Positions 1 to 64,000 of a DNA stretch of 64,000 nucleotides are shown in pieces (within the stretch, counting starts at the first letter, position 1; each line of letters begins with the position of its first letter). The stretch is from Halanaerobiales bacterium. GTDB taxonomy: Bacteria > Bacillota > Halanaerobiia > Halanaerobiales > DTU029. Both the position numbers and the translations under genes were made by a program. Under the pieces are notes generated by a model that was not told the origin of the DNA, searched no databases, and saw nothing but the letters and a program-made list of their open reading frames with translations. The stretch covers positions 62,001 to 126,000 of the forward strand of contig JARRCS010000011.1 in NCBI GenBank assembly GCA_029981855.1. The letters are read 5' to 3'.

Positions 1-669
1 CCCCAGGGTAAGAGGGATTCCACCCAGTTTTTTAAGAAAATCTATCTCTTCTGCCGGAAAGCCACCTTCAGGACCGATTAATAATAATACGCTCTTTACC
101 TGATCATCATTTATATTATTCCAGATATCCTTAAAATAATTATCCTCTTCATCCTCCCAGGGGATTAAGATCAGGTCATAATTATCCTTGATCTCCTCTA
201 AGTCCTTTAAATGCCTAATCTCCTCTATCCGGGGAATAAAACCCCGCTGGGATTGTTTAGCTGCTTCTTTAGCTATCCGCTGCCATCTCTCCAGCCTTTT
301 TACCCTTCTCTTCCCCTCTAGTTTAACAATCGTTCTCCGGGTTACCAGGGGAATTATCCTGTGAACACCGATCTCGGTAGTCTTCTGAATAATAAGATCC
401 ATATTATTCTTTTTAGGTATAGCCTGACCGAGGGTTACCTTGAGGCCGGGCTCATTAAGGTTTCTCCTTTTTTCCGCAATCCTACCGGTGACCATCTTAT
501 CTGTAAAATCCTCGAGCTCAACTATGTAATCCCAGCCATCCCCGATAGATATAGTTATCATATCTCCTGTTTTTAGCCTCAATGAATGAGAAATGTGGTT
601 AAAATCACCCCCGGTGATCCTAACCACCTCACCTTCAATTGATTCAGCTGTAATAAAAAACCTGTGCAT
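1..669 (-). CDS. rsmE: 16S rRNA m3U1498 methyltransferase RsmE (3' end outside window)
   Basis: Translating the minus strand from ATG at 669 gives 223 codons with no stop before the window edge. The protein starts MHRFFI, has the N-terminal PUA-like region (DFNHISHSLRLKTGD), then QKTTEIGV and, near the edge, the SPOUT cofactor loop LIGPEGGF followed by EEIDFL. These are RsmE family hallmarks: SAM-dependent N3 methylation of U1498 in 16S rRNA. An AAAGGATG ribosome binding site sits inside the 3' end of prmA, 9 bp upstream, so the two are translationally linked. About 20-30 residues are missing at the C-terminus. Confidence 0.93.
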   Translation of the reverse strand, partial: MHRFFITAESIEGEVVRITGGDFNHISHSLRLKTGDMITISIGDGWDYIVELEDFTDKMVTGRIAEKRRNLNEPGLKVTLGQAIPKKNNMDLIIQKTTEIGVHRIIPLVTRRTIVKLEGKRRVKRLERWQRIAKEAAKQSQRGFIPRIEEIRHLKDLEEIKDNYDLILIPWEDEEDNYFKDIWNNINDDQVKSVLLLIGPEGGFPAEEIDFLKKLGGIPLTLG

Positions 670-678
670 GGGAAGAGT

Positions 679-1545
679 TCATCCTTTCCGGGCTACGAGA
701 CTTACCCATTCATTCAGATTAACCTCATCAATGACCGCCAGTTTAAGCTCAGCCAGCTGGGAAATAATTAGCTCCTTTTTGTCCTGGATAATACCGGAGA
801 GTACCAGCAAGCCCGATTCTGCCATTAATTCCGGAATTGAGGGCAGTAATCTCTGAATCAGATCGGGCAAAAGATTGGCCACAATCAGGGAATAATTCCC
901 GGATACATCCCTTGCCAGATCACCCTTAAGAATCTTCACCCTCTCTCCAACCTGATTGAGTCTGACATTCTCTCTAGCCGCAGCCACAGCAGCCGGGTCG
1001 ATATCGACACCGAGTACCTCCCTGACTCCCAGTTTGGCAGCCACAATCGACAAAATACCGGTTCCAGTTCCGATATCCAGCATACTGGTAATATCACTAT
1101 TAATATATTTTTCGAGGAGTTCAATAGACATCTGCGAAGTTTCATGACTGCCAACACCAAAGGCCATCCCCGGATCAATCTTGATGATTATCCGCTCCCC
1201 CTTATTACATACTTCCCAACTGGGGCAGATAATAAACCTTTCTCCGATGGTCAGGGGTTTAAAAAATCTGTGCCAGGAGGTAGCCCAGTCCTGATCCCGG
1301 GTTAGAACGGTAGAAAGTTCAACCTCACCGGTCTTAAGTCCATAATTTTTTAAGTTATCAGTCCTCTTTTTTATCCGGGAAAGGAGCTTAGCAAATTCTC
1401 GATTATCATAATAATATGCTGTAACCCCTATCCGGTCTCCATCTTCCTTTAGTACTACACCCCCGGCACCTAACTCTTGCAGAATATTAGCTACAGCCTC
1501 ACCGGCCTCCCGGTTAACTCTAACAGTAACCTCTCTCCAGTTCAT
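679..1545 (-). CDS. prmA: Ribosomal protein L11 methyltransferase PrmA
   Basis: A 288-aa protein, normal family length. The N-terminal half is the L11-recognition region (begins MNWREVTVRV); the C-terminal half is a class I SAM methyltransferase with motif I LDIGTGTGILS, an acidic loop GVDIDPAAV and the ANLLPD motif that stands at the catalytic position. PrmA trimethylates ribosomal protein L11. It starts 3 bp after dnaJ and is followed by rsmE, the usual tail of the heat-shock operon in Bacillota, so it is probably co-transcribed with dnaK-dnaJ. Confidence 0.95.
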   Translation of the reverse strand: MNWREVTVRVNREAGEAVANILQELGAGGVVLKEDGDRIGVTAYYYDNREFAKLLSRIKKRTDNLKNYGLKTGEVELSTVLTRDQDWATSWHRFFKPLTIGERFIICPSWEVCNKGERIIIKIDPGMAFGVGSHETSQMSIELLEKYINSDITSMLDIGTGTGILSIVAAKLGVREVLGVDIDPAAVAAARENVRLNQVGERVKILKGDLARDVSGNYSLIVANLLPDLIQRLLPSIPELMAESGLLVLSGIIQDKKELIISQLAELKLAVIDEVNLNEWVSLVARKG

Positions 1546-1548
1546 AGC

Positions 1549-2670
1549 TTACACCCCGAGTGCATCCCTGACTTTTTTTAACCAGCTCTTCTCTTCAGGG
1601 TTAATCTCATCCCCGCTTAATTCGGCAAACTTAAGCAGAAGTTCCTTCTGTTTACTGTTCAGGGATTTAGGTATGACAACTTTGACCCTGATATACTCAT
1701 CACCGCGTCCATATCCGTTGAGGTGGGCGATACCCTTGTTCTTCAACCTGAAGGTCGTCCCGGGCTGGGTGCCTTCCGGAATAGTAAACTTAACCTTTCC
1801 TTCCAGGGTAGGTACCTCGATCTCGTCCCCCAGGGTTGCCTGGACAAAACTGATCGGGACCTCACAGTAGATATCATCGTTCTTTCTCTTAAAGATTTTA
1901 TGGGGTTTTACCTGGATAACAATATAGAGATCCCCGCTGGGGGCTCCCGGATCACCGGCCTCACCTTCACCGGGCATTCTCAGCTTGGTCCCACTCTCAA
2001 CCCCTGCCGGGATATTAACCGAAATCTTACGCTGTTTTCTCACCTTACCTAGGCCATTACAGTTCGGACAGGGTGTTTCAACAATCTTACCGTCTCCACC
2101 ACACCGGTCACAGGTCCGTGTCTGGGTAAAATGACCGAAGGGAGTCTGCTGGGTGGTCCTGATCTGACCGGTTCCGTGGCATTTAGGACAGGTTCTGGTG
2201 TCCGTACCCGGTTTAGCACCGCTACCATTACAGGTAGGACAGGCCTCCGTTCTCGGTATGGTTATCTCCTTTTTAGCACCGAAGGCAGCCTCTTCAAAGC
2301 TAATCTGCATCCTGTACTGGAGGTCACTACCTCTCTGGGGGCCGCGCCGGCGCCCCATTCCTCCGCCGAAAAACATATCAAAGATATCTTCAAAACCACC
2401 GAAACCGCCCCTGGCAAAGTCCTCAAAATTAAAGTCATTATCATTGATGCCAGCATGGCCGTATCTATCATAACGCGCCCTCTTATCAGGGTCACTAAGG
2501 ATCTCATAGGCCTCGGATAATTCCTTAAACTTTTCTTCGGCATTAGGATCATCCTTATTTACATCAGGATGCAGTTCTCTGGCCTTCCTCCGGTAGGCCC
2601 TCTTTATCTCCTTTTCATCAGCATCCCTGCTAACACCCAGTATTTCGTAGTAATCCTTCTTCTCTGACAC
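1549..2670 (-). CDS. dnaJ: Chaperone DnaJ (Hsp40, type I)
   Basis: A 373-aa type I J-protein. The J domain (about residues 4-70) carries the HPD tripeptide at residues 34-36, followed by a Gly/Phe-rich linker and four zinc-binding repeats [24 protein letters not shown] and CPNCNGLG, then the C-terminal substrate-binding domains. It stimulates DnaK ATP hydrolysis and delivers unfolded clients. It lies 93 bp downstream of dnaK, separated by a hairpin that may set the dnaK:dnaJ ratio. Confidence 0.97.
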
Positions 2671-2715
2671 CTAATCACCACCTTTTCCTCCTAGACAACT
2701 CGAAATAACTGAAAA

Positions 2716-2736
2716 GAGGGGAGAAAGGCTCCCCTT
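2716..2736 (-). terminator. dnaK-dnaJ intergenic hairpin
   Basis: On the minus strand the arms are GGGGAG and CTCCCC with a 5-nt loop, followed by CTTTTC. It has a short, weak T-run, so it may be a partial terminator or an mRNA-stability hairpin that lowers dnaJ relative to dnaK rather than a full stop. Confidence 0.5.
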
Positions 2737-2763
2737 CTTGCAAACAACTCTATGGCTACAGTT

Positions 2764-4644
<1,881 letters not shown>

Positions 4645-4658
4645 TTATAATAGTCTCT

Positions 4659-5363
4659 TTATTTAGCTACTTTTACCATTGCAGGTCTAATAACTTTATC
4701 ATCAAGGATATAACCCTTCTGCAATTCCTCAATAATCATACCGGATTCATAATCTGCATCTTCTACCTGCATCATTGCCTCATGGAGATTATGGTCAAAG
4801 TATTCACCAACGGTTGGTATTACCTCTACCCCTTGATTTTCCAGGAATTTTAGCAGCTGTCTATAAATCAGATCAATACCCTTTTTAAAATCATCATCGG
4901 CTCCGGCCGAACTTAACGCCCGCTCAAAATTATCAACTACAGGCAATAATTCAGCGATCAGTTCTGTTTTAGCGACAAAGCTAATCCTTTCCTTTTCCTT
5001 GCTGACACGCTTACGGAAATTGATAAAATCTGCCTGTAAACGCAGCAGCTGGTCATAATATTTTTCTTTTTCTGCCTCTAGTTCTGCAACCTTTTTCTCA
5101 AGCTCTTTAGTCTCTTTTCCAATTATTTTCTCCTCAGACCGGACAGTTTCAGTTTCCTCTTCATCTGAGTTGACGGCCTCTGTTTCAACTTCTTCTAGCT
5201 GTTCCCCTTCTTCCACTTCACCTTCCTTTTTGCTTTCTCCTTCTTCTGTATTTTCTTTATTATAATCATTTTCTTCAATCATCTTTTCTTCCTTAATTTC
5301 TATCTTTTCTTCTTTAATCTCCTCATTCTCACTATCTTTTAATATCTTTTTTTCCTCAACCAT
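4659..5363 (-). CDS. grpE: Nucleotide exchange factor GrpE
   Basis: A 234-aa protein. The C-terminal 150 residues match GrpE (coiled coil ADFINFRKRVSKEK, then LLPVVDNFERAL and the beta domain VEVIPTVGEYFDHNLHEAM). The first 90 residues are an unusually long run of Glu/Lys, about 40 residues longer than in Bacillus GrpE. GrpE releases ADP from DnaK. I chose ATG at 5363 (MVEEKK) because GGGTG lies 6 nt upstream; an in-frame GTG at 5372 overlaps the hrcA stop and has no site of its own. The start is translationally coupled to hrcA. Confidence 0.93.
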   Translation of the reverse strand: MVEEKKILKDSENEEIKEEKIEIKEEKMIEENDYNKENTEEGESKKEGEVEEGEQLEEVETEAVNSDEEETETVRSEEKIIGKETKELEKKVAELEAEKEKYYDQLLRLQADFINFRKRVSKEKERISFVAKTELIAELLPVVDNFERALSSAGADDDFKKGIDLIYRQLLKFLENQGVEVIPTVGEYFDHNLHEAMMQVEDADYESGMIIEELQKGYILDDKVIRPAMVKVAK

Positions 5364-5368
5364 TATTA

Positions 5369-6412
5369 TCACCCACTTAATTCAGATATAATTTTACTCA
5401 AAGCCTTAGCTACAGAATTAACTGTAGAGATTACCTTGGAATATTCCATCCGTGTTGGACCGATAACACCGATCTTGCCACTGGCCTTATCACCGATAGA
5501 ATATGTTGCAAAAACAATACTGCATTTCTGCATCTCTTCTAATTCATTCTCATGACCAATCATAACCTCTAATCCTTTATCAGGTATATTATTTAATAGA
5601 CTCCTTAAAATCTCCTCATGATCAAGGATATTTAAGACCTTTTTCAGGTTCTCCAGATCATTAAACTCTGGCTGTTCCAGGATATAGGAGGTTCCTCCTA
5701 GATAAACCTTAAATTCAGCAGGTTCTGAACTAACTAGACCTTGATAGATTAATTCAAAGATTCCCTGAGAAAGGTCGAATCTCTTGATAAGTTTTAATTC
5801 TAATTCCTTCATAAAATCATCATTAAGAGAGATTAGCTCTTTATTCTTTAAATGACCGGATAAGAATTGATTTAAATAATTGATCTGTCTTGCACTAAGT
5901 TCCTGCTCTAATTGAATAATTTTATTATGCACTATTCCGGTATCTGATATCAAAACGATCAAAAGGCTATTTTTCTCAATTGGAACTAGCTGGAACTGTT
6001 TAACCTTACTCCTTTTTAACTGGGGTTCACTGATAAGAGAAGTATACCTGGTAATTTTTGATAACATCTTGGCCATACTGGACATGATACTCTGAATACC
6101 CTGTTTTTTAAGATTAAAATTATTTAGCAATTCCTGGTAATCACTGTGCAAACAGTTGCCTTCTTTTATTAGGGAATCAACGTAAAAACGATATCCCTTA
6201 TCAGAAGGAATACGTCCAGCAGAGGTATAGGGTTGTTCTAAGTAACCCATTTCTTCGAGGTCAGACATCTCATTTCTGATTGTAGCTGAACTGATCCCGA
6301 ATTGATAAGTTTTGGCCAGGGTACGGGAACCAATAGGTTCAGCTGTAAGAATATGTTCATTAATGATGGCCTTTAAAATCTGCTTTTTTCTCTCATCAAT
6401 CTCTTCAACCAT
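5369..6412 (-). CDS. hrcA: Heat-inducible transcription repressor HrcA
   Basis: About 347 aa. The N-terminal winged helix (ERKKQILKAIINEHI, then SSATIRNEMSDLEEMGYL) is the CIRCE-binding domain; the rest is the GAF-like and dimerisation region ending near GVIGPTRMEYSKV, all typical of HrcA. It represses its own operon until GroEL is titrated by unfolded protein. A longer in-frame start (GTG, 6436) lies inside the CIRCE element and is not credible. ATG at 6412 has GGGGTG 6 nt upstream, the same spacing as in grpE; ATG at 6415 is an alternative. Confidence 0.95.
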   Translation of the reverse strand: MVEEIDERKKQILKAIINEHILTAEPIGSRTLAKTYQFGISSATIRNEMSDLEEMGYLEQPYTSAGRIPSDKGYRFYVDSLIKEGNCLHSDYQELLNNFNLKKQGIQSIMSSMAKMLSKITRYTSLISEPQLKRSKVKQFQLVPIEKNSLLIVLISDTGIVHNKIIQLEQELSARQINYLNQFLSGHLKNKELISLNDDFMKELELKLIKRFDLSQGIFELIYQGLVSSEPAEFKVYLGGTSYILEQPEFNDLENLKKVLNILDHEEILRSLLNNIPDKGLEVMIGHENELEEMQKCSIVFATYSIGDKASGKIGVIGPTRMEYSKVISTVNSVAKALSKIISELSG

Positions 6413-6429
6413 CATTATCACCCCTTTTG

Positions 6430-6456
6430 TTAGCACTCAATTATGCAGAGTGCTAA
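6430..6456. promoter_or_regulatory. CIRCE operator of the hrcA-dnaK operon
   Basis: Perfect inverted repeat TTAGCACTC-N9-GAGTGCTAA, the established HrcA-binding site. It lies between the -10 box of the hrcA promoter and the hrcA start codon, so HrcA autoregulates the whole hrcA-grpE-dnaK-dnaJ-prmA-rsmE operon. Confidence 0.98.
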
Positions 6457-6467
6457 TTACTAATAAT

Positions 6468-6496
6468 AAAATACCATATTAAGATATCTTTGTCAA
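6468..6496 (-). promoter_or_regulatory. Vegetative promoter of hrcA operon
   Basis: Minus strand: TTGACA at 6496-6491, 17-nt spacer, TATTTT at 6473-6468. It is followed directly by the CIRCE element, the usual arrangement for HrcA-controlled sigma-A promoters. Confidence 0.8.
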
Positions 6497-6514
6497 ATGG
6501 TTTGCTGCCATTTT

Positions 6515-7669
6515 TTAGGGTAAAAATTCCATGAAGACTTCATTACCAAGTAAGATTCCTTTTTGAGTTAATTTAAGCTGCTCTTCATCAAATTGAACCA
6601 GCCCGAGCCCTGTTAACCTGTTAAGCTCATCTTGATAAACTTCTTTAAGTTCCAGGCCGAAACGGGCTTTAAAATCCCCGGTGGAAACCCCATCAATTAA
6701 CCTTAAACCCATAAAGAGCATCTCGGACATCTGCTCCCTCCTGGAAAGGGGTGTTACCCCGGCAACCGGCAGCTGATTCCGGGAAAGCCTCTGGCAATAA
6801 ATCTCCAGGTCTGAATAATTAGAGAACCTTACTTTTCCGTCAAAGCTATGAGCAGCGGGACCTAGACCAAGATAGGGTTGATACTGCCAGTAAATCAGGT
6901 TATGTTTTGACTCATACCCCGGTCTGGCGAAATTGGAGATCTCATATTGCCGGTACCCCTTTTCCTGAAGAACCTTTCTGGCTAGCAAATACATCTCCGC
7001 ATCAAGCCGGTCATCAACCTCCTTGATCTTACCTTCTTTAAGCAGGGCGTCCAGGACTGTGCCCTCTTCAATCTGCAGATTATAAAGAGATAGATGGGGT
7101 GGTTTAAAGGAGACAGCCTTTTTTAAAGATTCTTCCCACTCTTCTAAGGACTGTCCGGGAAGAGCAAAGATCAAATCAAGATTATAGTTAGTAAAGTATT
7201 TCTTAACCTCTTCTAAAACCTTAATCGCCTGAGTAGGGGTATGGAGTCTACCGAGAAACTTAAGTTCCCGTTCATTAAAGGACTGCACACCCAGACTCAG
7301 ACGATTAATACCAGCCTTCTTAAAGGCAGCAATTTTTTCTTTCTTCAGGGAAGAGGGATTACACTCCAGAGTGATCTCCCTGCTCCCGGTAAAGGAAAAG
7401 GAGTTAAAGATTAACTCAAGTAATCCCTCTAACTGGGAAGGTTTAAGGAGACTTGGGGTACCACCGCCAATATAGATAGTACTGATCTCTTTAGCAGAGA
7501 GGAGTTCGGCATAAAGCTCGAGCTCCCTCTGCAGGGCCTGTAAGAAATACTTTATTCTCCCCTGATTAAATGCCTCTGAATAGAAATCACAGTAATTACA
7601 TTTATGCACACAGAAGGGAACATGAATATAAAGACCGAAGGGCCGGGTAAAATCTACCAGCTTATTCAT
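6515..7669 (-). CDS. hemW: HemW-like radical SAM heme chaperone
   Basis: A 384-aa protein beginning [20 protein letters not shown]. The radical SAM cluster is [14 protein letters not shown] (CxxxCxxC, with the extra Cys of HemW), followed by GGGTPSLL, and a C-terminal HemN-type domain ([13 protein letters not shown]). HemW family proteins bind heme and insert it into respiratory proteins; many are misannotated as coproporphyrinogen dehydrogenase HemN. It lies behind lepA with an 8-bp overlap, a gene order conserved in Bacillota. An alternative ATG sits 6 bp upstream; GAGGG spacing favours 7669. Confidence 0.9.
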
Positions 7670-9452
7670 CTTCATCCCTCTGCAAAACGGCCATAAAAGC
7701 CTCCTGGGGGATCTCAACCTTCCCCACCTGTTTCATCCGTTTCTTACCTTCTTTTTGTTTTTCCAAAAGCTTACGTTTCCTGGTGACATCACCACCGTAA
7801 CACTTCTGTAAAACATTCTTCCTCAGAGCCTTGATATTTACCCTGGCAATAATCTTATTTCCAATAGCTGCCTGCACGGGGACCTCAAACATCTGCCTGG
7901 GAATAAGTTTTTTGAGCTTTCTGGTCAGAGAGCGGCCCTTCCTTTCAGCATTCTCCTGGTGCACGATAGTTGAGAGGGCATCAACTACTTCACCGTTAAT
8001 TAAAATGTCCAGTTTAACCAGTTTTGCAGCCTTGTAACCGATAAATTCATAATCAAGGGTGGCATAACCCCTGGTTTTGGATTTCAGTAGATTGAAGAAA
8101 TCGGTTATCAGCTCACTTAAGGGTATCTCATAGATTAATTTAACCCTGTTTTCATCAACATACTGCATATCTTTAAATTCTCCGCGGTTCTCCTGACAGA
8201 GCTCCATAACTTGTCCCACAAATTCATCGGGCAGATAGATCTCGGTTCTGACAAAGGGTTCCTCAATCTTCTCTATTTCATTCGGTTCCGGAAATTTGGC
8301 CGGGTTATCCAGCTCAAGCTCCTCCCCATCATCTTTTTTGGTAATCCGATATACAACACTGGGAGCGGTAATTACGAGATCGAGGTTGTATTCCCGTTCC
8401 AATCTCTCCTGGATAATCTCCATATGAAGTAGACCAAGAAACCCGCATCTGAAGCCAAAACCTAAAGCCTCTGAAGTCTCGGGCTCAAAGGTAAAAGAGG
8501 CATCATTTAACTGTAATTTCTCCAGAGCATCCTTTAATAACTCATAATCAGCATTATCGGTCGGATAGAGACCGCTGTAAACCATTGGCTTGATCTTCTT
8601 ATAACCCGGTAGAGGGCTTGCGGCAGGATTTTCGGCCAGAGTGATTGTATCACCTACCCGGCAGTTTTTAACATCCTTAATCCCGGCAATAATATAACCA
8701 ACTTCACCGGCACTTAAACTCTCTACCCTCTGCATATCAGGTTTAAAGATACCTACTTCATCTACCTCATACTCCTTTTGACCGGCCATCATCTTAATCC
8801 TCTGTCCGGCCTTGACGCTACCATCCATAATCCTGACATAAGCGACAACACCCTGATAGGAATCATAATAGGAATCGAAGATAAGTGCCCTTAAGGGTTT
8901 ATCAACCGTATCCTTCGGAGCGGGTATCTTCTCAATTATGGCATCAAGGACCTCCTTAATTCCCGTCCCTTCTTTAGCACTTGTCAGGATAGCATCTTCT
9001 ATCTCCAGCCCAATATCGATCAACTGCCCCTTGACCAGGTCCGGGTCAGCACTGGGCAGGTCAATTTTATTGATAACAGGGATAATCTCCAAATCATGCT
9101 CCAGGGCCAGATAGATATTGGCCAGGGTCTGGGCCTCAACACCCTGAGAGGCATCTACCACCAGTAGTGCCCCTTCACAGGCAGCAAGACTCCTCGAGAC
9201 TTCATAGGAAAAGTCAACATGGCCCGGAGTATCAATCAGGTTAAGCTCATAACCCTTGTAATCTAGACGGACGGCCTGGGCCTTAATGGTAATACCCCTC
9301 TCGCGCTCTAAATCCATCTTATCCAGGACCTGTTCCTGCATCTCGCGTTCACTTAAAACACCTGTATATTCCAGCAGCCGGTCGGCCAGGGTCGATTTGC
9401 CGTGATCTATATGAGCAATAATGCAGAAATTACGTATGCGTTCACTGTTCAA
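7662..9452 (-). CDS. lepA: Elongation factor 4 (LepA) GTPase
   Basis: A 596-aa translational GTPase. P-loop [15 protein letters not shown], switch region [18 protein letters not shown] and [11 protein letters not shown] are intact, followed by the domains shared with EF-G and the LepA-specific C-terminus ([20 protein letters not shown]). It acts on ribosomes, back-translocating or remodelling them under ionic stress. The start is TTG (9452) with an excellent GAGGAGGT site; a sigma-A promoter lies 36 bp upstream. Confidence 0.97.
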
Positions 9453-9487
9453 CGGTTTACCTCCTCTTAATCCCTGTTTCTTAAATC

Positions 9488-9516
9488 ATTATAACACTGG
9501 TTTTAGTAATTATCAA
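9488..9516 (-). promoter_or_regulatory. Promoter of lepA-hemW
   Basis: Minus strand TTGATA at 9516-9511, exactly 17 nt, then TATAAT at 9493-9488. It lies between the spoIIP stop and the lepA start. Confidence 0.75.
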
Positions 9517-9518
9517 TA

Positions 9519-10616
9519 TTATTGCCTGGCAAAGATGGCCGCAATAACCTCGGCCAGTAAATGGACTGACTGGATTGCTTCCTGGGTTGTATTACGGTAA
9601 TCACCTATTTCCAGCAGCAGGGAATGAGGATGGAGGTCCTGATTATAGGTTGTATCTCTAATCTCTACCCTGTGTAAAAGACCGGGATAGAACTCCTCCA
9701 TTTTAGCAGCCAGTTTTCTGGCAAACTCCAGATTACGTTCCCATTCAGAATGATAACCAACCAGATTAAAATGAGCAAAGTCAAATTTCCCATTTGTAAC
9801 AACGATCATTATTTTAGCTGCCCTTTGACCATTGACAACGGTAGTAATCTCATCACGGGAAATTCTTTTTATACCATCCCGATGAATATCTAACAAGAGG
9901 TCTACCTTTGGATTTTTTTCAATAAACTCTTTAACCGTTTGGCGGGAGTTAAGGTAAGACCTGGCATAGCTTTTATCATGTACCCTGGTGGTATGGATTA
10001 CCCTAAAGTTATATTTTTTGGAGAGAACCCTGGCCAGCTCTGCCCCTACTTTAGCCACATTACCTATATTTCCCGACAGCACATGACCGTTGTTATCCTG
10101 GAGCCTGGGGTCATCGATATAGGTCTCAGAGGTATGGGTATGATAGATAAATACCAGGGGTTGATAGTCTAGTTTTATCTCTTCCCTTTCCTTAATGGCC
10201 TTCCTCTCAGGCCTGGTCTCTCCTTCAGGTTTCACCTGCTCCCGGCGTAGGTCAAATTTTAGTTTGATGACTTTATTTTTATTTGAGGCCGGCGTATAAA
10301 TGGTTTCGGCCGGTTTTTTTAGCCCTTCAGGTGTATAATAGGCTAATAGGGGAATCTCCCTTTTTAGATAAGTAATCGGTGCTCTAATTCTAATTCTGGT
10401 TAACCGGTATAATATATTATCCGGAGCCAGGTAGTTTCTTGCCTGAAGAAGTAGACCTTCACCTTCATTCTCTCCCCGGTAATATTCCTCATCATAGCTT
10501 GACCAAACCGGAACCACCTCTTTAGAACCGGAAAATTTTTTTATATTTAACCCTAACAAAACCAGAATCAGGATAATCGCAATAAATATTCTATATCTCA
10601 AATGCCCGGAGAACAT
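9519..10616 (-). CDS. spoIIP: Stage II sporulation protein P (SpoIIP)
   Basis: About 365 aa from ATG 10616 (GGAGGAAAGGATA upstream). A single N-terminal membrane segment (residues about 7-25, IFIAIILILVLLGL) anchors it, followed by a linker and the SpoIIP domain with FIYHTHTSETY, LLLDIHRDG and LLLEIGDYRNTTQEA. SpoIIP is a peptidoglycan amidase/endopeptidase that works with SpoIID and SpoIIM to thin the septum and drive engulfment. A longer in-frame start 93 bp upstream has no ribosome site. It follows gpr, as in Bacillus (gpr-spoIIP-lepA-hemW-hrcA). Confidence 0.93.
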   Translation of the reverse strand: MFSGHLRYRIFIAIILILVLLGLNIKKFSGSKEVVPVWSSYDEEYYRGENEGEGLLLQARNYLAPDNILYRLTRIRIRAPITYLKREIPLLAYYTPEGLKKPAETIYTPASNKNKVIKLKFDLRREQVKPEGETRPERKAIKEREEIKLDYQPLVFIYHTHTSETYIDDPRLQDNNGHVLSGNIGNVAKVGAELARVLSKKYNFRVIHTTRVHDKSYARSYLNSRQTVKEFIEKNPKVDLLLDIHRDGIKRISRDEITTVVNGQRAAKIMIVVTNGKFDFAHFNLVGYHSEWERNLEFARKLAAKMEEFYPGLLHRVEIRDTTYNQDLHPHSLLLEIGDYRNTTQEAIQSVHLLAEVIAAIFARQ

Positions 10617-10734
10617 TATCCTTTCCTCCCGAAGTGGACATAGTATCCTTGCATTATCATCATATGAATAGATTCTATTAGTTAGAACAACTATTTCCGT
10701 TTTCGGCATCCTACGAAAATTATCAAATTAGCCT

Positions 10735-10780
10735 ATAGTTTTTGAAAACTGCAAATAGATGTTTCCGATTGCAGAAACCT
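10735..10780 (-). repeat. Dispersed intergenic hairpin repeat, half copy A
   Basis: Contains one arm, AACTGCAAATAGATGTT (10747-10763), followed by TCCGAT, identical to the arm and loop of the full copies at 57.3 and 61.8 kb but in the opposite orientation. Sits in the gpr-spoIIP gap. Confidence 0.6.
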
Positions 10781-10803
10781 TCTTGAACTTAATTTGTTAG
10801 AAC

Positions 10804-10826
10804 AAAAAAAGAGGCCTTTCGGCCTC
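10804..10826 (-). terminator. gpr terminator
   Basis: Minus strand GAGGCC-GAAA-GGCCTC stem with a tetraloop, followed by seven T. It begins 2 nt after the gpr stop codon. Confidence 0.9.
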
Positions 10827-10827
10827 G

Positions 10828-11823
10828 TTACAGATATAGAGAAAGATTATCCGGTGTAATATCAGGATGCAGGGCCACATTTATACCTCCGGCGATAATC
10901 CTACTTACATCTTTGATTAATTCATCAATCCCTTTAGGTGATACAACTAGATTCCCCATATATGGGCCGAGAACATTACCGACCATCCTCCTCTTTTCAG
11001 CCTCATCTATATGGCGGAACCTCTCTCTTTGCGGCGGAGCAAACATCTTACTCTTAAATAACTGTTCCAGGGCATCATGAACAATAGTTATAGCATGAAC
11101 TACCGTTGGAACTCCGACAGCTATTACCGGCATATTCATCGTCTGCTGATTAATCGCCATCCTATTTTTACCTAAACCTGAACCGGGTGCAATACCGGTA
11201 TTGCTAATCTGAATGGTGTTAGCTAACCTGTGGGTATAGCGCGCTGCCAGGGCATCGATGGCTATAATCAGGTTTGGTTTAACCATCTCGACTACACCCT
11301 TAATAATTTCTGCAGTCTGAACCCCGGTTAAACCAAGCACACCGGGGGCAAGGGCACATACTGGACGCAGGCCCTTCCTCAGTTCCGGGGGTGCCTCCTG
11401 GTAAAGATGCCGGGTAACCATCAAATAATTCAGCACATGGGGTCCTAGGGCATCTGCTGTTGCATTCCAGTTACCCAGCCCCACAACAAAGATGGTGGGT
11501 TCTAAATCAGGACGGGGTCTTAACTGTTCAAAGTTAATCAGGGCTGCCAGCTCACTGGCAAAAATTTCACTTAACTGGTCATGAACCATTCTATTCTGGC
11601 CCCTCAGCCCTTCCGACTCAATGGTTATATATGTGCCAATCGGTTTGCCAATGGTCCTGGCACCCTGTTCATTTAATACCTGGATGCGGGTTATCTTGGC
11701 ATTTTCCTTACTTTCTTCTCTGACACTAACCCCCTGCACCTCACCACCGGTTCTCTGTACAGCTAAATCATGAGCTTCAACTGCCAGATCACTATAAACA
11801 TTTAAATTCTGATCATTTATCAT
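10828..11823 (-). CDS. gpr: Germination protease GPR (SASP endopeptidase, family A25)
   Basis: A 331-aa protein. The N-terminus has the autoprocessing-type site YSDLAVEAHDL near residue 10; the core has VVGLGNWNATADALGPHV and the conserved IDALAAR and GSGLGKNR motifs. GPR is made as a zymogen in the forespore, self-cleaves, and degrades alpha/beta SASPs on germination at E-(I/V)-A-S-E sites, which are present in the SASPs at 13.9 and 14.3 kb. It lies 11 bp after a small membrane gene and is probably forespore-expressed (inference). Confidence 0.95.
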   Translation of the reverse strand: MINDQNLNVYSDLAVEAHDLAVQRTGGEVQGVSVREESKENAKITRIQVLNEQGARTIGKPIGTYITIESEGLRGQNRMVHDQLSEIFASELAALINFEQLRPRPDLEPTIFVVGLGNWNATADALGPHVLNYLMVTRHLYQEAPPELRKGLRPVCALAPGVLGLTGVQTAEIIKGVVEMVKPNLIIAIDALAARYTHRLANTIQISNTGIAPGSGLGKNRMAINQQTMNMPVIAVGVPTVVHAITIVHDALEQLFKSKMFAPPQRERFRHIDEAEKRRMVGNVLGPYMGNLVVSPKGIDELIKDVSRIIAGGINVALHPDITPDNLSLYL

Positions 11824-11834
11824 AAAATACTCCT

Positions 11835-12170
11835 TTACCTTAATTCAGTAGGAACAAAGGCATCAATTACCCCGATAATAAAGGCAGCTATTAGAGCGCC
11901 CAGGATGGTGACCGTTAAACCAGGAACAAAAAACTGGGTGGCATAGATAACAACAGCTGAGGTAATAAAACCTACAATACCACGGCTCTGTGGTGAGATT
12001 TTATCCCCGAAGATAGCTTCAATTACATATCCTAGGACTGCTATCACTACTGCTGCTATCAGGGCATTGACAAAACCAACCACACTAAATCCAGGGACAA
12101 CATATCCAACTGCCAGTAATACCAAAGCGGAAACAATGAACCTTATTACAGCACCAATCCACTTATTCAT
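11835..12170 (-). CDS. YvlD-like four-helix membrane protein (phage holin 4_2 family)
   Basis: A 111-aa, almost wholly hydrophobic protein with four predicted membrane helices (about residues 8-26, 30-50, 62-80 and 86-104). The pattern with Gly/Val-rich helices and SRGIVGFITSAVVIY near the third helix fits the Phage_holin_4_2/YvlD family of unknown function. GGAGGTGA precedes the ATG. It lies directly upstream of gpr and could be co-transcribed; a sporulation role is possible but unproven. Confidence 0.8.
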   Translation of the reverse strand: MNKWIGAVIRFIVSALVLLAVGYVVPGFSVVGFVNALIAAVVIAVLGYVIEAIFGDKISPQSRGIVGFITSAVVIYATQFFVPGLTVTILGALIAAFIIGVIDAFVPTELR

Positions 12171-12229
12171 TTAAAATCACCTCCTAAGTTTTTTCTTCTC
12201 TTATATCTTAACCCTTATAAAATTTTTAA

Positions 12230-12265
12230 TACATAGGAAATTATTTATCAAGAAATTTTCCTATG
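12230..12265. repeat. Short AT-rich palindrome
   Basis: CATAGGAAATT ... AAATTTTCCTATG forms an imperfect inverted repeat between the divergent YvlD-like gene and rpsT. The TTTCCTATG arm resembles the tail of the dispersed repeat at 55.5 kb. Confidence 0.4.
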
Positions 12266-12273
12266 AACAGAAC

Positions 12274-12302
12274 TTGCAATTTCGATTAACTCATGTTAAA
12301 AT
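12274..12302 (+). promoter_or_regulatory. Promoter of rpsT
   Basis: TTGCAA at 12274, 17-nt spacer, TAAAAT at 12297. It lies 66 bp upstream of the rpsT start. Confidence 0.6.
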
Positions 12303-12368
12303 TAAAATGCTTAAAAAAGAAGTACTTAAATTTGCTAATAGATATGGTAATAAAGGGAGGTGAAATAT

Positions 12369-12635
12369 ATGCCTATCATTAAGTCTGCTAAAAAGAGGGT
12401 TAAAATCGCTGAAAAAAGAACAATTCGTAATAGAGAGTGGAAGAACAAGTTGAAAAGCTCCATCAAAGAATTTGAGAGAGTAGTCGGGGAAGGAAATGCC
12501 GCCGAGGCTAAAGATAAATTAAGAGAGACAGTAAAGGTAATAGATAAAGCCGCCAGCAAGGGTATTATCCATAAAAATAATGCCGCCAGGAAAAAGTCTC
12601 GCCTTACCAAGATGTATAATGAAATAGCTGGATAA
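12369..12635 (+). CDS. rpsT: Ribosomal protein S20
   Basis: An 88-aa basic protein (MPIIKSAKKRVKIAEKR at the N-terminus, NAARKKSRLTKMYNE near the C-terminus), the standard S20 length and sequence. It binds 16S rRNA in the 30S body. ATG at 12369 is preceded by GGGAGGTGA; an ATG-less upstream extension of three codons is rejected. It is one of the few plus-strand genes here and lies opposite holA, a pairing seen in many Bacillota. Confidence 0.97.
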   Translation: MPIIKSAKKRVKIAEKRTIRNREWKNKLKSSIKEFERVVGEGNAAEAKDKLRETVKVIDKAASKGIIHKNNAARKKSRLTKMYNEIAG

Positions 12636-12640
12636 AACTT

Positions 12641-12722
12641 CCAAACATCTCTCTAACATCTATTTGCAGTTGTTTTAAAGTAATAAGTTACCGAACGATA
12701 GTGAGGTATATTAATTTAAAGA
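12641..12722 (-). repeat. Dispersed intergenic hairpin repeat, copy B
   Basis: Reading the minus strand: TTTAAATTAATATACCTCACTATCG ... arm AACTGCAAATAGATGTT (12671-12655) then AGAGAGATGTTTGGAAG. The left block and arm match copies E, F and G; the second arm is missing, where the rpsT stop begins. Confidence 0.6.
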
Positions 12723-12757
12723 GGTTTAACCTGCATCCAGGTTAAACCTCTTTTTTT
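12721..12757 (+). terminator. rpsT terminator
   Basis: A 13-bp perfect stem (GAGGTTTAACCTG/CAGGTTAAACCTC, 12721-12733 and 12738-12750) with a 4-nt loop, followed by seven T. Because holA ends at 12757 on the other strand, the hairpin may also help end holA transcripts. Confidence 0.93.
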
Positions 12758-13761
12758 CAATCCTCCAAAATAGCCAGTTCCAAAGCCATCCTGGCATCAT
12801 ATTTCCCTGTTACAATATGGAGGTTTGCCTGGAGAAACCTTTCTAACATTAATTCCATCTCTTCTTCAGTAAAATTATTGCTTAAGTGATAACACTTCTT
12901 TACCGGATACTGGTGGCTTTTAAGTGTTTTGGCAATAGCAACTGGATCCTTGCCTTCCCTCTTTAGTACCTTAACAGATAAAAACAACCGCAACTGCCAG
13001 ATAATTGTTCCCAGTATTCTTAATGGTAATGCCCCCTGCTGAATCATTTCATTTAAGATATTGACCGCCCTACCCTTTTGCTTACTAATCAGGGCATCGG
13101 TTAGAGAAAAAATAATATTATCTTCGATTAATTTATCCTTGCTGATAATCTCTTTTACATCTCTTAGAGTAATTCTCTTCTCATCGTATTTATAGGTAAT
13201 GATCTTTTCTATCTCACTATTAAGTAGCTCAAGTTCATTATTAAACATCTGTTCCAGTAATTTGACACTACCTGCATCGACTATCTTACCCCTGATTTTA
13301 AATTGATTCACTATCCACTTATCTAATTCTTTATATTTAGGCGGTTTTAAATTAATAACCTCGCCGATTTTTTTAACCTCTTCCACAACCTTTAATCTCT
13401 GATCAACCTTTCCCTCCACAATAATCAGTAAAACGGTGGTTTCCGGGAAATTTTGCAGGAGTTTAACTAAGAGACTATTCCTCTCGTTTTTTTCGGTAAA
13501 ATACCTGCTGGTTCTGGCGATAATATATCTTTTATCTGCCATAAAAGGCGGGGTGTTCACCTGATTTTTTAAAGTAGCTAAAAAGTCCTCAACCTCATCA
13601 TCCAGAAAGGTATAGTTAAAATCCCTTATCTCATCACTGATATATCTTTCTATAAACTTTTTTTTGCAATCATGCAAAAGATAGCTATCTTCTCCGTAAA
13701 TTAAATATACCGGTTTTAATTTATCTTCAGTTACATTAAATATTTTCTCTAAATTGTTCAC
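12757..13761 (-). CDS. holA: DNA polymerase III delta subunit (HolA)
   Basis: A 334-aa AAA+-like protein: starts MNNLEKIFN, has PVYLIYGEDSYLL (degenerate P-loop position) and TPPFMADKRYIIAR, and the C-terminal collar helices (LRILGTIIWQLRLFLSVKVL). The delta subunit opens the sliding clamp in the clamp-loader complex. It lies convergent to rpsT, the usual Bacillota arrangement with comEC-holA-rpsT. Confidence 0.93.
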   Translation of the reverse strand: MNNLEKIFNVTEDKLKPVYLIYGEDSYLLHDCKKKFIERYISDEIRDFNYTFLDDEVEDFLATLKNQVNTPPFMADKRYIIARTSRYFTEKNERNSLLVKLLQNFPETTVLLIIVEGKVDQRLKVVEEVKKIGEVINLKPPKYKELDKWIVNQFKIRGKIVDAGSVKLLEQMFNNELELLNSEIEKIITYKYDEKRITLRDVKEIISKDKLIEDNIIFSLTDALISKQKGRAVNILNEMIQQGALPLRILGTIIWQLRLFLSVKVLKREGKDPVAIAKTLKSHQYPVKKCYHLSNNFTEEEMELMLERFLQANLHIVTGKYDARMALELAILED

Positions 13762-13929
13762 TTTTTATTCACCTGCCTTCTGCAAATTTACAGGTTATTT
13801 TATCTCAAAATTTTGCCAAGAACTGAATTTGAGTATAAAGATTCATTCAGAATTACCATATTTATAGTAACATAATTTCCATACTTTCTGCAAACTCTAA
13901 TAATGAACTACTTGTCAGGAGGTGAAAGT

Positions 13930-14136
13930 TTGAGTCGAAATAACCATATATTAAATCCTTTAGCCAGAGACGCTCTTGACAGGTTCAAGTATGAAGTTGC
14001 CAGCGAACTGGGTCTTATAGATAAGATTAATACTCGCGGGTGGGGAGATATGACTACCCGTGAAGTAGGAAAGATTGGTGGTAACATGGTCAAGAAGATG
14101 ATCAAAATGGCTGAGGATAATATGGTTAATCAATAG
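13930..14136 (+). CDS. Alpha/beta-type small acid-soluble spore protein 1
   Basis: 68 aa with a TTG start (13930) preceded by AGGAGGTGAAAG. NPLARDALDRFKYEVASELG and WGDMTTREVGKIGGNMVKKM are the two conserved SASP blocks. The protein coats spore DNA in the A-form and protects it; GPR would cut it in EVASE during germination. A possible sigma-G promoter (GAGTATA ... CATATTTA) lies about 80 bp upstream. Independent of the adjacent minus-strand holA and comEC. Confidence 0.93.
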   Translation: MSRNNHILNPLARDALDRFKYEVASELGLIDKINTRGWGDMTTREVGKIGGNMVKKMIKMAEDNMVNQ

Positions 14137-14161
14137 TCCTGACAGGTAGATAATATAAAAT

Positions 14162-14182
14162 GGCGGGACTAATACTCCCGCC
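14162..14182 (+). terminator. Hairpin after SASP 1
   Basis: GGCGGGA ... TCCCGCC, 7-bp GC-rich stem and 7-nt loop, 25 bp after the stop. There is no real T-run on the plus strand, so it may act mainly as an mRNA-stabilising end. Confidence 0.6.
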
Positions 14183-14204
14183 TCAATAACACCCCCAAAA
14201 AATT

Positions 14205-14237
14205 CTAGTATAAGCCTTCCTTAAGCTACGCATAATA
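14205..14237 (+). promoter_or_regulatory. Putative sigma-G promoter of SASP 2
   Basis: AGTATA, an 18-nt spacer and CATAATA, close to the sigma-G pattern (TGnATA ... CATACTA). It lies about 30 bp upstream of the SASP 2 start. Forespore expression is inferred. Confidence 0.5.
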
Positions 14238-14263
14238 TTAATGCTTGAAAGGAGGTGAGATAA

Positions 14264-14494
14264 ATGGCACAAGGCCAGAAAAGAAATACCCTTGTTAATC
14301 CTTTAGCTGCCCAAGCTATGGATAAGTTCAAGTATGAGGTAGCCTCTGAAATTGGTATCCAGGTTCCTCAGAGTGGTTACTGGGGAGAGATGACCACCAG
14401 AGATACCGGTGCTATTGGTGGTAACATGGTAAGAAAGATGATCGAAGCCTATGAAAACTCCCTCGCTGGTACTACGCAGGGTCAACAGTATTAA
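14264..14494 (+). CDS. Alpha/beta-type small acid-soluble spore protein 2
   Basis: 76 aa. NPLAAQAMDKFKYEVASEIG and WGEMTTRDTGAIGGNMVRKM are the SASP DNA-binding blocks, with the GPR cleavage site EVASE. GGAGGTGA lies upstream of the ATG. It ends in a short Gly/Gln/Thr tail. It is a paralogue of SASP 1, in tandem with it but probably separately transcribed. Confidence 0.95.
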   Translation: MAQGQKRNTLVNPLAAQAMDKFKYEVASEIGIQVPQSGYWGEMTTRDTGAIGGNMVRKMIEAYENSLAGTTQGQQY

Positions 14495-14545
14495 TCGATT
14501 AATCTGGAATCATTATTTATAATTGGTAATGTAAAGTCAACCCTA

Positions 14546-14573
14546 AATGAGCGGGATTAATTTCCCGCTCATT
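14546..14573. terminator. Shared terminator of SASP 2 and comEC
   Basis: 11-bp perfect stem AATGAGCGGGA/TCCCGCTCATT with a 6-nt loop between two converging genes. Short T-runs flank it on both strands. Confidence 0.75.
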
Positions 14574-16890
14574 AATCTTTAAAACCCTTTATTCTGTAAC
14601 TGTAACCATCAGTTTTGATCATAATCGCCCCCTGCCGGTCTGTCCTCCAGATCCTGATACCCAAACTGCTGGCCCTCTGCAGTACCGAGGGTGATGGATG
14701 GCCAAAATTGTTCCTGCCCACAGATACAATCCCTTCTTCAGGCAAAACCTTCTTTAAAAATGAATACGTTGAAGAACTACCGCTTCCGTGGTGACCAAAC
14801 TTTAAAATTTGGCTCCGCAAATTGTAATTTGCCCTGAGCAACCGGTATTCACCTTCCTTTTCTAAATCACCGGTTAACAACAGGGTAAATCTCCTGTAAA
14901 CCAGTTTTAAAACAAGGGAGTTATCATTCCGTGAAAGTTGATAGGGAAGATTACGAGGGGGATTTAATACCTGCAAGAAAAGTTCCCCGATCTTAAAAGT
15001 ATCACCCTCAGCAGCCATTCTGATGGGAATATCTTTCCTGCCAGCAGTTTTAATAATTTCTTCTGCCAGCTGATTCCTTTGGAAGTTTGCCGGAAAAACC
15101 ACTAAATCAACCATTCTCTTTTCAACTAAACTGGTAATACCCAGGACATGATCTGTATCAAAATGAGTAACAAATATAAGATCAAGCTTTTTGATCCCCT
15201 GCTTTTTTAAGTAAGGTAAGATTACTTGTTCTCCTTTGTTTGAATCCTGACCGGCCATTCCTCCCCCATCTACTATTATATATTTATCCGGGGGCAGATG
15301 AATTAAAATAGCGTCTCCCTGGCCGACCGCAAAGAAGATTATCTCCAGATCCTTCTGAAACAGGGGGATTATCAGGTGTACCAGGATAATCAGCAGGGCA
15401 ATTATAACCATCAGGTTAAGCCTGCGTTCTCTTTTGCTGATATTCAGGGGAACAATCCTCTTTTTTAAAATAAAGGGCAAGAAGATTAGAAAACCAATAA
15501 TTATGAAAACGGTTACCGGATAAGGAGAGGGGACCTCCAGATAACCCAGCGGGATACGGACCATAAACCTGATACCCAGTCTTAACACCACTAAAAGATA
15601 ATAGATAAACTTATTTAATAACCAGCTAAAAATAGGATTAATTAGCCCCAGAACCAGTCCAACCATCGCTCCCGAGACAATCAAACCTACCAGGGGGATA
15701 GCCCAGATATTTGTCAGAATACCTACAGGTGTAATCAGGTTAAAGTAATAGGCGGTTAGAGGGATTGAAGCCAGCTGGGCGGCAATAGATACGGCCAGCA
15801 GGGGATGAAGGTAATTGCTTAAAATCCTGCCCCATAAGACAATCATCAGCAATACCAGATAGGTCAACTGGAAGCCCACGGTAAATAGATCATAGGGGTT
15901 AATTAAAAGATTAATAATGCTAGTTAATCCGAGCAGATTGAGGAGATCCCCTTCGCGTTTAAAATAGGGAGCCCAGAGAAAACTCAAGGATAAAATACCT
16001 GCCCTTAAAATTGAAGCCCTTAACCCGGTTAAAACCATATATAAAATTAGCAAAAGACTAATCGAGAAATTCCTTAGACCTGGAGATAGGTCAAGACTAT
16101 TAAAGAAGGCTAAAAAAATGAGCAGGATAAAGCCTACATGCAACCCGGAGATGGCTAGAAGGTGATTGGCTCCGGCCCTGGTAAAACCGGATTCCCATTC
16201 CTCCGGGAGATGGTCGCGTTCCCCGAGAATTAAAGCCTTTAAAATCTCGTTATAGGGCCTGACGATGGTAGCATCCAGTAACTTAAGCAGTCTCTTCTTT
16301 AAATTAATAACTGAATCCTTAAATAAATGATTGATCTGGCCTAACTTCTCTATCTCACCTACCAGATAGCCCTGACTGAAGATACCCTTTTTCTTTAAAT
16401 ACTTATAATTGGAAAAACCGCCGGGATTGAGCTGAACAGAGGGTTTCTTCAAAAAAAGCCTTAGTCTAATCAGATCCCCATTCTTTAAGGCAACCGGGAG
16501 ATATCTCTTATCTAACTGGATTAGGCCGTATTTAACCCTACTTTGATCTATTAATAAGGGCTTTAAGTAAATATTATTTCCCGTAATTGAGCTAAGGTCT
16601 TCAACCACTTCCCCGGTAACCGGGTACGGTCCCCGGTCATTCCAGCGGGCAATTGATAAATCACTTTGATATTTTGCCTCCTGCCAGGAGAGCCAGCAGA
16701 AACCGGCTAAAATCATTAAAAAAACAAATAAAACACGCCCTCTAAACTCCCGGGGCACCAGCAAAATAGCCGGTAAGAGCAATAATAAAAAAATAAAGAC
16801 CGGAACCGACAGGGGAAAATAATAACCGAGGGTTATACCCAAAGCAAGGGATAAAGCAACCACCAGAAGGGGCCTTCTCATTGGTCTCAC
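14572..16890 (-). CDS. comEC: ComEC DNA uptake channel
   Basis: A 772-aa protein. N-terminal membrane helices and an OB-like segment (DUF4131, about residues 60-180), the Competence domain (NEILKALILGERDHLPEEW, then GANHLLAISGLHVGFI), about ten membrane helices, and a C-terminal metallo-beta-lactamase domain with THFDTDHVLGI and KFGHHGSGSSS. ComEC is the inner-membrane channel for single-stranded DNA during transformation and the beta-lactamase domain is thought to cut the second strand. It overlaps comEA by 4 bp. Confidence 0.95.
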   Translation of the reverse strand: MRPMRRPLLVVALSLALGITLGYYFPLSVPVFIFLLLLLPAILLVPREFRGRVLFVFLMILAGFCWLSWQEAKYQSDLSIARWNDRGPYPVTGEVVEDLSSITGNNIYLKPLLIDQSRVKYGLIQLDKRYLPVALKNGDLIRLRLFLKKPSVQLNPGGFSNYKYLKKKGIFSQGYLVGEIEKLGQINHLFKDSVINLKKRLLKLLDATIVRPYNEILKALILGERDHLPEEWESGFTRAGANHLLAISGLHVGFILLIFLAFFNSLDLSPGLRNFSISLLLILYMVLTGLRASILRAGILSLSFLWAPYFKREGDLLNLLGLTSIINLLINPYDLFTVGFQLTYLVLLMIVLWGRILSNYLHPLLAVSIAAQLASIPLTAYYFNLITPVGILTNIWAIPLVGLIVSGAMVGLVLGLINPIFSWLLNKFIYYLLVVLRLGIRFMVRIPLGYLEVPSPYPVTVFIIIGFLIFLPFILKKRIVPLNISKRERRLNLMVIIALLIILVHLIIPLFQKDLEIIFFAVGQGDAILIHLPPDKYIIVDGGGMAGQDSNKGEQVILPYLKKQGIKKLDLIFVTHFDTDHVLGITSLVEKRMVDLVVFPANFQRNQLAEEIIKTAGRKDIPIRMAAEGDTFKIGELFLQVLNPPRNLPYQLSRNDNSLVLKLVYRRFTLLLTGDLEKEGEYRLLRANYNLRSQILKFGHHGSGSSSTYSFLKKVLPEEGIVSVGRNNFGHPSPSVLQRASSLGIRIWRTDRQGAIMIKTDGYSYRIKGFKD

Positions 16891-17561
16891 CTTAAGGTTA
16901 TCTCATCTTTAATCTTTTCCAGGGTCTTTTCGCCGATACCACTTACCTCCAGCAGCTGTTCCAGGTCGGTAAATCTGCCGATCTTATTGCGGTAATCAAT
17001 AATACTTTTAGCCTTGCTGGGACCGATACCACTGATCTTCTGTAATTCTTCCGCGGTGGCCTGATTAATATTAATTTTGCCAGAGCTACTGCTAAAACTT
17101 ACCCGGCCAGATCCCTCTCCAAACCCCCCCTGAATATCCTTCTCACTCCCGGGGAAGGTTTCATCCCGGGAAGGTATATATACCCTCTCCCCATCATAGA
17201 TAAAGGCAGCTAAATTTAAACTATCAAGATCTGCCAGTACCGTCTCACCACCGGCAGCCTTAATGGCATCAAAAACCCTTGCCTCCCCGGGGAGTTCATA
17301 GACACCAGGATTATTCACCTCACCAGCGACATGGACAATAATCTTCTTCTCCTTTTCTTCCCTTTGCTGAGTATGATTTATCTCTTCCTCCTGTTTAATC
17401 TCATCGTCCATATTTATCTCTACAGGCTTACTTAATTCAGCTATTATAGTTTGATTATTTAGTTTCTGCCAGATTAATAATCCGCTTCCTACTACTAGAA
17501 CGAGAACAATCAACACCAGTAAAATTATCTGCTCATTCTTTAATCGGACCATTCTTTCCAC
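16887..17561 (-). CDS. comEA: ComEA DNA-binding competence protein
   Basis: A 224-aa protein with an N-terminal membrane helix (about residues 10-28), a Glu/Lys-rich linker, an SLBB domain (HVAGEVNNPGVYELPGEARV) and a C-terminal helix-hairpin-helix domain (KININQATAEELQKISGIGPSKAK ... second HhH VSGIGEKTLEKI). It is the surface receptor for double-stranded DNA. It lies upstream of comEC with no comEB between them. Confidence 0.95.
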   Translation of the reverse strand: MERMVRLKNEQIILLVLIVLVLVVGSGLLIWQKLNNQTIIAELSKPVEINMDDEIKQEEEINHTQQREEKEKKIIVHVAGEVNNPGVYELPGEARVFDAIKAAGGETVLADLDSLNLAAFIYDGERVYIPSRDETFPGSEKDIQGGFGEGSGRVSFSSSSGKININQATAEELQKISGIGPSKAKSIIDYRNKIGRFTDLEQLLEVSGIGEKTLEKIKDEITLR

Positions 17562-17638
17562 TCCCTTGAATTTTATCTACATTATAATTCAAGGCCCGAT
17601 AAAAAATCCCTTTTTTGCCTAATATTTATTTTTCTGCT

Positions 17639-18169
17639 TTATCCTTCCCAGGTCTCCCAGACAACAACCTCCTTGAGTTCTTTCCGGCCGCGTTCCTTAC
17701 CCTCAACTGCCGAATACCCCAGGGGAGTCAGGCCAATTATTCGGTAAGGTTCTGGAACTTTCAGCACCTCTCTGACCTTATCCTCAAAAAAAGCACCTAT
17801 CCAGCAGGTACCCAGACCTTCTTCGGTAGCAGCCAGGATCATCTGCTGTAAGGCAATCGTTCCATCAGCCATAAAAGACGTCATATAGGCTCCGTGTTGC
17901 TGATAAACCTTGGACTCATCCACACAGACGGTAATAATACAGTCGGCCTCGGCAATAAACTTCTGGCCCTTACAGGCCTCAACCAGTGCTTCTTTAAGCT
18001 CCGATCTTCTGGTAACGATAAACTTCCAGGCCTGAGCGTTCTTTCCGGAAGGGGCTAACCTCCCTGCGTTCAAAATTCGCTTAAGTTTTTCTTCCTCTAC
18101 CTTTTTGGGTAAATAACTCCTAATACTCCTCCTTTTCTCAATCAATTCATAAATATTCATTTTTTTCAC
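17639..18169 (-). CDS. Nitroreductase family protein
   Basis: A 176-aa single-domain nitroreductase: IEKRRSIRSYLPKKV near the N-terminus (FMN-binding Arg/Ser), LAPSGKNAQAWKF, and LGTCWIGAFFEDKVREVL. It would bind FMN and reduce quinones or nitro compounds with NAD(P)H; the natural substrate cannot be told from sequence. Its ATG follows CTGGAGGTGAAAAAA. It stands just downstream of a frameshifted gene remnant and may have shared a transcript with it. Confidence 0.88.
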   Translation of the reverse strand: MKKMNIYELIEKRRSIRSYLPKKVEEEKLKRILNAGRLAPSGKNAQAWKFIVTRRSELKEALVEACKGQKFIAEADCIITVCVDESKVYQQHGAYMTSFMADGTIALQQMILAATEEGLGTCWIGAFFEDKVREVLKVPEPYRIIGLTPLGYSAVEGKERGRKELKEVVVWETWEG

Positions 18170-18193
18170 CTCCAGATTTCTGAAGATAAACCA

Positions 18194-18458
18194 TTATTCT
18201 TTTTCCAATATACTATAAACCTGATTTACACTGACCTCCATAGAATTAAACATAGGAATATCTGAGAATTGCCGTATTTCCTGTTGGCCTAACCTACTAT
18301 TCACGGCCATCCCGGAAATAGCATCAGGGACTATCAAGTACTACATCGCCTACCTGTGGTACACGTTCAGGTTGTGGGGTATAATATACCATCTCTTTCT
18401 TAGGCACAGTTTGAACTGCTGAAGTAATTATTACTCTGTTTAGATTAATCTTTTTCAT
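18194..18458 (-). pseudogene. Frameshifted small gene of unknown function
   Basis: An ATG (18458) with AAAAAGGAGTGT upstream opens a frame of 44 codons, MKKINLNRVIITSAVQTVPK then a Tyr/Pro-rich stretch and VGDVVLD, that stops at 18324. A second frame starts at the same place (18331) and continues 45 codons to 18194 (SGMAVNSRLGQQEIRQFSDI, then MFNSMEVSVNQVYSILEKE). The two read as one protein with a one-base shift near 18330 or an internal deletion. I do not recognise the family. A sequencing error is an alternative. Confidence 0.5.
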
Positions 18459-18549
18459 TTAAACACTCCTTTTTCATCTTTCGCTATTATTTTACCCAAA
18501 TAAACTAACATTACTGGTCTCCTCAGATTACGGATAATATATATAAGTA

Positions 18550-18587
18550 ATGTTATACCCAACTATATATGTTATACCCAACAATAT
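18550..18587. repeat. Two tandem 19-bp repeats
   Basis: ATGTTATACCCAAC followed by TATAT, then ATGTTATACCCAAC followed by AATAT. Repeats lie about 90 bp upstream of the frameshifted gene and could be paired operators; no binding protein is suggested. Confidence 0.6.
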
Positions 18588-18625
18588 ATTCACTATCCGT
18601 TGATAAAATCCTCTATTTTTATTTT

Positions 18626-18677
18626 AAAAAAACAGGGTAATAATAGGTATAGCACTTCCCATTACCACCCTGTTTTG
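18626..18677 (-). terminator. Terminator of the rseC-like gene
   Basis: Minus strand AAAACAGGGT ... ACCCTGTTTT long-stem hairpin ending in seven T, 37 bp after the stop codon. Confidence 0.8.
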
Positions 18678-18713
18678 ATAATACAATCTATCTCATCTTT
18701 GCCGGGATATAAT

Positions 18714-19148
18714 TTAATCCAGTATCTCCTTTATCCAGGGATGAAAGTTTTTTTTCTTGCCGAGCAGGTTATCTATAATACGCACCATGATAAAGGAAAT
18801 AGCCAGAAAGACTAAGGAACCAATAATTCCTATGCCTTCACCGGCCCGGTAACCTAGTGTAGGGGCTAACCAGATTCCGGCAAAATAACCGGTGATTAGA
18901 CCCAATAGTGGTATTAGATATACAATTAAGGAAGCTAAAACCAGGGGTTCCTCTCCCATCTCCAGTTTTACCAGCTGTCCCTTGCTGGCCCCGATGGGAT
19001 TATTGACTTTAACCTTGATCTCATCACTTTCATGAGTACTAGAAGCCAGATTGCATTTATGAGTACATTTACTGCAGGCTGAATGCCGCTCAATCTTAAC
19101 CAGAGCCTCTTTGCCGTTAAGTTCCATTATTCGTCCTATCTCTTCCAT
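18714..19148 (-). CDS. RseC/MucC family (SoxR-reducing) redox protein
   Basis: A 144-aa protein. The N-terminus (MEEIGRIMELNGKEALVKIERHSACSKCTHKC) has the four-Cys cluster of the RseC/MucC family; two membrane helices follow (about residues 68-90 and 102-122). RseC proteins associate with Rnf electron-transfer complexes that reduce SoxR in proteobacteria; in Bacillota the partner is unknown, so the redox role is family inference. It follows the feo genes at a distance and has its own terminator. Confidence 0.85.
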   Translation of the reverse strand: MEEIGRIMELNGKEALVKIERHSACSKCTHKCNLASSTHESDEIKVKVNNPIGASKGQLVKLEMGEEPLVLASLIVYLIPLLGLITGYFAGIWLAPTLGYRAGEGIGIIGSLVFLAISFIMVRIIDNLLGKKKNFHPWIKEILD

Positions 19149-19292
19149 CTTCTCACCCCTTCTTCATTATAAACCCTCTGGCAAATAAAATCAAATAGAC
19201 CCTTCAATCCTAAACAAGGCTCTTTTTACCATACTTTGCCCCCTTAAGCATAAGTTATCATCCTTAGTTTAGTCATTCCCGGGTTAATTATT

Positions 19293-19436
19293 CTATTTAA
19301 AGATTTTACATTTTTTGCACTCCGAACACTTCAGTAAGAGTAATTTATTACAGCGGGGACATCTAATATCCCCGGTGTCTGCAATCTTATATCCGCAGCG
19401 GGGACAGATACGAATGCCTTTTGCTGCACATTCCAT
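19293..19436 (-). CDS. Small double zinc-ribbon protein
   Basis: 47 aa from ATG 19436 (GAAGGTGATAAT upstream). It carries C-x2-C (CPRCGYKI), C-x2-C (CPRCNKLL) and a third Cys cluster CSECKKCKIF, with three cysteines at positions 3, 11 and 14. This is a rubredoxin-like/zinc-ribbon fold candidate without known partners. It lies 96 bp after feoB, on the same strand, and could be co-transcribed with the ferrous iron transporter. Confidence 0.7.
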   Translation of the reverse strand: MECAAKGIRICPRCGYKIADTGDIRCPRCNKLLLLKCSECKKCKIFK

Positions 19437-19531
19437 ATTATCACCTTCAAGCAAAATAATACCTTCTCCTCTGTGAAAAAGCAAAATACCCTTTTTGGAA
19501 AAACGTGAAGTCTCTCTTTTGAAATATGATA

Positions 19532-21394
19532 TTAAAGTAACAGGGCAACAATCCCCCCGATACCGAAGGCTGTAATCCAGCTACCAAACCAGATTGCTAC
19601 CGCTTCCCTCCAATTTCTTTCCTTAATCATAATCATCATGGCAGCAATACAGGGAACAAAGAGGGTAATTGTAATCAGAGAAACCGTTGTCTGGGAAGGT
19701 GTCATTAACAGGGAATTAAGCCCGGCAGCACCGAAATCACGCCTGACAATCCCCATAATAAAGGCAGTTGCCGTCTCCTTCGGCAACCCCAACCACCCTA
19801 CTGTTATCGGGGCTACCACCTCCTGGATATAGGCAAGTAATCCCGTTTCCTGCATTAGGGTTATAAAGACGGCCCCGATGGCAAAAATTGGACCGGCCTC
19901 TCTGATAAAGCTCCTGGACTTAATATAGGTCTTCTGGAAAACATTACCTAGCCTTGGCAGACGGAGGGGTGGTAAATCAATTAATAAATCCGTTGATTTA
20001 CCAGGCAAAACCTTATTAAGGAAGGTACCTGCCAGGACATAAACGGCAAAAACCGTTAATACATAGATAACAAAGTATTTAGGACCTAGAGGAGCAATTA
20101 ATCCGGCGATAACCCCTAACTGGGCTGAACAGGGAACTGCCAGCCCCAGCAAAAAGATAGCAATAATCCGTTCCCTGGTAGAGCCAAGCAAACGGGTTGT
20201 TATAGTTGCCATAGTAACACAGCCGAATCCTAGTAACATAGGGATAATTGCCCGCCCATTTAAACCCAGTGATGTAAGTAATCTATCAACCAGGGCGGCA
20301 ATCCTGGGCATATAACCAGAGTCCTCCATTAAGGCCAGAAAGAGATAAAACCCGATTACCAGCGGAAGCAGCAGGCCGAAGGTATAGGTAATGGCCATCG
20401 TTAGGATCCCGAACTCGCCAATCAGGAGCTTCCCCAGCAGGGAGGTAGGGGATACCAAGTTTCTAACCGTTTCTCTGATAAAAGGTTCATAAATCCCGAG
20501 AAAAAAAGTCTCTTCGGTAAATCCGACAACGGTCTGGGCAATAAATACACCTACAAGCTGATATAATCCATATAAAGCCAGTAATAAGAGGGGAATACCG
20601 GTTAAAGGCCTGACCATTAATCTACCCAGGGTGATTTTAAAACTATTTCCTTCATCTACCCTGCTGACAACATTATCGATCACCGAGTTAACCCTTTCCC
20701 TCCTTTTCCGGTAAATCTCTTCCCGGTAATTTGGCGGCTCCAGGTTATACTTTTCGGCCACATGGGGATCACCCTCTAGAATCAGCAGGGCCTCAGCCCT
20801 GTTACCAGCCTTCCGGGTGAGGTCATTTAATCTCTCAATAATATTGCTATCAGATGTAAGGCTACTTACCCCGCTACAGGCCTGATCTAGTCTTGTTTTT
20901 ACCTCCTCAAGTCCCTCCCCTCTGGTTGCTACTGTCGGGATAACAGGTACACCCAGTTCTTCACTCAATTTCTGGACATCGATCTCTAACCCGTTTTTTT
21001 GGGCCTCATCCATCATATTTAAAGCAACAATAGTTGGAATCCCCATGTCAATTATCTGCTGGGTTAAAAAGAGGTCCCTTTCCAGGTGAACCGCATCAAC
21101 TATATTTACAACAATATCTGCTGAGGTAATTACATCCCTGGCCACAATCTCCTCATCATTAAAGGAAGAGACTCCATAGACGCCGGGTGTATCGATTACC
21201 GCATAGTTTTGATATCTACCCGAGCTAATATCCAGGGTTGTTCCAGGGTAATTAGAAACTGCCACATAGATCCCGGTAAAGAAGTTAAAAAATATAGATT
21301 TTCCCACATTAGGATTACCGGCCAGAACTAACTTCTTTACCCCCGGGGGGATATCTATATAATGGGTGATATTACAGCATTCCATAGCCATCAC
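19532..21394 (-). CDS. feoB: Ferrous iron transporter FeoB
   Basis: A 620-aa protein. The N-terminal G domain has LVLAGNPNVGKSIFFNFFTG, switch motif YPGTT, DTPGVYG and ALNMMDEA; the helical domain runs to about residue 240, then two Gate and core membrane modules with the Cys/Ser-type motif LAVPCSAQLGVIAGL and IVRRDFGAAG. FeoB takes up Fe2+ across the membrane. It is shorter than proteobacterial FeoB, as usual in Clostridia. It follows feoA by 4 bp. Confidence 0.96.
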   Translation of the reverse strand: MMAMECCNITHYIDIPPGVKKLVLAGNPNVGKSIFFNFFTGIYVAVSNYPGTTLDISSGRYQNYAVIDTPGVYGVSSFNDEEIVARDVITSADIVVNIVDAVHLERDLFLTQQIIDMGIPTIVALNMMDEAQKNGLEIDVQKLSEELGVPVIPTVATRGEGLEEVKTRLDQACSGVSSLTSDSNIIERLNDLTRKAGNRAEALLILEGDPHVAEKYNLEPPNYREEIYRKRRERVNSVIDNVVSRVDEGNSFKITLGRLMVRPLTGIPLLLLALYGLYQLVGVFIAQTVVGFTEETFFLGIYEPFIRETVRNLVSPTSLLGKLLIGEFGILTMAITYTFGLLLPLVIGFYLFLALMEDSGYMPRIAALVDRLLTSLGLNGRAIIPMLLGFGCVTMATITTRLLGSTRERIIAIFLLGLAVPCSAQLGVIAGLIAPLGPKYFVIYVLTVFAVYVLAGTFLNKVLPGKSTDLLIDLPPLRLPRLGNVFQKTYIKSRSFIREAGPIFAIGAVFITLMQETGLLAYIQEVVAPITVGWLGLPKETATAFIMGIVRRDFGAAGLNSLLMTPSQTTVSLITITLFVPCIAAMMIMIKERNWREAVAIWFGSWITAFGIGGIVALLL

Positions 21395-21398
21395 TCCT

Positions 21399-21620
21399 TC
21401 AGTTTATCTCTTCAATTAGTATATTCTTTGCCAGATTTCTTCCGATAGCGATCTCCTGCAGGTTTCTTTTTATAATTACCGGGCCCCCGGGTACCTTCTC
21501 ATCACATATAAGCTGGGCCCCCTCTGATATCCCTAGCCTTAAAGCCTGGGCCCTGACAACCTCATCGGGAATATGTTTGATATTAAATTTAGTTCCCCTT
21601 TTAACATCAGCTAAAGTCAT
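21399..21620 (-). CDS. feoA: Ferrous iron transport protein FeoA
   Basis: A 73-aa SH3-like protein (MTLADVKRGTKFNIKHIPDE, then GGPVIIKRNLQEIAIGRNLAKNI). FeoA is a cytosolic partner needed for FeoB activity. GGAGGTGA lies upstream. First gene of the feo operon, under the Fur-like box at 21.7 kb. Confidence 0.95.
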   Translation of the reverse strand: MTLADVKRGTKFNIKHIPDEVVRAQALRLGISEGAQLICDEKVPGGPVIIKRNLQEIAIGRNLAKNILIEEIN

Positions 21621-21691
21621 TAATTCACCTCCTAATTGATAACTGCTCTCAATTATATGTATAAATCAATAAATCCTTATCTCTTGATATT

Positions 21692-21720
21692 ATTATATTG
21701 AAAACCATTCTCATTGTCAA
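21692..21720 (-). promoter_or_regulatory. Promoter of feoAB with Fur-like operator
   Basis: TTGACA at 21720-21715, a 17-nt spacer and TATAAT at 21697-21692 (minus). The spacer holds TGAGAATGGTTTTCA (21713-21699), a 7-1-7 inverted repeat close to the Fur box TGATAATnATTATCA. Iron-replete Fur would block the promoter; this is inferred from the match, no Fur gene is in the window. Confidence 0.75.
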
Positions 21721-21848
21721 GCCCTTTTAAGGTTAAATCTTTATTTAATTAATTAAATTACTCAACTTTATCATAGGGCAGCTTTTTATCCGCATCATCT
21801 AACTGGCTCATAATAAATGACAGCAGCAACGACCCTTTAAAAAAGGAA

Positions 21849-21876
21849 CTGGAGCGGCGAAGTTTATCCGCTCCAG
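21849..21876 (-). terminator. leuS terminator
   Basis: CTGGAGCGG/CCGCTCCAG stem with 10-nt loop, then TTCCTTTTTT on the minus strand, 19 bp after the leuS stop. Confidence 0.85.
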
Positions 21877-21894
21877 TATTAAAACCTCAAAAAG

Positions 21895-24396
21895 CTATTT
21901 CACAACAATATTGACCAGTTTCTTGGGGATTACAATTATCCTGACAATCTCTTTTCCTTCAGTATAGCCCTTAATCTTCGGCTGCTCCAGGACAACCTTT
22001 TTCAGCTCATCCTCGCTTATCCCGGCATCCACCTCTACCTTATCCCTGACCTTACCATTAACCTGAACCACAATGGTAATCTCATCCTTCCTCAGGGCGG
22101 ATTCATCATACTCCGGCCAGCTCTGATAATAGATATAACCTTCATTACCTAACTCCGCCCAGAGTTCTTCTGTCATATGAGGGGCAAAGGGTGACAGCAG
22201 TAGCAGAAGTTTAGTAATCACCTCTTTGACCAATCGATAATTAATCTCCTCTTTAGAAACTACGCTTAAATAGTGGTAGGCGGCATTGGTCAGCTCCATA
22301 ATCGCACTGATAGCTGTATTAAAGTTTAATCTCTCCTCAATATCCTCTGTAACCCTTTTAATGGTAACATGCAGAACACGGTAAAGCTCCTTCTCCTCAG
22401 GAGAGAAACCGTCGGGATCAAGTCCGTCTTCTTCCAGATCCCTGATCTCTTTTATATTGTCGGCAACCAGCCGCCAGACCCTGTTTAAGAACCTTTCCGA
22501 ACCCTCAACCCCGGCATCACTCCACTCCAGATCCTTCTCAGGTGGAGAGGCAAATAGAATAAAGAGGCGGGCCGTATCGGCACCATATCTATCTAAAATA
22601 TCCCCGGGATCAACAACATTACCCTTGGATTTGGACATCTTGGCCCCGTCCTTTAAGACCATTCCCTGGGCCAGCCAGTTGGTAAAGGGCTCCACTGCAT
22701 CGGTCATCCCCAGGTCACTGATTACCTTGGTAAAGAACCGGGCATAGAGCAGATGGAGGATAGCATGCTCGATACCACCGATATACTGGTCAACGGGGAA
22801 CCATTTGTCGGCCTTCTCTTTGGCAAAGGGAATCTCCTCATTATGAGGATCGGTATAACGCAGGAAATACCAGGATGAATCAACAAAGGTATCCATAGTA
22901 TCCGTTTCTCTCCTGGCTTCTCCACCACATTCAGGACAGGCAGTATGAACAAAGTCATCTGCCCTGGCGAGAGGCGATTCCCCGGTAGGGCTAAACTCAA
23001 CATCCCTAGGTAGTTCAACAGGGAGGTCCTCTTCTGGTACGGGAACAACTCCGCACTTATCACAGTAAACTATCGGGATAGGTGTTCCCCAGTAGCGCTG
23101 GCGGGAAATCAACCAGTCCCGCAGGCGGTAATTCACCTTTACCCTGCCGATACCTTCCTTCTCCATATCCTCAGCCATCTTATCAAAGGCCTCTTGAACA
23201 CTGAGCCCGTTATATTTGCCGGAGTTGATCAAGTAGCCATTACCGGTATAAGCCTCATCACCCAGATCTTCAACGGTCAGCTCCTCCTCCCTGTCCTCCG
23301 GCTGGATTACTACCCTGACGGGCAGGTCATACTTTTGGGCAAAATCGAGGTCGCGCTGGTCATGGGCCGGAACGGCCATAATTGCCCCTGTTCCGTAACC
23401 CATCAAGACATAATTGGCGATCATAATCGGGATTTCTTCTTTGGTCATGGGGTTAATGGCATAACCTCCGGTAAAGAGACCCAGTTTCTCCGATTCAGGT
23501 GAGGTTCTTTCCATCTCCTTCTGTTTTTTCACCTTATCTATAAATTTTTGTACTTCCTCTTCCTTTTCGGTACCGGCGATAAGCTTCTCGACCAGCGGGT
23601 GTTCGGGGGCCAGAACCATATAGGTGGCACCGTAGATGGTATCGGGTCTGGTTGTAAAAACCTCCAGTTCCTCCTTAAGACCCTTAACAGGGAACTTGAT
23701 GCTCATTCCCTCACTCCGGCCGATCCAGTTTCTCTGCATTGTTATAACCTTTTCAGGCCAGCCTTCGAGAAAGGCATGGTCTTTCAGGAGCCTTTCAGCA
23801 TAATCGGTAATCTTGAAAAACCACTGCTCCAGTTCCTTCTGCTCCACTTCGGAATCACAGCGTTCACACCGGTTATTGATAACCTGCTCATTGGCCAGTA
23901 CGGTCTCACAACCGGGGCACCAGTTTACAGCCGACTTTTTCTTATAGGCCAGACCCTTTTTAAACATCTGGACAAAAAACCACTGGGTCCATTTATAGTA
24001 ATCGGGATAGGCGGTTCTAACCTCCCGGTCCCAGTCATAACTCAAGCCCAGGGCCTTCATCTGTTTTTTCATGTTATCTATATTAGCCCAGGTCCAGTCC
24101 TGAGGATGAATATTACCATGTTTAATGGCGGCATTCTCTGCCGGTAAGCCAAAGGCATCCCAGCCCATCGGATGTAGGACATTATACCCTTTCATTCTTT
24201 TAAAACGGGCTATAACATCACCGATAGAATAAACCCTGACATGGCCCATATGCAGATTGCCGGATGGGTAGGGAAACATCTCCAGGACGTAGTAATTTTC
24301 CCGATCGGTATCATCCTCCACTTTAAAAATCTGCTCTTCCTCCCATCTTTTTTGCCATTTCTTCTCTACCTCTTTAAAGTCATAATATCCCTTCAT
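21895..24396 (-). CDS. leuS: Leucyl-tRNA synthetase
   Basis: About 833 aa from ATG 24396 ([18 protein letters not shown]). The class I signatures are [15 protein letters not shown] near residue 42 and [10 protein letters not shown] near 570; the CP1 editing domain with [13 protein letters not shown] and the anticodon-binding and C-terminal domains follow, all normal for bacterial LeuRS. It charges tRNA-Leu. A longer in-frame start (GTG 24441) is open but lies across a hairpin and has a poorly spaced ribosome site. Controlled by a T-box leader. Confidence 0.96.
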
Positions 24397-24402
24397 CAGA
24401 TC

Positions 24403-24430
24403 CCTGGTTTGCAATCTTAAGCAAACCAGG
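24403..24430 (-). promoter_or_regulatory. Hairpin at the leuS start
   Basis: Perfect 10-bp inverted repeat CCTGGTTTGC ... GCAAACCAGG with an 8-nt loop, 6 nt upstream of the chosen ATG. The AGGG that would serve as ribosome site lies in the stem edge, so folding may limit translation. Confidence 0.5.
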
Positions 24431-24487
24431 TCTTTCACCACCTTTCCGCGAAATAATTTTAATATCGAGGTCCTCCTAACAGTTTCC

Positions 24488-24530
24488 TTTGAAAGTTGCG
24501 AATGATAGTGAGAGTTAATGTTAGCAAAGA
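24488..24530 (-). repeat. Dispersed intergenic repeat, partial copy C
   Basis: Minus strand TTAACTCTCACTATCATTCGCAACTT resembles the left block of copies B, E and F. The hairpin arms are absent, so this is a weak copy. Confidence 0.35.
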
Positions 24531-24550
24531 AATGTAGTTATTAAAATAAA

Positions 24551-24786
24551 AACCCCGTCCAAAAAACAGGGACGAGGTAATTCCCGTGGTACCACCCTTA
24601 TTGGTAAAATATACCCGCTCATTAGTCAATAACACTGACCCGCGTAACCGGCTAATTATCTTTCACCGGTTAGACTCAGGAACGAGTTCGATATAACCTA
24701 TCACCGGTTTCCACTGACCACCGGCTCTCTGAAGATAGATATGATATCTACTACTTTCCTTCATCGTCTTTAACATATTGATATTT
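24551..24786 (-). promoter_or_regulatory. T-box leader RNA of leuS (Leu specifier CTC)
   Basis: The minus strand contains the T-box core AAGGGTGGTACCACGGGAA (antiterminator bulge) followed by a terminator hairpin with T-run (CTCGTCC ... GGACGGGG then TTTTTATTTT). Upstream, AGAGAGCCGGTGG is the AG-bulge region of stem I and GAA-CTC-GTTCCTGAG carries the codon-like specifier CTC (leucine). Uncharged tRNA-Leu would favour antitermination and leuS transcription. The transcript is expected to begin near 24786. Confidence 0.92.
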
Positions 24787-24792
24787 AGCATA

Positions 24793-24821
24793 ATTATATT
24801 AATAAACTGCCAAATTGTCAA
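24793..24821 (-). promoter_or_regulatory. Promoter of the T-box leader
   Basis: TTGACA at 24821-24816, exactly 17 nt, TATAAT at 24798-24793 (minus strand). It overlaps the 3' end of rsfS. Confidence 0.85.
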
Positions 24822-25168
24822 GACTCTCGCAGAATCTTTTCAGCATCGGCCCAGAGGCGTTCTAATTCGTAATAATTTCTCTCATCCTCATGGAAGACAT
24901 GGATAATGACATCGGCGTAATCCATTAATATCCAGCGGGCCTCCTGTCTGCCGGCAACCTTCTGGGGATGAATCCCCTCTTCGGCCAGTTTATCCTCTAT
25001 CGCCCTGGCTATTGCCTTTACCTGGGTCTCTGACTTGCCGCTACAGATCAGAAAATAATCAGCAATAATGGTCAGTTCCCTTACATCCAGTATCTGAATA
25101 TCATTAGCCTTTTTATCATCGGCCGCCTCTGCTGCCTTTAGAGCCAGTGTTTTAGTCTCTTCTTCCAT
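24818..25168 (-). CDS. rsfS: Ribosome silencing factor RsfS
   Basis: A 116-aa protein of normal RsfS length. DIQILDVRELTIIADYFLICSGKSETQVKAI and KVAGRQEARWILMDYADVIIHVFHEDER are the conserved Iojap/RsfS blocks. It binds ribosomal protein L14 and blocks subunit joining during starvation. It follows the LCP gene by 17 bp in the common nadD-yqeK-lcp-rsfS order. Confidence 0.95.
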   Translation of the reverse strand: MEEETKTLALKAAEAADDKKANDIQILDVRELTIIADYFLICSGKSETQVKAIARAIEDKLAEEGIHPQKVAGRQEARWILMDYADVIIHVFHEDERNYYELERLWADAEKILRES

Positions 25169-25185
25169 CTAATTTTTTACCCCCT

Positions 25186-26355
25186 TTAATCCTGGTCTGC
25201 GGTGAAATAATCGGCCCCGATAATTATCTTCAGATTATCCTTTTCTTCATCCTCTTCAATCCCTTGATATACAACTTTCCCACCGATAAGCCTGCGAATA
25301 CCTAACGCAATCTTCTTATCCCTTGTATCAAAGTATTTTATCAGTGTCTGCTTGTAATTAAAATTATCGGCATTGGCCACCTTACCAATCTTGAAACCAT
25401 ATTTTTCTATCTCGCTGGCAAGCCTGTTGGCCAGACCTGGTACACCATTACCGTTTAATATGGAAATCTGATACCGGCTATTTGTTATATATTCTTTACT
25501 CCGGATTAAATTATTAACCAGAATCTCTAATTTTTCTTTATCGGCAATCCAGTAACTGGCTCCATTGATATATTTAGGTTCCCCCGGCAGCATAACGGTC
25601 TTAAACTGCTCCATCTTCATATCCTTAATCAAATGGATAAAGGGGCTAATATCCTGAATGGGTATATTGGTATTAACAGCTTTTCTGGTCTCTTTATAAA
25701 TTGCCGGCAGTTTCACAATAATATCCGGGTTAAGCAGGCTTTTAACCATGGCCTTGAGAAACTTCTGCTGGCGTTCTATCCTGCCGATATCCCCTTTAAG
25801 CTCCTCACGAAACCTAACATACTCTAAGGCCTCTTCACCATTCAGTTTCTGCCTGCCGGCCGGAAGATCAATATATAATCCCCCTGCTTTATCGACATAA
25901 TGAAGGGACTCTTTGATAGTTAATTCCACCCCGCCAATGGCATCAATAATCCTGGCAAATCCGTCAAAATCCGTTTCCACGTAATAATCGATCGGCACAT
26001 TCAGGAAGGATTCCAGGGTCTGAACTGTTAAATCAATACCGCCAAAGGCATGAGCGGCATTAATTCGATTAACACCGTGTCCCGGAATACTCACCCGGGT
26101 ATCCCTGGGGATTGATAGTACGCCGACCTCTCTGGTTTTTAAATCTATACTGGCTAATAAAATCGTATCTGCCCGCGGGGGACCATTGATTGATGAATCA
26201 TAACCAATGACTAAAATATTTAATTTAGAACTCTTAAAGGGATTAAGCTTGAGGGCCCTAAAGTCCGTATTAAAGATAAATGCTAACAGAAAACCAATAA
26301 TGATAACTAATATTAATCCAGCTACCAGTAGAGCACTTTTAGAAAACCTCTGCAT
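25186..26355 (-). CDS. LytR-CpsA-Psr family cell wall glycopolymer transferase
   Basis: A 389-aa protein with one N-terminal membrane helix (about residues 8-28). The LCP domain (about 50-200) shows DSSINGPPRADTILLASIDL, SIPRDTRV, the Arg-rich lipid-phosphate loop VRFREELKGDIGRIERQQ, and a C-terminal LytR_C domain (ISILNGNGVPGLANRLA). LCP enzymes attach polyanionic polymers to peptidoglycan. It lies between yqeK and rsfS. Confidence 0.92.
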   Translation of the reverse strand: MQRFSKSALLVAGLILVIIIGFLLAFIFNTDFRALKLNPFKSSKLNILVIGYDSSINGPPRADTILLASIDLKTREVGVLSIPRDTRVSIPGHGVNRINAAHAFGGIDLTVQTLESFLNVPIDYYVETDFDGFARIIDAIGGVELTIKESLHYVDKAGGLYIDLPAGRQKLNGEEALEYVRFREELKGDIGRIERQQKFLKAMVKSLLNPDIIVKLPAIYKETRKAVNTNIPIQDISPFIHLIKDMKMEQFKTVMLPGEPKYINGASYWIADKEKLEILVNNLIRSKEYITNSRYQISILNGNGVPGLANRLASEIEKYGFKIGKVANADNFNYKQTLIKYFDTRDKKIALGIRRLIGGKVVYQGIEEDEEKDNLKIIIGADYFTADQD

Positions 26356-26925
26356 CTATGTTGTCCTCCTCAAGTAGGCATTTCTTAATAACAATGTATT
26401 GGGATGAATCAAGCGGCCCCTATCTATATTATATTTAATTAGATTACTGGTGATAGTTATTATCCCCGGAACAATACCTTTCTCAACTTCCCCTCTGGCG
26501 TTTTCAACTCCGGGGAAATCCCTGTTGGGTTCAATATAATCCGCGATATAAATAATCACTGCCAGTTTACCCATAGTTGGGCTTCCGATGGTATGATACC
26601 TGATTGCCTCTATTATCTCCGGGTCCTTTACTCCCAGTTCCTGCTGAACCAGATAGGCGCCGGCCGGGGCATGCAGCAACTCAGGCATAGCCAGTTCATC
26701 ATCATCAATATCCCAGCTGGATAACCTGCCCAACCGTCTTAATTCCTCTTCATCCAAACCCTTAGCATAGTCATGTAGTAACCCGCCCAGATAGGCCTTT
26801 TCTTCATCTAGCCCCTCCCTCCGGGCCAGTCTCTCTGCTTCTTTAGCAACTCCCAGTGAATGCCTGTATCTATCCTGAGTAAATCTCTCCTTCAGGAGGG
26901 AAATAACCTCACCCACACAGATCAT
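26356..26925 (-). CDS. yqeK: HD-domain phosphohydrolase YqeK (Ap4A hydrolase type)
   Basis: A 189-aa HD-domain protein. RYRHSLGVAKEAERLA, then GLLHDYAK (HD pair) and LLHAPAGAYL and IRYHTIGSPTMG supply the metal ligands. YqeK hydrolyses diadenosine tetraphosphate to ADP in Bacillota. It starts at the base after the nadD stop and is followed directly by the LCP gene, so the three are probably one transcript. Confidence 0.93.
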   Translation of the reverse strand: MICVGEVISLLKERFTQDRYRHSLGVAKEAERLARREGLDEEKAYLGGLLHDYAKGLDEEELRRLGRLSSWDIDDDELAMPELLHAPAGAYLVQQELGVKDPEIIEAIRYHTIGSPTMGKLAVIIYIADYIEPNRDFPGVENARGEVEKGIVPGIITITSNLIKYNIDRGRLIHPNTLLLRNAYLRRTT

Positions 26926-27528
26926 TTAATCACCCCGGTAAAGTCTTTCTTTCTCTATATATGATATGACAGCATCTCTGGTCTGGTATCTGATTGATTG
27001 GCCTGTCCTAATTCTCTCCCTTATCTTAGAAGAAGAGATATCGATCAAAATACCCTCCATAATATGGATATGCTCTAGATAGGGCTGATACCTCTCGTCT
27101 AAATGAATATTATCCAGGGGATAGCCAGGTCTTCTGGCAACAATAAAATGTCCGTTTTCCAGGAGATAGTCCGGCTCTCTCCAGGAGAAAATATCAAGCA
27201 GGGAGTCAGCACCAATAATAAAATAAACCTTATGGTCAGGATTTAACTCCTTAAAATAACGCAAGGTATCTGCAGTATATGACCTACCTTCCTTTTTCAA
27301 TTCATAATCCGAGTAACTGAAGTGGGGATTATCCCTGATAGCCAGTTTAACCATCTTAAGTCTCCGGCTACCGTCCACAATTCTTTTTTCAGTCTTATGG
27401 GGAGGCGCTCCTGCAGGCATAAAAATAACCTTATCCAGAGAAAAAGTATTATATGCTTGCTCTGCAATTAATAGATGGCCTAGATGAATAGGGTCAAAGG
27501 TGCCACCCAGAATAGCAACTTTTGACAT
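26926..27528 (-). CDS. nadD: Nicotinate-nucleotide adenylyltransferase NadD
   Basis: A 200-aa enzyme: ILGGTFDPIHLGHLLIAEQA (nucleotidyltransferase HIGH-type motif), MPAGAPPHK, FIIGADSLLDIFSW and the C-terminal ISSSKIRERI. It forms nicotinate adenine dinucleotide from NaMN and ATP in NAD synthesis. It precedes yqeK as in Bacillus. Confidence 0.96.
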   Translation of the reverse strand: MSKVAILGGTFDPIHLGHLLIAEQAYNTFSLDKVIFMPAGAPPHKTEKRIVDGSRRLKMVKLAIRDNPHFSYSDYELKKEGRSYTADTLRYFKELNPDHKVYFIIGADSLLDIFSWREPDYLLENGHFIVARRPGYPLDNIHLDERYQPYLEHIHIMEGILIDISSSKIRERIRTGQSIRYQTRDAVISYIEKERLYRGD

Positions 27529-27591
27529 TACCCTTCCTCCAAACTTATACAGACAATTCTATTATAATTGAAAAAATAAGCAGATTCAAGT

Positions 27592-27774
27592 TTATTCTCC
27601 TTTTAAAGCCTTGATTTTCTGGGTTATATATCCACCTATTTTCCCCGTCTCCTCAGCAGTCAGCCCTCCCCAACCTACCTTCTTAATTTTATCAATTAAT
27701 CCTAATTCCTCGGCAACTTCAAGCTTTAACTTCAACAGGGTTATATCATCGGTTTTTTTTGCCTTTTCACTCAT
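27592..27774 (-). CDS. Divergent alpha/beta-type SASP
   Basis: 60 aa from ATG 27774 (GGAGGT 10 nt upstream; the in-frame GTG at 27792 overlaps that site). It has LLKLKLEVAEELGL and VGWGGLTAEETGKIGGYITQKI, the SASP blocks, but the GPR site reads EVAEE instead of E-(I/V)-A-S-E, and the conserved Asn-Pro of the N-terminal helix is gone. It may be a minor SASP resistant to GPR or a DNA-binding protein with another role. It lies 18 bp after a membrane/coiled-coil gene. Confidence 0.85.
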   Translation of the reverse strand: MSEKAKKTDDITLLKLKLEVAEELGLIDKIKKVGWGGLTAEETGKIGGYITQKIKALKGE

Positions 27775-27792
27775 GATAACTATGACCTCCAC

Positions 27793-28302
27793 TTATTGCT
27801 GAAGTTGATTGTCTCTTTCCTCGTTTTTTTCTGCAGGGCATTCTTCATCTTGATCACTATCATTATTACTTGACTCATGAGCATTATTATCTTTTAACTT
27901 ATGAGCATTAAAACTCCTGGAGCGGTTATTCATTAGTATCTTCATTATCTCCTTAATCTCAGCTGCAGATTCTTTAATTTCCGCTATAATATCCGAACGG
28001 TAACGGTCCATGTCGTTATTGTTCTCTTCAATGGCATAGCTCACTTTTTGCATATTAATAATGTTTTCATCCAGTTTCTTGATTAATTCTTTATAAACAC
28101 TTTCATCAAGTTCATCCATCTTGGTCTTCAGTTCTTTTAAACATTTTTTGTGTTTCTCCCAGCTCTGGAGAAAGTTTTTAAAACGTTCATTGATATTCCA
28201 TAATAACCAACCGTAATAACCAATAAGGACTACAATTAGCCCCAAGAAGAGAGAATCGGAATTACCTATTAATAGCTTTATAATATATTCAAAAAAGAAC
28301 AT
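27793..28302 (-). CDS. Membrane-anchored coiled-coil protein of unknown function
   Basis: About 169 aa from ATG 28302 (AAGGGGG upstream). Residues 1-35 include a membrane helix (LFLGLIVVLIGYYGWLLW); residues 45-135 are a long coiled coil; the C-terminal 45 residues are Asp/Asn/Glu-rich. I do not recognise the family. Its close spacing (18 bp) to the SASP gene suggests possible co-expression in sporulation, but there is no direct evidence. Confidence 0.7.
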   Translation of the reverse strand: MFFFEYIIKLLIGNSDSLFLGLIVVLIGYYGWLLWNINERFKNFLQSWEKHKKCLKELKTKMDELDESVYKELIKKLDENIINMQKVSYAIEENNNDMDRYRSDIIAEIKESAAEIKEIMKILMNNRSRSFNAHKLKDNNAHESSNNDSDQDEECPAEKNEERDNQLQQ

Positions 28303-28427
28303 GACCCAATGCCCCCTTCCCATAGGTTTAAATAAAATCCATAACACATTTTATTCAGCTTAGAAAAAAATGTGTAAATACCTGATAAAGCTACCTGGGA
28401 AGGGTCTATTTCCGGGTGGATCCCAGC

Positions 28428-30413
28428 TTATTCCTGATAAAGCACCATAGTATTAACGAACGGCACCTTAATATCGGGACCGTTGACCGTCATCAGGGTC
28501 TCCACACCGGCCTTATTTTCATTAACTACAATCTTCCACCTTCCTTCTAAAGGAAGTTTAAAATTAACTGCTTCCCGGTTGGGGTTATAGAAGACAACGA
28601 TATTTTTCCAGCTATCATCATTGGCATGATCCTTAAGAAGAAAACCGACCGTATTATAGGGAGTGGGGAGAAACTTAAGATGTTCTCTGATTTGCCGGGC
28701 ATTCCTCATTCTAAAGGCAGGGTGCTTTTTACGCAGTTCAATAAACCCCTGGTAATACTTAAAGGTCTCATAATAATCTGCTTTTCTTTTCCATTTGATC
28801 TGGTTAATCTCATCCCCGGCATTATAGCTATTGTGATTCCCCCTCTTTGTCCTTAAAATCTCTTCCCCCCCCAGAAAGAAGGCAATTCCCTGAGAGGTAA
28901 AGATTATAGCCTGGGCCATCCTATCCATCCTGATCCTTAACTCCTTACTATCATTACTATTGGATTTATTTAGCTTATCCCAGAGAGTCAGGTTATCATG
29001 GGAAGAGACATAATTGACCGTCTCCCAGGGTTCGGCTGTAAAGTCCCGGATATCATGGCTGTATTCAATTGCCCCGACTACTCCCCGCTTGATATTCATC
29101 TCCTGGTTATGGGCTCCGGAAACAAAACCGGTACCCATCCCATCATTGTCACCCTTGATGGCATTGCGAAAATGATCGTTAAAAACGGCAATCCTCATTC
29201 CCCTTTGGGCCCCCTTAACCATCTGCTTAGAGGGGTCCAGGGGAGAAAGACCGCCCATCCAGGGTTCACCGTAGATGATAATCGAAGGATCGATGGCATG
29301 GAGGGTTCTCTCAACCTGTTGCATCGTTTCTTTGTCATGCAGGGCCATCAGGTCAAAGCGAAAACCATCGATATGGTATTCTTCGGCCCAGAATTTTACT
29401 GAATCAATGATAAATTTCCTGACCATTGGCCTTTCGGAGGCAATCTCATTACCGGTACCGGATCCATTGGCATAATTTCCGAATTCATCAAAGCGGTAAA
29501 AGTATCTGGGAACGATAAGATTAAAGGGAGAGTCCTCGGTAGTATAGGTATGGTTATAGACCATATCCATGATGATACCCATGCCATTATCATGGATCGC
29601 CTTAACCATCTCTTTAAACTCCCTGATCCGGATATCATCGGAAGGGTCCGTTGCATAGGAACCCTCAGGCACATTATAAAAATATGGGTCATAACCCCAG
29701 TTATAATCTTCTTCATTAGTTTCATCCACACTGGCATAATCAAAGACCGGCTGAAGATGAATATGGGTAATACCCAGTTCCTTTAAGTGATCAATCCCGG
29801 TTTTCAAACCGTCAGGGCTGGTTGTTCCTGTTTCGGTAAAGGCAAGGTACTTCCCCTTAAATTTTATTCCCGAATCAGCTGAGGAGGAAAAATCACGTAC
29901 ATGGATCTCATAGATAATTGCATCCTGAGGGTTTTCCAACTTAATTCTTCTATCATTTTCCCAGCCAGCGGGATTGGTCTTCTTAAGGTCAACAATCAAA
30001 CCCCGCCGGCTATTGGTACTCAACCCTCTGGTATAGGGATCAACGACCTCATTAATCTTCCCGTCAACATGAACCTTATAAATAAAATATTTACCGGCCA
30101 GATCCCCGCTAACCTCCGCTAGCCAGGTGCCCTTAATATCTTTTTGAAAATCGAGCTCTAATTCGGGCTCGGGCGTCTCTTCATCCATAAAAAGTAAGAG
30201 CCTGATCCTCTCTGCCGTCGGTGCCCAGACCCTGAATCTTGTCTTCTCCTTACTATAGCTTACTCCGAGATCATCCCCGTCATAATAGAGATCGGGATCA
30301 ATAAAAACCTCCCGGGCAAATTCAAAATCCCGCCTTCGCCTGAGGTTAAACATCCATCCTCTCAACATATCCCTTTTTTGCTCCATAAGCCTATTCCCCC
30401 GATCCAGTTTCAT
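28428..30413 (-). CDS. pulA: Type I pullulanase (GH13)
   Basis: A 661-aa enzyme. An N-terminal CBM48 (SKEKTRFRVWAPTAERIRLLL) leads into the GH13 barrel with the pullulanase signature YNWGYDP, DMVYNHT, DGFRFDLMALHD (nucleophile Asp), EPW (acid/base Glu) and VSSHDN. It debranches alpha-1,6 linkages in pullulan, glycogen or starch; no signal peptide is seen, so it is probably cytoplasmic. The start is uncertain: ATG 30413, or ATG 30386 with GGGGGA upstream. Confidence 0.93.
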   Translation of the reverse strand: MKLDRGNRLMEQKRDMLRGWMFNLRRRRDFEFAREVFIDPDLYYDGDDLGVSYSKEKTRFRVWAPTAERIRLLLFMDEETPEPELELDFQKDIKGTWLAEVSGDLAGKYFIYKVHVDGKINEVVDPYTRGLSTNSRRGLIVDLKKTNPAGWENDRRIKLENPQDAIIYEIHVRDFSSSADSGIKFKGKYLAFTETGTTSPDGLKTGIDHLKELGITHIHLQPVFDYASVDETNEEDYNWGYDPYFYNVPEGSYATDPSDDIRIREFKEMVKAIHDNGMGIIMDMVYNHTYTTEDSPFNLIVPRYFYRFDEFGNYANGSGTGNEIASERPMVRKFIIDSVKFWAEEYHIDGFRFDLMALHDKETMQQVERTLHAIDPSIIIYGEPWMGGLSPLDPSKQMVKGAQRGMRIAVFNDHFRNAIKGDNDGMGTGFVSGAHNQEMNIKRGVVGAIEYSHDIRDFTAEPWETVNYVSSHDNLTLWDKLNKSNSNDSKELRIRMDRMAQAIIFTSQGIAFFLGGEEILRTKRGNHNSYNAGDEINQIKWKRKADYYETFKYYQGFIELRKKHPAFRMRNARQIREHLKFLPTPYNTVGFLLKDHANDDSWKNIVVFYNPNREAVNFKLPLEGRWKIVVNENKAGVETLMTVNGPDIKVPFVNTMVLYQE

Positions 30414-30824
30414 ATCCCCGAAACTTTTAACTTTCTGTATCTATTTTATCTCCCAATGATTTAATTAATTCACCGGCTCCCTGACTTCTCAAAAACTCAA
30501 ACTTTCCTGGTATTAACTCGTACTTTTCCGGTATTAAACAAAGGATTTAAGGAAAACATGTAGAAATATATGATAGATTGGCTTCACCATAATCATTAAA
30601 ATCAAATTTTCATTTATATTTATAGGTTAATTTGATAATATTCGGCCTGGGTCTCATATCAATTTGAAAATTTATTGCGACGTGCTCGATACGCTACTAC
30701 TGAAACCTTCCTAGCGTAAAATAAAAAGGAGATTTCAGTGATGCCGGGAACTATATTATCCACATAAATATAGTTTCCTTTCCAGGTAATAAAAATGGTA
30801 ACAAAAAGATAAGGAGGAATGAAA
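30414..30824. other. 410-bp gap, no gene seen
   Basis: AT-rich stretch between the divergent pullulanase and carbonic anhydrase. I see no convincing coding frame, structured RNA or the dispersed hairpin repeat. An AAAAGGAG followed by GTGATG near 30727 opens only a nine-codon frame. Confidence 0.5.
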
Positions 30825-31343
30825 ATGTTGCATGAATATGCCGGTAAAAAGCCGGAGATTGCCGAAAATGTATTTATTGCACCCGGATCTCAGATAATCG
30901 GAGATGTTCTGATTAAAGAGGAGACCAGTATCTGGCATAATGCCGTAATCAGGGGGGACATGGATTCCATTAAGATCGGGCCTAGAACGAATATTCAGGA
31001 GAATTCTACCCTGCATGTGGATACCGGGCAGCCCTTAATTATTGGTGCAAATATAACGGTTGGCCATGGGGCTATCTTACATGGATGTACAGTTGAAGAT
31101 AACTGCTTAATCGGAATGGGGGCAACCATCCTTAATGGAGCGGTAATCGGTAAAGGCTCTATTATAGGGGCGGGGGCGCTGGTCACAGAGTATAAAGAAA
31201 TCCCTCCCCATAGTCTGGTTCTCGGCGTCCCGGGCAAAGTAGTCAGGCAGCTAACTGAAGAAGAGATTCAAAAGATACAGGAATCAGCAGACCATTATTA
31301 TCAGCTGGCTCGGGAATACCTTGCATACTCGCAGAAAAAATAA
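30825..31343 (+). CDS. Gamma-carbonic anhydrase family protein
   Basis: A 172-aa left-handed beta-helix protein made of hexapeptide repeats (IIGDVLIKEETSIWHNAVIRGDM ... TVGHGAILHGCTVED). The three zinc-type His positions are present (LHVD, VGHG, LHGC). Family members include CamH-type carbonic anhydrases, but many members lack activity, so the reaction is inferred. ATG 30825 was chosen over 30819 because GGAGG lies 7 nt upstream. No partner gene nearby. Confidence 0.88.
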   Translation: MLHEYAGKKPEIAENVFIAPGSQIIGDVLIKEETSIWHNAVIRGDMDSIKIGPRTNIQENSTLHVDTGQPLIIGANITVGHGAILHGCTVEDNCLIGMGATILNGAVIGKGSIIGAGALVTEYKEIPPHSLVLGVPGKVVRQLTEEEIQKIQESADHYYQLAREYLAYSQKK

Positions 31344-31373
31344 ACCCACGTTTCTGTTTCGGAGAAAAAATAC

Positions 31374-31457
31374 ACTCATCCCCGATAAAACAAGTTCACC
31401 CTTGGAGAAAACGGACTCACCTTCCGGAAAATTAAATTCACCCTTGATAAAAACAAA
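31374..31457. repeat. Four degenerate 21-bp tandem repeats
   Basis: Units begin at 31374, 31395, 31416 and 31437 and share (T/C)TCACC....GAAAA. They follow the carbonic anhydrase stop and touch the terminator hairpin. The 21-bp period equals seven codons, and units 2-4 stay open in one frame. Confidence 0.55.
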
Positions 31458-31498
31458 AGCAAGATAGGGGAAACTTGTTACCCCTTATCTTGCTTTTT
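31455..31498. terminator. Bidirectional terminator between carbonic anhydrase and abrB
   Basis: AAAAGCAAGATAGGGG (31455) pairs with CCCCTTATCTTGCTTTTT (31481-31498), a stem of about 14 bp with one bulge, T-runs on both strands. Confidence 0.85.
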
Positions 31499-31566
31499 AA
31501 GATTCCCTATTTAGCTTTTAAATAATTTTTAATTCTTTGCTAAAGACAAAATTACCCGAAAAGGAG

Positions 31567-31818
31567 TTATGCCGGTTCCTTTAAATTCATTTTCTTTAAA
31601 CAATCCGTACAGACGGTTTTACCCATGTATTCAATTGTACTATCTGTGTTACCGCAAAAGATACAGGCTGGCTCATATTTTTTCAATATAACCTTATCTT
31701 CTTCTACATAGATCTCCATCGGAGACTTTATGTCTAAATTCATCGTCTCACGTAACTCCTTGGGTAAAACTATTCTACCTAAATTGTCAATTTTACGTAC
31801 AATACCGGTTGCTTTCAT
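31567..31818 (-). CDS. AbrB-family transcriptional regulator with zinc-ribbon tail
   Basis: 83 aa. Residues 1-50 (MKATGIVRKIDNLGRIVLPK, then ELRETMNL and MEIYVEEDKVILKKY) form an AbrB/MazE swapped-hairpin DNA-binding domain; residues 50-83 carry CIFC and CTDC, probably binding zinc. Such transition-state regulators control stationary-phase genes. A strong promoter precedes it. Confidence 0.9.
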   Translation of the reverse strand: MKATGIVRKIDNLGRIVLPKELRETMNLDIKSPMEIYVEEDKVILKKYEPACIFCGNTDSTIEYMGKTVCTDCLKKMNLKEPA

Positions 31819-31842
31819 AAGTAATCCCCCTCTTTTTTTCTT

Positions 31843-31871
31843 ATTATAACAAAAAATGGATATACTGTCAA
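31843..31871 (-). promoter_or_regulatory. Promoter of the abrB-family gene
   Basis: TTGACA at 31871-31866, 17 nt, TATAAT at 31848-31843 (minus strand), with AGAGGGGGAT ribosome site after it. A consensus sigma-A promoter. Confidence 0.88.
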
Positions 31872-32105
31872 TATATTTTGTTATTTTTTAGGAAAAAAAA
31901 TAATAATAAGTCATTACTCCTATTTTGAAAACCTAAGAACTACCCTTTTTTAATTAAATTAAACAATAAATTGACACCGGCCTAATAAAAATCTTATTTG
32001 CTAAAACAAATTTACTGAGTTTTAATCGTACTGCATGTCATTAGTTTCCTTAACAAAACTTTTCTTAAAAGCTTCAAGATTTGCTGGAAATAGCTGGATT
32101 GACTG
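31872..32105. other. AT-rich gap before the tRNA-Arg promoter
   Basis: Between the abrB-family promoter and the tRNA-Arg promoter. No convincing gene; nothing beyond AT-rich DNA seen. Confidence 0.4.
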
Positions 32106-32134
32106 TTGACAGGGCTAATAAATTTTGTTAAAAT
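32106..32134 (+). promoter_or_regulatory. Promoter of tRNA-Arg
   Basis: TTGACA at 32106, exactly 17 nt, TAAAAT at 32129. It lies 38 bp upstream of the tRNA. Confidence 0.75.
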
Positions 32135-32172
32135 AAAAAGGCAAAAAGAAAAAAGGTAAGATTAGTTAACGT

Positions 32173-32247
32173 GCCCCTGTAGCTCAGTGGATAGAGCACT
32201 GGTCTCCGGAACCAGGTGCGTAGGTTCAATTCCTACCAGGGGCACCA
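32173..32247 (+). tRNA. tRNA-Arg (anticodon CCG)
   Basis: Full cloverleaf: acceptor GCCCCTG/CAGGGGC, D arm GCTC/GAGC, anticodon stem CTGGT/ACCAG with loop CTCCGGA (CCG), T arm GTAGG-TTCAATT-CCTAC, discriminator A and encoded CCA. It reads Arg codon CGG. Single, isolated tRNA; a hairpin with a weak T-run follows. Confidence 0.97.
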
Positions 32248-32288
32248 TTTTATTTTCCTTGATATGACAATGATTAAGCCCCAATAAG

Positions 32289-32313
32289 ACAAGCCCCCAG
32301 AATGGGGGCTTGT
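32289..32313. terminator. tRNA-Arg terminator
   Basis: ACAAGCCCCC-AGAAT-GGGGGCTTGT hairpin followed by TTATT, 42 bp after the tRNA. May also serve the minus-strand small gene that ends at 32317. Confidence 0.7.
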
Positions 32314-32316
32314 TTA

Positions 32317-32550
32317 TTAAGTATCAATATCCAAGATCAAAGTATCTAAGCTATTATTATCATAGTATTCATCTATATTTTCAACTGACTTCTCGTACTC
32401 CTGAGGATCAACCGTTTTCCCTGCTCCTACATCAGAGCCAAATGAAGATATAACGTTATATATGCCAGCAGTAAAGCCAATTATATAAAATAATTTTTGC
32501 TCATGGGTTAGCTTAAGCCAGTCAGACCATCCCACAGATACTATAATCAC
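32317..32550 (-). CDS. Hypothetical protein, probably truncated
   Basis: A 77-codon frame with a GTG start, no ribosome site and a stop just four codons upstream. The sequence (GWSDWLKLTHEQKLFYIIGF, then IYNVISSFGSDV, ending acidic) resembles the body of small exported proteins that normally carry a signal peptide; none is present here. It follows the RiPP-type ABC exporter gene and may be the remnant of a longer gene. Function unknown. Confidence 0.45.
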   Translation of the reverse strand: MIIVSVGWSDWLKLTHEQKLFYIIGFTAGIYNVISSFGSDVGAGKTVDPQEYEKSVENIDEYYDNNSLDTLILDIDT

Positions 32551-32645
32551 TTTTTGCCGTACTTAAACAAAAACCCCTGTTTAATGGGATTAAGAAGAAA
32601 ACTCAATTTACGGGGATGGTTTTTCAACCGACAAGGACTCTTAAC

Positions 32646-34385
32646 TCATGCTTCTATGTCATATAATCTCCGGTACAACCCTCTTTTTACCATGAGTTCC
32701 TTATGGCGCCCTTCCTCTACAATCAGGCCGTCTTCCAAAATAAATATCCGGTCAACACCGGAGATATTGTGTAGATTGTGTGAGACATGAATAACCGTAC
32801 ATTCGGGAATTTCTTTAGCGATATTATGTATAATGCGGGCGGCTGTTATATTATCCAATGCCGAGGTCACTTCATCGAGTAACAATAGTTTCGGATGGCG
32901 TAAAATCGCCCTGGCCAGACCAATTCGCTGCCTTTCTCCAGCGGAAAGTCTTACTCCGTTCTCCCCGACTTGCGTAGCCAATCCCCGGGGTAATTTAGCA
33001 ATAACCGATTCAATCTCCGCCAGACGTACGGCCCTTTTCAACTCTTCGTTTTTCGCCCCCGGATTCCCGAATCTTATGTTCTCTTCCAATGTTCCGTCGA
33101 AAAGGAAATTATTCTGAAAGACAATACCGGTAATCTCGCGTACCGCTCCAATACTCTTACGGTCAAGCTTCAAGCCGCCGACTATGATCTCACCGGCTTG
33201 AGGAGAGTAAAACCCGGCTATAAGTTTTAAAATACTGCTTTTCCCGGCTCCGCTTTTACCCACAAACGCCACTTTCTCTCCTGCCTTCACAGTAAAAGTT
33301 ATGTCTCGTAAAACATACTGTTCCCGGTCATAAGCGAAAAAGACCCCCCGGAAAGAGACTGTCGCGTCCATAACATGCATAGAAACTGGATTTTTGCTCT
33401 CCAGTTGAATGGGTTCCCTAAGTATTTCGTTTATCCTACCGACGGAGACCATTACCCGTTGCAAATCCTGATACAACCCGATAAATTGCAACATCGGAGT
33501 GACAATTAACCCGTTATACATCATAACTGCCGCCAATCCCCCTACACTCAACGAACCCCCGGCCACAAGTAGGCCACCGTAAATTATAACACCCGCTATA
33601 ATACTCATTAACAGAGAACCCCCGGCCGACTTGGTTATAGCTAAATATGCCGCTTCTTTCAATGATATAGCCTTCACTCTTTCGCTCCAGAAATTAACTT
33701 CCCCACAGAATCTCACCTGCTGCCCGTTTACCTGGATATCACGCATACCTCTAATTCCTTCCGTATACAGTGACCAGAGCCGGCCGACCGTACTTCGAAC
33801 CTCTGCTGCATACCGGCGTAAACGGAGTCCGGTTTTAGCCGTAAAAACCACGGTGATTGCTCCCAGGAGCAGAATCAGGACGGTCAGCCTCCGGTCTATA
33901 CTCAACATGAAATACACTCCGAAAAAGAAAGAAACCATTGATTTTGAGAGAAATATGATCGGTCTTAAAAAACCGCCTACGGCAACTTGCGTATCCTCCA
34001 CCATACGGGCCATAAGTTCTCCAGACTGCAAGCGCTCCAATACGGATTGGGAAACACCGGATAAATGAGAAAAAACCTTACAACGAATATCATACACCAA
34101 AGTTGCTTCGGCCTTTCTGTGACAGAATGTCAATAACCCCTGAATAATATTATTCAAAAGATGCAATCCCAAAAAGACAAGTCCGGTATAAGTGATAGCT
34201 CCAATCCCACCTTCCAAGCTTCCCGTTGCCAGATCGATAGTCCGGGCCAGGAGCTTAACCGGGTAAGTTGTGAAAAAACCGCAGGCGGCCAATAAAAGAA
34301 TCAACATCACAGTCAATTGCCGATGTTCCATGAAAAATCGCGGGAAATCAATCCTTTCGAACCAAATTCGTTCTCTCCTCTTCAT
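32646..34385 (-). CDS. ABC transporter, fused membrane and ATPase domains (peptide exporter candidate)
   Basis: A 579-aa half transporter: six membrane helices in residues 1-310, ATPase domain with Walker A GKSGAGKSS, Q-loop VFQNNFLFDGTLEEN, signature RLSAGERQR, Walker B LLLLDE and switch His HVSH. No C39 peptidase domain is present, so leader removal would need another protease. GGAGGAGAA precedes the ATG. It lies after the precursor gene on the same strand, which suggests export of the modified peptide; lipid or drug export is possible. Confidence 0.85.
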   Translation of the reverse strand: MKRRERIWFERIDFPRFFMEHRQLTVMLILLLAACGFFTTYPVKLLARTIDLATGSLEGGIGAITYTGLVFLGLHLLNNIIQGLLTFCHRKAEATLVYDIRCKVFSHLSGVSQSVLERLQSGELMARMVEDTQVAVGGFLRPIIFLSKSMVSFFFGVYFMLSIDRRLTVLILLLGAITVVFTAKTGLRLRRYAAEVRSTVGRLWSLYTEGIRGMRDIQVNGQQVRFCGEVNFWSERVKAISLKEAAYLAITKSAGGSLLMSIIAGVIIYGGLLVAGGSLSVGGLAAVMMYNGLIVTPMLQFIGLYQDLQRVMVSVGRINEILREPIQLESKNPVSMHVMDATVSFRGVFFAYDREQYVLRDITFTVKAGEKVAFVGKSGAGKSSILKLIAGFYSPQAGEIIVGGLKLDRKSIGAVREITGIVFQNNFLFDGTLEENIRFGNPGAKNEELKRAVRLAEIESVIAKLPRGLATQVGENGVRLSAGERQRIGLARAILRHPKLLLLDEVTSALDNITAARIIHNIAKEIPECTVIHVSHNLHNISGVDRIFILEDGLIVEEGRHKELMVKRGLYRRLYDIEA

Positions 34386-34528
34386 TTCTCCTCCTGTTTT
34401 TCCGGAGACAGATATCGTCTTCTCCTTTTGCTCCGTGTTTTTAATCGGGACTGGAGTCGAAGCGTCTTCACCGCCGGTTCCGGTTTTTTAAAAACATGGG
34501 GGGACAGGTTGTTGGGTTCAGCAGGCCA

Positions 34529-34554
34529 GAATAAGCCGGACCCCCGGCTTATTC
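34529..34554 (-). terminator. Hairpin between precursor gene and exporter
   Basis: GAATAAGCCGG/CCGGCTTATTC, 11 bp perfect stem with a 4-nt loop, 7 nt after the precursor stop. No T-run follows, so it may protect the 3' end of a processed precursor mRNA or partly attenuate transcription into the exporter gene. Confidence 0.65.
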
Positions 34555-34561
34555 AGTATAA

Positions 34562-34738
34562 TCAGTTAGGCGGCAGTCCGCCGGGGCCGTAACAGTCACA
34601 CGGAGTTACATAAAAAAGGTCACCGCAGTCGCATTGATTCATATCCCGCCAACTGCTGCAGGTCGGATCAATTGCGATATATGAAATATCAGATTTCCTG
34701 TCGGTCAGCGGTATTATATGCATGGTCACTCCATCCAC
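34562..34738 (-). CDS. Candidate RiPP precursor peptide with CxC repeats
   Basis: 58 codons, GTG start at 34738 with AAAGGAGG 8 nt upstream. The N-terminal part (residues 1-24, VDGVTMHIIPLTDRKSDISY then IAID) has no Cys; the C-terminal part has Cys at 27, 36, 38, 47 and 49, twice in the form CDC, and ends GPGGLPPN. It lies 45 bp after the radical SAM/SPASM maturase gene and before the exporter gene. Leader/core division and thioether crosslinking are inferred; no known precursor family was recognised. It could be an ordinary Cys-rich small protein, but the context makes this less likely. Confidence 0.75.
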   Translation of the reverse strand: MDGVTMHIIPLTDRKSDISYIAIDPTCSSWRDMNQCDCGDLFYVTPCDCYGPGGLPPN

Positions 34739-34783
34739 CTTATACTCCTCCTTTCAAGATAATCCCGTCCCCCCCAAACAAGA

Positions 34784-36223
34784 TCAATCATATAATCCGT
34801 GAAAATAAAACTCCTGACTCAAGATCTTCTCCCGTAGCTCCTTCTCTGGTAACTTGCTTATTCTGGAATAGAGCCAAATTGCCCATTCCAGCCGTTTTTT
34901 TCTGACCACGCACCGTCTCTCCACCGCCTTTTCCCTCCCGTAGACGAGGAGGGATTCCGCGGGACAGTCGCCAGCGCAGACATGCCGCGCCCAGCACCGC
35001 CCGCATCCCTCTTTGGCCATGACGTTTAGCGGATGATAATTCTTGAGATTGGACGCGATATTTTCCGTAAATACCGAACCCAACCTATACTCATCCAAAC
35101 CGACCAGACGGTGACAGGGATAAATGTCGCCCTCCGCCGAGACCGTCATCATGGAAGTTCCCATTCCGCAGGGAAAGAAACGAAGTTCGTGATTATCCAG
35201 TTTTCTCATTTCCGCAAAAACATTTCGAAACTCCACATATTCTTGGTGCTTGATTCTCTCCCAAACCTTTTCAATCAGAGCACCGTACTGCCGGTTAAAC
35301 TCCTGAAGCATCTCCTTTTCCAACAGTTCATCTTCCCTCCATTTAAAGGGACCGAACGAAGCCGCTTCCAAATGATAAAACTTGAATCCCAATTCGGTAA
35401 AGTGCGCATCGATGGACTCCAGATCTAAATTATACGGTGTAACGGTGCACCTGCACCCCACATTAATTTCTTCACCGGATAGTAGATCATCCAAATGAGC
35501 GGCTATCACGCGGTAAGAACCCTCACCGCTGGCCAACGGTCTTTGGGCGTCATGCATGGACGGCGGGCCGTCAAGACTTATAACCACGGAGAAACCGTTT
35601 TCTTTAAAAAAACTAATAATTTCGCTGTTTAAAAGAGTTCCGTTGGTAGTAATTCCGAACCGCAATTTTTTTCCATAATCGGCTGCCAGCTTTTTTCCGT
35701 ATACGACGAGGTGTTTTAATAATTGATAGTTCAGTAAAGGTTCTCCGCCGAAGAAAGTCAGGTGACATGTTTTGCTTCTCCCTGATTTCCTGAGTAATAA
35801 CTCTACACTTGCCTCTCCCGTCCGTATATCCATTAATTTGCCGGGTGTATTATACAAGCCATGATCGGCATAACAATACACACACCTCATATTGCATTCC
35901 TGCGAGATATTAAGAACCAGGGAGGTGAGAGGAAGGTCTCTCCCCTGACTCGCGCAGGCGTTCCGATACTCAATACAGTCTTCATCCCCGTTTAGCAGCA
36001 CCCCTTCTTCAACCAATGCGGAGAAGGCTTTTTTCAGTTCGGTGCGATCATATATCCCGGCTAAACTTTTTTCTACCCCGGTCCATGTTAAAGGTTCCGG
36101 TAAAGAGAGTATGCTTTCTGTCAAATCATCGATTTCATAGACCCTCAACGTCCTAACCTCAAGCAAGAATCTAACGCCCTTCACGGAAAAAAGATGCGTC
36201 TCCCGTTTATGATAACTCTCCAT
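34784..36223 (-). CDS. Radical SAM/SPASM peptide maturase
   Basis: A 479-aa protein. Residues 10-80 look like a winged-helix peptide-recognition element (HLFSVKGVRFLLEVRTLRV); the radical SAM cluster is at Cys110, 114 and 117 (ISQECNMRCVYCYADHG) with FFGGEP at about 158-162; the SPASM domain has the full pattern FFPCGMG ... GDIYPC ... CGRCWARHVCAGDC ... RRC for two auxiliary clusters. Close to SCIFF/QhpD-type maturases that make thioether bonds. ATG follows AGGGGGGAGAAA. Downstream: precursor and exporter. Confidence 0.88.
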   Translation of the reverse strand: MESYHKRETHLFSVKGVRFLLEVRTLRVYEIDDLTESILSLPEPLTWTGVEKSLAGIYDRTELKKAFSALVEEGVLLNGDEDCIEYRNACASQGRDLPLTSLVLNISQECNMRCVYCYADHGLYNTPGKLMDIRTGEASVELLLRKSGRSKTCHLTFFGGEPLLNYQLLKHLVVYGKKLAADYGKKLRFGITTNGTLLNSEIISFFKENGFSVVISLDGPPSMHDAQRPLASGEGSYRVIAAHLDDLLSGEEINVGCRCTVTPYNLDLESIDAHFTELGFKFYHLEAASFGPFKWREDELLEKEMLQEFNRQYGALIEKVWERIKHQEYVEFRNVFAEMRKLDNHELRFFPCGMGTSMMTVSAEGDIYPCHRLVGLDEYRLGSVFTENIASNLKNYHPLNVMAKEGCGRCWARHVCAGDCPAESLLVYGREKAVERRCVVRKKRLEWAIWLYSRISKLPEKELREKILSQEFYFHGLYD

Positions 36224-36295
36224 TTTCTCCCCCCTGTCTTTATTGAAGTCGCAAAACCTTAAAACCGCAATAGCCGTTTTTGCTGCAATGCTGTT

Positions 36296-39178
36296 TTACC
36301 GCCCTTTAAGTTCGTTCTCTCGCATATGTTTGCCGTTCACCGTTATCCTCGGATGCAGGGATTCATCGACTACTACTTCGCAATCCATCTCCGGCGGTAT
36401 CTTTATGTTGACTATAAGTTCATCTTCCGTCGCCCTCAGATCCACGGTCACGGGTCCCAATGGAGTGGGCACGGTCCCTTTGGCCCATTCCAACCCGGCC
36501 AAATCCGGCATGACGGCAACTCTTTTAAAACCGGGCGCCAAGGGTCTGACCCCTAAAATGCAAGCGGGCAAGTAATACCCGGGCGCTGTTGACCAAGCAT
36601 GGCAATGACTACGGGTCAGCACGTTTTTATAAAACCCGGGGAAGGTCTCCCAACAGGTTGTGGCCCCGTAATCAACCATTTTTCCCCATCTTTCCCTGAT
36701 ATCGTCCACTATTCGCCGGACAGCATCGCTGCCGCCTTGCTGGCGGAGCGCTTCATAAAACAAGAAGGAGATAAAAGGAGTTCCGATCGGTATGAAATCA
36801 TCCGGAGGTTTTCGTAAATAATCCTCGATGATCAGCTTTCTTTCACCCTCAACGCAACTGCAAAGGTAAACAAGGATGTTTGTCTGCATGCTGATCACCC
36901 TCGACAGGCTGCCGTCAGCATGGATGCAATCTACGAAAGCCCGCCGCTCTTCATCCCAAAGTTCCCTGTTTAATGCCTGTTTTATCAACCAGGCCGTTTC
37001 TGTTAAATCTTCTTGTTCTTGTTTCCTGCCCAGAATTTTGGCCATCGCCGCCATATCGGTTAATGCCTTGACCAGTAAAGCCTGGTGATGGGTAACGATT
37101 CCGTCCGCCGGCGTATCCATTCCGGCCCAGTCCAGCATATTCCAGGCATTAAGCTTGAATAATCTGGACGGTGTCAGATGCCTGATAAAACCTTCGGCGG
37201 TCTTCCGCAGATATGGATAGATCTCTTCCAGAAAAAGCATATCACCGGTAAACAGGTAATGCTCCCCGCAGGCGATCATCCATAATAAAGACCAAGCAGG
37301 CAGGATAGTATCTGTTCCCGTAGGAACCTGAGCCTCCGGTAGTTCGGAGCGATTCAGTGATTCCGCCACCAGTAACAGGGTTCGCCGGGCTAAATTATAA
37401 GAACCGAACAGATAGTATCCGACCAGGGAACTGATGCGACAGTCCCCAGTCCATAACGATTGTTCGTAGGCGGGACAATCAACATAGGTGTCCTCGGAAC
37501 ACAATCGTAAAGTGTGCCGAGTGATTCTCCAGATCTCGTTCAGACGGTGGTCCGGGGAGAAGAAATCCCCAACTTCAGTAACCGGATACCCACTGCCGTA
37601 ACCTTTGACCGAATAGATTCTTACCGGAGAATTATGATTTCTCACAGTTATCATTACATACCTGAAACCCCGTTTAATAAACGACCGATATTTTTGACGG
37701 CCTTTTCGGGCAATGTACCTGAAGGTGTTATTTAAGCCCTCAGTATAACAGGGTGTACCTTCATGCATGCTTTCAAAGAGGTTGAAATCGAAGACAGTCC
37801 TGTCCGCGCATTCCAGCTCAATCTCCAAAAAGGCGGATAACTCCCGGCCGAAGTCAACGATTAATTCTATGTCGCCCTCCGTACTCATTGCCGGAAGTTC
37901 AGTAAACTCATCGTTGGCCTTGACCAGGTTTTGTACAGAAGGTTTAATGGGCAGATCTGCAAGCACCTCTTTCTCAACTGTCAGGGTGTAAATATCGTCG
38001 GAGGAAAAATCGGCGTCGGGAAGTGGTTTAATCCACCGATCATACACGGCCAGCTCATCCAGGGTATTGATCTTCCAGAAACTGTCAAGAATATGCCTGT
38101 TTTCTAACTCCACCCCTTCCATTGAGGCAATATTATGCACCGGTTTATAATCAAAGGGCCCTACGGTTAGAAATTTATAAAAACTCCCCCGGTAGGGAAC
38201 AGAGAATTCGATAGGTTTTTCCGTAATAAATAGCATCTTGACAGTGAAAACCTGATAACCGCCGCTTATATCCAGTATAAAGAGGTTATCCCCCTTAATC
38301 AGCTCAATAGCTTTTTCCTTCTCACCCTCCTTTAAAATAAACTCCCTGCCGTTCAGTTTAAATCTCTCCGCTACTTCCGGCCACTTTTTGGAGAGGTGTA
38401 TAATTTTGCCTTTCGCCGTCACCGGTGAACGTATTACGGTCAATAAACACCCCAACTGCTTCTTATCCTTTATATCAACACATCCGGGATAAAAATTAGG
38501 GCCGAAATTAACGGCAACCGGTTGGCCCATGGGTTTAACACACCTGAGTGCCGTAACTTTTTGCGGGTAAATGGAATAATAATCCAAAGGAGGAATTTCC
38601 CTGGGTACCAGATTCACCCACGGTTCCATACCGGCGGGTCCGATCTCCACGGCTCTCTCCCATTCGCCGTCATCGTAGCCCACTCTTTCCCAGCCGGTCT
38701 CGGCTGCCGCGGCATCAAACTCCTCGATCCAGGGAAAAGCCGCATTAATCCGAAAAGTATCCTTTTTAAAGGCATTATGTCGTCGGACTTTCCAACTCCG
38801 GTCGGTGGCCACGTATCTGGTGATCGCTTCTCCGGCCCGGTAGAAATCCAACTGCGCAATCAGAGCGCCCCGGCCTGCTACATACTGCGCGGTAGAGGTT
38901 CCGTAATGCGTCACCAAAACGGCCAGGACATTCTCGCCTTCTACTAGTTCCGAGCCAATCTCATAAGTGTCATAAGACAGTTTCCATGGCCAGGACCTGG
39001 CCGGTCCGTATCCCATCATTTTCCCGTTTAGATATAAAAAATACCTGGAATCTGCGGTAATCTGCAGCCTGGCACCGGTAACGGACGAATCATAGTCAAA
39101 CTTTTTTCTAAAGCACAACCAATGATTCTTCGGCCGTTCCTCCCCGGCATCCCAGATCCATTTAGCTTTCCACTTCAT
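36296..39178 (-). CDS. Alpha-L-rhamnosidase-like glycosidase (GH78 type)
   Basis: About 960 aa from ATG 39178 (MKWKAKWIW; GGAGGGAGAAGG upstream). N-terminal beta-sandwich domains (residues 1-500) contain IWDAGEERPKNHWLCFRKKF and a typical DSRYFLYLNGK; the (alpha/alpha)6 barrel begins near residue 520 with EDTYVDCPAYEQSLWTGD, the rhamnosidase-family signature, and ends with a C-terminal beta-sandwich. No signal peptide, so it probably cleaves imported oligosaccharides in the cytoplasm. It ends 73 bp before the maturase gene. Confidence 0.85.
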   Translation of the reverse strand: MKWKAKWIWDAGEERPKNHWLCFRKKFDYDSSVTGARLQITADSRYFLYLNGKMMGYGPARSWPWKLSYDTYEIGSELVEGENVLAVLVTHYGTSTAQYVAGRGALIAQLDFYRAGEAITRYVATDRSWKVRRHNAFKKDTFRINAAFPWIEEFDAAAAETGWERVGYDDGEWERAVEIGPAGMEPWVNLVPREIPPLDYYSIYPQKVTALRCVKPMGQPVAVNFGPNFYPGCVDIKDKKQLGCLLTVIRSPVTAKGKIIHLSKKWPEVAERFKLNGREFILKEGEKEKAIELIKGDNLFILDISGGYQVFTVKMLFITEKPIEFSVPYRGSFYKFLTVGPFDYKPVHNIASMEGVELENRHILDSFWKINTLDELAVYDRWIKPLPDADFSSDDIYTLTVEKEVLADLPIKPSVQNLVKANDEFTELPAMSTEGDIELIVDFGRELSAFLEIELECADRTVFDFNLFESMHEGTPCYTEGLNNTFRYIARKGRQKYRSFIKRGFRYVMITVRNHNSPVRIYSVKGYGSGYPVTEVGDFFSPDHRLNEIWRITRHTLRLCSEDTYVDCPAYEQSLWTGDCRISSLVGYYLFGSYNLARRTLLLVAESLNRSELPEAQVPTGTDTILPAWSLLWMIACGEHYLFTGDMLFLEEIYPYLRKTAEGFIRHLTPSRLFKLNAWNMLDWAGMDTPADGIVTHHQALLVKALTDMAAMAKILGRKQEQEDLTETAWLIKQALNRELWDEERRAFVDCIHADGSLSRVISMQTNILVYLCSCVEGERKLIIEDYLRKPPDDFIPIGTPFISFLFYEALRQQGGSDAVRRIVDDIRERWGKMVDYGATTCWETFPGFYKNVLTRSHCHAWSTAPGYYLPACILGVRPLAPGFKRVAVMPDLAGLEWAKGTVPTPLGPVTVDLRATEDELIVNIKIPPEMDCEVVVDESLHPRITVNGKHMRENELKGR

Positions 39179-39281
39179 CCTTCTCCCTCCTTCGGCCCGT
39201 AATTCCGCCGCTTTACTCGCCCGGTTCCACAGCTGTTCGGGCAGACTAACCCTACCGGGTATTAAGCTCACAACCGGGGCC

Positions 39282-40136
39282 TTATTGCTTCAATGAACCG
39301 CTTGTAATTCCAGAAATAATATTTCTGGAAAAGAAACCAAATAAAATGATGATCGGTATCAGAGAGAGTGAAGCTGCGGAAAAAATTAGATGCCAGTTAG
39401 CCAGAAAATTGCTCATATACCTGTAAACTCCCAATGTAACGGTTCTGAGATTATCCTTGGTCAAAAAGACCAGAGGCAAGTAAAAATCGTTCCATACTGT
39501 AATTGTAGATAATAGGGCTATGGTAGCGATCACCGGTTTGGAAAGAGGCAACATAATCCGGAAGTAGATAGTAAACTCCCCGGCACCGTCAACCTTAGCA
39601 GCCTCATATAAGGCGTATGGAAGTGTGCGAAAGAAAACGGAAAAAATAAAAACGGGAAAAGACATATTTGCCGAGTATAATAAGACCATTCCGAATAAAT
39701 TGTTAATCATGTTGAGCTTGCGCATCATAATGAAGATTGGCAAAATCCCGAGCTGTATCGGAAACATCAACCCCAACAGAAAATAAGTTTGTAGTGTATC
39801 TGCGTATTTAAATTTAAATCTGGATAATCCGTATGCAGTCAGGGAGGAAATAAAAACGATGCCGGCGATGGACAAGACCGTAAGTATAGTGCTGTTCAGA
39901 AAGATTCGTAAAAAATTGTCTTCAAAGATCAAAGTCTTATAACTATCCAGGGTGAACTCCCGGGGAAATCCCAGTGTGTTGCGAACCAAATCGCTTTTTG
40001 TCTTGAAAGATCCCAGAAATGTTATGAAGATGAGAAAAACAACTATGCTACAGTACAGGGAAAGAAAGATACTATACACGAGCCTGATTCTTCTTTCCCG
40101 TTTTGTAATCACAAAAACATTTTTACCCTCCGCCAC
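39282..40136 (-). CDS. Carbohydrate ABC transporter permease (MalG type)
   Basis: A 284-aa membrane protein with six helices. The ATPase-docking EAA loop is YEAAKVDGAGEFTIYFRIMLP. The start is GTG (40136) preceded by GGAGGG at 6 nt; an ATG is out of frame nearby. Together with the next permease and the binding protein it forms an importer of the CUT1 family; no ATPase gene is in the block, so a shared MsmX-type ATPase elsewhere is likely (inference). Confidence 0.93.
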   Translation of the reverse strand: MAEGKNVFVITKRERRIRLVYSIFLSLYCSIVVFLIFITFLGSFKTKSDLVRNTLGFPREFTLDSYKTLIFEDNFLRIFLNSTILTVLSIAGIVFISSLTAYGLSRFKFKYADTLQTYFLLGLMFPIQLGILPIFIMMRKLNMINNLFGMVLLYSANMSFPVFIFSVFFRTLPYALYEAAKVDGAGEFTIYFRIMLPLSKPVIATIALLSTITVWNDFYLPLVFLTKDNLRTVTLGVYRYMSNFLANWHLIFSAASLSLIPIIILFGFFSRNIISGITSGSLKQ

Positions 40137-40150
40137 ATCGATCCCTCCAA

Positions 40151-41068
40151 TCAGTACTCGACACGAATGTTTCTTAAAAACTTAATCTGAATGATGGATA
40201 CTATAAGAACCAATCCGAACAAGACTACACTAATTGAAGCCCCGAATCCCATCGCCGTCTCGCCACCGTACGAATTACCGAAGGCATAACGGTAAAAGAA
40301 GATATTCATGAAATCCAGGGAGTTATTGACCCCACCCTGCGGCCCTCCAATGATGAACGGAATGTCAAATATTGTCAGGCCCCAAATCGTATCCAGGACT
40401 ATAATATTCGTCAATGACGGCCATAACTGCGGTAGAATTACCCTGAAGAAGCGCTGCACACCTCCGGCGCCGTCAATAATAGATGCCTCGATGATCTGCT
40501 CGGGTATCCCCTTCAGATTGGCGATGAACAACATCATACCATATCCGATACCGACCCAAGTAGCAACCACGATAAACAGGGGAAAGGCCAAATCCGGATC
40601 ACCGAACCAACCGCTTTGAAATTGCCCGAGACCAATACTTTTCAATAGCGAATTGAGGATTCCAAAGTTGGGATCAAAGACAATCATGATAAAGAATCCT
40701 ATAACCGCAGTACTTATAACGCAGGGCAGAAAGATTAACGTCTGAAATATCCGGTAACCCTTTATTCGCAAAAATATCAGATAAGCCAGAAGAATTTGCA
40801 GAGGCATAATAATCCCTAATTCCGCCAGAACATAAAAAAAGTTATTCTTCAATGCGTTCCAAAACATCTCCGATATTCTGGGATTAAAAAAGAGAGTAAC
40901 AAAGTTTGCCAGACCAACGAATTTTTTGGGTCCGATACCCGTCCACTCGTATAAGCTTATGGACATAGCGCTGAACAGCGGATAAATTACAAAAGCGGTA
41001 TATAGTATAAACCCGGGGAGAATAAAGAGAATGTAAGGCCTTTTTCTGATAAATCTCACTAGGATCAA
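40151..41068 (-). CDS. Carbohydrate ABC transporter permease (MalF type)
   Basis: A 305-aa protein with six membrane helices, EAA loop EQIIEASIIDGAGGVQRFF. It is the first permease after the binding protein gene and ends 14 bp before the second permease. A hairpin precedes it, consistent with lower expression than the binding protein. Confidence 0.93.
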   Translation of the reverse strand: MILVRFIRKRPYILFILPGFILYTAFVIYPLFSAMSISLYEWTGIGPKKFVGLANFVTLFFNPRISEMFWNALKNNFFYVLAELGIIMPLQILLAYLIFLRIKGYRIFQTLIFLPCVISTAVIGFFIMIVFDPNFGILNSLLKSIGLGQFQSGWFGDPDLAFPLFIVVATWVGIGYGMMLFIANLKGIPEQIIEASIIDGAGGVQRFFRVILPQLWPSLTNIIVLDTIWGLTIFDIPFIIGGPQGGVNNSLDFMNIFFYRYAFGNSYGGETAMGFGASISVVLFGLVLIVSIIQIKFLRNIRVEY

Positions 41069-41092
41069 CCCCCCAAACCCTTAAAATAAACC

Positions 41093-41114
41093 GGGGCAGT
41101 TACTAGACTGCCCC
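41093..41114 (-). terminator. Hairpin between binding protein and permease genes
   Basis: GGGGCAGT/ACTGCCCC with a 6-nt loop, 16 bp after the binding protein stop. No T-run, so it is likely an RNA-stabilising hairpin that raises binding protein mRNA. Confidence 0.75.
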
Positions 41115-41130
41115 TTTCCTCCATTCCTAT

Positions 41131-42378
41131 TTATTTCATCTTGGAGTAATCAATGGCGTCTTCAAGTCTGGCTATGAATTCTTCCGCCGTCAGTTTACCG
41201 CTTACCCACTTAATACTGTCTTCTTCCCATATTTTCCTGGGATTCTTTCCTTCCTTCGGCCAGAAGCCCAGAATATTGTAGAAGCTTTCCACCTGACGGT
41301 CGGCAGTACCGATAGACTGAATCAATTCGTTCTTTGCCTTCAATCCTTGCAGACCGGGAACGTTACCCTGGGTTTCCACGACTATCTGTTGTGCCTCACG
41401 GGTGGTGGCAAACCTGAGAAACTTCAAAACCTCCTCCGGATGCCTGGTCTTTGCATATCCGCAGTAACCCGTGGAATAGGTCACAACCATCACCCGGCCT
41501 CCGTTTTCCATAGGCATCTGGAATGCCCCCAGATTTAGATCGGGATTATTCTTGGTGAAAGTCTCCGCGTTCCAGGACCCGGTGATGCACATGGCGGTAT
41601 TCCCTTTGGAAAAATTCAACAGCATTGCTCCCTCGTCCACACCAAGGTAATTCCGGCCGAAAAATCCTTTATCCGCCCATTCCTCGAACTTTTTAAATAC
41701 CTGCAACAGTCGGGGATCGCTCAGTTTAGCTTTACCGGCCGCGGCTTCATCCAGCCAATCGGGGCTAACCGCGGCCAGTACGGGTTCAAAGAGAAAAAGA
41801 ATATTCCAGCTCAGTTTGGCTCCGAACGATATGGGGGTGACCCCTTTTGCGACCAGAGTCTCACAGATCTTCTCCATTTCGCTTAAGGTCTCCGGCACCG
41901 CGATCCCATATTTGGCAAATATATCTTTATTGTAGTAAACTGCCCGGGTATCTATGGAAGCTCCCGGAGTCTGATACAACCGACCGTTGATATACAGAAT
42001 ATCCGTTGCCATTTTGTCATAACCGGATAGATCAATCTTCCCGGTTAAATCCATCGCCCCGCCCATTTTTACGATATTTGCCAGATCGGTTGTCTTGGTG
42101 CCATTCTGCCAGAAGATATCCGGCGCATCCCCGGCCTGAATGACTGTATTCAACAAGGTATTATACTGGTCCGGAGTTTTAATCTCCAGTTCGATTTTAA
42201 TATTGGGATATTTGGCTTCAAAGGCTTTAATCAAGGCTTTTGTGCTGTCTTCGAATTGGGGAGTGTGTTCCCACATCCTCAGCACGATTTTACCTTCTTT
42301 AGCCCCGGCCACCCCCAACTGCAATACCAGCAAGACTAAACCGATTACAAAAACCAATCTCCAGATCTTGTTTGGCAT
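41131..42378 (-). CDS. Sugar ABC transporter substrate-binding protein
   Basis: A 415-aa extracellular solute-binding protein (family 1). An N-terminal signal (IWRLVFVIGLVLLVLQLGVAGA) lacks a lipobox Cys, so it would be cleaved by signal peptidase I or stay anchored, unusual for Gram-positive binding proteins which are usually lipoproteins. MWEHTPQFEDSTKALIKAFE and IFWQNGTK are typical blocks. GGAGGAATGATTC precedes the ATG. First gene of the import operon. Confidence 0.9.
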   Translation of the reverse strand: MPNKIWRLVFVIGLVLLVLQLGVAGAKEGKIVLRMWEHTPQFEDSTKALIKAFEAKYPNIKIELEIKTPDQYNTLLNTVIQAGDAPDIFWQNGTKTTDLANIVKMGGAMDLTGKIDLSGYDKMATDILYINGRLYQTPGASIDTRAVYYNKDIFAKYGIAVPETLSEMEKICETLVAKGVTPISFGAKLSWNILFLFEPVLAAVSPDWLDEAAAGKAKLSDPRLLQVFKKFEEWADKGFFGRNYLGVDEGAMLLNFSKGNTAMCITGSWNAETFTKNNPDLNLGAFQMPMENGGRVMVVTYSTGYCGYAKTRHPEEVLKFLRFATTREAQQIVVETQGNVPGLQGLKAKNELIQSIGTADRQVESFYNILGFWPKEGKNPRKIWEEDSIKWVSGKLTAEEFIARLEDAIDYSKMK

Positions 42379-42456
42379 GAATCATTCCTCCTTTTTTTAA
42401 CTACACCCCACTGGTGGGCGTTATTCCGACGCGCGTCCGTCTTTGTTCATAGTTAA

Positions 42457-42485
42457 ATTATAGCAGTTTGGCTTCTGGTATGATA
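42457..42485 (-). promoter_or_regulatory. Weak promoter of the sugar import operon
   Basis: TATAAT at 42462-42457 (minus), with no good -35 box 17 nt upstream. A poor -35 fits activation by the AraC-type response regulator encoded next to it. Confidence 0.45.
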
Positions 42486-42529
42486 TCAGCAATATTAAGA
42501 GATTGATATAAAATGTTAGGCTGGTCATA

Positions 42530-42550
42530 AAAAAACCCCGGAGGGGGTAA
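42530..42550 (-). terminator. Terminator of the response regulator gene
   Basis: ACCCC/GGGGT stem with 4-nt loop followed by seven T on the minus strand, 26 bp after the stop codon. It separates the two-component system from the transporter operon. Confidence 0.8.
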
Positions 42551-42575
42551 AATATTCAGGTTAATATGTCAAATT

Positions 42576-44186
42576 TTAAGGTCTTCTTCGATATTCACTT
42601 ATGCTCAATCCGGTGACTTTCTTAAAAACCTTGCCGAAATAATTGGTGTTATGAAAGCCGACTTTCTCCGCCACCTCCCGGGTTGACAACTCTGAGGATT
42701 TTAACAGTTTTTTGGCCTTCTCTATCCGCACCTCGTTCAGATAGTTTATAAAATTCTTCCCTGTCTCCTTTTTAAAATACTGACAGAAATAATTCATATT
42801 CAAATGAAATACCGCGGAAACATGTTTTAATGTAAGATTTTTACCGTAGTTGCCTTCAATATATCTTTTTATTCGGAAGATTCGCTCTGTATCGCCTGCT
42901 TTTTTCTGAAGTCTATCCCCTACCTCCGAAAGAAAATACATAACCCAGTCCTTCAAAAGGTGAAACCGATCCAACTCCTCAATCTGCTTATATGCAACGA
43001 AGTCATTTCCGAAAATCTCTTCGAAACTCAAATCACAATAGTCCATTATTAAATTCTGGATGATATGGATAAATATGTTAATTCCTTTTTTGGCATTTCC
43101 AGGGGATATTTTTTGTTCAACTGCAAATCGGAAGAAATTCTTAAAAAAACTCCGGATGCCTTCGATCTGATATTGATAATCCTCGGTTATTGTCAGCCTG
43201 CTTTTCAGTTCTTTTACCCATTGGTTATAATCTATGTGCCCAAACGTCCCCGCCTGTTCATAGTAGAAGACACTTCCTTCGTTACAGTAAAAACCATGCA
43301 AAAGAGCCTCATGTGCCTCGGCATAAGCTTTCTTTAAATAATCTACGCCATGATGAGGATTACTGATACCCAGGGAAAAACTGGTGTTAAAGAAATTTTT
43401 CATTGTTTCTCTGAGTGATTCGACTATATAGTGAGTCTTTTCTTCTCTTTCCTGCGCACTCTTTATCTTATGGAAAGAAATAATCAAAACAAATTCCCAT
43501 TTTTCATTGAGGCAGACCTCTCCGTCCCCGTATTTGTTCACGATCTCACGGATAGTATTTATAAACGGTAAAATCTCGATCTCCCTTTTTACTATCTGAA
43601 AATGAGAATCATACTCTTTATCCAACACCATACAAACTACTATATAATTGGACAAAAAGGTCTCCAAATGACAACGGAAAATCCCACCCTTTAGCCCCTC
43701 CGGATAAATATCGGCGTTCTCCCTGTTGAGTATGGCTTGTAAGGTTGAACTCCTTTCAGTTTCCGTATCTGCTCTTTTCGAAACAGGGGCGACGACCGTG
43801 CCATGATCTCTTTTTCCACCGGGTTTAACCTTTTCCAAAACCTTTAATAAATCATCCATCTCCACTTCGTGTTTCAGGACATAATCATCTACACCCAGCT
43901 TGAAAGCGGTCTTTACCAATTTATAATCATCATAACAACTTAGAACAACTATTCTGATCTCCAGATCCGTTTCCTTTAACTCCCGAATAAACTGCAAACC
44001 GTCCATTACAGGCATTTTCAGATCAGTCAAAACTATATCCGGTTTTGTTTTCAGGCAGAAATCCAAAGCTTCCTTGCCGTTAGCAAAAGTACCGACGACT
44101 TCATACTCCTTCCCTCCGGATTGAATATATGATTTCACTCCCAATCTAACAAGAAACTCGTCATCGACAATAATTAGTTTGTACAT
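42576..44186 (-). CDS. YesN-type response regulator (REC + AraC HTH)
   Basis: A 536-aa protein. The receiver domain (residues 1-120) carries VDDE near 8-10, the phospho-acceptor Asp55 in VLTDLKMPVMDG, Ser/Thr in VVLSCYDD and Lys in YVLKHE. A middle region of 300 residues has no clear fold, and the C-terminal AraC-type HTH (about 435-536, MNYFCQYFKKETGKNFINYLNEVRIEKAKKLL) binds DNA. It follows the histidine kinase by 17 bp and likely activates the neighbouring sugar operon. Confidence 0.93.
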   Translation of the reverse strand: MYKLIIVDDEFLVRLGVKSYIQSGGKEYEVVGTFANGKEALDFCLKTKPDIVLTDLKMPVMDGLQFIRELKETDLEIRIVVLSCYDDYKLVKTAFKLGVDDYVLKHEVEMDDLLKVLEKVKPGGKRDHGTVVAPVSKRADTETERSSTLQAILNRENADIYPEGLKGGIFRCHLETFLSNYIVVCMVLDKEYDSHFQIVKREIEILPFINTIREIVNKYGDGEVCLNEKWEFVLIISFHKIKSAQEREEKTHYIVESLRETMKNFFNTSFSLGISNPHHGVDYLKKAYAEAHEALLHGFYCNEGSVFYYEQAGTFGHIDYNQWVKELKSRLTITEDYQYQIEGIRSFFKNFFRFAVEQKISPGNAKKGINIFIHIIQNLIMDYCDLSFEEIFGNDFVAYKQIEELDRFHLLKDWVMYFLSEVGDRLQKKAGDTERIFRIKRYIEGNYGKNLTLKHVSAVFHLNMNYFCQYFKKETGKNFINYLNEVRIEKAKKLLKSSELSTREVAEKVGFHNTNYFGKVFKKVTGLSISEYRRRP

Positions 44187-44202
44187 CGTGACCCCCCCGG
44201 TT

Positions 44203-46008
44203 TCATTTAATTACCGGCAGAATAACCGTCACTGTTGTCCCCTCTCCAAACTGACTTCTGATCCTCAACCCGTATTCCGGACCGTAATGCAACACTATCC
44301 GTTCGTGAACATTTCGGATTCCCAATTTATTATAACGCGTTCCGTTCTCCCCATTCAGTAAGGCATCAACTTCTTCCGGTTTTATTCCGACCCCATCGTC
44401 TTTCACTTCTATGTATAGTTTTTCGTCCCGGTGTCTTACAGTGATCCGGATTACCCCAAACCTGTCTGAACCCCCGAACCCGTGTATAATACTATTCTCC
44501 ACAATCGGCTGGAGGGTAAATTTGATGATTTTATAGGAAAGAACTTCTTCAGGAATGTGGTATTCGGTTTTAAAATTAGTAAACCGCACACTTTGCACAA
44601 AAATATAGCTCTTCAAAAGCTCGATCTCATCCTTAACAGTAATCAATTCCTGACTTGTGTCTGCGGCCATTTTCAACATTTTCACCAAGGCGTTAAGCAT
44701 CTTTTTAATATTATCCTGTTTATTGATGATGGCCATCCATTTGATAGAATTTAAGGTATTATACATGAAATGAGGATTAATCTGTGATTGTAAAGCATCC
44801 AACTCCAATCGGGATTTTAACTTTTCTTTCTCCCGGACTTCCTCCAGAAGTCCCCGTACCCTGGTGAGCATCGATTCAAAACTACGACTAAGCCTGCCAA
44901 TCTCGTCATTATGCTTATTATCGATCGATATATTCAAATCCCCTTCCTCCACTCTTTTTATCCCGGCCAGCAATTTTTTAAGTGGGAAGATAATCCGCTG
45001 AGAAAAAAGATAGGAAAGAAGAAAAAGAAAGAAGATGAAAAGCACGATGATTAACAACATTATATTGCGGACATGCCACACTTCCTTTAACAAGTCTTTC
45101 ATCGGAATAATTGAAACAAACTTCCAGCCCGTTATCTGTGAAGTGGAAAAGACTACTAAAAAATCCTGTGCTCCTGAATTTTGAACGAAAGTCCCTTCCT
45201 CTATCCGCGCTATTTTTTGCAGGTAACCTTCATCAGACAATTCTTCACCAATCAGATCCTTATTCATGGAAGAGACGATAACCAGATCACTAGTGAGAAT
45301 CATACTGTTGACGTTTTCTCCGAAATAAACCTCCTTGTATATGTCGGCGAAGAATTCCTCCCGTAACACAAGAATCAAGGTTCCGACTCTGGTCCCGTCG
45401 TAACTCTTTATCTCCCTGACAGCCATAAATATATGATAATCCTTACCAAAATAATCCTTATGCTCTTTGCTGGGGAGCCATACTATCCTTCCTCCCGCCT
45501 TCGAAGCAATCCGGTCGTATTCTTCAAATTCTTCATCCAGACCGGGAAACTCTATTCCGTCAACATACTTAGTATGGTCAGACGTTATCAAATAAGCTGA
45601 AGCCACATAGCGGTCAGCGTTGATTAAACTCCTCAGGACCGCTCTGATTGTTTTTTCGATCTCAAACTGTTCATTAAAGTCTCTGTGTTCCTTCTTCATG
45701 TTTTCAATAATCTCTTTATTGGCATAGATCTGCAGAGTTAGCCTGGAGTATATCTTGAGGTTTGAATCAATATTGTTATTGATCTCTTTAACCATTTGGT
45801 GGGTATACAGCTGTATTTTTTCCTTCATGAACTGCAGATACATATTATAGATAAATACCAGGAGAATAACGGTGGGAATAAAGATTACTACGATAAAAAA
45901 AAGCAGAATCTTTTGTTGCAAACCTGAGTTCGATCCCGGGCCCGTCGGGAGGTTCCGAAGGGAAAATCTCCATTTTTCTTTTGCAACAAGCCGCTCTCTA
46001 CATTTCAT
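44203..46008 (-). CDS. YesM-type sensor histidine kinase
   Basis: A 601-aa protein: first membrane helix near residue 35-55 (ILLFFIVVIFIPTVILLVFI), a large extracellular sensor domain to about 300, second membrane helix, HAMP domain (IFPLKKLLAGIKRVEEGDL), His-kinase box SQINPHFMYNTLNSIKW and HATPase with DDGVGI and GIRNVHERI. It senses an external sugar or cell-wall signal and phosphorylates the adjacent regulator. The start is tentative; AAAGG lies about 11 nt upstream. Confidence 0.92.
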   Translation of the reverse strand: MKCRERLVAKEKWRFSLRNLPTGPGSNSGLQQKILLFFIVVIFIPTVILLVFIYNMYLQFMKEKIQLYTHQMVKEINNNIDSNLKIYSRLTLQIYANKEIIENMKKEHRDFNEQFEIEKTIRAVLRSLINADRYVASAYLITSDHTKYVDGIEFPGLDEEFEEYDRIASKAGGRIVWLPSKEHKDYFGKDYHIFMAVREIKSYDGTRVGTLILVLREEFFADIYKEVYFGENVNSMILTSDLVIVSSMNKDLIGEELSDEGYLQKIARIEEGTFVQNSGAQDFLVVFSTSQITGWKFVSIIPMKDLLKEVWHVRNIMLLIIVLFIFFLFLLSYLFSQRIIFPLKKLLAGIKRVEEGDLNISIDNKHNDEIGRLSRSFESMLTRVRGLLEEVREKEKLKSRLELDALQSQINPHFMYNTLNSIKWMAIINKQDNIKKMLNALVKMLKMAADTSQELITVKDEIELLKSYIFVQSVRFTNFKTEYHIPEEVLSYKIIKFTLQPIVENSIIHGFGGSDRFGVIRITVRHRDEKLYIEVKDDGVGIKPEEVDALLNGENGTRYNKLGIRNVHERIVLHYGPEYGLRIRSQFGEGTTVTVILPVIK

Positions 46009-46940
46009 TATTAATCAAACCTTTACCCAAAATCCTTTCCAGTTTATTAACTTCCTAAAATCCGTGATTTTAATTTTAACAAGGTTCCCATCAGTTAGTT
46101 ACACCAGTAAAAAAATCTGTTTCACTGAATGAAGATATTTTACAATAAGCTTACTCCCCTTCAATTGTTTTTTATATTATTTATATTAGCCAAAAGATTT
46201 TAAAAACCTTTTTTTATATTAATTTTCTTATAACAAAAATAATTGACTATTAAGGTAGCATTTTCCTGAACAAAAATTCGCAGCCAGACCTCTCCGACTG
46301 CTGTATGTAAACTAATTAATATTTTTCACATTGTAGAATGATATAGCATAACTAATTTCACATCAATGATGTTACGTATATTGAAATGCATTTGGCCGAT
46401 TTCATGTTCTAATGTAAGCCTTTTGTTATGAAATGAATATTCTTTAATTACACCTTTACATCTACGAATCCGTTTATTTGGCAAACTGCACATTGCCACA
46501 CTTCAAAACTTATCTTTTATGTCAAATTATTTCCCCCTACTTCACCTGGTCAAATTATATAATCTGACAAAATAAATCTCAGTTTAAATAATCTTCCTCA
46601 TATAAATAGGATTATCTGGAAATAATTTATTTAGGTACACAAAAAAATTAGGGAAAAGCCTGCGCAATACACAGTTGCTTTTCCCTCTCTTGAGTTGATT
46701 CCAATGATTATTATGGCCAACTTTCTTAAAAATATACCTGAATATGCTACATTGGGAAAAACAATTACCTCATTATGGCTGTAAAGCATGTGGCAAGTAT
46801 ATGGCTATTGCTTTCTGAAAAGGAACTGATAATCACTGTTGGCGTTTATAATATTACCACCCATATAAAAAATATACCTTTAAATAAATGTTATTTTATA
46901 CCAAAAGACAAAGTTTATTGTTTTATGCAACTATTATATT
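46009..46940. other. 930-bp AT-rich gap, no convincing gene
   Basis: Several short frames are open, including a 66-codon one at 46775-46975 without a good ribosome site. None is convincing. A hairpin at 46643-46686 reads as a terminator on the minus strand. Confidence 0.5.
46643..46686 (-). terminator. Terminator-like hairpin
   Basis: Minus strand AGGGAAAAGC ... GCTTTTCCCT then AATTTTTTT. No gene ends immediately upstream on this strand; the nearest is the 30-aa micro-protein at 46941. Confidence 0.6.
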
Positions 46941-47033
46941 TTAATAACACCATCCACCAAGTAATAGCAATATGAGAATTAAAAAGATTATGAATACAGG
47001 ATTGTCATGGCAAAGTGACATAAAATCACCCAT
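46941..47033 (-). CDS. YjcZ-like sporulation micro-protein 1
   Basis: 30 aa: MGDFMSLCHDNPVF then IIFLILILLLLGGWCY. The hydrophobic C-terminal helix and the ending GGWC are the pattern of the YjcZ/small spore membrane protein family. GGGAGG lies upstream. A CATATATTA (47100-47092, minus) matches the sigma-K -10 pattern CATAnnnTA. Function in Bacillus is unknown; the family is spore-associated. Confidence 0.7.
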   Translation of the reverse strand: MGDFMSLCHDNPVFIIFLILILLLLGGWCY

Positions 47034-47147
47034 AAAAGAACCTCCCTTCTATTTAAATTAGACTATTTTAGCTATTTGTTTTAAGTTATTATAATATATG
47101 CTATGTTTTAAAAAATTGTGAAATGTGGTAACAGTAAATATACTTTA

Positions 47148-47306
47148 TTATAACGAATAGAAACATTTCACCTCAGTTGGGGGAACCTGGCTGCGGTTTC
47201 TAGGTTTTTTTATAAATATAAGTTGTTCAATTATTTCTTCAGAGGAGTTACCCCGGCCATTATGCTGATATCTTTTCCCGATATATTTTCTGATTATTTT
47301 ATTCAT
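47148..47306 (-). CDS. Small hypothetical protein
   Basis: 52 aa, ATG 47306 with AAAAGGAGT upstream (good spacing). N-terminus MNKIIRKYIGKRYQHNGRGN, ends FYSL. Basic N-terminus, no membrane segment, one Cys. I do not recognise a family. It sits between the two micro-protein genes and could be a sporulation gene. Short size means it could be chance. Confidence 0.4.
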   Translation of the reverse strand: MNKIIRKYIGKRYQHNGRGNSSEEIIEQLIFIKKPRNRSQVPPTEVKCFYSL

Positions 47307-47351
47307 TTTTGACTCCTTTTTTGCTTAATGTAGCAATAATTAACTTATTGG

Positions 47352-47360
47352 CATACAATA
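47352..47360 (+). promoter_or_regulatory. Putative sigma-E/sigma-K -10 element
   Basis: CATACAATA, a match to CATAnnnTA and to the sigma-E -10 pattern CATACAnT, 31 bp upstream of the YjcZ-like micro-protein 2 start. The -35 is not clear. Confidence 0.45.
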
Positions 47361-47390
47361 AAATAACCCTGGTCGAAAGGAGGATTAATA

Positions 47391-47483
47391 ATGGGTAATT
47401 ATTATGGCAATGAAAGCGAAGCCTTTATCTTGTTCTTAATTTTAATTCTATTATTACTTGGATTTATGAATGGATGGTGTTAA
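47391..47483 (+). CDS. YjcZ-like sporulation micro-protein 2
   Basis: 30 aa: MGNYYGNESEAFILFLILIL then LLLGFMNGWC. Strong site GAAAGGAGG before the ATG. It shares the helix-plus-terminal-WC architecture with micro-protein 1 on the opposite strand, also 30 aa. Probably a mother-cell-expressed spore membrane or coat peptide (family inference). Confidence 0.8.
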   Translation: MGNYYGNESEAFILFLILILLLLGFMNGWC

Positions 47484-47545
47484 ATATATTGGATTCTAAA
47501 AGGATAGTAATGGTTAAGGTTGTTTCTCATAATAATAGCACCAAT

Positions 47546-47572
47546 AGCACCCTAATTTTTAGGGTGCTTTTT
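47546..47572 (+). terminator. Terminator of YjcZ-like micro-protein 2
   Basis: AGCACCCTAA-TTT-TTAGGGTGCT perfect 10-bp stem followed by five T (counting the last stem base). Confidence 0.9.
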
Positions 47573-47597
47573 CCTTTAAAACTGACACTAAATCTTA

Positions 47598-47811
47598 CTA
47601 TTGTAGCAGTTTTTCAAGTTTAACCCATTCATTAATAATATTTTCCCATTTTGGGTATATACTTATCATTTCTTGAATTTCAACTCTAAATTAATGGTAT
47701 CACAGAACACTTACTACATACTCACTAACCTCTTTTAGGTTTCAGTCTCTGTTGAAAGTAATTTTTTAGTCAACAACTCAATCTCTTTTTCAGCATCAGC
47801 CTGGCATTCTA
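47598..47811 (-). pseudogene. Decayed gene pieces, possibly transposase
   Basis: Two minus-strand open stretches read like coding DNA: 47811-47735 (VECQADAEKEIELLTKKLLS then TETET, stop) and 47690-47598 (EIQEMISIYPKWENIINEWV then KLEKLLQ, stop). The first resembles the Asp/Ala/Glu helix found in IS1634-type transposases (from memory). Neither has a start. They may be the tails of one or two disrupted genes. Confidence 0.3.
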
Positions 47812-47906
47812 CTTATGGCTAGTCCTTTACTAATAAGAGTAATTTATGGTATGATATAAGGAGAAATAATTATTAATATCCTTTTAAAAGATAGGTGTGA
47901 TTTAAT

Positions 47907-48551
47907 TTGTTCCAACTGGAAAATGTTAGATACAAAAATATCCTTAAGATAGACCAGCTCACAATCAAAAAAGGTTTAATTACCTGTATCTTGGGCAAAA
48001 GCGGTAGTGGTAAAACAACCCTTTTAAAACTGTTAAACAATATGCTAGGCCCTGACAGTGGTTTAATTATCTTTAAGGATAGAAATATTTGCAAATATGA
48101 TCCCATTGAATTAAGAAGAGAAATTGTTATGTTGCCCCAAAATCCGGTTGTTTTCTCTAACACTATTCGAGATAATTTTATATTAACAGAAAAGTATGCA
48201 GAAAACCCACATGCCGGTGACTCCAGATATAAAGAAATACTGTCTAAAGTTGGAATTGATAAAAAACTCGATGATAGTGCTGATAATTTATCAGGCGGCG
48301 AAAAACAAAGACTGGCTCTTGCCCGCGTGTTACTTCTTAACCCAGGAATCCTTTTGCTTGATGAACCCTCTTCTGCCCTGGATGAAAAGACAGAAGAAAA
48401 AATTATTGAAATGGTAGTTAATTACATAAAAGAAAAAAAGGGTACTCTAGTGATGGTAACCCATTCAAAGAAGATAGCTGAAAAATATAGCGATGTCATT
48501 ATCACCATTGATAGAGGTCGAATAATAGACTTAGCTTTAAAGGAGGGATAA
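47907..48551 (+). CDS. fetA: ABC transporter ATP-binding protein, FetA type
   Basis: A 214-aa ATPase: Walker A GKSGSGKTTLLK, Q-loop PQNPVVFSNTIRDN, signature NLSGGEKQRLALAR, Walker B ILLLDEPSSALDE, His switch THSK. It pairs with the next gene as an FetAB/YbbL-YbbM type exporter, implicated in iron homeostasis and peroxide resistance in E. coli. The start is TTG (47907) with AGGTG upstream; the true start might differ slightly. Confidence 0.85.
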   Translation: MFQLENVRYKNILKIDQLTIKKGLITCILGKSGSGKTTLLKLLNNMLGPDSGLIIFKDRNICKYDPIELRREIVMLPQNPVVFSNTIRDNFILTEKYAENPHAGDSRYKEILSKVGIDKKLDDSADNLSGGEKQRLALARVLLLNPGILLLDEPSSALDEKTEEKIIEMVVNYIKEKKGTLVMVTHSKKIAEKYSDVIITIDRGRIIDLALKEG

Positions 48552-48553
48552 CT

Positions 48554-49336
48554 TTGACTGACATTATCGACATATCTACTCTACGTTTAGCTGTAGCCTA
48601 TATCTTTATCCTTATATTATTATTTATAGTAAAAATAAATAAAGTCGGCCATGAAGGAGAAATTATTATAGCATCAATCCGCATGACTATTCAATTGGTT
48701 CTGGTTGGCTATGTGTTAACTTACATCTTCGATAATCCAGGTCTTATTTATTCTCTATTAATTCTACTGATAATGGAAGGTTTTGCAATTAAAAACATTT
48801 ATGATAGAGTCAACAGAGAACTAAGTAAATCTATGAAATTAATTATTGCTATGGCCATGATAAGTGGAACAATGATCAGTATTATCTACTTTATCATCGC
48901 AGTCATCAACCTTAAACCATGGTACCAGCCTCAATACTTTATTCCCCTTTCTGGAATGCTCATCGGTAATTCCATGACCGGTATTGCACTGGGCACCAAC
49001 GGTTTGATTGAAGGGATCAGAAAGAACAAAGATCAAATAGAAAATGCCCTGATGCTAGGCGCAAGACCTGAACAGGCAACCAGGGATATATCTAATAATG
49101 CTTTTTACAATGCTATCTTACCAACTATTAATTCCATGCTAGGAATGGGCATAGTCTTTTTGCCCGGAATGATGACAGGACAAATTCTGGCAGGTGCGCC
49201 ACCTTTAACCGCTATAAAATATCAAATAGCTATAATGCTAGGAATCTCGGGTAGTGTCACATTGACAGTCTATATTATGGTTAAAGCAGGCATTAAAACC
49301 TTCTTTAATGAGAGAGCTCAGTTAGAAATCTTTTAA
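48554..49336 (+). CDS. fetB: ABC transporter permease, FetB type (UPF0014)
   Basis: A 260-aa membrane protein with about seven helices and the conserved LIPLSGMLIGNSMTGIAL-like segment (FIPLSGMLIGNSMTGIALG), ALMLGARPEQA and FLPGMMTGQILAGAPPLTAI. UPF0014 family partner of FetA. It starts 2 bp after fetA and ends before a long hairpin. Confidence 0.9.
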   Translation: MTDIIDISTLRLAVAYIFILILLFIVKINKVGHEGEIIIASIRMTIQLVLVGYVLTYIFDNPGLIYSLLILLIMEGFAIKNIYDRVNRELSKSMKLIIAMAMISGTMISIIYFIIAVINLKPWYQPQYFIPLSGMLIGNSMTGIALGTNGLIEGIRKNKDQIENALMLGARPEQATRDISNNAFYNAILPTINSMLGMGIVFLPGMMTGQILAGAPPLTAIKYQIAIMLGISGSVTLTVYIMVKAGIKTFFNERAQLEIF

Positions 49337-49392
49337 TCCCTCCCCTTTAACTTATTTTAAATAAAGTTTGATAAACTGAGCATAATATAATT

Positions 49393-49445
49393 AGAAGTCA
49401 ACAGTGATGCTTGGTCTTTTCCCAAGTCAATTGCTGTTGACTTCT
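49393..49445 (+). ncRNA. Long hairpin element 1 (terminator of fetAB)
   Basis: AGAAGTCAACAG (49393) pairs with CTGTTGACTTCT (49434) in a 12-bp perfect stem, with an inner CTTGG/CCAAG stem, then TTTATTTTAT. It can serve as fetB terminator, but the nested shape is more complex than usual. Confidence 0.6.
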
Positions 49446-49542
49446 TTATTTTATATAAGATACTGTGATTTAAATAAAAGCCCCAGGATATCTGGAAAAT
49501 TTTTCTGTGTATAATTAATTTATAGTCGGTTATCTTAATAAC

Positions 49543-49609
49543 AGAAGTCAACAGTGTTTAATCTTCCTCCTGTTAAAGCAGGTAGAAGGGAGTAGCGCTG
49601 TTGGCTTCT
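49543..49609 (+). ncRNA. Long hairpin element 2
   Basis: The same basal strand AGAAGTCAACAG (49543) pairs with CTGTTGGCTTCT (49598), enclosing CTTC/GAAG and CCTG/CAGG inner stems. 150 bp after element 1 and of the same build, so the two look like a duplicated structured element. Confidence 0.5.
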
Positions 49610-49743
49610 TGTTTCTATCAACAGAGCGATACAAACTATTTTACTAAAAACAACCTAGATCCAAAAAAATAGACCAATATTGCATTTAAATAAATGGATA
49701 AAAGTAACATCATATTTTATTTTCTTTCGCGAATAATATTAAA

Positions 49744-49757
49744 TGCAGTATACTGCA
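49744..49757. promoter_or_regulatory. Perfect 14-bp palindrome upstream of the repeat protein
   Basis: TGCAGTATACTGCA, 27 bp before the chosen start. It may be an operator or part of the promoter; no regulator is suggested by the window. Confidence 0.35.
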
Positions 49758-49783
49758 AAAATTATTTATAGGAGTTGATGCTT

Positions 49784-50461
49784 TTGGATCAAATTAATCA
49801 TCTGAGAAATAACCTCAGACAGGTAAGACAGAGCCTTAATTCCGTAATGGGGCAGGTTAATCAGCAGCTGACAAGTTCTGAACAAATTGTCCAAAATATT
49901 GGAAATCAACTCATGCAGCGAACTGGTGGGACCTTCGGTGCTCAGTTTGGAACAACCCAATTTGGAGGCAGTCAGTATCAGCCCACTCAGCAGTGGAATC
50001 AGATGGGAGCTGGCCAATTAGGTGCAACCGGTCAGTTTGGGGCTGGTCAAACCTTACAGCAAAACTGGGGTGCCAGAAGCCAGTATAATCCCGAGAATGT
50101 TGCCTCTTCTCAGAGGGGTGGCGGTATAAATCAGTTCGGTGCCCAGTATAGCTCCGGTAATAGGGATGAAGATATAGGTCAATCCTATTATCAAGCAACT
50201 CAGGGCGGCCAGTTTATGGGATCCAGGAGTCAGTATAATCCCGGAGCAATGACTGGCCAAACTACCGGGGCAATAACCGGTCAATTCGGAACTGGTTTAA
50301 ACCTCCAGCAGACTACCGGTACTAAAAGCCAGTATAACCTCGAGAATGTTGCCTCTTCTGAGAGGGGTGGCGGTGTAAATCAGTTCGGTGCCCAATATAG
50401 TTCAGGTAATAGAGATGAGGATATAGGTCAATCCTATTATCAGTCAAAACAGATGGTTTAA
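49784..50461 (+). CDS. Gln/Gly-rich duplicated protein, possible spore protein
   Basis: 225 aa from TTG 49784 (AGGAG 9 nt upstream; an ATG two codons earlier is too close to it). Residues 1-45 form an amphipathic coiled coil; the rest is low-complexity Gln, Gly, Ser, Asn and Tyr. A 39-residue module (SQYNPENVASSQRGGG ... INQFGAQYSSGNRDEDIGQS then YYQ) occurs twice, near residues 97-136 and 182-221, nearly identical. No family is recognised. The composition recalls gamma-type SASPs or coat proteins, but the typical GPR site is absent. Confidence 0.7.
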   Translation: MDQINHLRNNLRQVRQSLNSVMGQVNQQLTSSEQIVQNIGNQLMQRTGGTFGAQFGTTQFGGSQYQPTQQWNQMGAGQLGATGQFGAGQTLQQNWGARSQYNPENVASSQRGGGINQFGAQYSSGNRDEDIGQSYYQATQGGQFMGSRSQYNPGAMTGQTTGAITGQFGTGLNLQQTTGTKSQYNLENVASSERGGGVNQFGAQYSSGNRDEDIGQSYYQSKQMV

Positions 50462-50467
50462 CAAAAA

Positions 50468-50496
50468 GAGGGATAGGTTCAATACCTATCCTTCTT
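50468..50496. terminator. Bidirectional terminator
   Basis: GGATAGGT/ACCTATCC with a 5-nt loop, T-rich tails on both strands (CTTCTTCT and CTCTTTTTG). It lies between the repeat protein and the converging ABC-F gene and overlaps the latter's last codons. Confidence 0.8.
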
Positions 50497-52417
50497 CTAA
50501 ATAACCTTCCCATTCTGAATATAACTCTTTTAGCCGCTTTCCAGTATGCTCATATTTATCCTTAAGGTTATTTAAAAGATTAAAATCATTAAGATTATCT
50601 GGTTTAACCATCTCCTCTTCCAGTTCATTCATTAGTTCTTCCAGTGCCACAATCTCCTCTTCTAAGTCCTTTAATTTACTTTTTCTCTTCCTCTCTTCTC
50701 TGATTTTCTCCTTCAACCTATGATATTCTGATTTTTCTTCCCTTTCTTCGGGGTTTAATTCTTTCTGTCCCTCTAGATTCTTTAACTCCTCTTTTTTCCC
50801 CCGGTAATAATCATAATTGCCATAATACTTTGTTAGGTTCCCATTTTCTAGCTCGTAGGTATAATCGATAAATTTATTTAAAAAATACCTGTCATGGGAG
50901 ACAACCATAACTGTGCCGGGGTATTCCTTCAGAGTCTCTTCCAGTACCTCTCTGGAAGGAAGGTCAAGATGATTAGTCGGCTCATCCAGCAGCAAAAAAT
51001 TATAATCACCGTTCATCAACTGAAGTAACCTTAATCTGCTCTTCTCACCCCCACTTAAGGTGCTTACCTTCTTAAAGACTTCATCTTCGGTAAAGAGAAA
51101 GGCTGCCAGGGCATTCCTGGCCTCGGCAGTACTCATATCACATTCCCGGCGGAGGGCGGTAATCAGGTCATCATCAGGATTAAAACCTTCAAACTCCTGG
51201 CTGTAATACCCTATCTTTACATTAGCGCCTATCTTAACCTGTCCCCCGTCCGGACTAACTTCATCTAAAATAATCTTAAGCAGGGTGGTCTTCCCCGTCC
51301 CATTCCGACCGATGACAGCAATCTTTTCACCCCAGTAAATATCCAGATCCAGACCGGCCAGCACTTTTTCTCCGGAGAAGGATTTATCTACCCCTTCGAC
51401 CTTTAAAACCTCCCTGCCGCTCCTGTTACTGATAGTTAACTCCAGGCCCATCTGTCTACCATCTAAAACTGGTTTTTCCAGCCTTTCAATCCGGTCAAGG
51501 GCCTTCTGCATACTTTTCGCCCTTCTAAAGAACTTTACATTATCACCCTGCTGTCCCCATTGGTGCAAACGTTTAATAGCCTCTTCCATCCTCTTTATCT
51601 TTTTCTGCTGGTTCTCGTAGGCCTGTAAAAGCCGTTCATATCTCCGTTTCCGCTCCTTAAGATAATATGAATAATTGCCGTTATAGACCTCATCCCGGCC
51701 ATTTTTGATCTCAACTATCCTGTTGACAACCTCATCCAGAAAGTAACGGTCATGAGAAATGATAATAACTGCCCCCTGATATTCTTTAAGGTAATCCTCC
51801 AGCCATTGAATAGAAGGTAAATCTAAATGATTTGTCGGTTCATCCAGCAAAAGAAGATCAGGTTCAGATAGAAGAAGTTTAACAAGTCCGAGCCTCGTTT
51901 TCTCACCGCCACTTAAGGTTTCGACCTTCTTATTTAATTCCTCGGGGAAAAAACCCAGTCCCAGAGCAACCTGGTTAATCTTACTTTCATACTGGTATCC
52001 ACCATCAATTTCAAATCTATGCTGCAGCTGGCTGTACTCAGTCAGCAGCTGCTCAAGCTGAGAATCTTCCTCATCTTTACTGCTTTTCAGGCTAATCCTC
52101 TTTTCCAGCTCTCTAAGGGCATCTTCTAATTCAATTAAATCACTGAAGACGGTCTTAAGTTCCTCATAAAGAGTATTTTCAGGGTTGAAATCGGGCATCT
52201 GGCTTAAGTAACCGACCTTTAATCCCTTTTTTAGTGCCAGATTCCCGCCCGAATAGGGCTCAATACCAGCTATGATCTTAAAAACAGTTGTTTTCCCGGA
52301 GCCATTGGGGCCAATCAGCCCAACTTTTTCTCCTTCATTTATAAAAAGGGAAAAACCCTGCAAAACCCTGGTTATTCCATAAGATTTTTCTATATTATTT
52401 AGACTTAATACTGACAT
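50486..52417 (-). CDS. ABC-F family ATPase (YdiF/EttA type)
   Basis: A 643-aa soluble protein with two ATPase domains: GPNGSGKTTVFK and LSGGEKTRLGL in the first, GRNGTGKTTLLK and LSGGEKSRLRL in the second, each with a LLLDEPTNHLDLPS Walker B. The linker between them is the P-site-tRNA-interaction type, and the C-terminus (from about 540) is a charged coiled coil. ABC-F proteins act on stalled ribosomes or confer antibiotic protection. Which subgroup cannot be fixed from sequence alone. Confidence 0.92.
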   Translation of the reverse strand: MSVLSLNNIEKSYGITRVLQGFSLFINEGEKVGLIGPNGSGKTTVFKIIAGIEPYSGGNLALKKGLKVGYLSQMPDFNPENTLYEELKTVFSDLIELEDALRELEKRISLKSSKDEEDSQLEQLLTEYSQLQHRFEIDGGYQYESKINQVALGLGFFPEELNKKVETLSGGEKTRLGLVKLLLSEPDLLLLDEPTNHLDLPSIQWLEDYLKEYQGAVIIISHDRYFLDEVVNRIVEIKNGRDEVYNGNYSYYLKERKRRYERLLQAYENQQKKIKRMEEAIKRLHQWGQQGDNVKFFRRAKSMQKALDRIERLEKPVLDGRQMGLELTISNRSGREVLKVEGVDKSFSGEKVLAGLDLDIYWGEKIAVIGRNGTGKTTLLKIILDEVSPDGGQVKIGANVKIGYYSQEFEGFNPDDDLITALRRECDMSTAEARNALAAFLFTEDEVFKKVSTLSGGEKSRLRLLQLMNGDYNFLLLDEPTNHLDLPSREVLEETLKEYPGTVMVVSHDRYFLNKFIDYTYELENGNLTKYYGNYDYYRGKKEELKNLEGQKELNPEEREEKSEYHRLKEKIREERKRKSKLKDLEEEIVALEELMNELEEEMVKPDNLNDFNLLNNLKDKYEHTGKRLKELYSEWEGYLEEG

Positions 52418-52508
52418 GAAAAAATTCCCCCATTCACGGCAAGGTACTAATCATATTGTATCATAGTGTTGAGATTAGAACAAACCGGCAATTAAATTAA
52501 GGGGATAT

Positions 52509-53387
52509 TTATTTAACCACCGGGTTTGCTACCCTGTCTTTGTTCTGGAAGAAAACAGAAACCGTATTTCTACCAACATGTGCCCCGATGGCAGCCCCGA
52601 TCTCTGAGATTAAAAAGTCGTTTACCCCAAAACGTTCCTTAATCATCTCTCTTAATCTCTCGGCCAGGGCTAAATTTGCGGAATGGTTTATTCCTATTAC
52701 CTCCTGCTCTTTTATCCTGTAACCCCTCTCTTCCATGGTATCGAGTAAAAATTGCAGCATCTTTTTCTCACCTCTGACCTTATTTAAAGGAAGTATCTCC
52801 CCATCCTGGAAATGGAGAATCGGCTTTATATTCAGGATATTACCAACAAAAGCGGTAGTCTTCCTGATCCGGCCACCCCGTTTCAACATCTCCAGTGATC
52901 CCACGGCAAAGATATGTTCCATATGAGAACAGTAATCTAAGGTGGTCTCGATAACCTCACTTAAATCTTTACCTTCTTTAAGGAGTTTTGCCGCTTTGAC
53001 AACAGCCATACCAAATCCCACTGAAGCGCATCTACTGTCAATAACATGAATATCATCTGAACCAATATTCTCCTTGGCCAGAACAGCCGCTGCAAAAATA
53101 CCGCTTAATTTAGAGGAAAAATTGATCGATAAAACCTTATACCCTTCATCCAGTGCCTGCTTAAAAGCCTTCATAAATACAGCCGGTGTAATCTGAGAGG
53201 TTTTCGGTAATTCTGTACTTTCGTCGATTTTACGATAAAACTCAGCGGGAGAAAGATTATCCCTATCCAGAAAGATATCTTCTCCGAAATGAACCGGTGT
53301 TGGCAGCATAGTAATATTATACTTTCTGACTATCTCACAAGGTAGGTCTGAGCAGCTATCTGTAAACAACTTAACCATATCCATCAT
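52509..53387 (-). CDS. DegV family fatty acid-binding protein
   Basis: A 292-aa protein beginning MMDMVKLFTDSCSDLP, with TSQITPAVFMKAF, LSINFSSKLSGIFAAAVLA and HVGRNTVSVFF, typical DegV. Family members bind a fatty acid and hand it to a FakA kinase; no fakA is in the window. It lies between abc-f and yhbY in its own gap. Confidence 0.93.
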   Translation of the reverse strand: MMDMVKLFTDSCSDLPCEIVRKYNITMLPTPVHFGEDIFLDRDNLSPAEFYRKIDESTELPKTSQITPAVFMKAFKQALDEGYKVLSINFSSKLSGIFAAAVLAKENIGSDDIHVIDSRCASVGFGMAVVKAAKLLKEGKDLSEVIETTLDYCSHMEHIFAVGSLEMLKRGGRIRKTTAFVGNILNIKPILHFQDGEILPLNKVRGEKKMLQFLLDTMEERGYRIKEQEVIGINHSANLALAERLREMIKERFGVNDFLISEIGAAIGAHVGRNTVSVFFQNKDRVANPVVK

Positions 53388-53506
53388 TACACTCCCTCTC
53401 TTAATTTAGTTATAGATTATAATTCTTTAAATAAGATAATTTTTCCTCCCTTCCGGACCAAAAAACATCATATTTACCCAGATAAGTAGAATACTAGGTC
53501 AACGTA

Positions 53507-53797
53507 CTAAGGCAACCTGTAGATAGGTTCTTCCGGATTACGGCTAAAGATTAAAAAGACATTCCCGATTACCTGGACAACATCAGCCTCACACTTATCA
53601 GCCAGCTCATTAGCAACATCTCGGGCTTCTTCCAGGGAATTTTTTAATACCCTGCCCTTAATTAATTCATGGTCGGTCAGGGCCTCCTCCACCTGGCCAA
53701 TTACCGCCTGGCTAATTCCTTCCTTACCGATATGAATAATGGGGTCCAGTTTATTTCCCTGAGCCCGTAAATAGCTCCTCTGTTTTCCAGTTAACAC
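53507..53797 (-). CDS. yhbY: YhbY/CRM-domain RNA-binding protein
   Basis: A 96-aa CRM-domain protein: LTGKQRSYLRAQGNKLDPII, HIGKEGIS, LIKGRVL. It binds pre-50S ribosomes and assists large-subunit assembly. It is 12 bp downstream of obg, a conserved pair in Bacillota. Confidence 0.93.
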   Translation of the reverse strand: MLTGKQRSYLRAQGNKLDPIIHIGKEGISQAVIGQVEEALTDHELIKGRVLKNSLEEARDVANELADKCEADVVQVIGNVFLIFSRNPEEPIYRLP

Positions 53798-53809
53798 CTT
53801 ATCACTCCT

Positions 53810-55276
<1,467 letters not shown>

Positions 55277-55364
55277 TCATTAATATTACATCACTTAATA
55301 CTTCCATCAAATAAGTGATTTGTTGCATACTGAGGTTGATTTTATACCGGATCTCCGGAAATAA

Positions 55365-55555
55365 TCATTTAAATTAATGCCTCACTTTGTTCGGCAACTT
55401 GCTTTACCTTCAAACAACTGCAAATAGATGTTGGAGAGATGTTTAGAAATTTTTATAAATGAGCCTTAGTGAATCGAAGTTAAAAATCAGGCTGAAATTT
55501 TTACTGAATCGAAAACATCTATTTGTAGTTTGCAAAAAAGAAATTTCCTATGGTA
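55365..55555 (+). repeat. Dispersed intergenic hairpin repeat, copy E (expanded)
   Basis: Left block TTAAATTAATGCCTCACTTTG, arm AACTGCAAATAGATGTT (55426-55442), 71-nt insert, arm AACATCTATTTGTAGTT (55514-55530), tail AAATTTCCTATGG. The insert makes this copy longer than F and G. Confidence 0.7.
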
Positions 55556-55565
55556 TAAATTTATC

Positions 55566-55600
55566 AAAAAAAGAAAAACCCCCAGTAGTAGAACTGAGGG
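55566..55600 (-). terminator. rplU-rpmA terminator
   Basis: CCCTCAGT-(6 nt)-ACTGGGGG stem and a run of T on the minus strand, 17 bp after rpmA. A G-T pair is included. Confidence 0.85.
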
Positions 55601-55616
55601 CGGAAGTCATCTATTA

Positions 55617-55895
55617 TTAGTTAGCCAGACTCTCCAGCTGTTCACCGGTATAAACACTGATCTGGCGGGAATTTTTACCCTTTCTTTCAAACTGGACATA
55701 ACCATCTACTTTGGAAAAGAGGGTGTCATCTCCACCTCTACCAACATTCAAACCGGCATGGAATTTGGTTCCTCTCTGTCTTACCAGAATACTTCCGGCT
55801 TTAACAAACTGACCATCAAATCTCTTTACACCCAGTCGTTTGGATTCACTATCACGACCATTGCGAGAACTTCCAACACCTTTTTTCTTGGACAT
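55617..55895 (-). CDS. rpmA: Ribosomal protein L27
   Basis: A 92-aa protein starting [21 protein letters not shown]27 in most Bacillota begins with a Prp-cleaved extension ending in Phe-Phe-Ala; here the protein begins directly at the mature sequence. The expected ysxB (prp) gene between rplU and rpmA is also missing (81-bp gap). It sits in the peptidyl transferase region of the 50S subunit. Confidence 0.95.
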
Positions 55896-55976
55896 CTATT
55901 CCACCCCCTATTAATATTATTTTTAGCCTGAATTAACTCTTCAGGCAGAAGTTTTCCAATTAACTAATATGATAGA

Positions 55977-56288
55977 CTAAGCCTCAATCTTTTCCACTAA
56001 AACCTTGGTATAGGGTTGACGGTGTCCGATCTTACGGCGGTAACGTTTTTTGGGTTTATATTTGAAGACAATAACCTTCTTATCCTTATCCTGTTCGATT
56101 ACCTTACCGATAACTTTAGCCCCCTCCAGATAGGGACGTCCAAATTTAGCACCGTCATCATCAACAACCGATAATACTTTAGTAAATTCCACAGTACCAT
56201 TTTCAGCCACCGGTAGCTTCTCAACCTTAACAATCTGGCCTTCTTCAACCCGGTACTGTTTCCCTCCGGTCTTAATAATCGCGTACAC
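55977..56288 (-). CDS. rplU: Ribosomal protein L21
   Basis: A 103-aa protein with [18 protein letters not shown] at the start and [19 protein letters not shown] near the end, standard L21. AAGGAGGTGGAGTC lies upstream of the GTG start. It follows a 90-bp leader in which an autoregulatory L21 leader could fold. Confidence 0.96.
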
Positions 56289-56374
56289 GACTCCACCTCC
56301 TTACCTCAGACTCGCCGGACCAGGCAGCCTATCCGGCTTTTCGAGCCCGTCCCGTGCGGTTTTGGCACGAATTA
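56289..56374 (-). promoter_or_regulatory. rplU leader, possible L21 leader RNA
   Basis: The minus strand between promoter and start contains GCACGGGACGGGCTCG then AAAGCCGGAT and CTGGTCCGGCG, GC-rich complementary segments able to fold. Several Bacillota carry an L21 autoregulatory leader here; the match is by position, not a proven structure. Confidence 0.45.
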
Positions 56375-56403
56375 ATTCTAGCATATATTGAAGACGAAGT
56401 CAA
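56375..56403 (-). promoter_or_regulatory. Promoter of rplU
   Basis: TTGACT at 56403-56398, 17 nt, TAGAAT at 56380-56375 (minus strand). Confidence 0.8.
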
Positions 56404-56412
56404 GGTCCAGAT

Positions 56413-56502
56413 TTATCCCTTGGCCGGACCATCTAAACTTAAACCAACCAGGAAATTATTCTCCTTGAGAAATTCACACCATTCATCATTAAGCAGGATG
56501 CC
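56413..56502 (-). pseudogene. Fragment of an anaerobic sulfatase-maturase-like radical SAM gene
   Basis: Minus strand reads GILLNDEWCEFLKENNFLVG then LSLDGPAKG and a stop; a stop also lies just upstream. These 28-29 residues match the anSME segment between the radical SAM cluster and the middle of the barrel. No start, no other domain, so a decayed piece left beside the rplU promoter. Confidence 0.6.
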
Positions 56503-56552
56503 TTAATATGGTTGTTTAATAACTGACATCTTCTTTCTCCCTAAAATAGTCT

Positions 56553-57284
56553 TTAACCCGATGTTACCACCAGGTCATGGTCATATACCGCCCTGATCTC
56601 TTCACCCGGCTTCAGAACAAGAAATTCCTCTTCATTCCAGTCACCATTAACCAGATTCTCAATCAGCCTCATATCTCCTGCAATCTTCTCGAACTCCTTG
56701 CCTTCCTTTCTGGCCTCCTCTTCTACTATCTTAGCGTAACCCAGAGAGGCAAACTCCGGCACCTCGATATAAATAACCTTATTAATGCCGATATTTGGGT
56801 GTAACGTCTCCCAGACATATTTGGCATTCTCTTCCCCGTACTGTTCAACCAGTTCCTGGTAGGAACGATTATTTCCCAGGATATCGTTATCCAGTTCCCG
56901 GAAATAGGATTCTCCCCTCTCCAGATAACCGACGGAAGTCCATTCAGAACTTAATCGATTCCCGAAATACTCTATGAATTTTTCCTTTGAACCCAGAAAT
57001 ATTGTACAGCAGTCATGAGCCCTAGGTATTACGAGAGGGGTTTTCCTGGCTTTAAGCCCCAGGGTACTATTACCACACAATCCAAAACCGAGCAAAATAG
57101 CATCATACCCTATCTCACTTTTTTCTGCCTGATTAATTTTATCCTGAATCAATCCTCTTAAAAAATCTGGTTTATCATGGGCACCTTTGGGGGTAAACTC
57201 AAGATCAACGATATGGAGAGACCTGGCTACTGTAAAACATACCTCCCGTAGAAAAACTTCACATGAGATAAGTTTAAGCCTCAC
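56553..57284 (-). CDS. DUF1638 domain protein
   Basis: A 243-aa protein. MRLKLISCEVFLREV, ILLGFGLCGNSTLGLKA, PLVIPRAHDCCTIFLGSKEKF and a Cys-rich site (CDC-like, CC) fit DUF1638, a family of unknown function often near corrinoid methyltransferases. Here it lies between rng and rplU; no methyltransferase is nearby. The two Cys-Cys/Asp motifs suggest metal binding (inference). Confidence 0.85.
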   Translation of the reverse strand: MRLKLISCEVFLREVCFTVARSLHIVDLEFTPKGAHDKPDFLRGLIQDKINQAEKSEIGYDAILLGFGLCGNSTLGLKARKTPLVIPRAHDCCTIFLGSKEKFIEYFGNRLSSEWTSVGYLERGESYFRELDNDILGNNRSYQELVEQYGEENAKYVWETLHPNIGINKVIYIEVPEFASLGYAKIVEEEARKEGKEFEKIAGDMRLIENLVNGDWNEEEFLVLKPGEEIRAVYDHDLVVTSG

Positions 57285-57299
57285 TTAATTACCTCCATT

Positions 57300-57395
57300 C
57301 TTAAATTAATGCCTCATTTCATTCGATAATAACTGCAAATAGATGTTAGAGATCGGAAACATCTATCTGCAGTTTTAAAAAAGGAATTTCCTAAT
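57300..57395 (+). repeat. Dispersed intergenic hairpin repeat, copy F
   Basis: Left block TTAAATTAATGCCTCATTTCA, arm AACTGCAAATAGATGTT (57331), loop AGAGATCGGA, arm AACATCTATCTGCAGTT (57358-57374), tail AAAAAAGGAATTTCC. The best full copy, between rng and the DUF1638 gene. Confidence 0.75.
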
Positions 57396-57489
57396 AGTAT
57401 TGAATTAATAATGTTAGTATTTACATTTTACTATATCCATTATACCACAGGTCATAGAAATTTGCTGGAAAGGGGTAAGAATCCTTCCA

Positions 57490-59178
57490 TCAAGAAACCC
57501 TGACTGCCAGGGCAAAAGTCCGGAAAACATCGACAATCTTTACCTTGATCTCTTCTCCAACCAGGTGGCCTCCCTCCTTGATAATAATAATATAACCCTT
57601 AATTCTGGCAATACCATCATCGGGGTTGTTAAACTGCTTCTCCTCAACCTTAAGTTTATATATCTCTCCCTCTCTGACGGGAAGGGCTAAATCGGCCATC
57701 TCCTTCTTGCTGCCCTTACTGACTATCCGGTAGTCCTCGATATGGAGCTCATCATTGCCGCTGATATAGATATCCAGATCAAGCTCTCTCTCCAGTTCCT
57801 CAAGTTTCTCTCCCCCGCCACCGATTAAAACGGCAGCTACCCTGGGGTGAAGTTCCAGCAGGATAGCCGAAAAATCCTCCTTTAATAAGAGATCATTGAT
57901 CTCTCTGATCACCTTCAGGGCCATTGTACTCTCTGACATCACCAGACCGGTACCATGACAGTAGGGACATTCCTTCTGGATTAGCTCACCAAAGCCTTCT
58001 CTTACCTTTTTACGGGTCATCTCTACCAGGCCCAGTTTGGTCAAACCAATCAAAGCCGTCTTCGTTTTATCCCTGGCCAGTTCCTCGGCCAGGGTTTTTA
58101 AAACCTTCTCCTGATGTTCCTTAACAGCCATATCGATAAAATCGATAATTATTATTCCACCGATATCCCTTAACCTCAACTGGCGGGCAATCTCTTTAGC
58201 CGCCTCCAGATTTGTCTTAAAGACGGTATCCTGAAGATCCTTCTTCCCGGTAAACTTGCCTGTATTAACATCTATCGCTACCAGGGCTTCGGTCTTATCA
58301 AAAATAATATAACCACCGGAATCAAGCCAGACCTTCCGGTTGAGGACCTTCAGGAGCTGTTTCTCGATCCCATAGGCAGAGAAGATCGGAGTCTCCCTTT
58401 CATAAAGATAGATCTTATTCCTCAGGTGGGGAGCAATTCGTTCCACCAATGTTATTATTTCCTCGTAATCCTCCCTGGAATCAATCACCAGTTTATCAAT
58501 ATCTGTAGAAAGGTAATCCCTAACTATCTGCTTGATCAAACCAACATTCTGATGGACGAGAGCAGGTGCCTTTCTGTTTTTATACTTCTTCTCTATCTCT
58601 TCCCAGAGATGAAGTAGGTATTCATAATCAAATCTTAGTTCCTCCTTCCCCCGGCCCAGGGCATTGGTCCTGATAATCACCCCGTACTCTCCCCTGGTTA
58701 ATTCCCTGGTCAACTGCTTAAGATTCTCCCGGTCTTTATTATCGCTAATCTTCCTGGAAATGCTGATCCGTTTCTCGAAGGGTAATAAGACAAAATACCT
58801 TCCCGGAATGGTAACCTTACAGGTTACCTTCGGTCCCTTGTTCCCGATAGATTCCTTAATTACCTGAACCATAATCTCCTGTCCCGGCTGAAGTACATGC
58901 TGAATCCCCAGTTTATTATCCTGCCATAGCTTTTTCTGTTCATCCTTGAGAAGGGGATAAAGGTCACTAATATGCACAAAAGCATTTTTATCAATCCCGA
59001 TATCGACAAAAGCGGCCTGCATTCCGGGGAGTACATCCTTAACCCTGCCGCGGTAGATGTTCCCTGCTATCTGTTCATAGGTATCGCGTTCAAAAAACAT
59101 ATCCTCCAGACTATTATCTACCAGAATAGCAGCCCTCTTCTCCCTAATTCCAGAATTAATTATAATCTGAATGGTCAT
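57490..59178 (-). CDS. rng: Ribonuclease G/E family
   Basis: A 562-aa RNase E/G: S1 domain (IYRGRVKDVLPGMQAAFVDIGIDKNAFVHISDL, residues 40-75), RNase H-like catalytic region with ALVAIDVNTGKFTG and IIIIDFIDM (acidic residues), and the Zn-link CPYCHGTG. It processes rRNA 5' ends and degrades mRNA. It overlaps nothing but follows the TIGR03936 gene by 6 bp, in the usual Clostridial order. Confidence 0.94.
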   Translation of the reverse strand: MTIQIIINSGIREKRAAILVDNSLEDMFFERDTYEQIAGNIYRGRVKDVLPGMQAAFVDIGIDKNAFVHISDLYPLLKDEQKKLWQDNKLGIQHVLQPGQEIMVQVIKESIGNKGPKVTCKVTIPGRYFVLLPFEKRISISRKISDNKDRENLKQLTRELTRGEYGVIIRTNALGRGKEELRFDYEYLLHLWEEIEKKYKNRKAPALVHQNVGLIKQIVRDYLSTDIDKLVIDSREDYEEIITLVERIAPHLRNKIYLYERETPIFSAYGIEKQLLKVLNRKVWLDSGGYIIFDKTEALVAIDVNTGKFTGKKDLQDTVFKTNLEAAKEIARQLRLRDIGGIIIIDFIDMAVKEHQEKVLKTLAEELARDKTKTALIGLTKLGLVEMTRKKVREGFGELIQKECPYCHGTGLVMSESTMALKVIREINDLLLKEDFSAILLELHPRVAAVLIGGGGEKLEELERELDLDIYISGNDELHIEDYRIVSKGSKKEMADLALPVREGEIYKLKVEEKQFNNPDDGIARIKGYIIIIKEGGHLVGEEIKVKIVDVFRTFALAVRVS

Positions 59179-59184
59179 CTATTC

Positions 59185-59895
59185 TCAACTCCCTACAACT
59201 TTATCATCAATAGGTTGATACAACCTATCATTAATCCTGACAAATAGGCCCTCCCTTTCAACATTTATCAAAGGAACCGGCCTTACTTCAGGAAAATAAT
59301 TCGTTAAGGCCCTGATAATCTCCCTCGGGCGGACATTACCTTCACTTCCAGTACTGACGGTAAATCTCCAGAGTCCTGGTTCTGTAATCTCCAGATCATG
59401 GATTAAGGGCCTGATGTCAATTAACCTGTCTTTTTTCTTTCTCCGATGCCTTAACACCTTTATCTCCTTTTCCTCCATAAAAGTATTGATCATTTCCTTT
59501 TCTTCCGGCTGCCCGTCAGCCCATTTCATTTTAACCAAATAAACGGCTACATTGACTACGGCCATGAGTGATTTAACCTGGGCTGGGACCTCTTTAACCT
59601 CAAGGACTTTAATTCCTTGAGGCAACTTTCCGTTAACCCTTGCCATAAAATCAGTAGGCGGTATCCCCTCAATAAGTTCGAGATCAAAATACTCTCCCCT
59701 GCCTGTCATACCAACCGGGAGGGGTTGCCCCATCGAGAGTAGCTGATGGGGGTTATATCCCCTGGAGTAGGCCACAGGTATTTCAGCTCTTCTGAAGGCC
59801 CGGCGCAGGGCATTCATCAATTCCAGGTGTGATATATAACGAACAGGACTTAATTTGGCAAATCTAGCTCTAATCAGCACTCTTCTCACCACCAA
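59185..59895 (-). CDS. TIGR03936 radical SAM-linked protein (DUF2344)
   Basis: A 236-aa protein: ARFAKLSPVRYISHLELMNALRRAFRRAEIP and RGYNPHQLLSMGQPLPVG. It is always found next to the TIGR03960 radical SAM protein; here the start overlaps its 3' end by 26 bp. Likely a partner in RNA or protein modification; role not established. Confidence 0.92.
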   Translation of the reverse strand: MVVRRVLIRARFAKLSPVRYISHLELMNALRRAFRRAEIPVAYSRGYNPHQLLSMGQPLPVGMTGRGEYFDLELIEGIPPTDFMARVNGKLPQGIKVLEVKEVPAQVKSLMAVVNVAVYLVKMKWADGQPEEKEMINTFMEEKEIKVLRHRRKKKDRLIDIRPLIHDLEITEPGLWRFTVSTGSEGNVRPREIIRALTNYFPEVRPVPLINVEREGLFVRINDRLYQPIDDKVVGS

Positions 59896-61741
59896 CTAGT
59901 TCCAGGTTAACACCCAGGTCAAAACAGACATCACAGCCGGTACAGCCTTTGAATCTACAGTCCCCGGTCAGCGACTCTTGTAGAGCCCTCTGGTATTCCT
60001 TGATGAGGAATTTCTTACTGATACCCATATTGATATGGTCCCAGGGCAGAGTTTCCTCTACTTCCCTGGAACGGAGATACTCTTCTATAGTTAAATTGTT
60101 TTCGGCAAAGGCCTCCCTCCAGGAGTCAAAGGCAAAATGATCACTCCAGCCATCAAATCTGCACCCCTTCTTCCAAGCAGCTTCCAGAACAGAGGCCAGT
60201 CTGCGGTCACCCCGGGAAAAAACTCCTTCCAGCAGGCTGAGTTCGGGATCATTCCAGCTAAAGCTTAAACCCCTTCCTTTAAGATTTTCCCGCAAATACT
60301 CCTGTTTTTTTATCATCTCCTGCTTACTATCCATCTCAACCCATTGAAAGGGAGTAAAGGGTTTGGGAACAAAGGTTGATACGCTGACATGGATCTCTAT
60401 CCTCTTCATCTTCTTTTGCCGCTTTTTTCTGATCTCCCTGCCGATATTCAGAACATTCCTGGCCAGTTTAACAATTCCCTCAAGATCCTCTTCGGTCTCG
60501 GTAGGCAAACCGATCATAAAGTACAACTTGATGGTTAACCAGCCTTCTTCAAAGGCAGCCCTCACCGCATCATAGAGGTCCTCCTCTCTGACCCCCTTAT
60601 TGATCACATCCCGCAAACGCTGGGTGCCTGCCTCGGGGGCAAAGGTTAGGCCTGACTTTCTGACCCGCTGCACCTCCTTGGCCAGATTAACTGAAAACCT
60701 ATCGACCCTGAGAGAAGGGAGGGAAATACTTATCTTCCGCTCTTCATACCTTTCAGACATGGTTTTGATCAGATCACCAATATCGCTGTAATCAACCGTA
60801 CTTAAAGATGTTAGGGATAATTCCTCATAACCGGTACTGGCCAGGATCTGATCGGCTAATCTAATGATCGTCTCCTTTTTTCTCTCCCTGACCGGCCGGT
60901 AAGCAATACCGGCAGCACAAAAACGGCATCCCCGGGTACAACCCCTGGCAACCTCTATAACAGCCCTGTCATGAACAATATTCATATGGGGGACGATAAA
61001 ATCAACAGGGTAAAAGGCCTGATCAAGATTGGTAACGACCTGTTTATTGATTCGCTCTTTAATCCCCTCTCGATTAGGTTTAATCCCCCTAATCTTCCCC
61101 AATTGATAATCAACATCATAAAAGCGGGGGACGTAGATTCCCGGGAGCTGACTTAATTTAAACAAAATCTCTTCCCTCTCCAGGCCTTCCCTTCTGTAAC
61201 GGTCATAACTTCTGACAAGCTCAACTATCCCTTCTTCTGCCTCACCGATAAAAAAAAGATCGATAAAGGGGGCCAGGGGCTCCGGGTTAAAGACCGTCGA
61301 TCCGCCGGCAATAACCAGGGGGTAATCCTCCCCCCTCTCCCTGCTATGTAGAGGGAGCCCGGCCAGATCTAGCATATTCAGGATATTGGTATAACTCATC
61401 TCATACTGGAGGGTAAAACCGAAGATATCAAAATCCCTGATTGCATGTTTACTCTCCAGGGAAAAAAGCGGTAAACACTCTGAACGCATCAGTTCTTCCA
61501 TATCCGTCCAGGGGGCATAGGTCCTTTCACATAAAATATCATCCTCACGGTTTAAGAGATGGTACAGGATCTTCAAGCCCAGGTGGGACATGCCTATCTC
61601 GTATAAGTCAGGAAAGGCCAGGACAACCTTTATCCTCTCTCCAGTCCATTCCTTATTGATGGCATTCCATTCATTGCCGATATATCTGGTAGGATTCGTA
61701 ACTCTATATAAAAGCTCTTCCAGTCTTTCAGCCAGGATCAT
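59870..61741 (-). CDS. TIGR03960 B12-binding radical SAM protein
   Basis: A 623-aa protein with an N-terminal B12-binding-type domain (VVLAFPDLYEIGMSHLGLKIL), and radical SAM cluster RGCTRGCRFCAAG, PEAGTQRLRDVINKG and a C-terminal Cys-rich region GDCRFKGCTGCDVC that may bind another cluster. Function unknown. Overlaps the next gene and precedes rng. Confidence 0.92.
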   Translation of the reverse strand: MILAERLEELLYRVTNPTRYIGNEWNAINKEWTGERIKVVLAFPDLYEIGMSHLGLKILYHLLNREDDILCERTYAPWTDMEELMRSECLPLFSLESKHAIRDFDIFGFTLQYEMSYTNILNMLDLAGLPLHSRERGEDYPLVIAGGSTVFNPEPLAPFIDLFFIGEAEEGIVELVRSYDRYRREGLEREEILFKLSQLPGIYVPRFYDVDYQLGKIRGIKPNREGIKERINKQVVTNLDQAFYPVDFIVPHMNIVHDRAVIEVARGCTRGCRFCAAGIAYRPVRERKKETIIRLADQILASTGYEELSLTSLSTVDYSDIGDLIKTMSERYEERKISISLPSLRVDRFSVNLAKEVQRVRKSGLTFAPEAGTQRLRDVINKGVREEDLYDAVRAAFEEGWLTIKLYFMIGLPTETEEDLEGIVKLARNVLNIGREIRKKRQKKMKRIEIHVSVSTFVPKPFTPFQWVEMDSKQEMIKKQEYLRENLKGRGLSFSWNDPELSLLEGVFSRGDRRLASVLEAAWKKGCRFDGWSDHFAFDSWREAFAENNLTIEEYLRSREVEETLPWDHINMGISKKFLIKEYQRALQESLTGDCRFKGCTGCDVCFDLGVNLELVGGEKSAD

Positions 61742-61799
61742 AATATCACCTCTACTTTATCTTATCACAAATTGTTGGGAAAAATAAGTATAATAGTTT

Positions 61800-61910
61800 C
61801 CTTTAATATAATCCTTCACTTCGGCAATAACTGCAAAATAGTTGTTGGAGAGATGTTTGGAATCGGGAACATCTATTTGTAGTTATAAAAAGGGTAATTC
61901 ATATAGTTTC
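61800..61910 (+). repeat. Dispersed intergenic hairpin repeat, copy G
   Basis: Left block lost; arm AACTGCAAAATAGTTGTT (61829), GGAGAGATGTTTGGAATCGGG, arm AACATCTATTTGTAGTT (61868-61884), tail AAAAAGGGTAATTC. Between spoIVFB and the TIGR03960 gene. Confidence 0.7.
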
Positions 61911-62772
61911 AAATTAGATCAATCACCTTAACATCCCCATCCTTCATCTCGAAAAAGGAGCTAAGGAGCCGCAACTCCGTTACTACTCCGGCTAGATTGG
62001 AATCTACATCTAGAACATAAAAGAGATTAAACTTTACCGGATTGATATCGTAGATTACCTCCTTTAAAGGCAACTCACCCTGAACAACCTGGGCAAAAAC
62101 CAGCTTTATTTTTAAAGCCTTCACCACTTCTTCCCGGTGGGTTAAATAACTGAGCAGCCGGTAGAGAATCTGTTTCTCTTCTTTTACGGCTGCCCCGTAA
62201 ACAAAAAAAGAAATAAACAAAAACCAGATATTGGAGAGATTGAGCAACAATCCGATCACTCCGGCTATCCCGCCGCTTAAGGACATCATTTTTGCTATTC
62301 TCACAGAGACTAATGTCCCCTTCTGAAAACCCCATTTGGATACCAGTAAGGCCCTTAGGACCCTACCTCCATCAAGGGGTAAGGCTGGTATTAAATTAAA
62401 ACCCCCGATCAATAAATTATATTTCATCACGAGGGAAATTAACTCCGTTTCCGGATAAATTCCGGAAAATATTAACATATAAAAAATAGCTACCAGTGTA
62501 AAATTAAAGAGGGGACCTGCCAGGGCAACCTTTACCTCCTGCCAGGGTTCCATCTCCATTAACCCTCTGTATTCGGCAACCCCCCCAAAAGGGAATAGCT
62601 CTATCTGATTAACCCTGTAACCCGCTTTTCCGGCAACAAGTAGATGGACAAACTCATGTAATAATACTATGATAAAGGCAATTAAAACCTCCTGAAACAT
62701 TCCTGCCAGAGAAAAAACTATAAAGATTAATAAAAAAAGGGGATTAACCCTTAATGATAATCCCTGGCTCAT
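61909..62772 (-). CDS. spoIVFB: SpoIVFB-like M50 metalloprotease
   Basis: A 287-aa integral membrane protease with zinc motif LLHEFVHLL near residue 39 and the second site NLIPALPLDGGRVLRAL near residue 130, then a CBS-like C-terminal region. SpoIVFB cleaves pro-sigma-K in the mother cell. The position beside rodA is conserved in Clostridia. Confidence 0.92.
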   Translation of the reverse strand: MSQGLSLRVNPLFLLIFIVFSLAGMFQEVLIAFIIVLLHEFVHLLVAGKAGYRVNQIELFPFGGVAEYRGLMEMEPWQEVKVALAGPLFNFTLVAIFYMLIFSGIYPETELISLVMKYNLLIGGFNLIPALPLDGGRVLRALLVSKWGFQKGTLVSVRIAKMMSLSGGIAGVIGLLLNLSNIWFLFISFFVYGAAVKEEKQILYRLLSYLTHREEVVKALKIKLVFAQVVQGELPLKEVIYDINPVKFNLFYVLDVDSNLAGVVTELRLLSSFFEMKDGDVKVIDLI

Positions 62773-62885
62773 AAAAACTTCCTCCCCCTAATAATATATT
62801 AGAGGAAGAACGATATTATAACTAAATCCTTACCCTACACAATTTGTTTATAAACTTTAGTAAAATAAGATATATCTTATTTTCC

Positions 62886-64000
62886 CTAAAAGATAATCTT
62901 CTTTCTCCTTAAGTTGATATTAATTACCAAACCGATAGCTACCAGGGAGGTAACCATAGAACTCCCCCCATAGCTGATAAAGGGAAGGGGAATACCAGTA
63001 ATAGGCATTAACCCCATAGTCATCCCGATATTCTCTAGCACATGAAAAAAGAACATAGTGCCTATCCCAGTGACAACCAGGCATCCGTAGTTATCCCGGG
63101 CATTTCTGGCCACATTAAAAATCTGCCACAACAATAATAAATAGATAGAGATAACTATAAAAATCCCGATAAAACCAAACTCTTCTCCAATAACGGAAAA
63201 GATAAAATCAGTGTGTTTTTCGGGTAAAAACTCCAGTTGATTCTGGGTTCCCGAAAACAAACCCTTACCCATTAATCTACCTGAACCCAGGGCAATCTTC
63301 GACTGAATTAGATTATATCCTATACCGTAAGGATCAATACCGGGATTGATAAAAACTATCAACCGGTTTAGCTGATAATCCTTCAAGAAAAAAAGGGGTG
63401 TACCAAAAACAAAATGAAAAGTGATCATTAACACAACTAGACCCAGACCGCCCCCGAAAATAATAGCCATAAACTTGGCATTACCCCCACCTATGTAAAG
63501 CATACCGATAAAGATAACCAGTAAAACCAGTGATGTCCCCAGATCATTTTGTAAAATAATTAAGATAAAGGGAACTATCACATAAAGAAAGGGTCTAAAA
63601 AAACCAATCAGGTACTTTAAGTCATCCTTTCTTTCATCAAGAATAGCTGCCAGTACCAGGATCAGCATAATCTTGGCCAGTTCAGCCGGTTGGAAATTTA
63701 CCGGCCCAAATTCAATCCACCTCTTCCCTCCCGCTATTGTTCTGCCAATAACCAGGATTAATCCCAAAATCCCTATCGTACTCAGATAGATAATACTGGA
63801 GTAATGTTTAAAGACCGAATAATCAAAGAACTGAATAACGATTACCAGTAAAATACCCAGGACAACGGCTATAATCTGCCGTTGTAGATAGATCATACCG
63901 AAAGAACCTGCCTTATTAATTTCGACAGCACTACTGATGGCAACTATTCCGATAAAAATTAGTAAAATTACGGATATAGGAATATACCAGTTAAGGTTTT
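62886..64000 (-). CDS. rodA: Rod-shape determining protein RodA (5' end outside window)
   Basis: A FtsW/RodA/SpoVE family protein; the frame stays open to the window edge (NLNWYIPISVILLIFIGIVA then ISSAVEINKAGSFG before the internal ATG at 63896), at least 371 codons. AGGKRWIEFGPVNFQPAELAK, the FQNQLEFLPEKHTDFIFSV-type loop and GIPLPFISYGGSSM are the SEDS glycosyltransferase signature. It polymerises peptidoglycan in the elongasome. The internal ATG is not the true start. Confidence 0.93.
   Translation of the reverse strand, partial: NLNWYIPISVILLIFIGIVAISSAVEINKAGSFGMIYLQRQIIAVVLGILLVIVIQFFDYSVFKHYSSIIYLSTIGILGLILVIGRTIAGGKRWIEFGPVNFQPAELAKIMLILVLAAILDERKDDLKYLIGFFRPFLYVIVPFILIILQNDLGTSLVLLVIFIGMLYIGGGNAKFMAIIFGGGLGLVVLMITFHFVFGTPLFFLKDYQLNRLIVFINPGIDPYGIGYNLIQSKIALGSGRLMGKGLFSGTQNQLEFLPEKHTDFIFSVIGEEFGFIGIFIVISIYLLLLWQIFNVARNARDNYGCLVVTGIGTMFFFHVLENIGMTMGLMPITGIPLPFISYGGSSMVTSLVAIGLVININLRRKKIIF

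Follow-up and report, generated by a model that had tools for sequence, protein, structure and literature searches.

Does the radical SAM/SPASM enzyme encoded near the middle of this 64 000 nt stretch of DNA (the window) modify the short Cys-rich peptide encoded beside it and, if so, to what kind of system does the peptide belong? An earlier note had proposed a RiPP-like cassette of maturase, precursor and exporter, and this is still the best reading of the locus. The cassette is probably a ranthipeptide-type RiPP system, in which a leader docks onto the maturase, Cys-to-Asp thioethers are formed and the peptide is exported. This type is the most likely because the maturase can be aligned with CteB from one end to the other and lies in the neighbourhood of the SCIFF, PapB, QhpD and nif11 maturases.

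Organization of the locus

Three intact genes lie on the minus strand in the transcription order maturase (36223 to 34784), peptide ORF (34738 to 34562) and exporter (34385 to 32646), with gaps of 45 nt between maturase and peptide and 176 nt between peptide and exporter. The open frames, common strand and gene order are as the earlier note described them. The GC content of the three genes is similar to that of the adjoining genes. The features of the region are:

34784..36223, minus strand: radical SAM/SPASM peptide maturase, 479 aa (Pfam and NCBIfam; CteB alignment; invariant Cys residues)
34747..34753, minus strand: ribosome-binding site AAGGAGG, with an 8 nt spacer to the GTG (sequence)
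34562..34738, minus strand: putative precursor peptide, 58 codons, GTG start, five Cys, Asp-rich core (sequence; no family match)
34529..34554, minus strand: 11 bp perfect stem–loop just 3' of the precursor stop, no T-run (RNA fold −18.6 kcal/mol; z only −1.29 against shuffles)
32646..34385, minus strand: ABC exporter, 579 aa, membrane and ATPase domains (PF00664 and PF00005 matches)
32572..32591, minus strand: possible intrinsic terminator 3' of the exporter gene (pattern scan only; 7 such sites in the region against 4.2 expected by chance)

The position of the precursor 3' of its maturase had been called unusual, which is an overstatement: qhpC lies directly downstream of the QhpD gene in four annotated operons, so the order of maturase then substrate has a precedent. 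As the stem–loop at 34529..34554 lacks a T-run, it is read as perhaps stabilizing the mRNA or attenuating transcription. Upstream, only 72 nt (36224–36295) separate an alpha-L-rhamnosidase gene from the maturase gene, and a scan found no terminator in this gap; the cassette may therefore be co-transcribed with a sugar-uptake operon.

Beyond the exporter, a 77 aa ORF on the minus strand (32317–32550), with no NCBIfam match and no Pfam match above cut-off, may be a separate small gene; its end directly precedes a GC-rich stem–loop at about 32291–32310. Elsewhere in the window, three short ORFs with GGAGG sites, at 13930 and 14264 on the plus strand and 27774 on the minus strand, resemble alpha/beta-type small acid-soluble spore proteins, which suggests that the host may be a spore former.

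The maturase and its relatives

The CX3CX2C motif of the maturase is formed by C110, C114 and C117, and seven SPASM Cys residues are present (C352, C370, C407, C410, C416, C420 and C438). None of the ten varies among the 22 homologues aligned, which bears out the complete SPASM set previously claimed. The best relative of solved structure is CteB (PDB 5wgg), to which residues 9–452 align at E 1e-65. This alignment places the N-terminal region of the maturase on the leader-binding (RRE-type) region of CteB. The N-terminal domain of CteB binds the leader.

The best single NCBIfam family score was with the nif11-like maturase model TIGR04064 (305.2 bits, cut-off 518.7), followed by PapB NF047865 (291.5 bits, cut-off 340), SCIFF TIGR03974 (280.9 bits, cut-off 425) and QhpD TIGR03906 (275.2 bits, cut-off 453). 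Since each score falls below its cut-off, the maturase is assigned to none of these families. The RumMC sactipeptide maturase model gave 103 bits, far under all four. In a first tree, the maturase groups with QhpD and a PapB-type enzyme (97/97); in a second, with more families added, it is placed weakly beside SCIFF (83/31). By sequence the maturase lies among the SCIFF, PapB, QhpD and nif11 maturases, on a branch that is unstable because the two trees disagree.

In the 398 phylum genomes searched, the closest maturases found show about 36 % identity and are parts of other systems, and most of the top-scoring ones adjoin six-Cys SCIFF peptides. The maturase is matched at E 1e-45 in 305 of the 398 genomes, and most of those matches that were read are SCIFF maturases; a second phylum search with a different centre returned the same genomes. 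There is no counterpart at E 1e-20 in the genome's own family, and in its own class (59 genomes) only two other genomes encode a maturase of the group at E 1e-35, both distant (30–31 % identity). No match to the maturase was found in viral contigs. A scan of the whole collection gave only five distant loci, among which L003, L006 and, judged by its neighbouring genes, L004 look like anaerobic sulfatase maturases.

The putative precursor and its proposed modification

The 58-codon ORF encodes the peptide VDGVTMHIIPLTDRKSDISYIAIDPTCSSWRDMNQCDCGDLFYVTPCDCYGPGGLPPN, in which all five Cys residues lie within the C-terminal 32 residues. The GTG start, the strong ribosome site and the five core Cys agree with the earlier description of this gene. 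The accompanying statement that it is below the usual gene-calling length is wrong, as 58 codons exceeds the Prodigal limit of about 30 codons. Translation could begin at the GTG or at an ATG at codon 6 (34723), since the latter has a GGAG of its own five bases upstream.

In a ranthipeptide-type pathway, the 58 aa peptide would be translated, and its N-terminal part, to about D24, would act as a leader that docks onto the N-terminal domain of the maturase. The radical SAM enzyme would then link Cys sulphurs to a side-chain carbon of nearby Asp residues, and our best guess is Cys-to-Asp S–C(beta) cross-links. Candidate links are C27–D32, C36 and C38 with D37/D40, and C47–D48, whereas C49 is followed by no acidic residue. 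Export would then take place through the ABC exporter, and an unlinked protease would cut off the leader, giving a product that may be a bacteriocin or a signal. The PapB, SCIFF and QhpD maturases form thioethers between sulphur and a non-alpha carbon (PMC8172795), and PapB is reported to accept Cys-Xn-Asp with n = 0–6 (PMC9413430). This spacing rule covers four of the five Cys in the peptide, a fit that is not proof, as the rule is permissive.

The peptide could be a true substrate that carries links of another kind, either sulphur to alpha-carbon, as in sactipeptides, or Cys to the gamma position of Thr or another residue, as in SCIFF. The weak association with SCIFF in the second tree is consistent with this, as are the Thr residues T26 and T45 of the core, given that SCIFF-type links use Thr (PMC10352776). 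However, the top-scoring characterized relatives of the maturase include enzymes that use Asp or Glu, Asp is found near four of the five core Cys and the sactipeptide model scores far lower, so that such links are rather unlikely.

Coding potential of the short reading frame

Chance occurrence of the ORF was assessed with dinucleotide shuffles (n=5000) of the 398 nt intergene. ORFs of at least 50 codons are common (1973 of 5000 shuffles), so length alone means little; an ORF of at least 50 codons that also has GGAGG in place and at least five Cys is rare (2 of 5000). Beside the maturase there is no second short ORF that is both Cys-rich and preceded by a GGAGG site.

The claim that no precursor family matches the peptide held in wider searches: nothing matched in NCBIfam or Pfam with E values up to 1, and searches of 299 relatives, the 398 phylum genomes, plasmids and viral contigs yielded no convincing relative. 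Matches at E 0.02–1 in the 398 genomes were rejected as chance level, being short and in several cases running through stop codons, and a distant DNA search of plasmids returned just a 103-base piece. As no peptide relative was found, none of its residues is supported by conservation. This is what would be expected if the ORF were an unrelated small gene or a chance frame, with the substrate of the maturase encoded elsewhere in the genome. This explanation is nevertheless improbable, given the location of the ORF between maturase and exporter, the rarity of its combined features in the shuffles and the lack of any competing frame beside the maturase.

Exporter and proposed leader removal

A C39 peptidase domain (PF03412) is absent from the exporter and has no match anywhere in the genome, so the double-glycine, C39 type of processing was not found here. 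No leader protease is encoded within the cassette. The exporter is only 24–35 % identical to the other exporters compared and the cassette was found in one genome of its class, as might be seen if the exporter served another function and the cassette were a remnant or a decaying acquisition; the three frames are, however, intact, with no stops, and have a GC content like that of adjoining genes, which makes this very improbable. Almost no credence is given to the idea that the peptide is not secreted but serves, like QhpC, as the small subunit of a quinone enzyme: gene order and ABC exporter are as in qhp operons and the maturase falls with QhpD in one tree, but genes for an alpha or beta subunit, for a QhpE protease and for a QhpG oxygenase are all missing from the adjoining DNA, similarity to QhpC is not beyond chance (p 0.70–0.82, shuffled pairwise scores) and the peptide has 58 residues against about 108.

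Comparison with known systems

The ranthipeptide-type reading can be set beside four known systems. PapA/PapB (freyrasin) likewise combines a radical SAM/SPASM maturase with core Cys residues that have an Asp within 0–6 residues, but the six regular CX3D repeats are missing from the present peptide, and in the PapB-type loci that were read the short ORF precedes the maturase gene, whereas here it follows it. Two such loci, on Anaerococcus and Paraclostridium plasmids, contain a maturase, ABC genes and a short Cys/Asp-rich ORF. The Paraclostridium enzyme, the only one of the two scored, is above the cut-off of the PapB model (389.7 bits), and the Anaerococcus enzyme is classed as PapB-type from its position on the same branch. 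The Paraclostridium ORF (CP124692.1, 311–427, minus strand) is unannotated and encodes 38 aa, MLKLKNQINEKQAVRAKGCGGWDGNCIFCDGGKWDFNS, which share CIFCDG with the Anaerococcus peptide. The PapB-family maturase gene downstream of this ORF is likewise unannotated and runs across the start point of the record.

The QhpD/QhpC/QhpF system resembles the cassette in its gene order and in having an efflux ABC transporter, encoded by qhpF (PMC7876137); unlike in that system, genes for dehydrogenase subunits, a subtilisin and a flavoprotein oxygenase are all absent from the present locus. Similarity to SCIFF/CteB/ScfB (thermocellin type) is seen in the full-length CteB alignment and in 31–36 % identity to maturases that adjoin six-Cys SCIFF peptides. 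The peptide differs in lacking the SCQSACKTSC signature and in having five Cys, and the substrate gene is downstream and accompanied by an exporter gene of its own. As with QhpC, similarity of the peptide to SCIFF peptides is at chance level in shuffled pairwise scores. A likeness between the leader and those of SCIFF and QhpC (MHIIPL compared with MKHIKTL or MKHLKPI) was not significant by shuffled pairwise scores or a position matrix and so is not used as evidence. The nif11-like system (TIGR04064, NlpM) gives the top family score of the maturase, but the peptide has no Nif11-type leader (no Nif11 match) and is only 58 aa long.

We tentatively raise the possibility of a separate maturase lineage between PapB, QhpD and SCIFF, with a new precursor family in which paired CDC motifs carry nested Cys–Asp cross-links unlike those of described ranthipeptides. 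The kind of system is already known and well described; what is plausibly new is the orphan precursor and the divergent maturase. If so, both would be added to the group of thioether-forming enzymes used for peptide cyclization, and the class would gain such a maturase where no other was found at high similarity. The cassette is a useful example of a system that searches with family models place only loosely.
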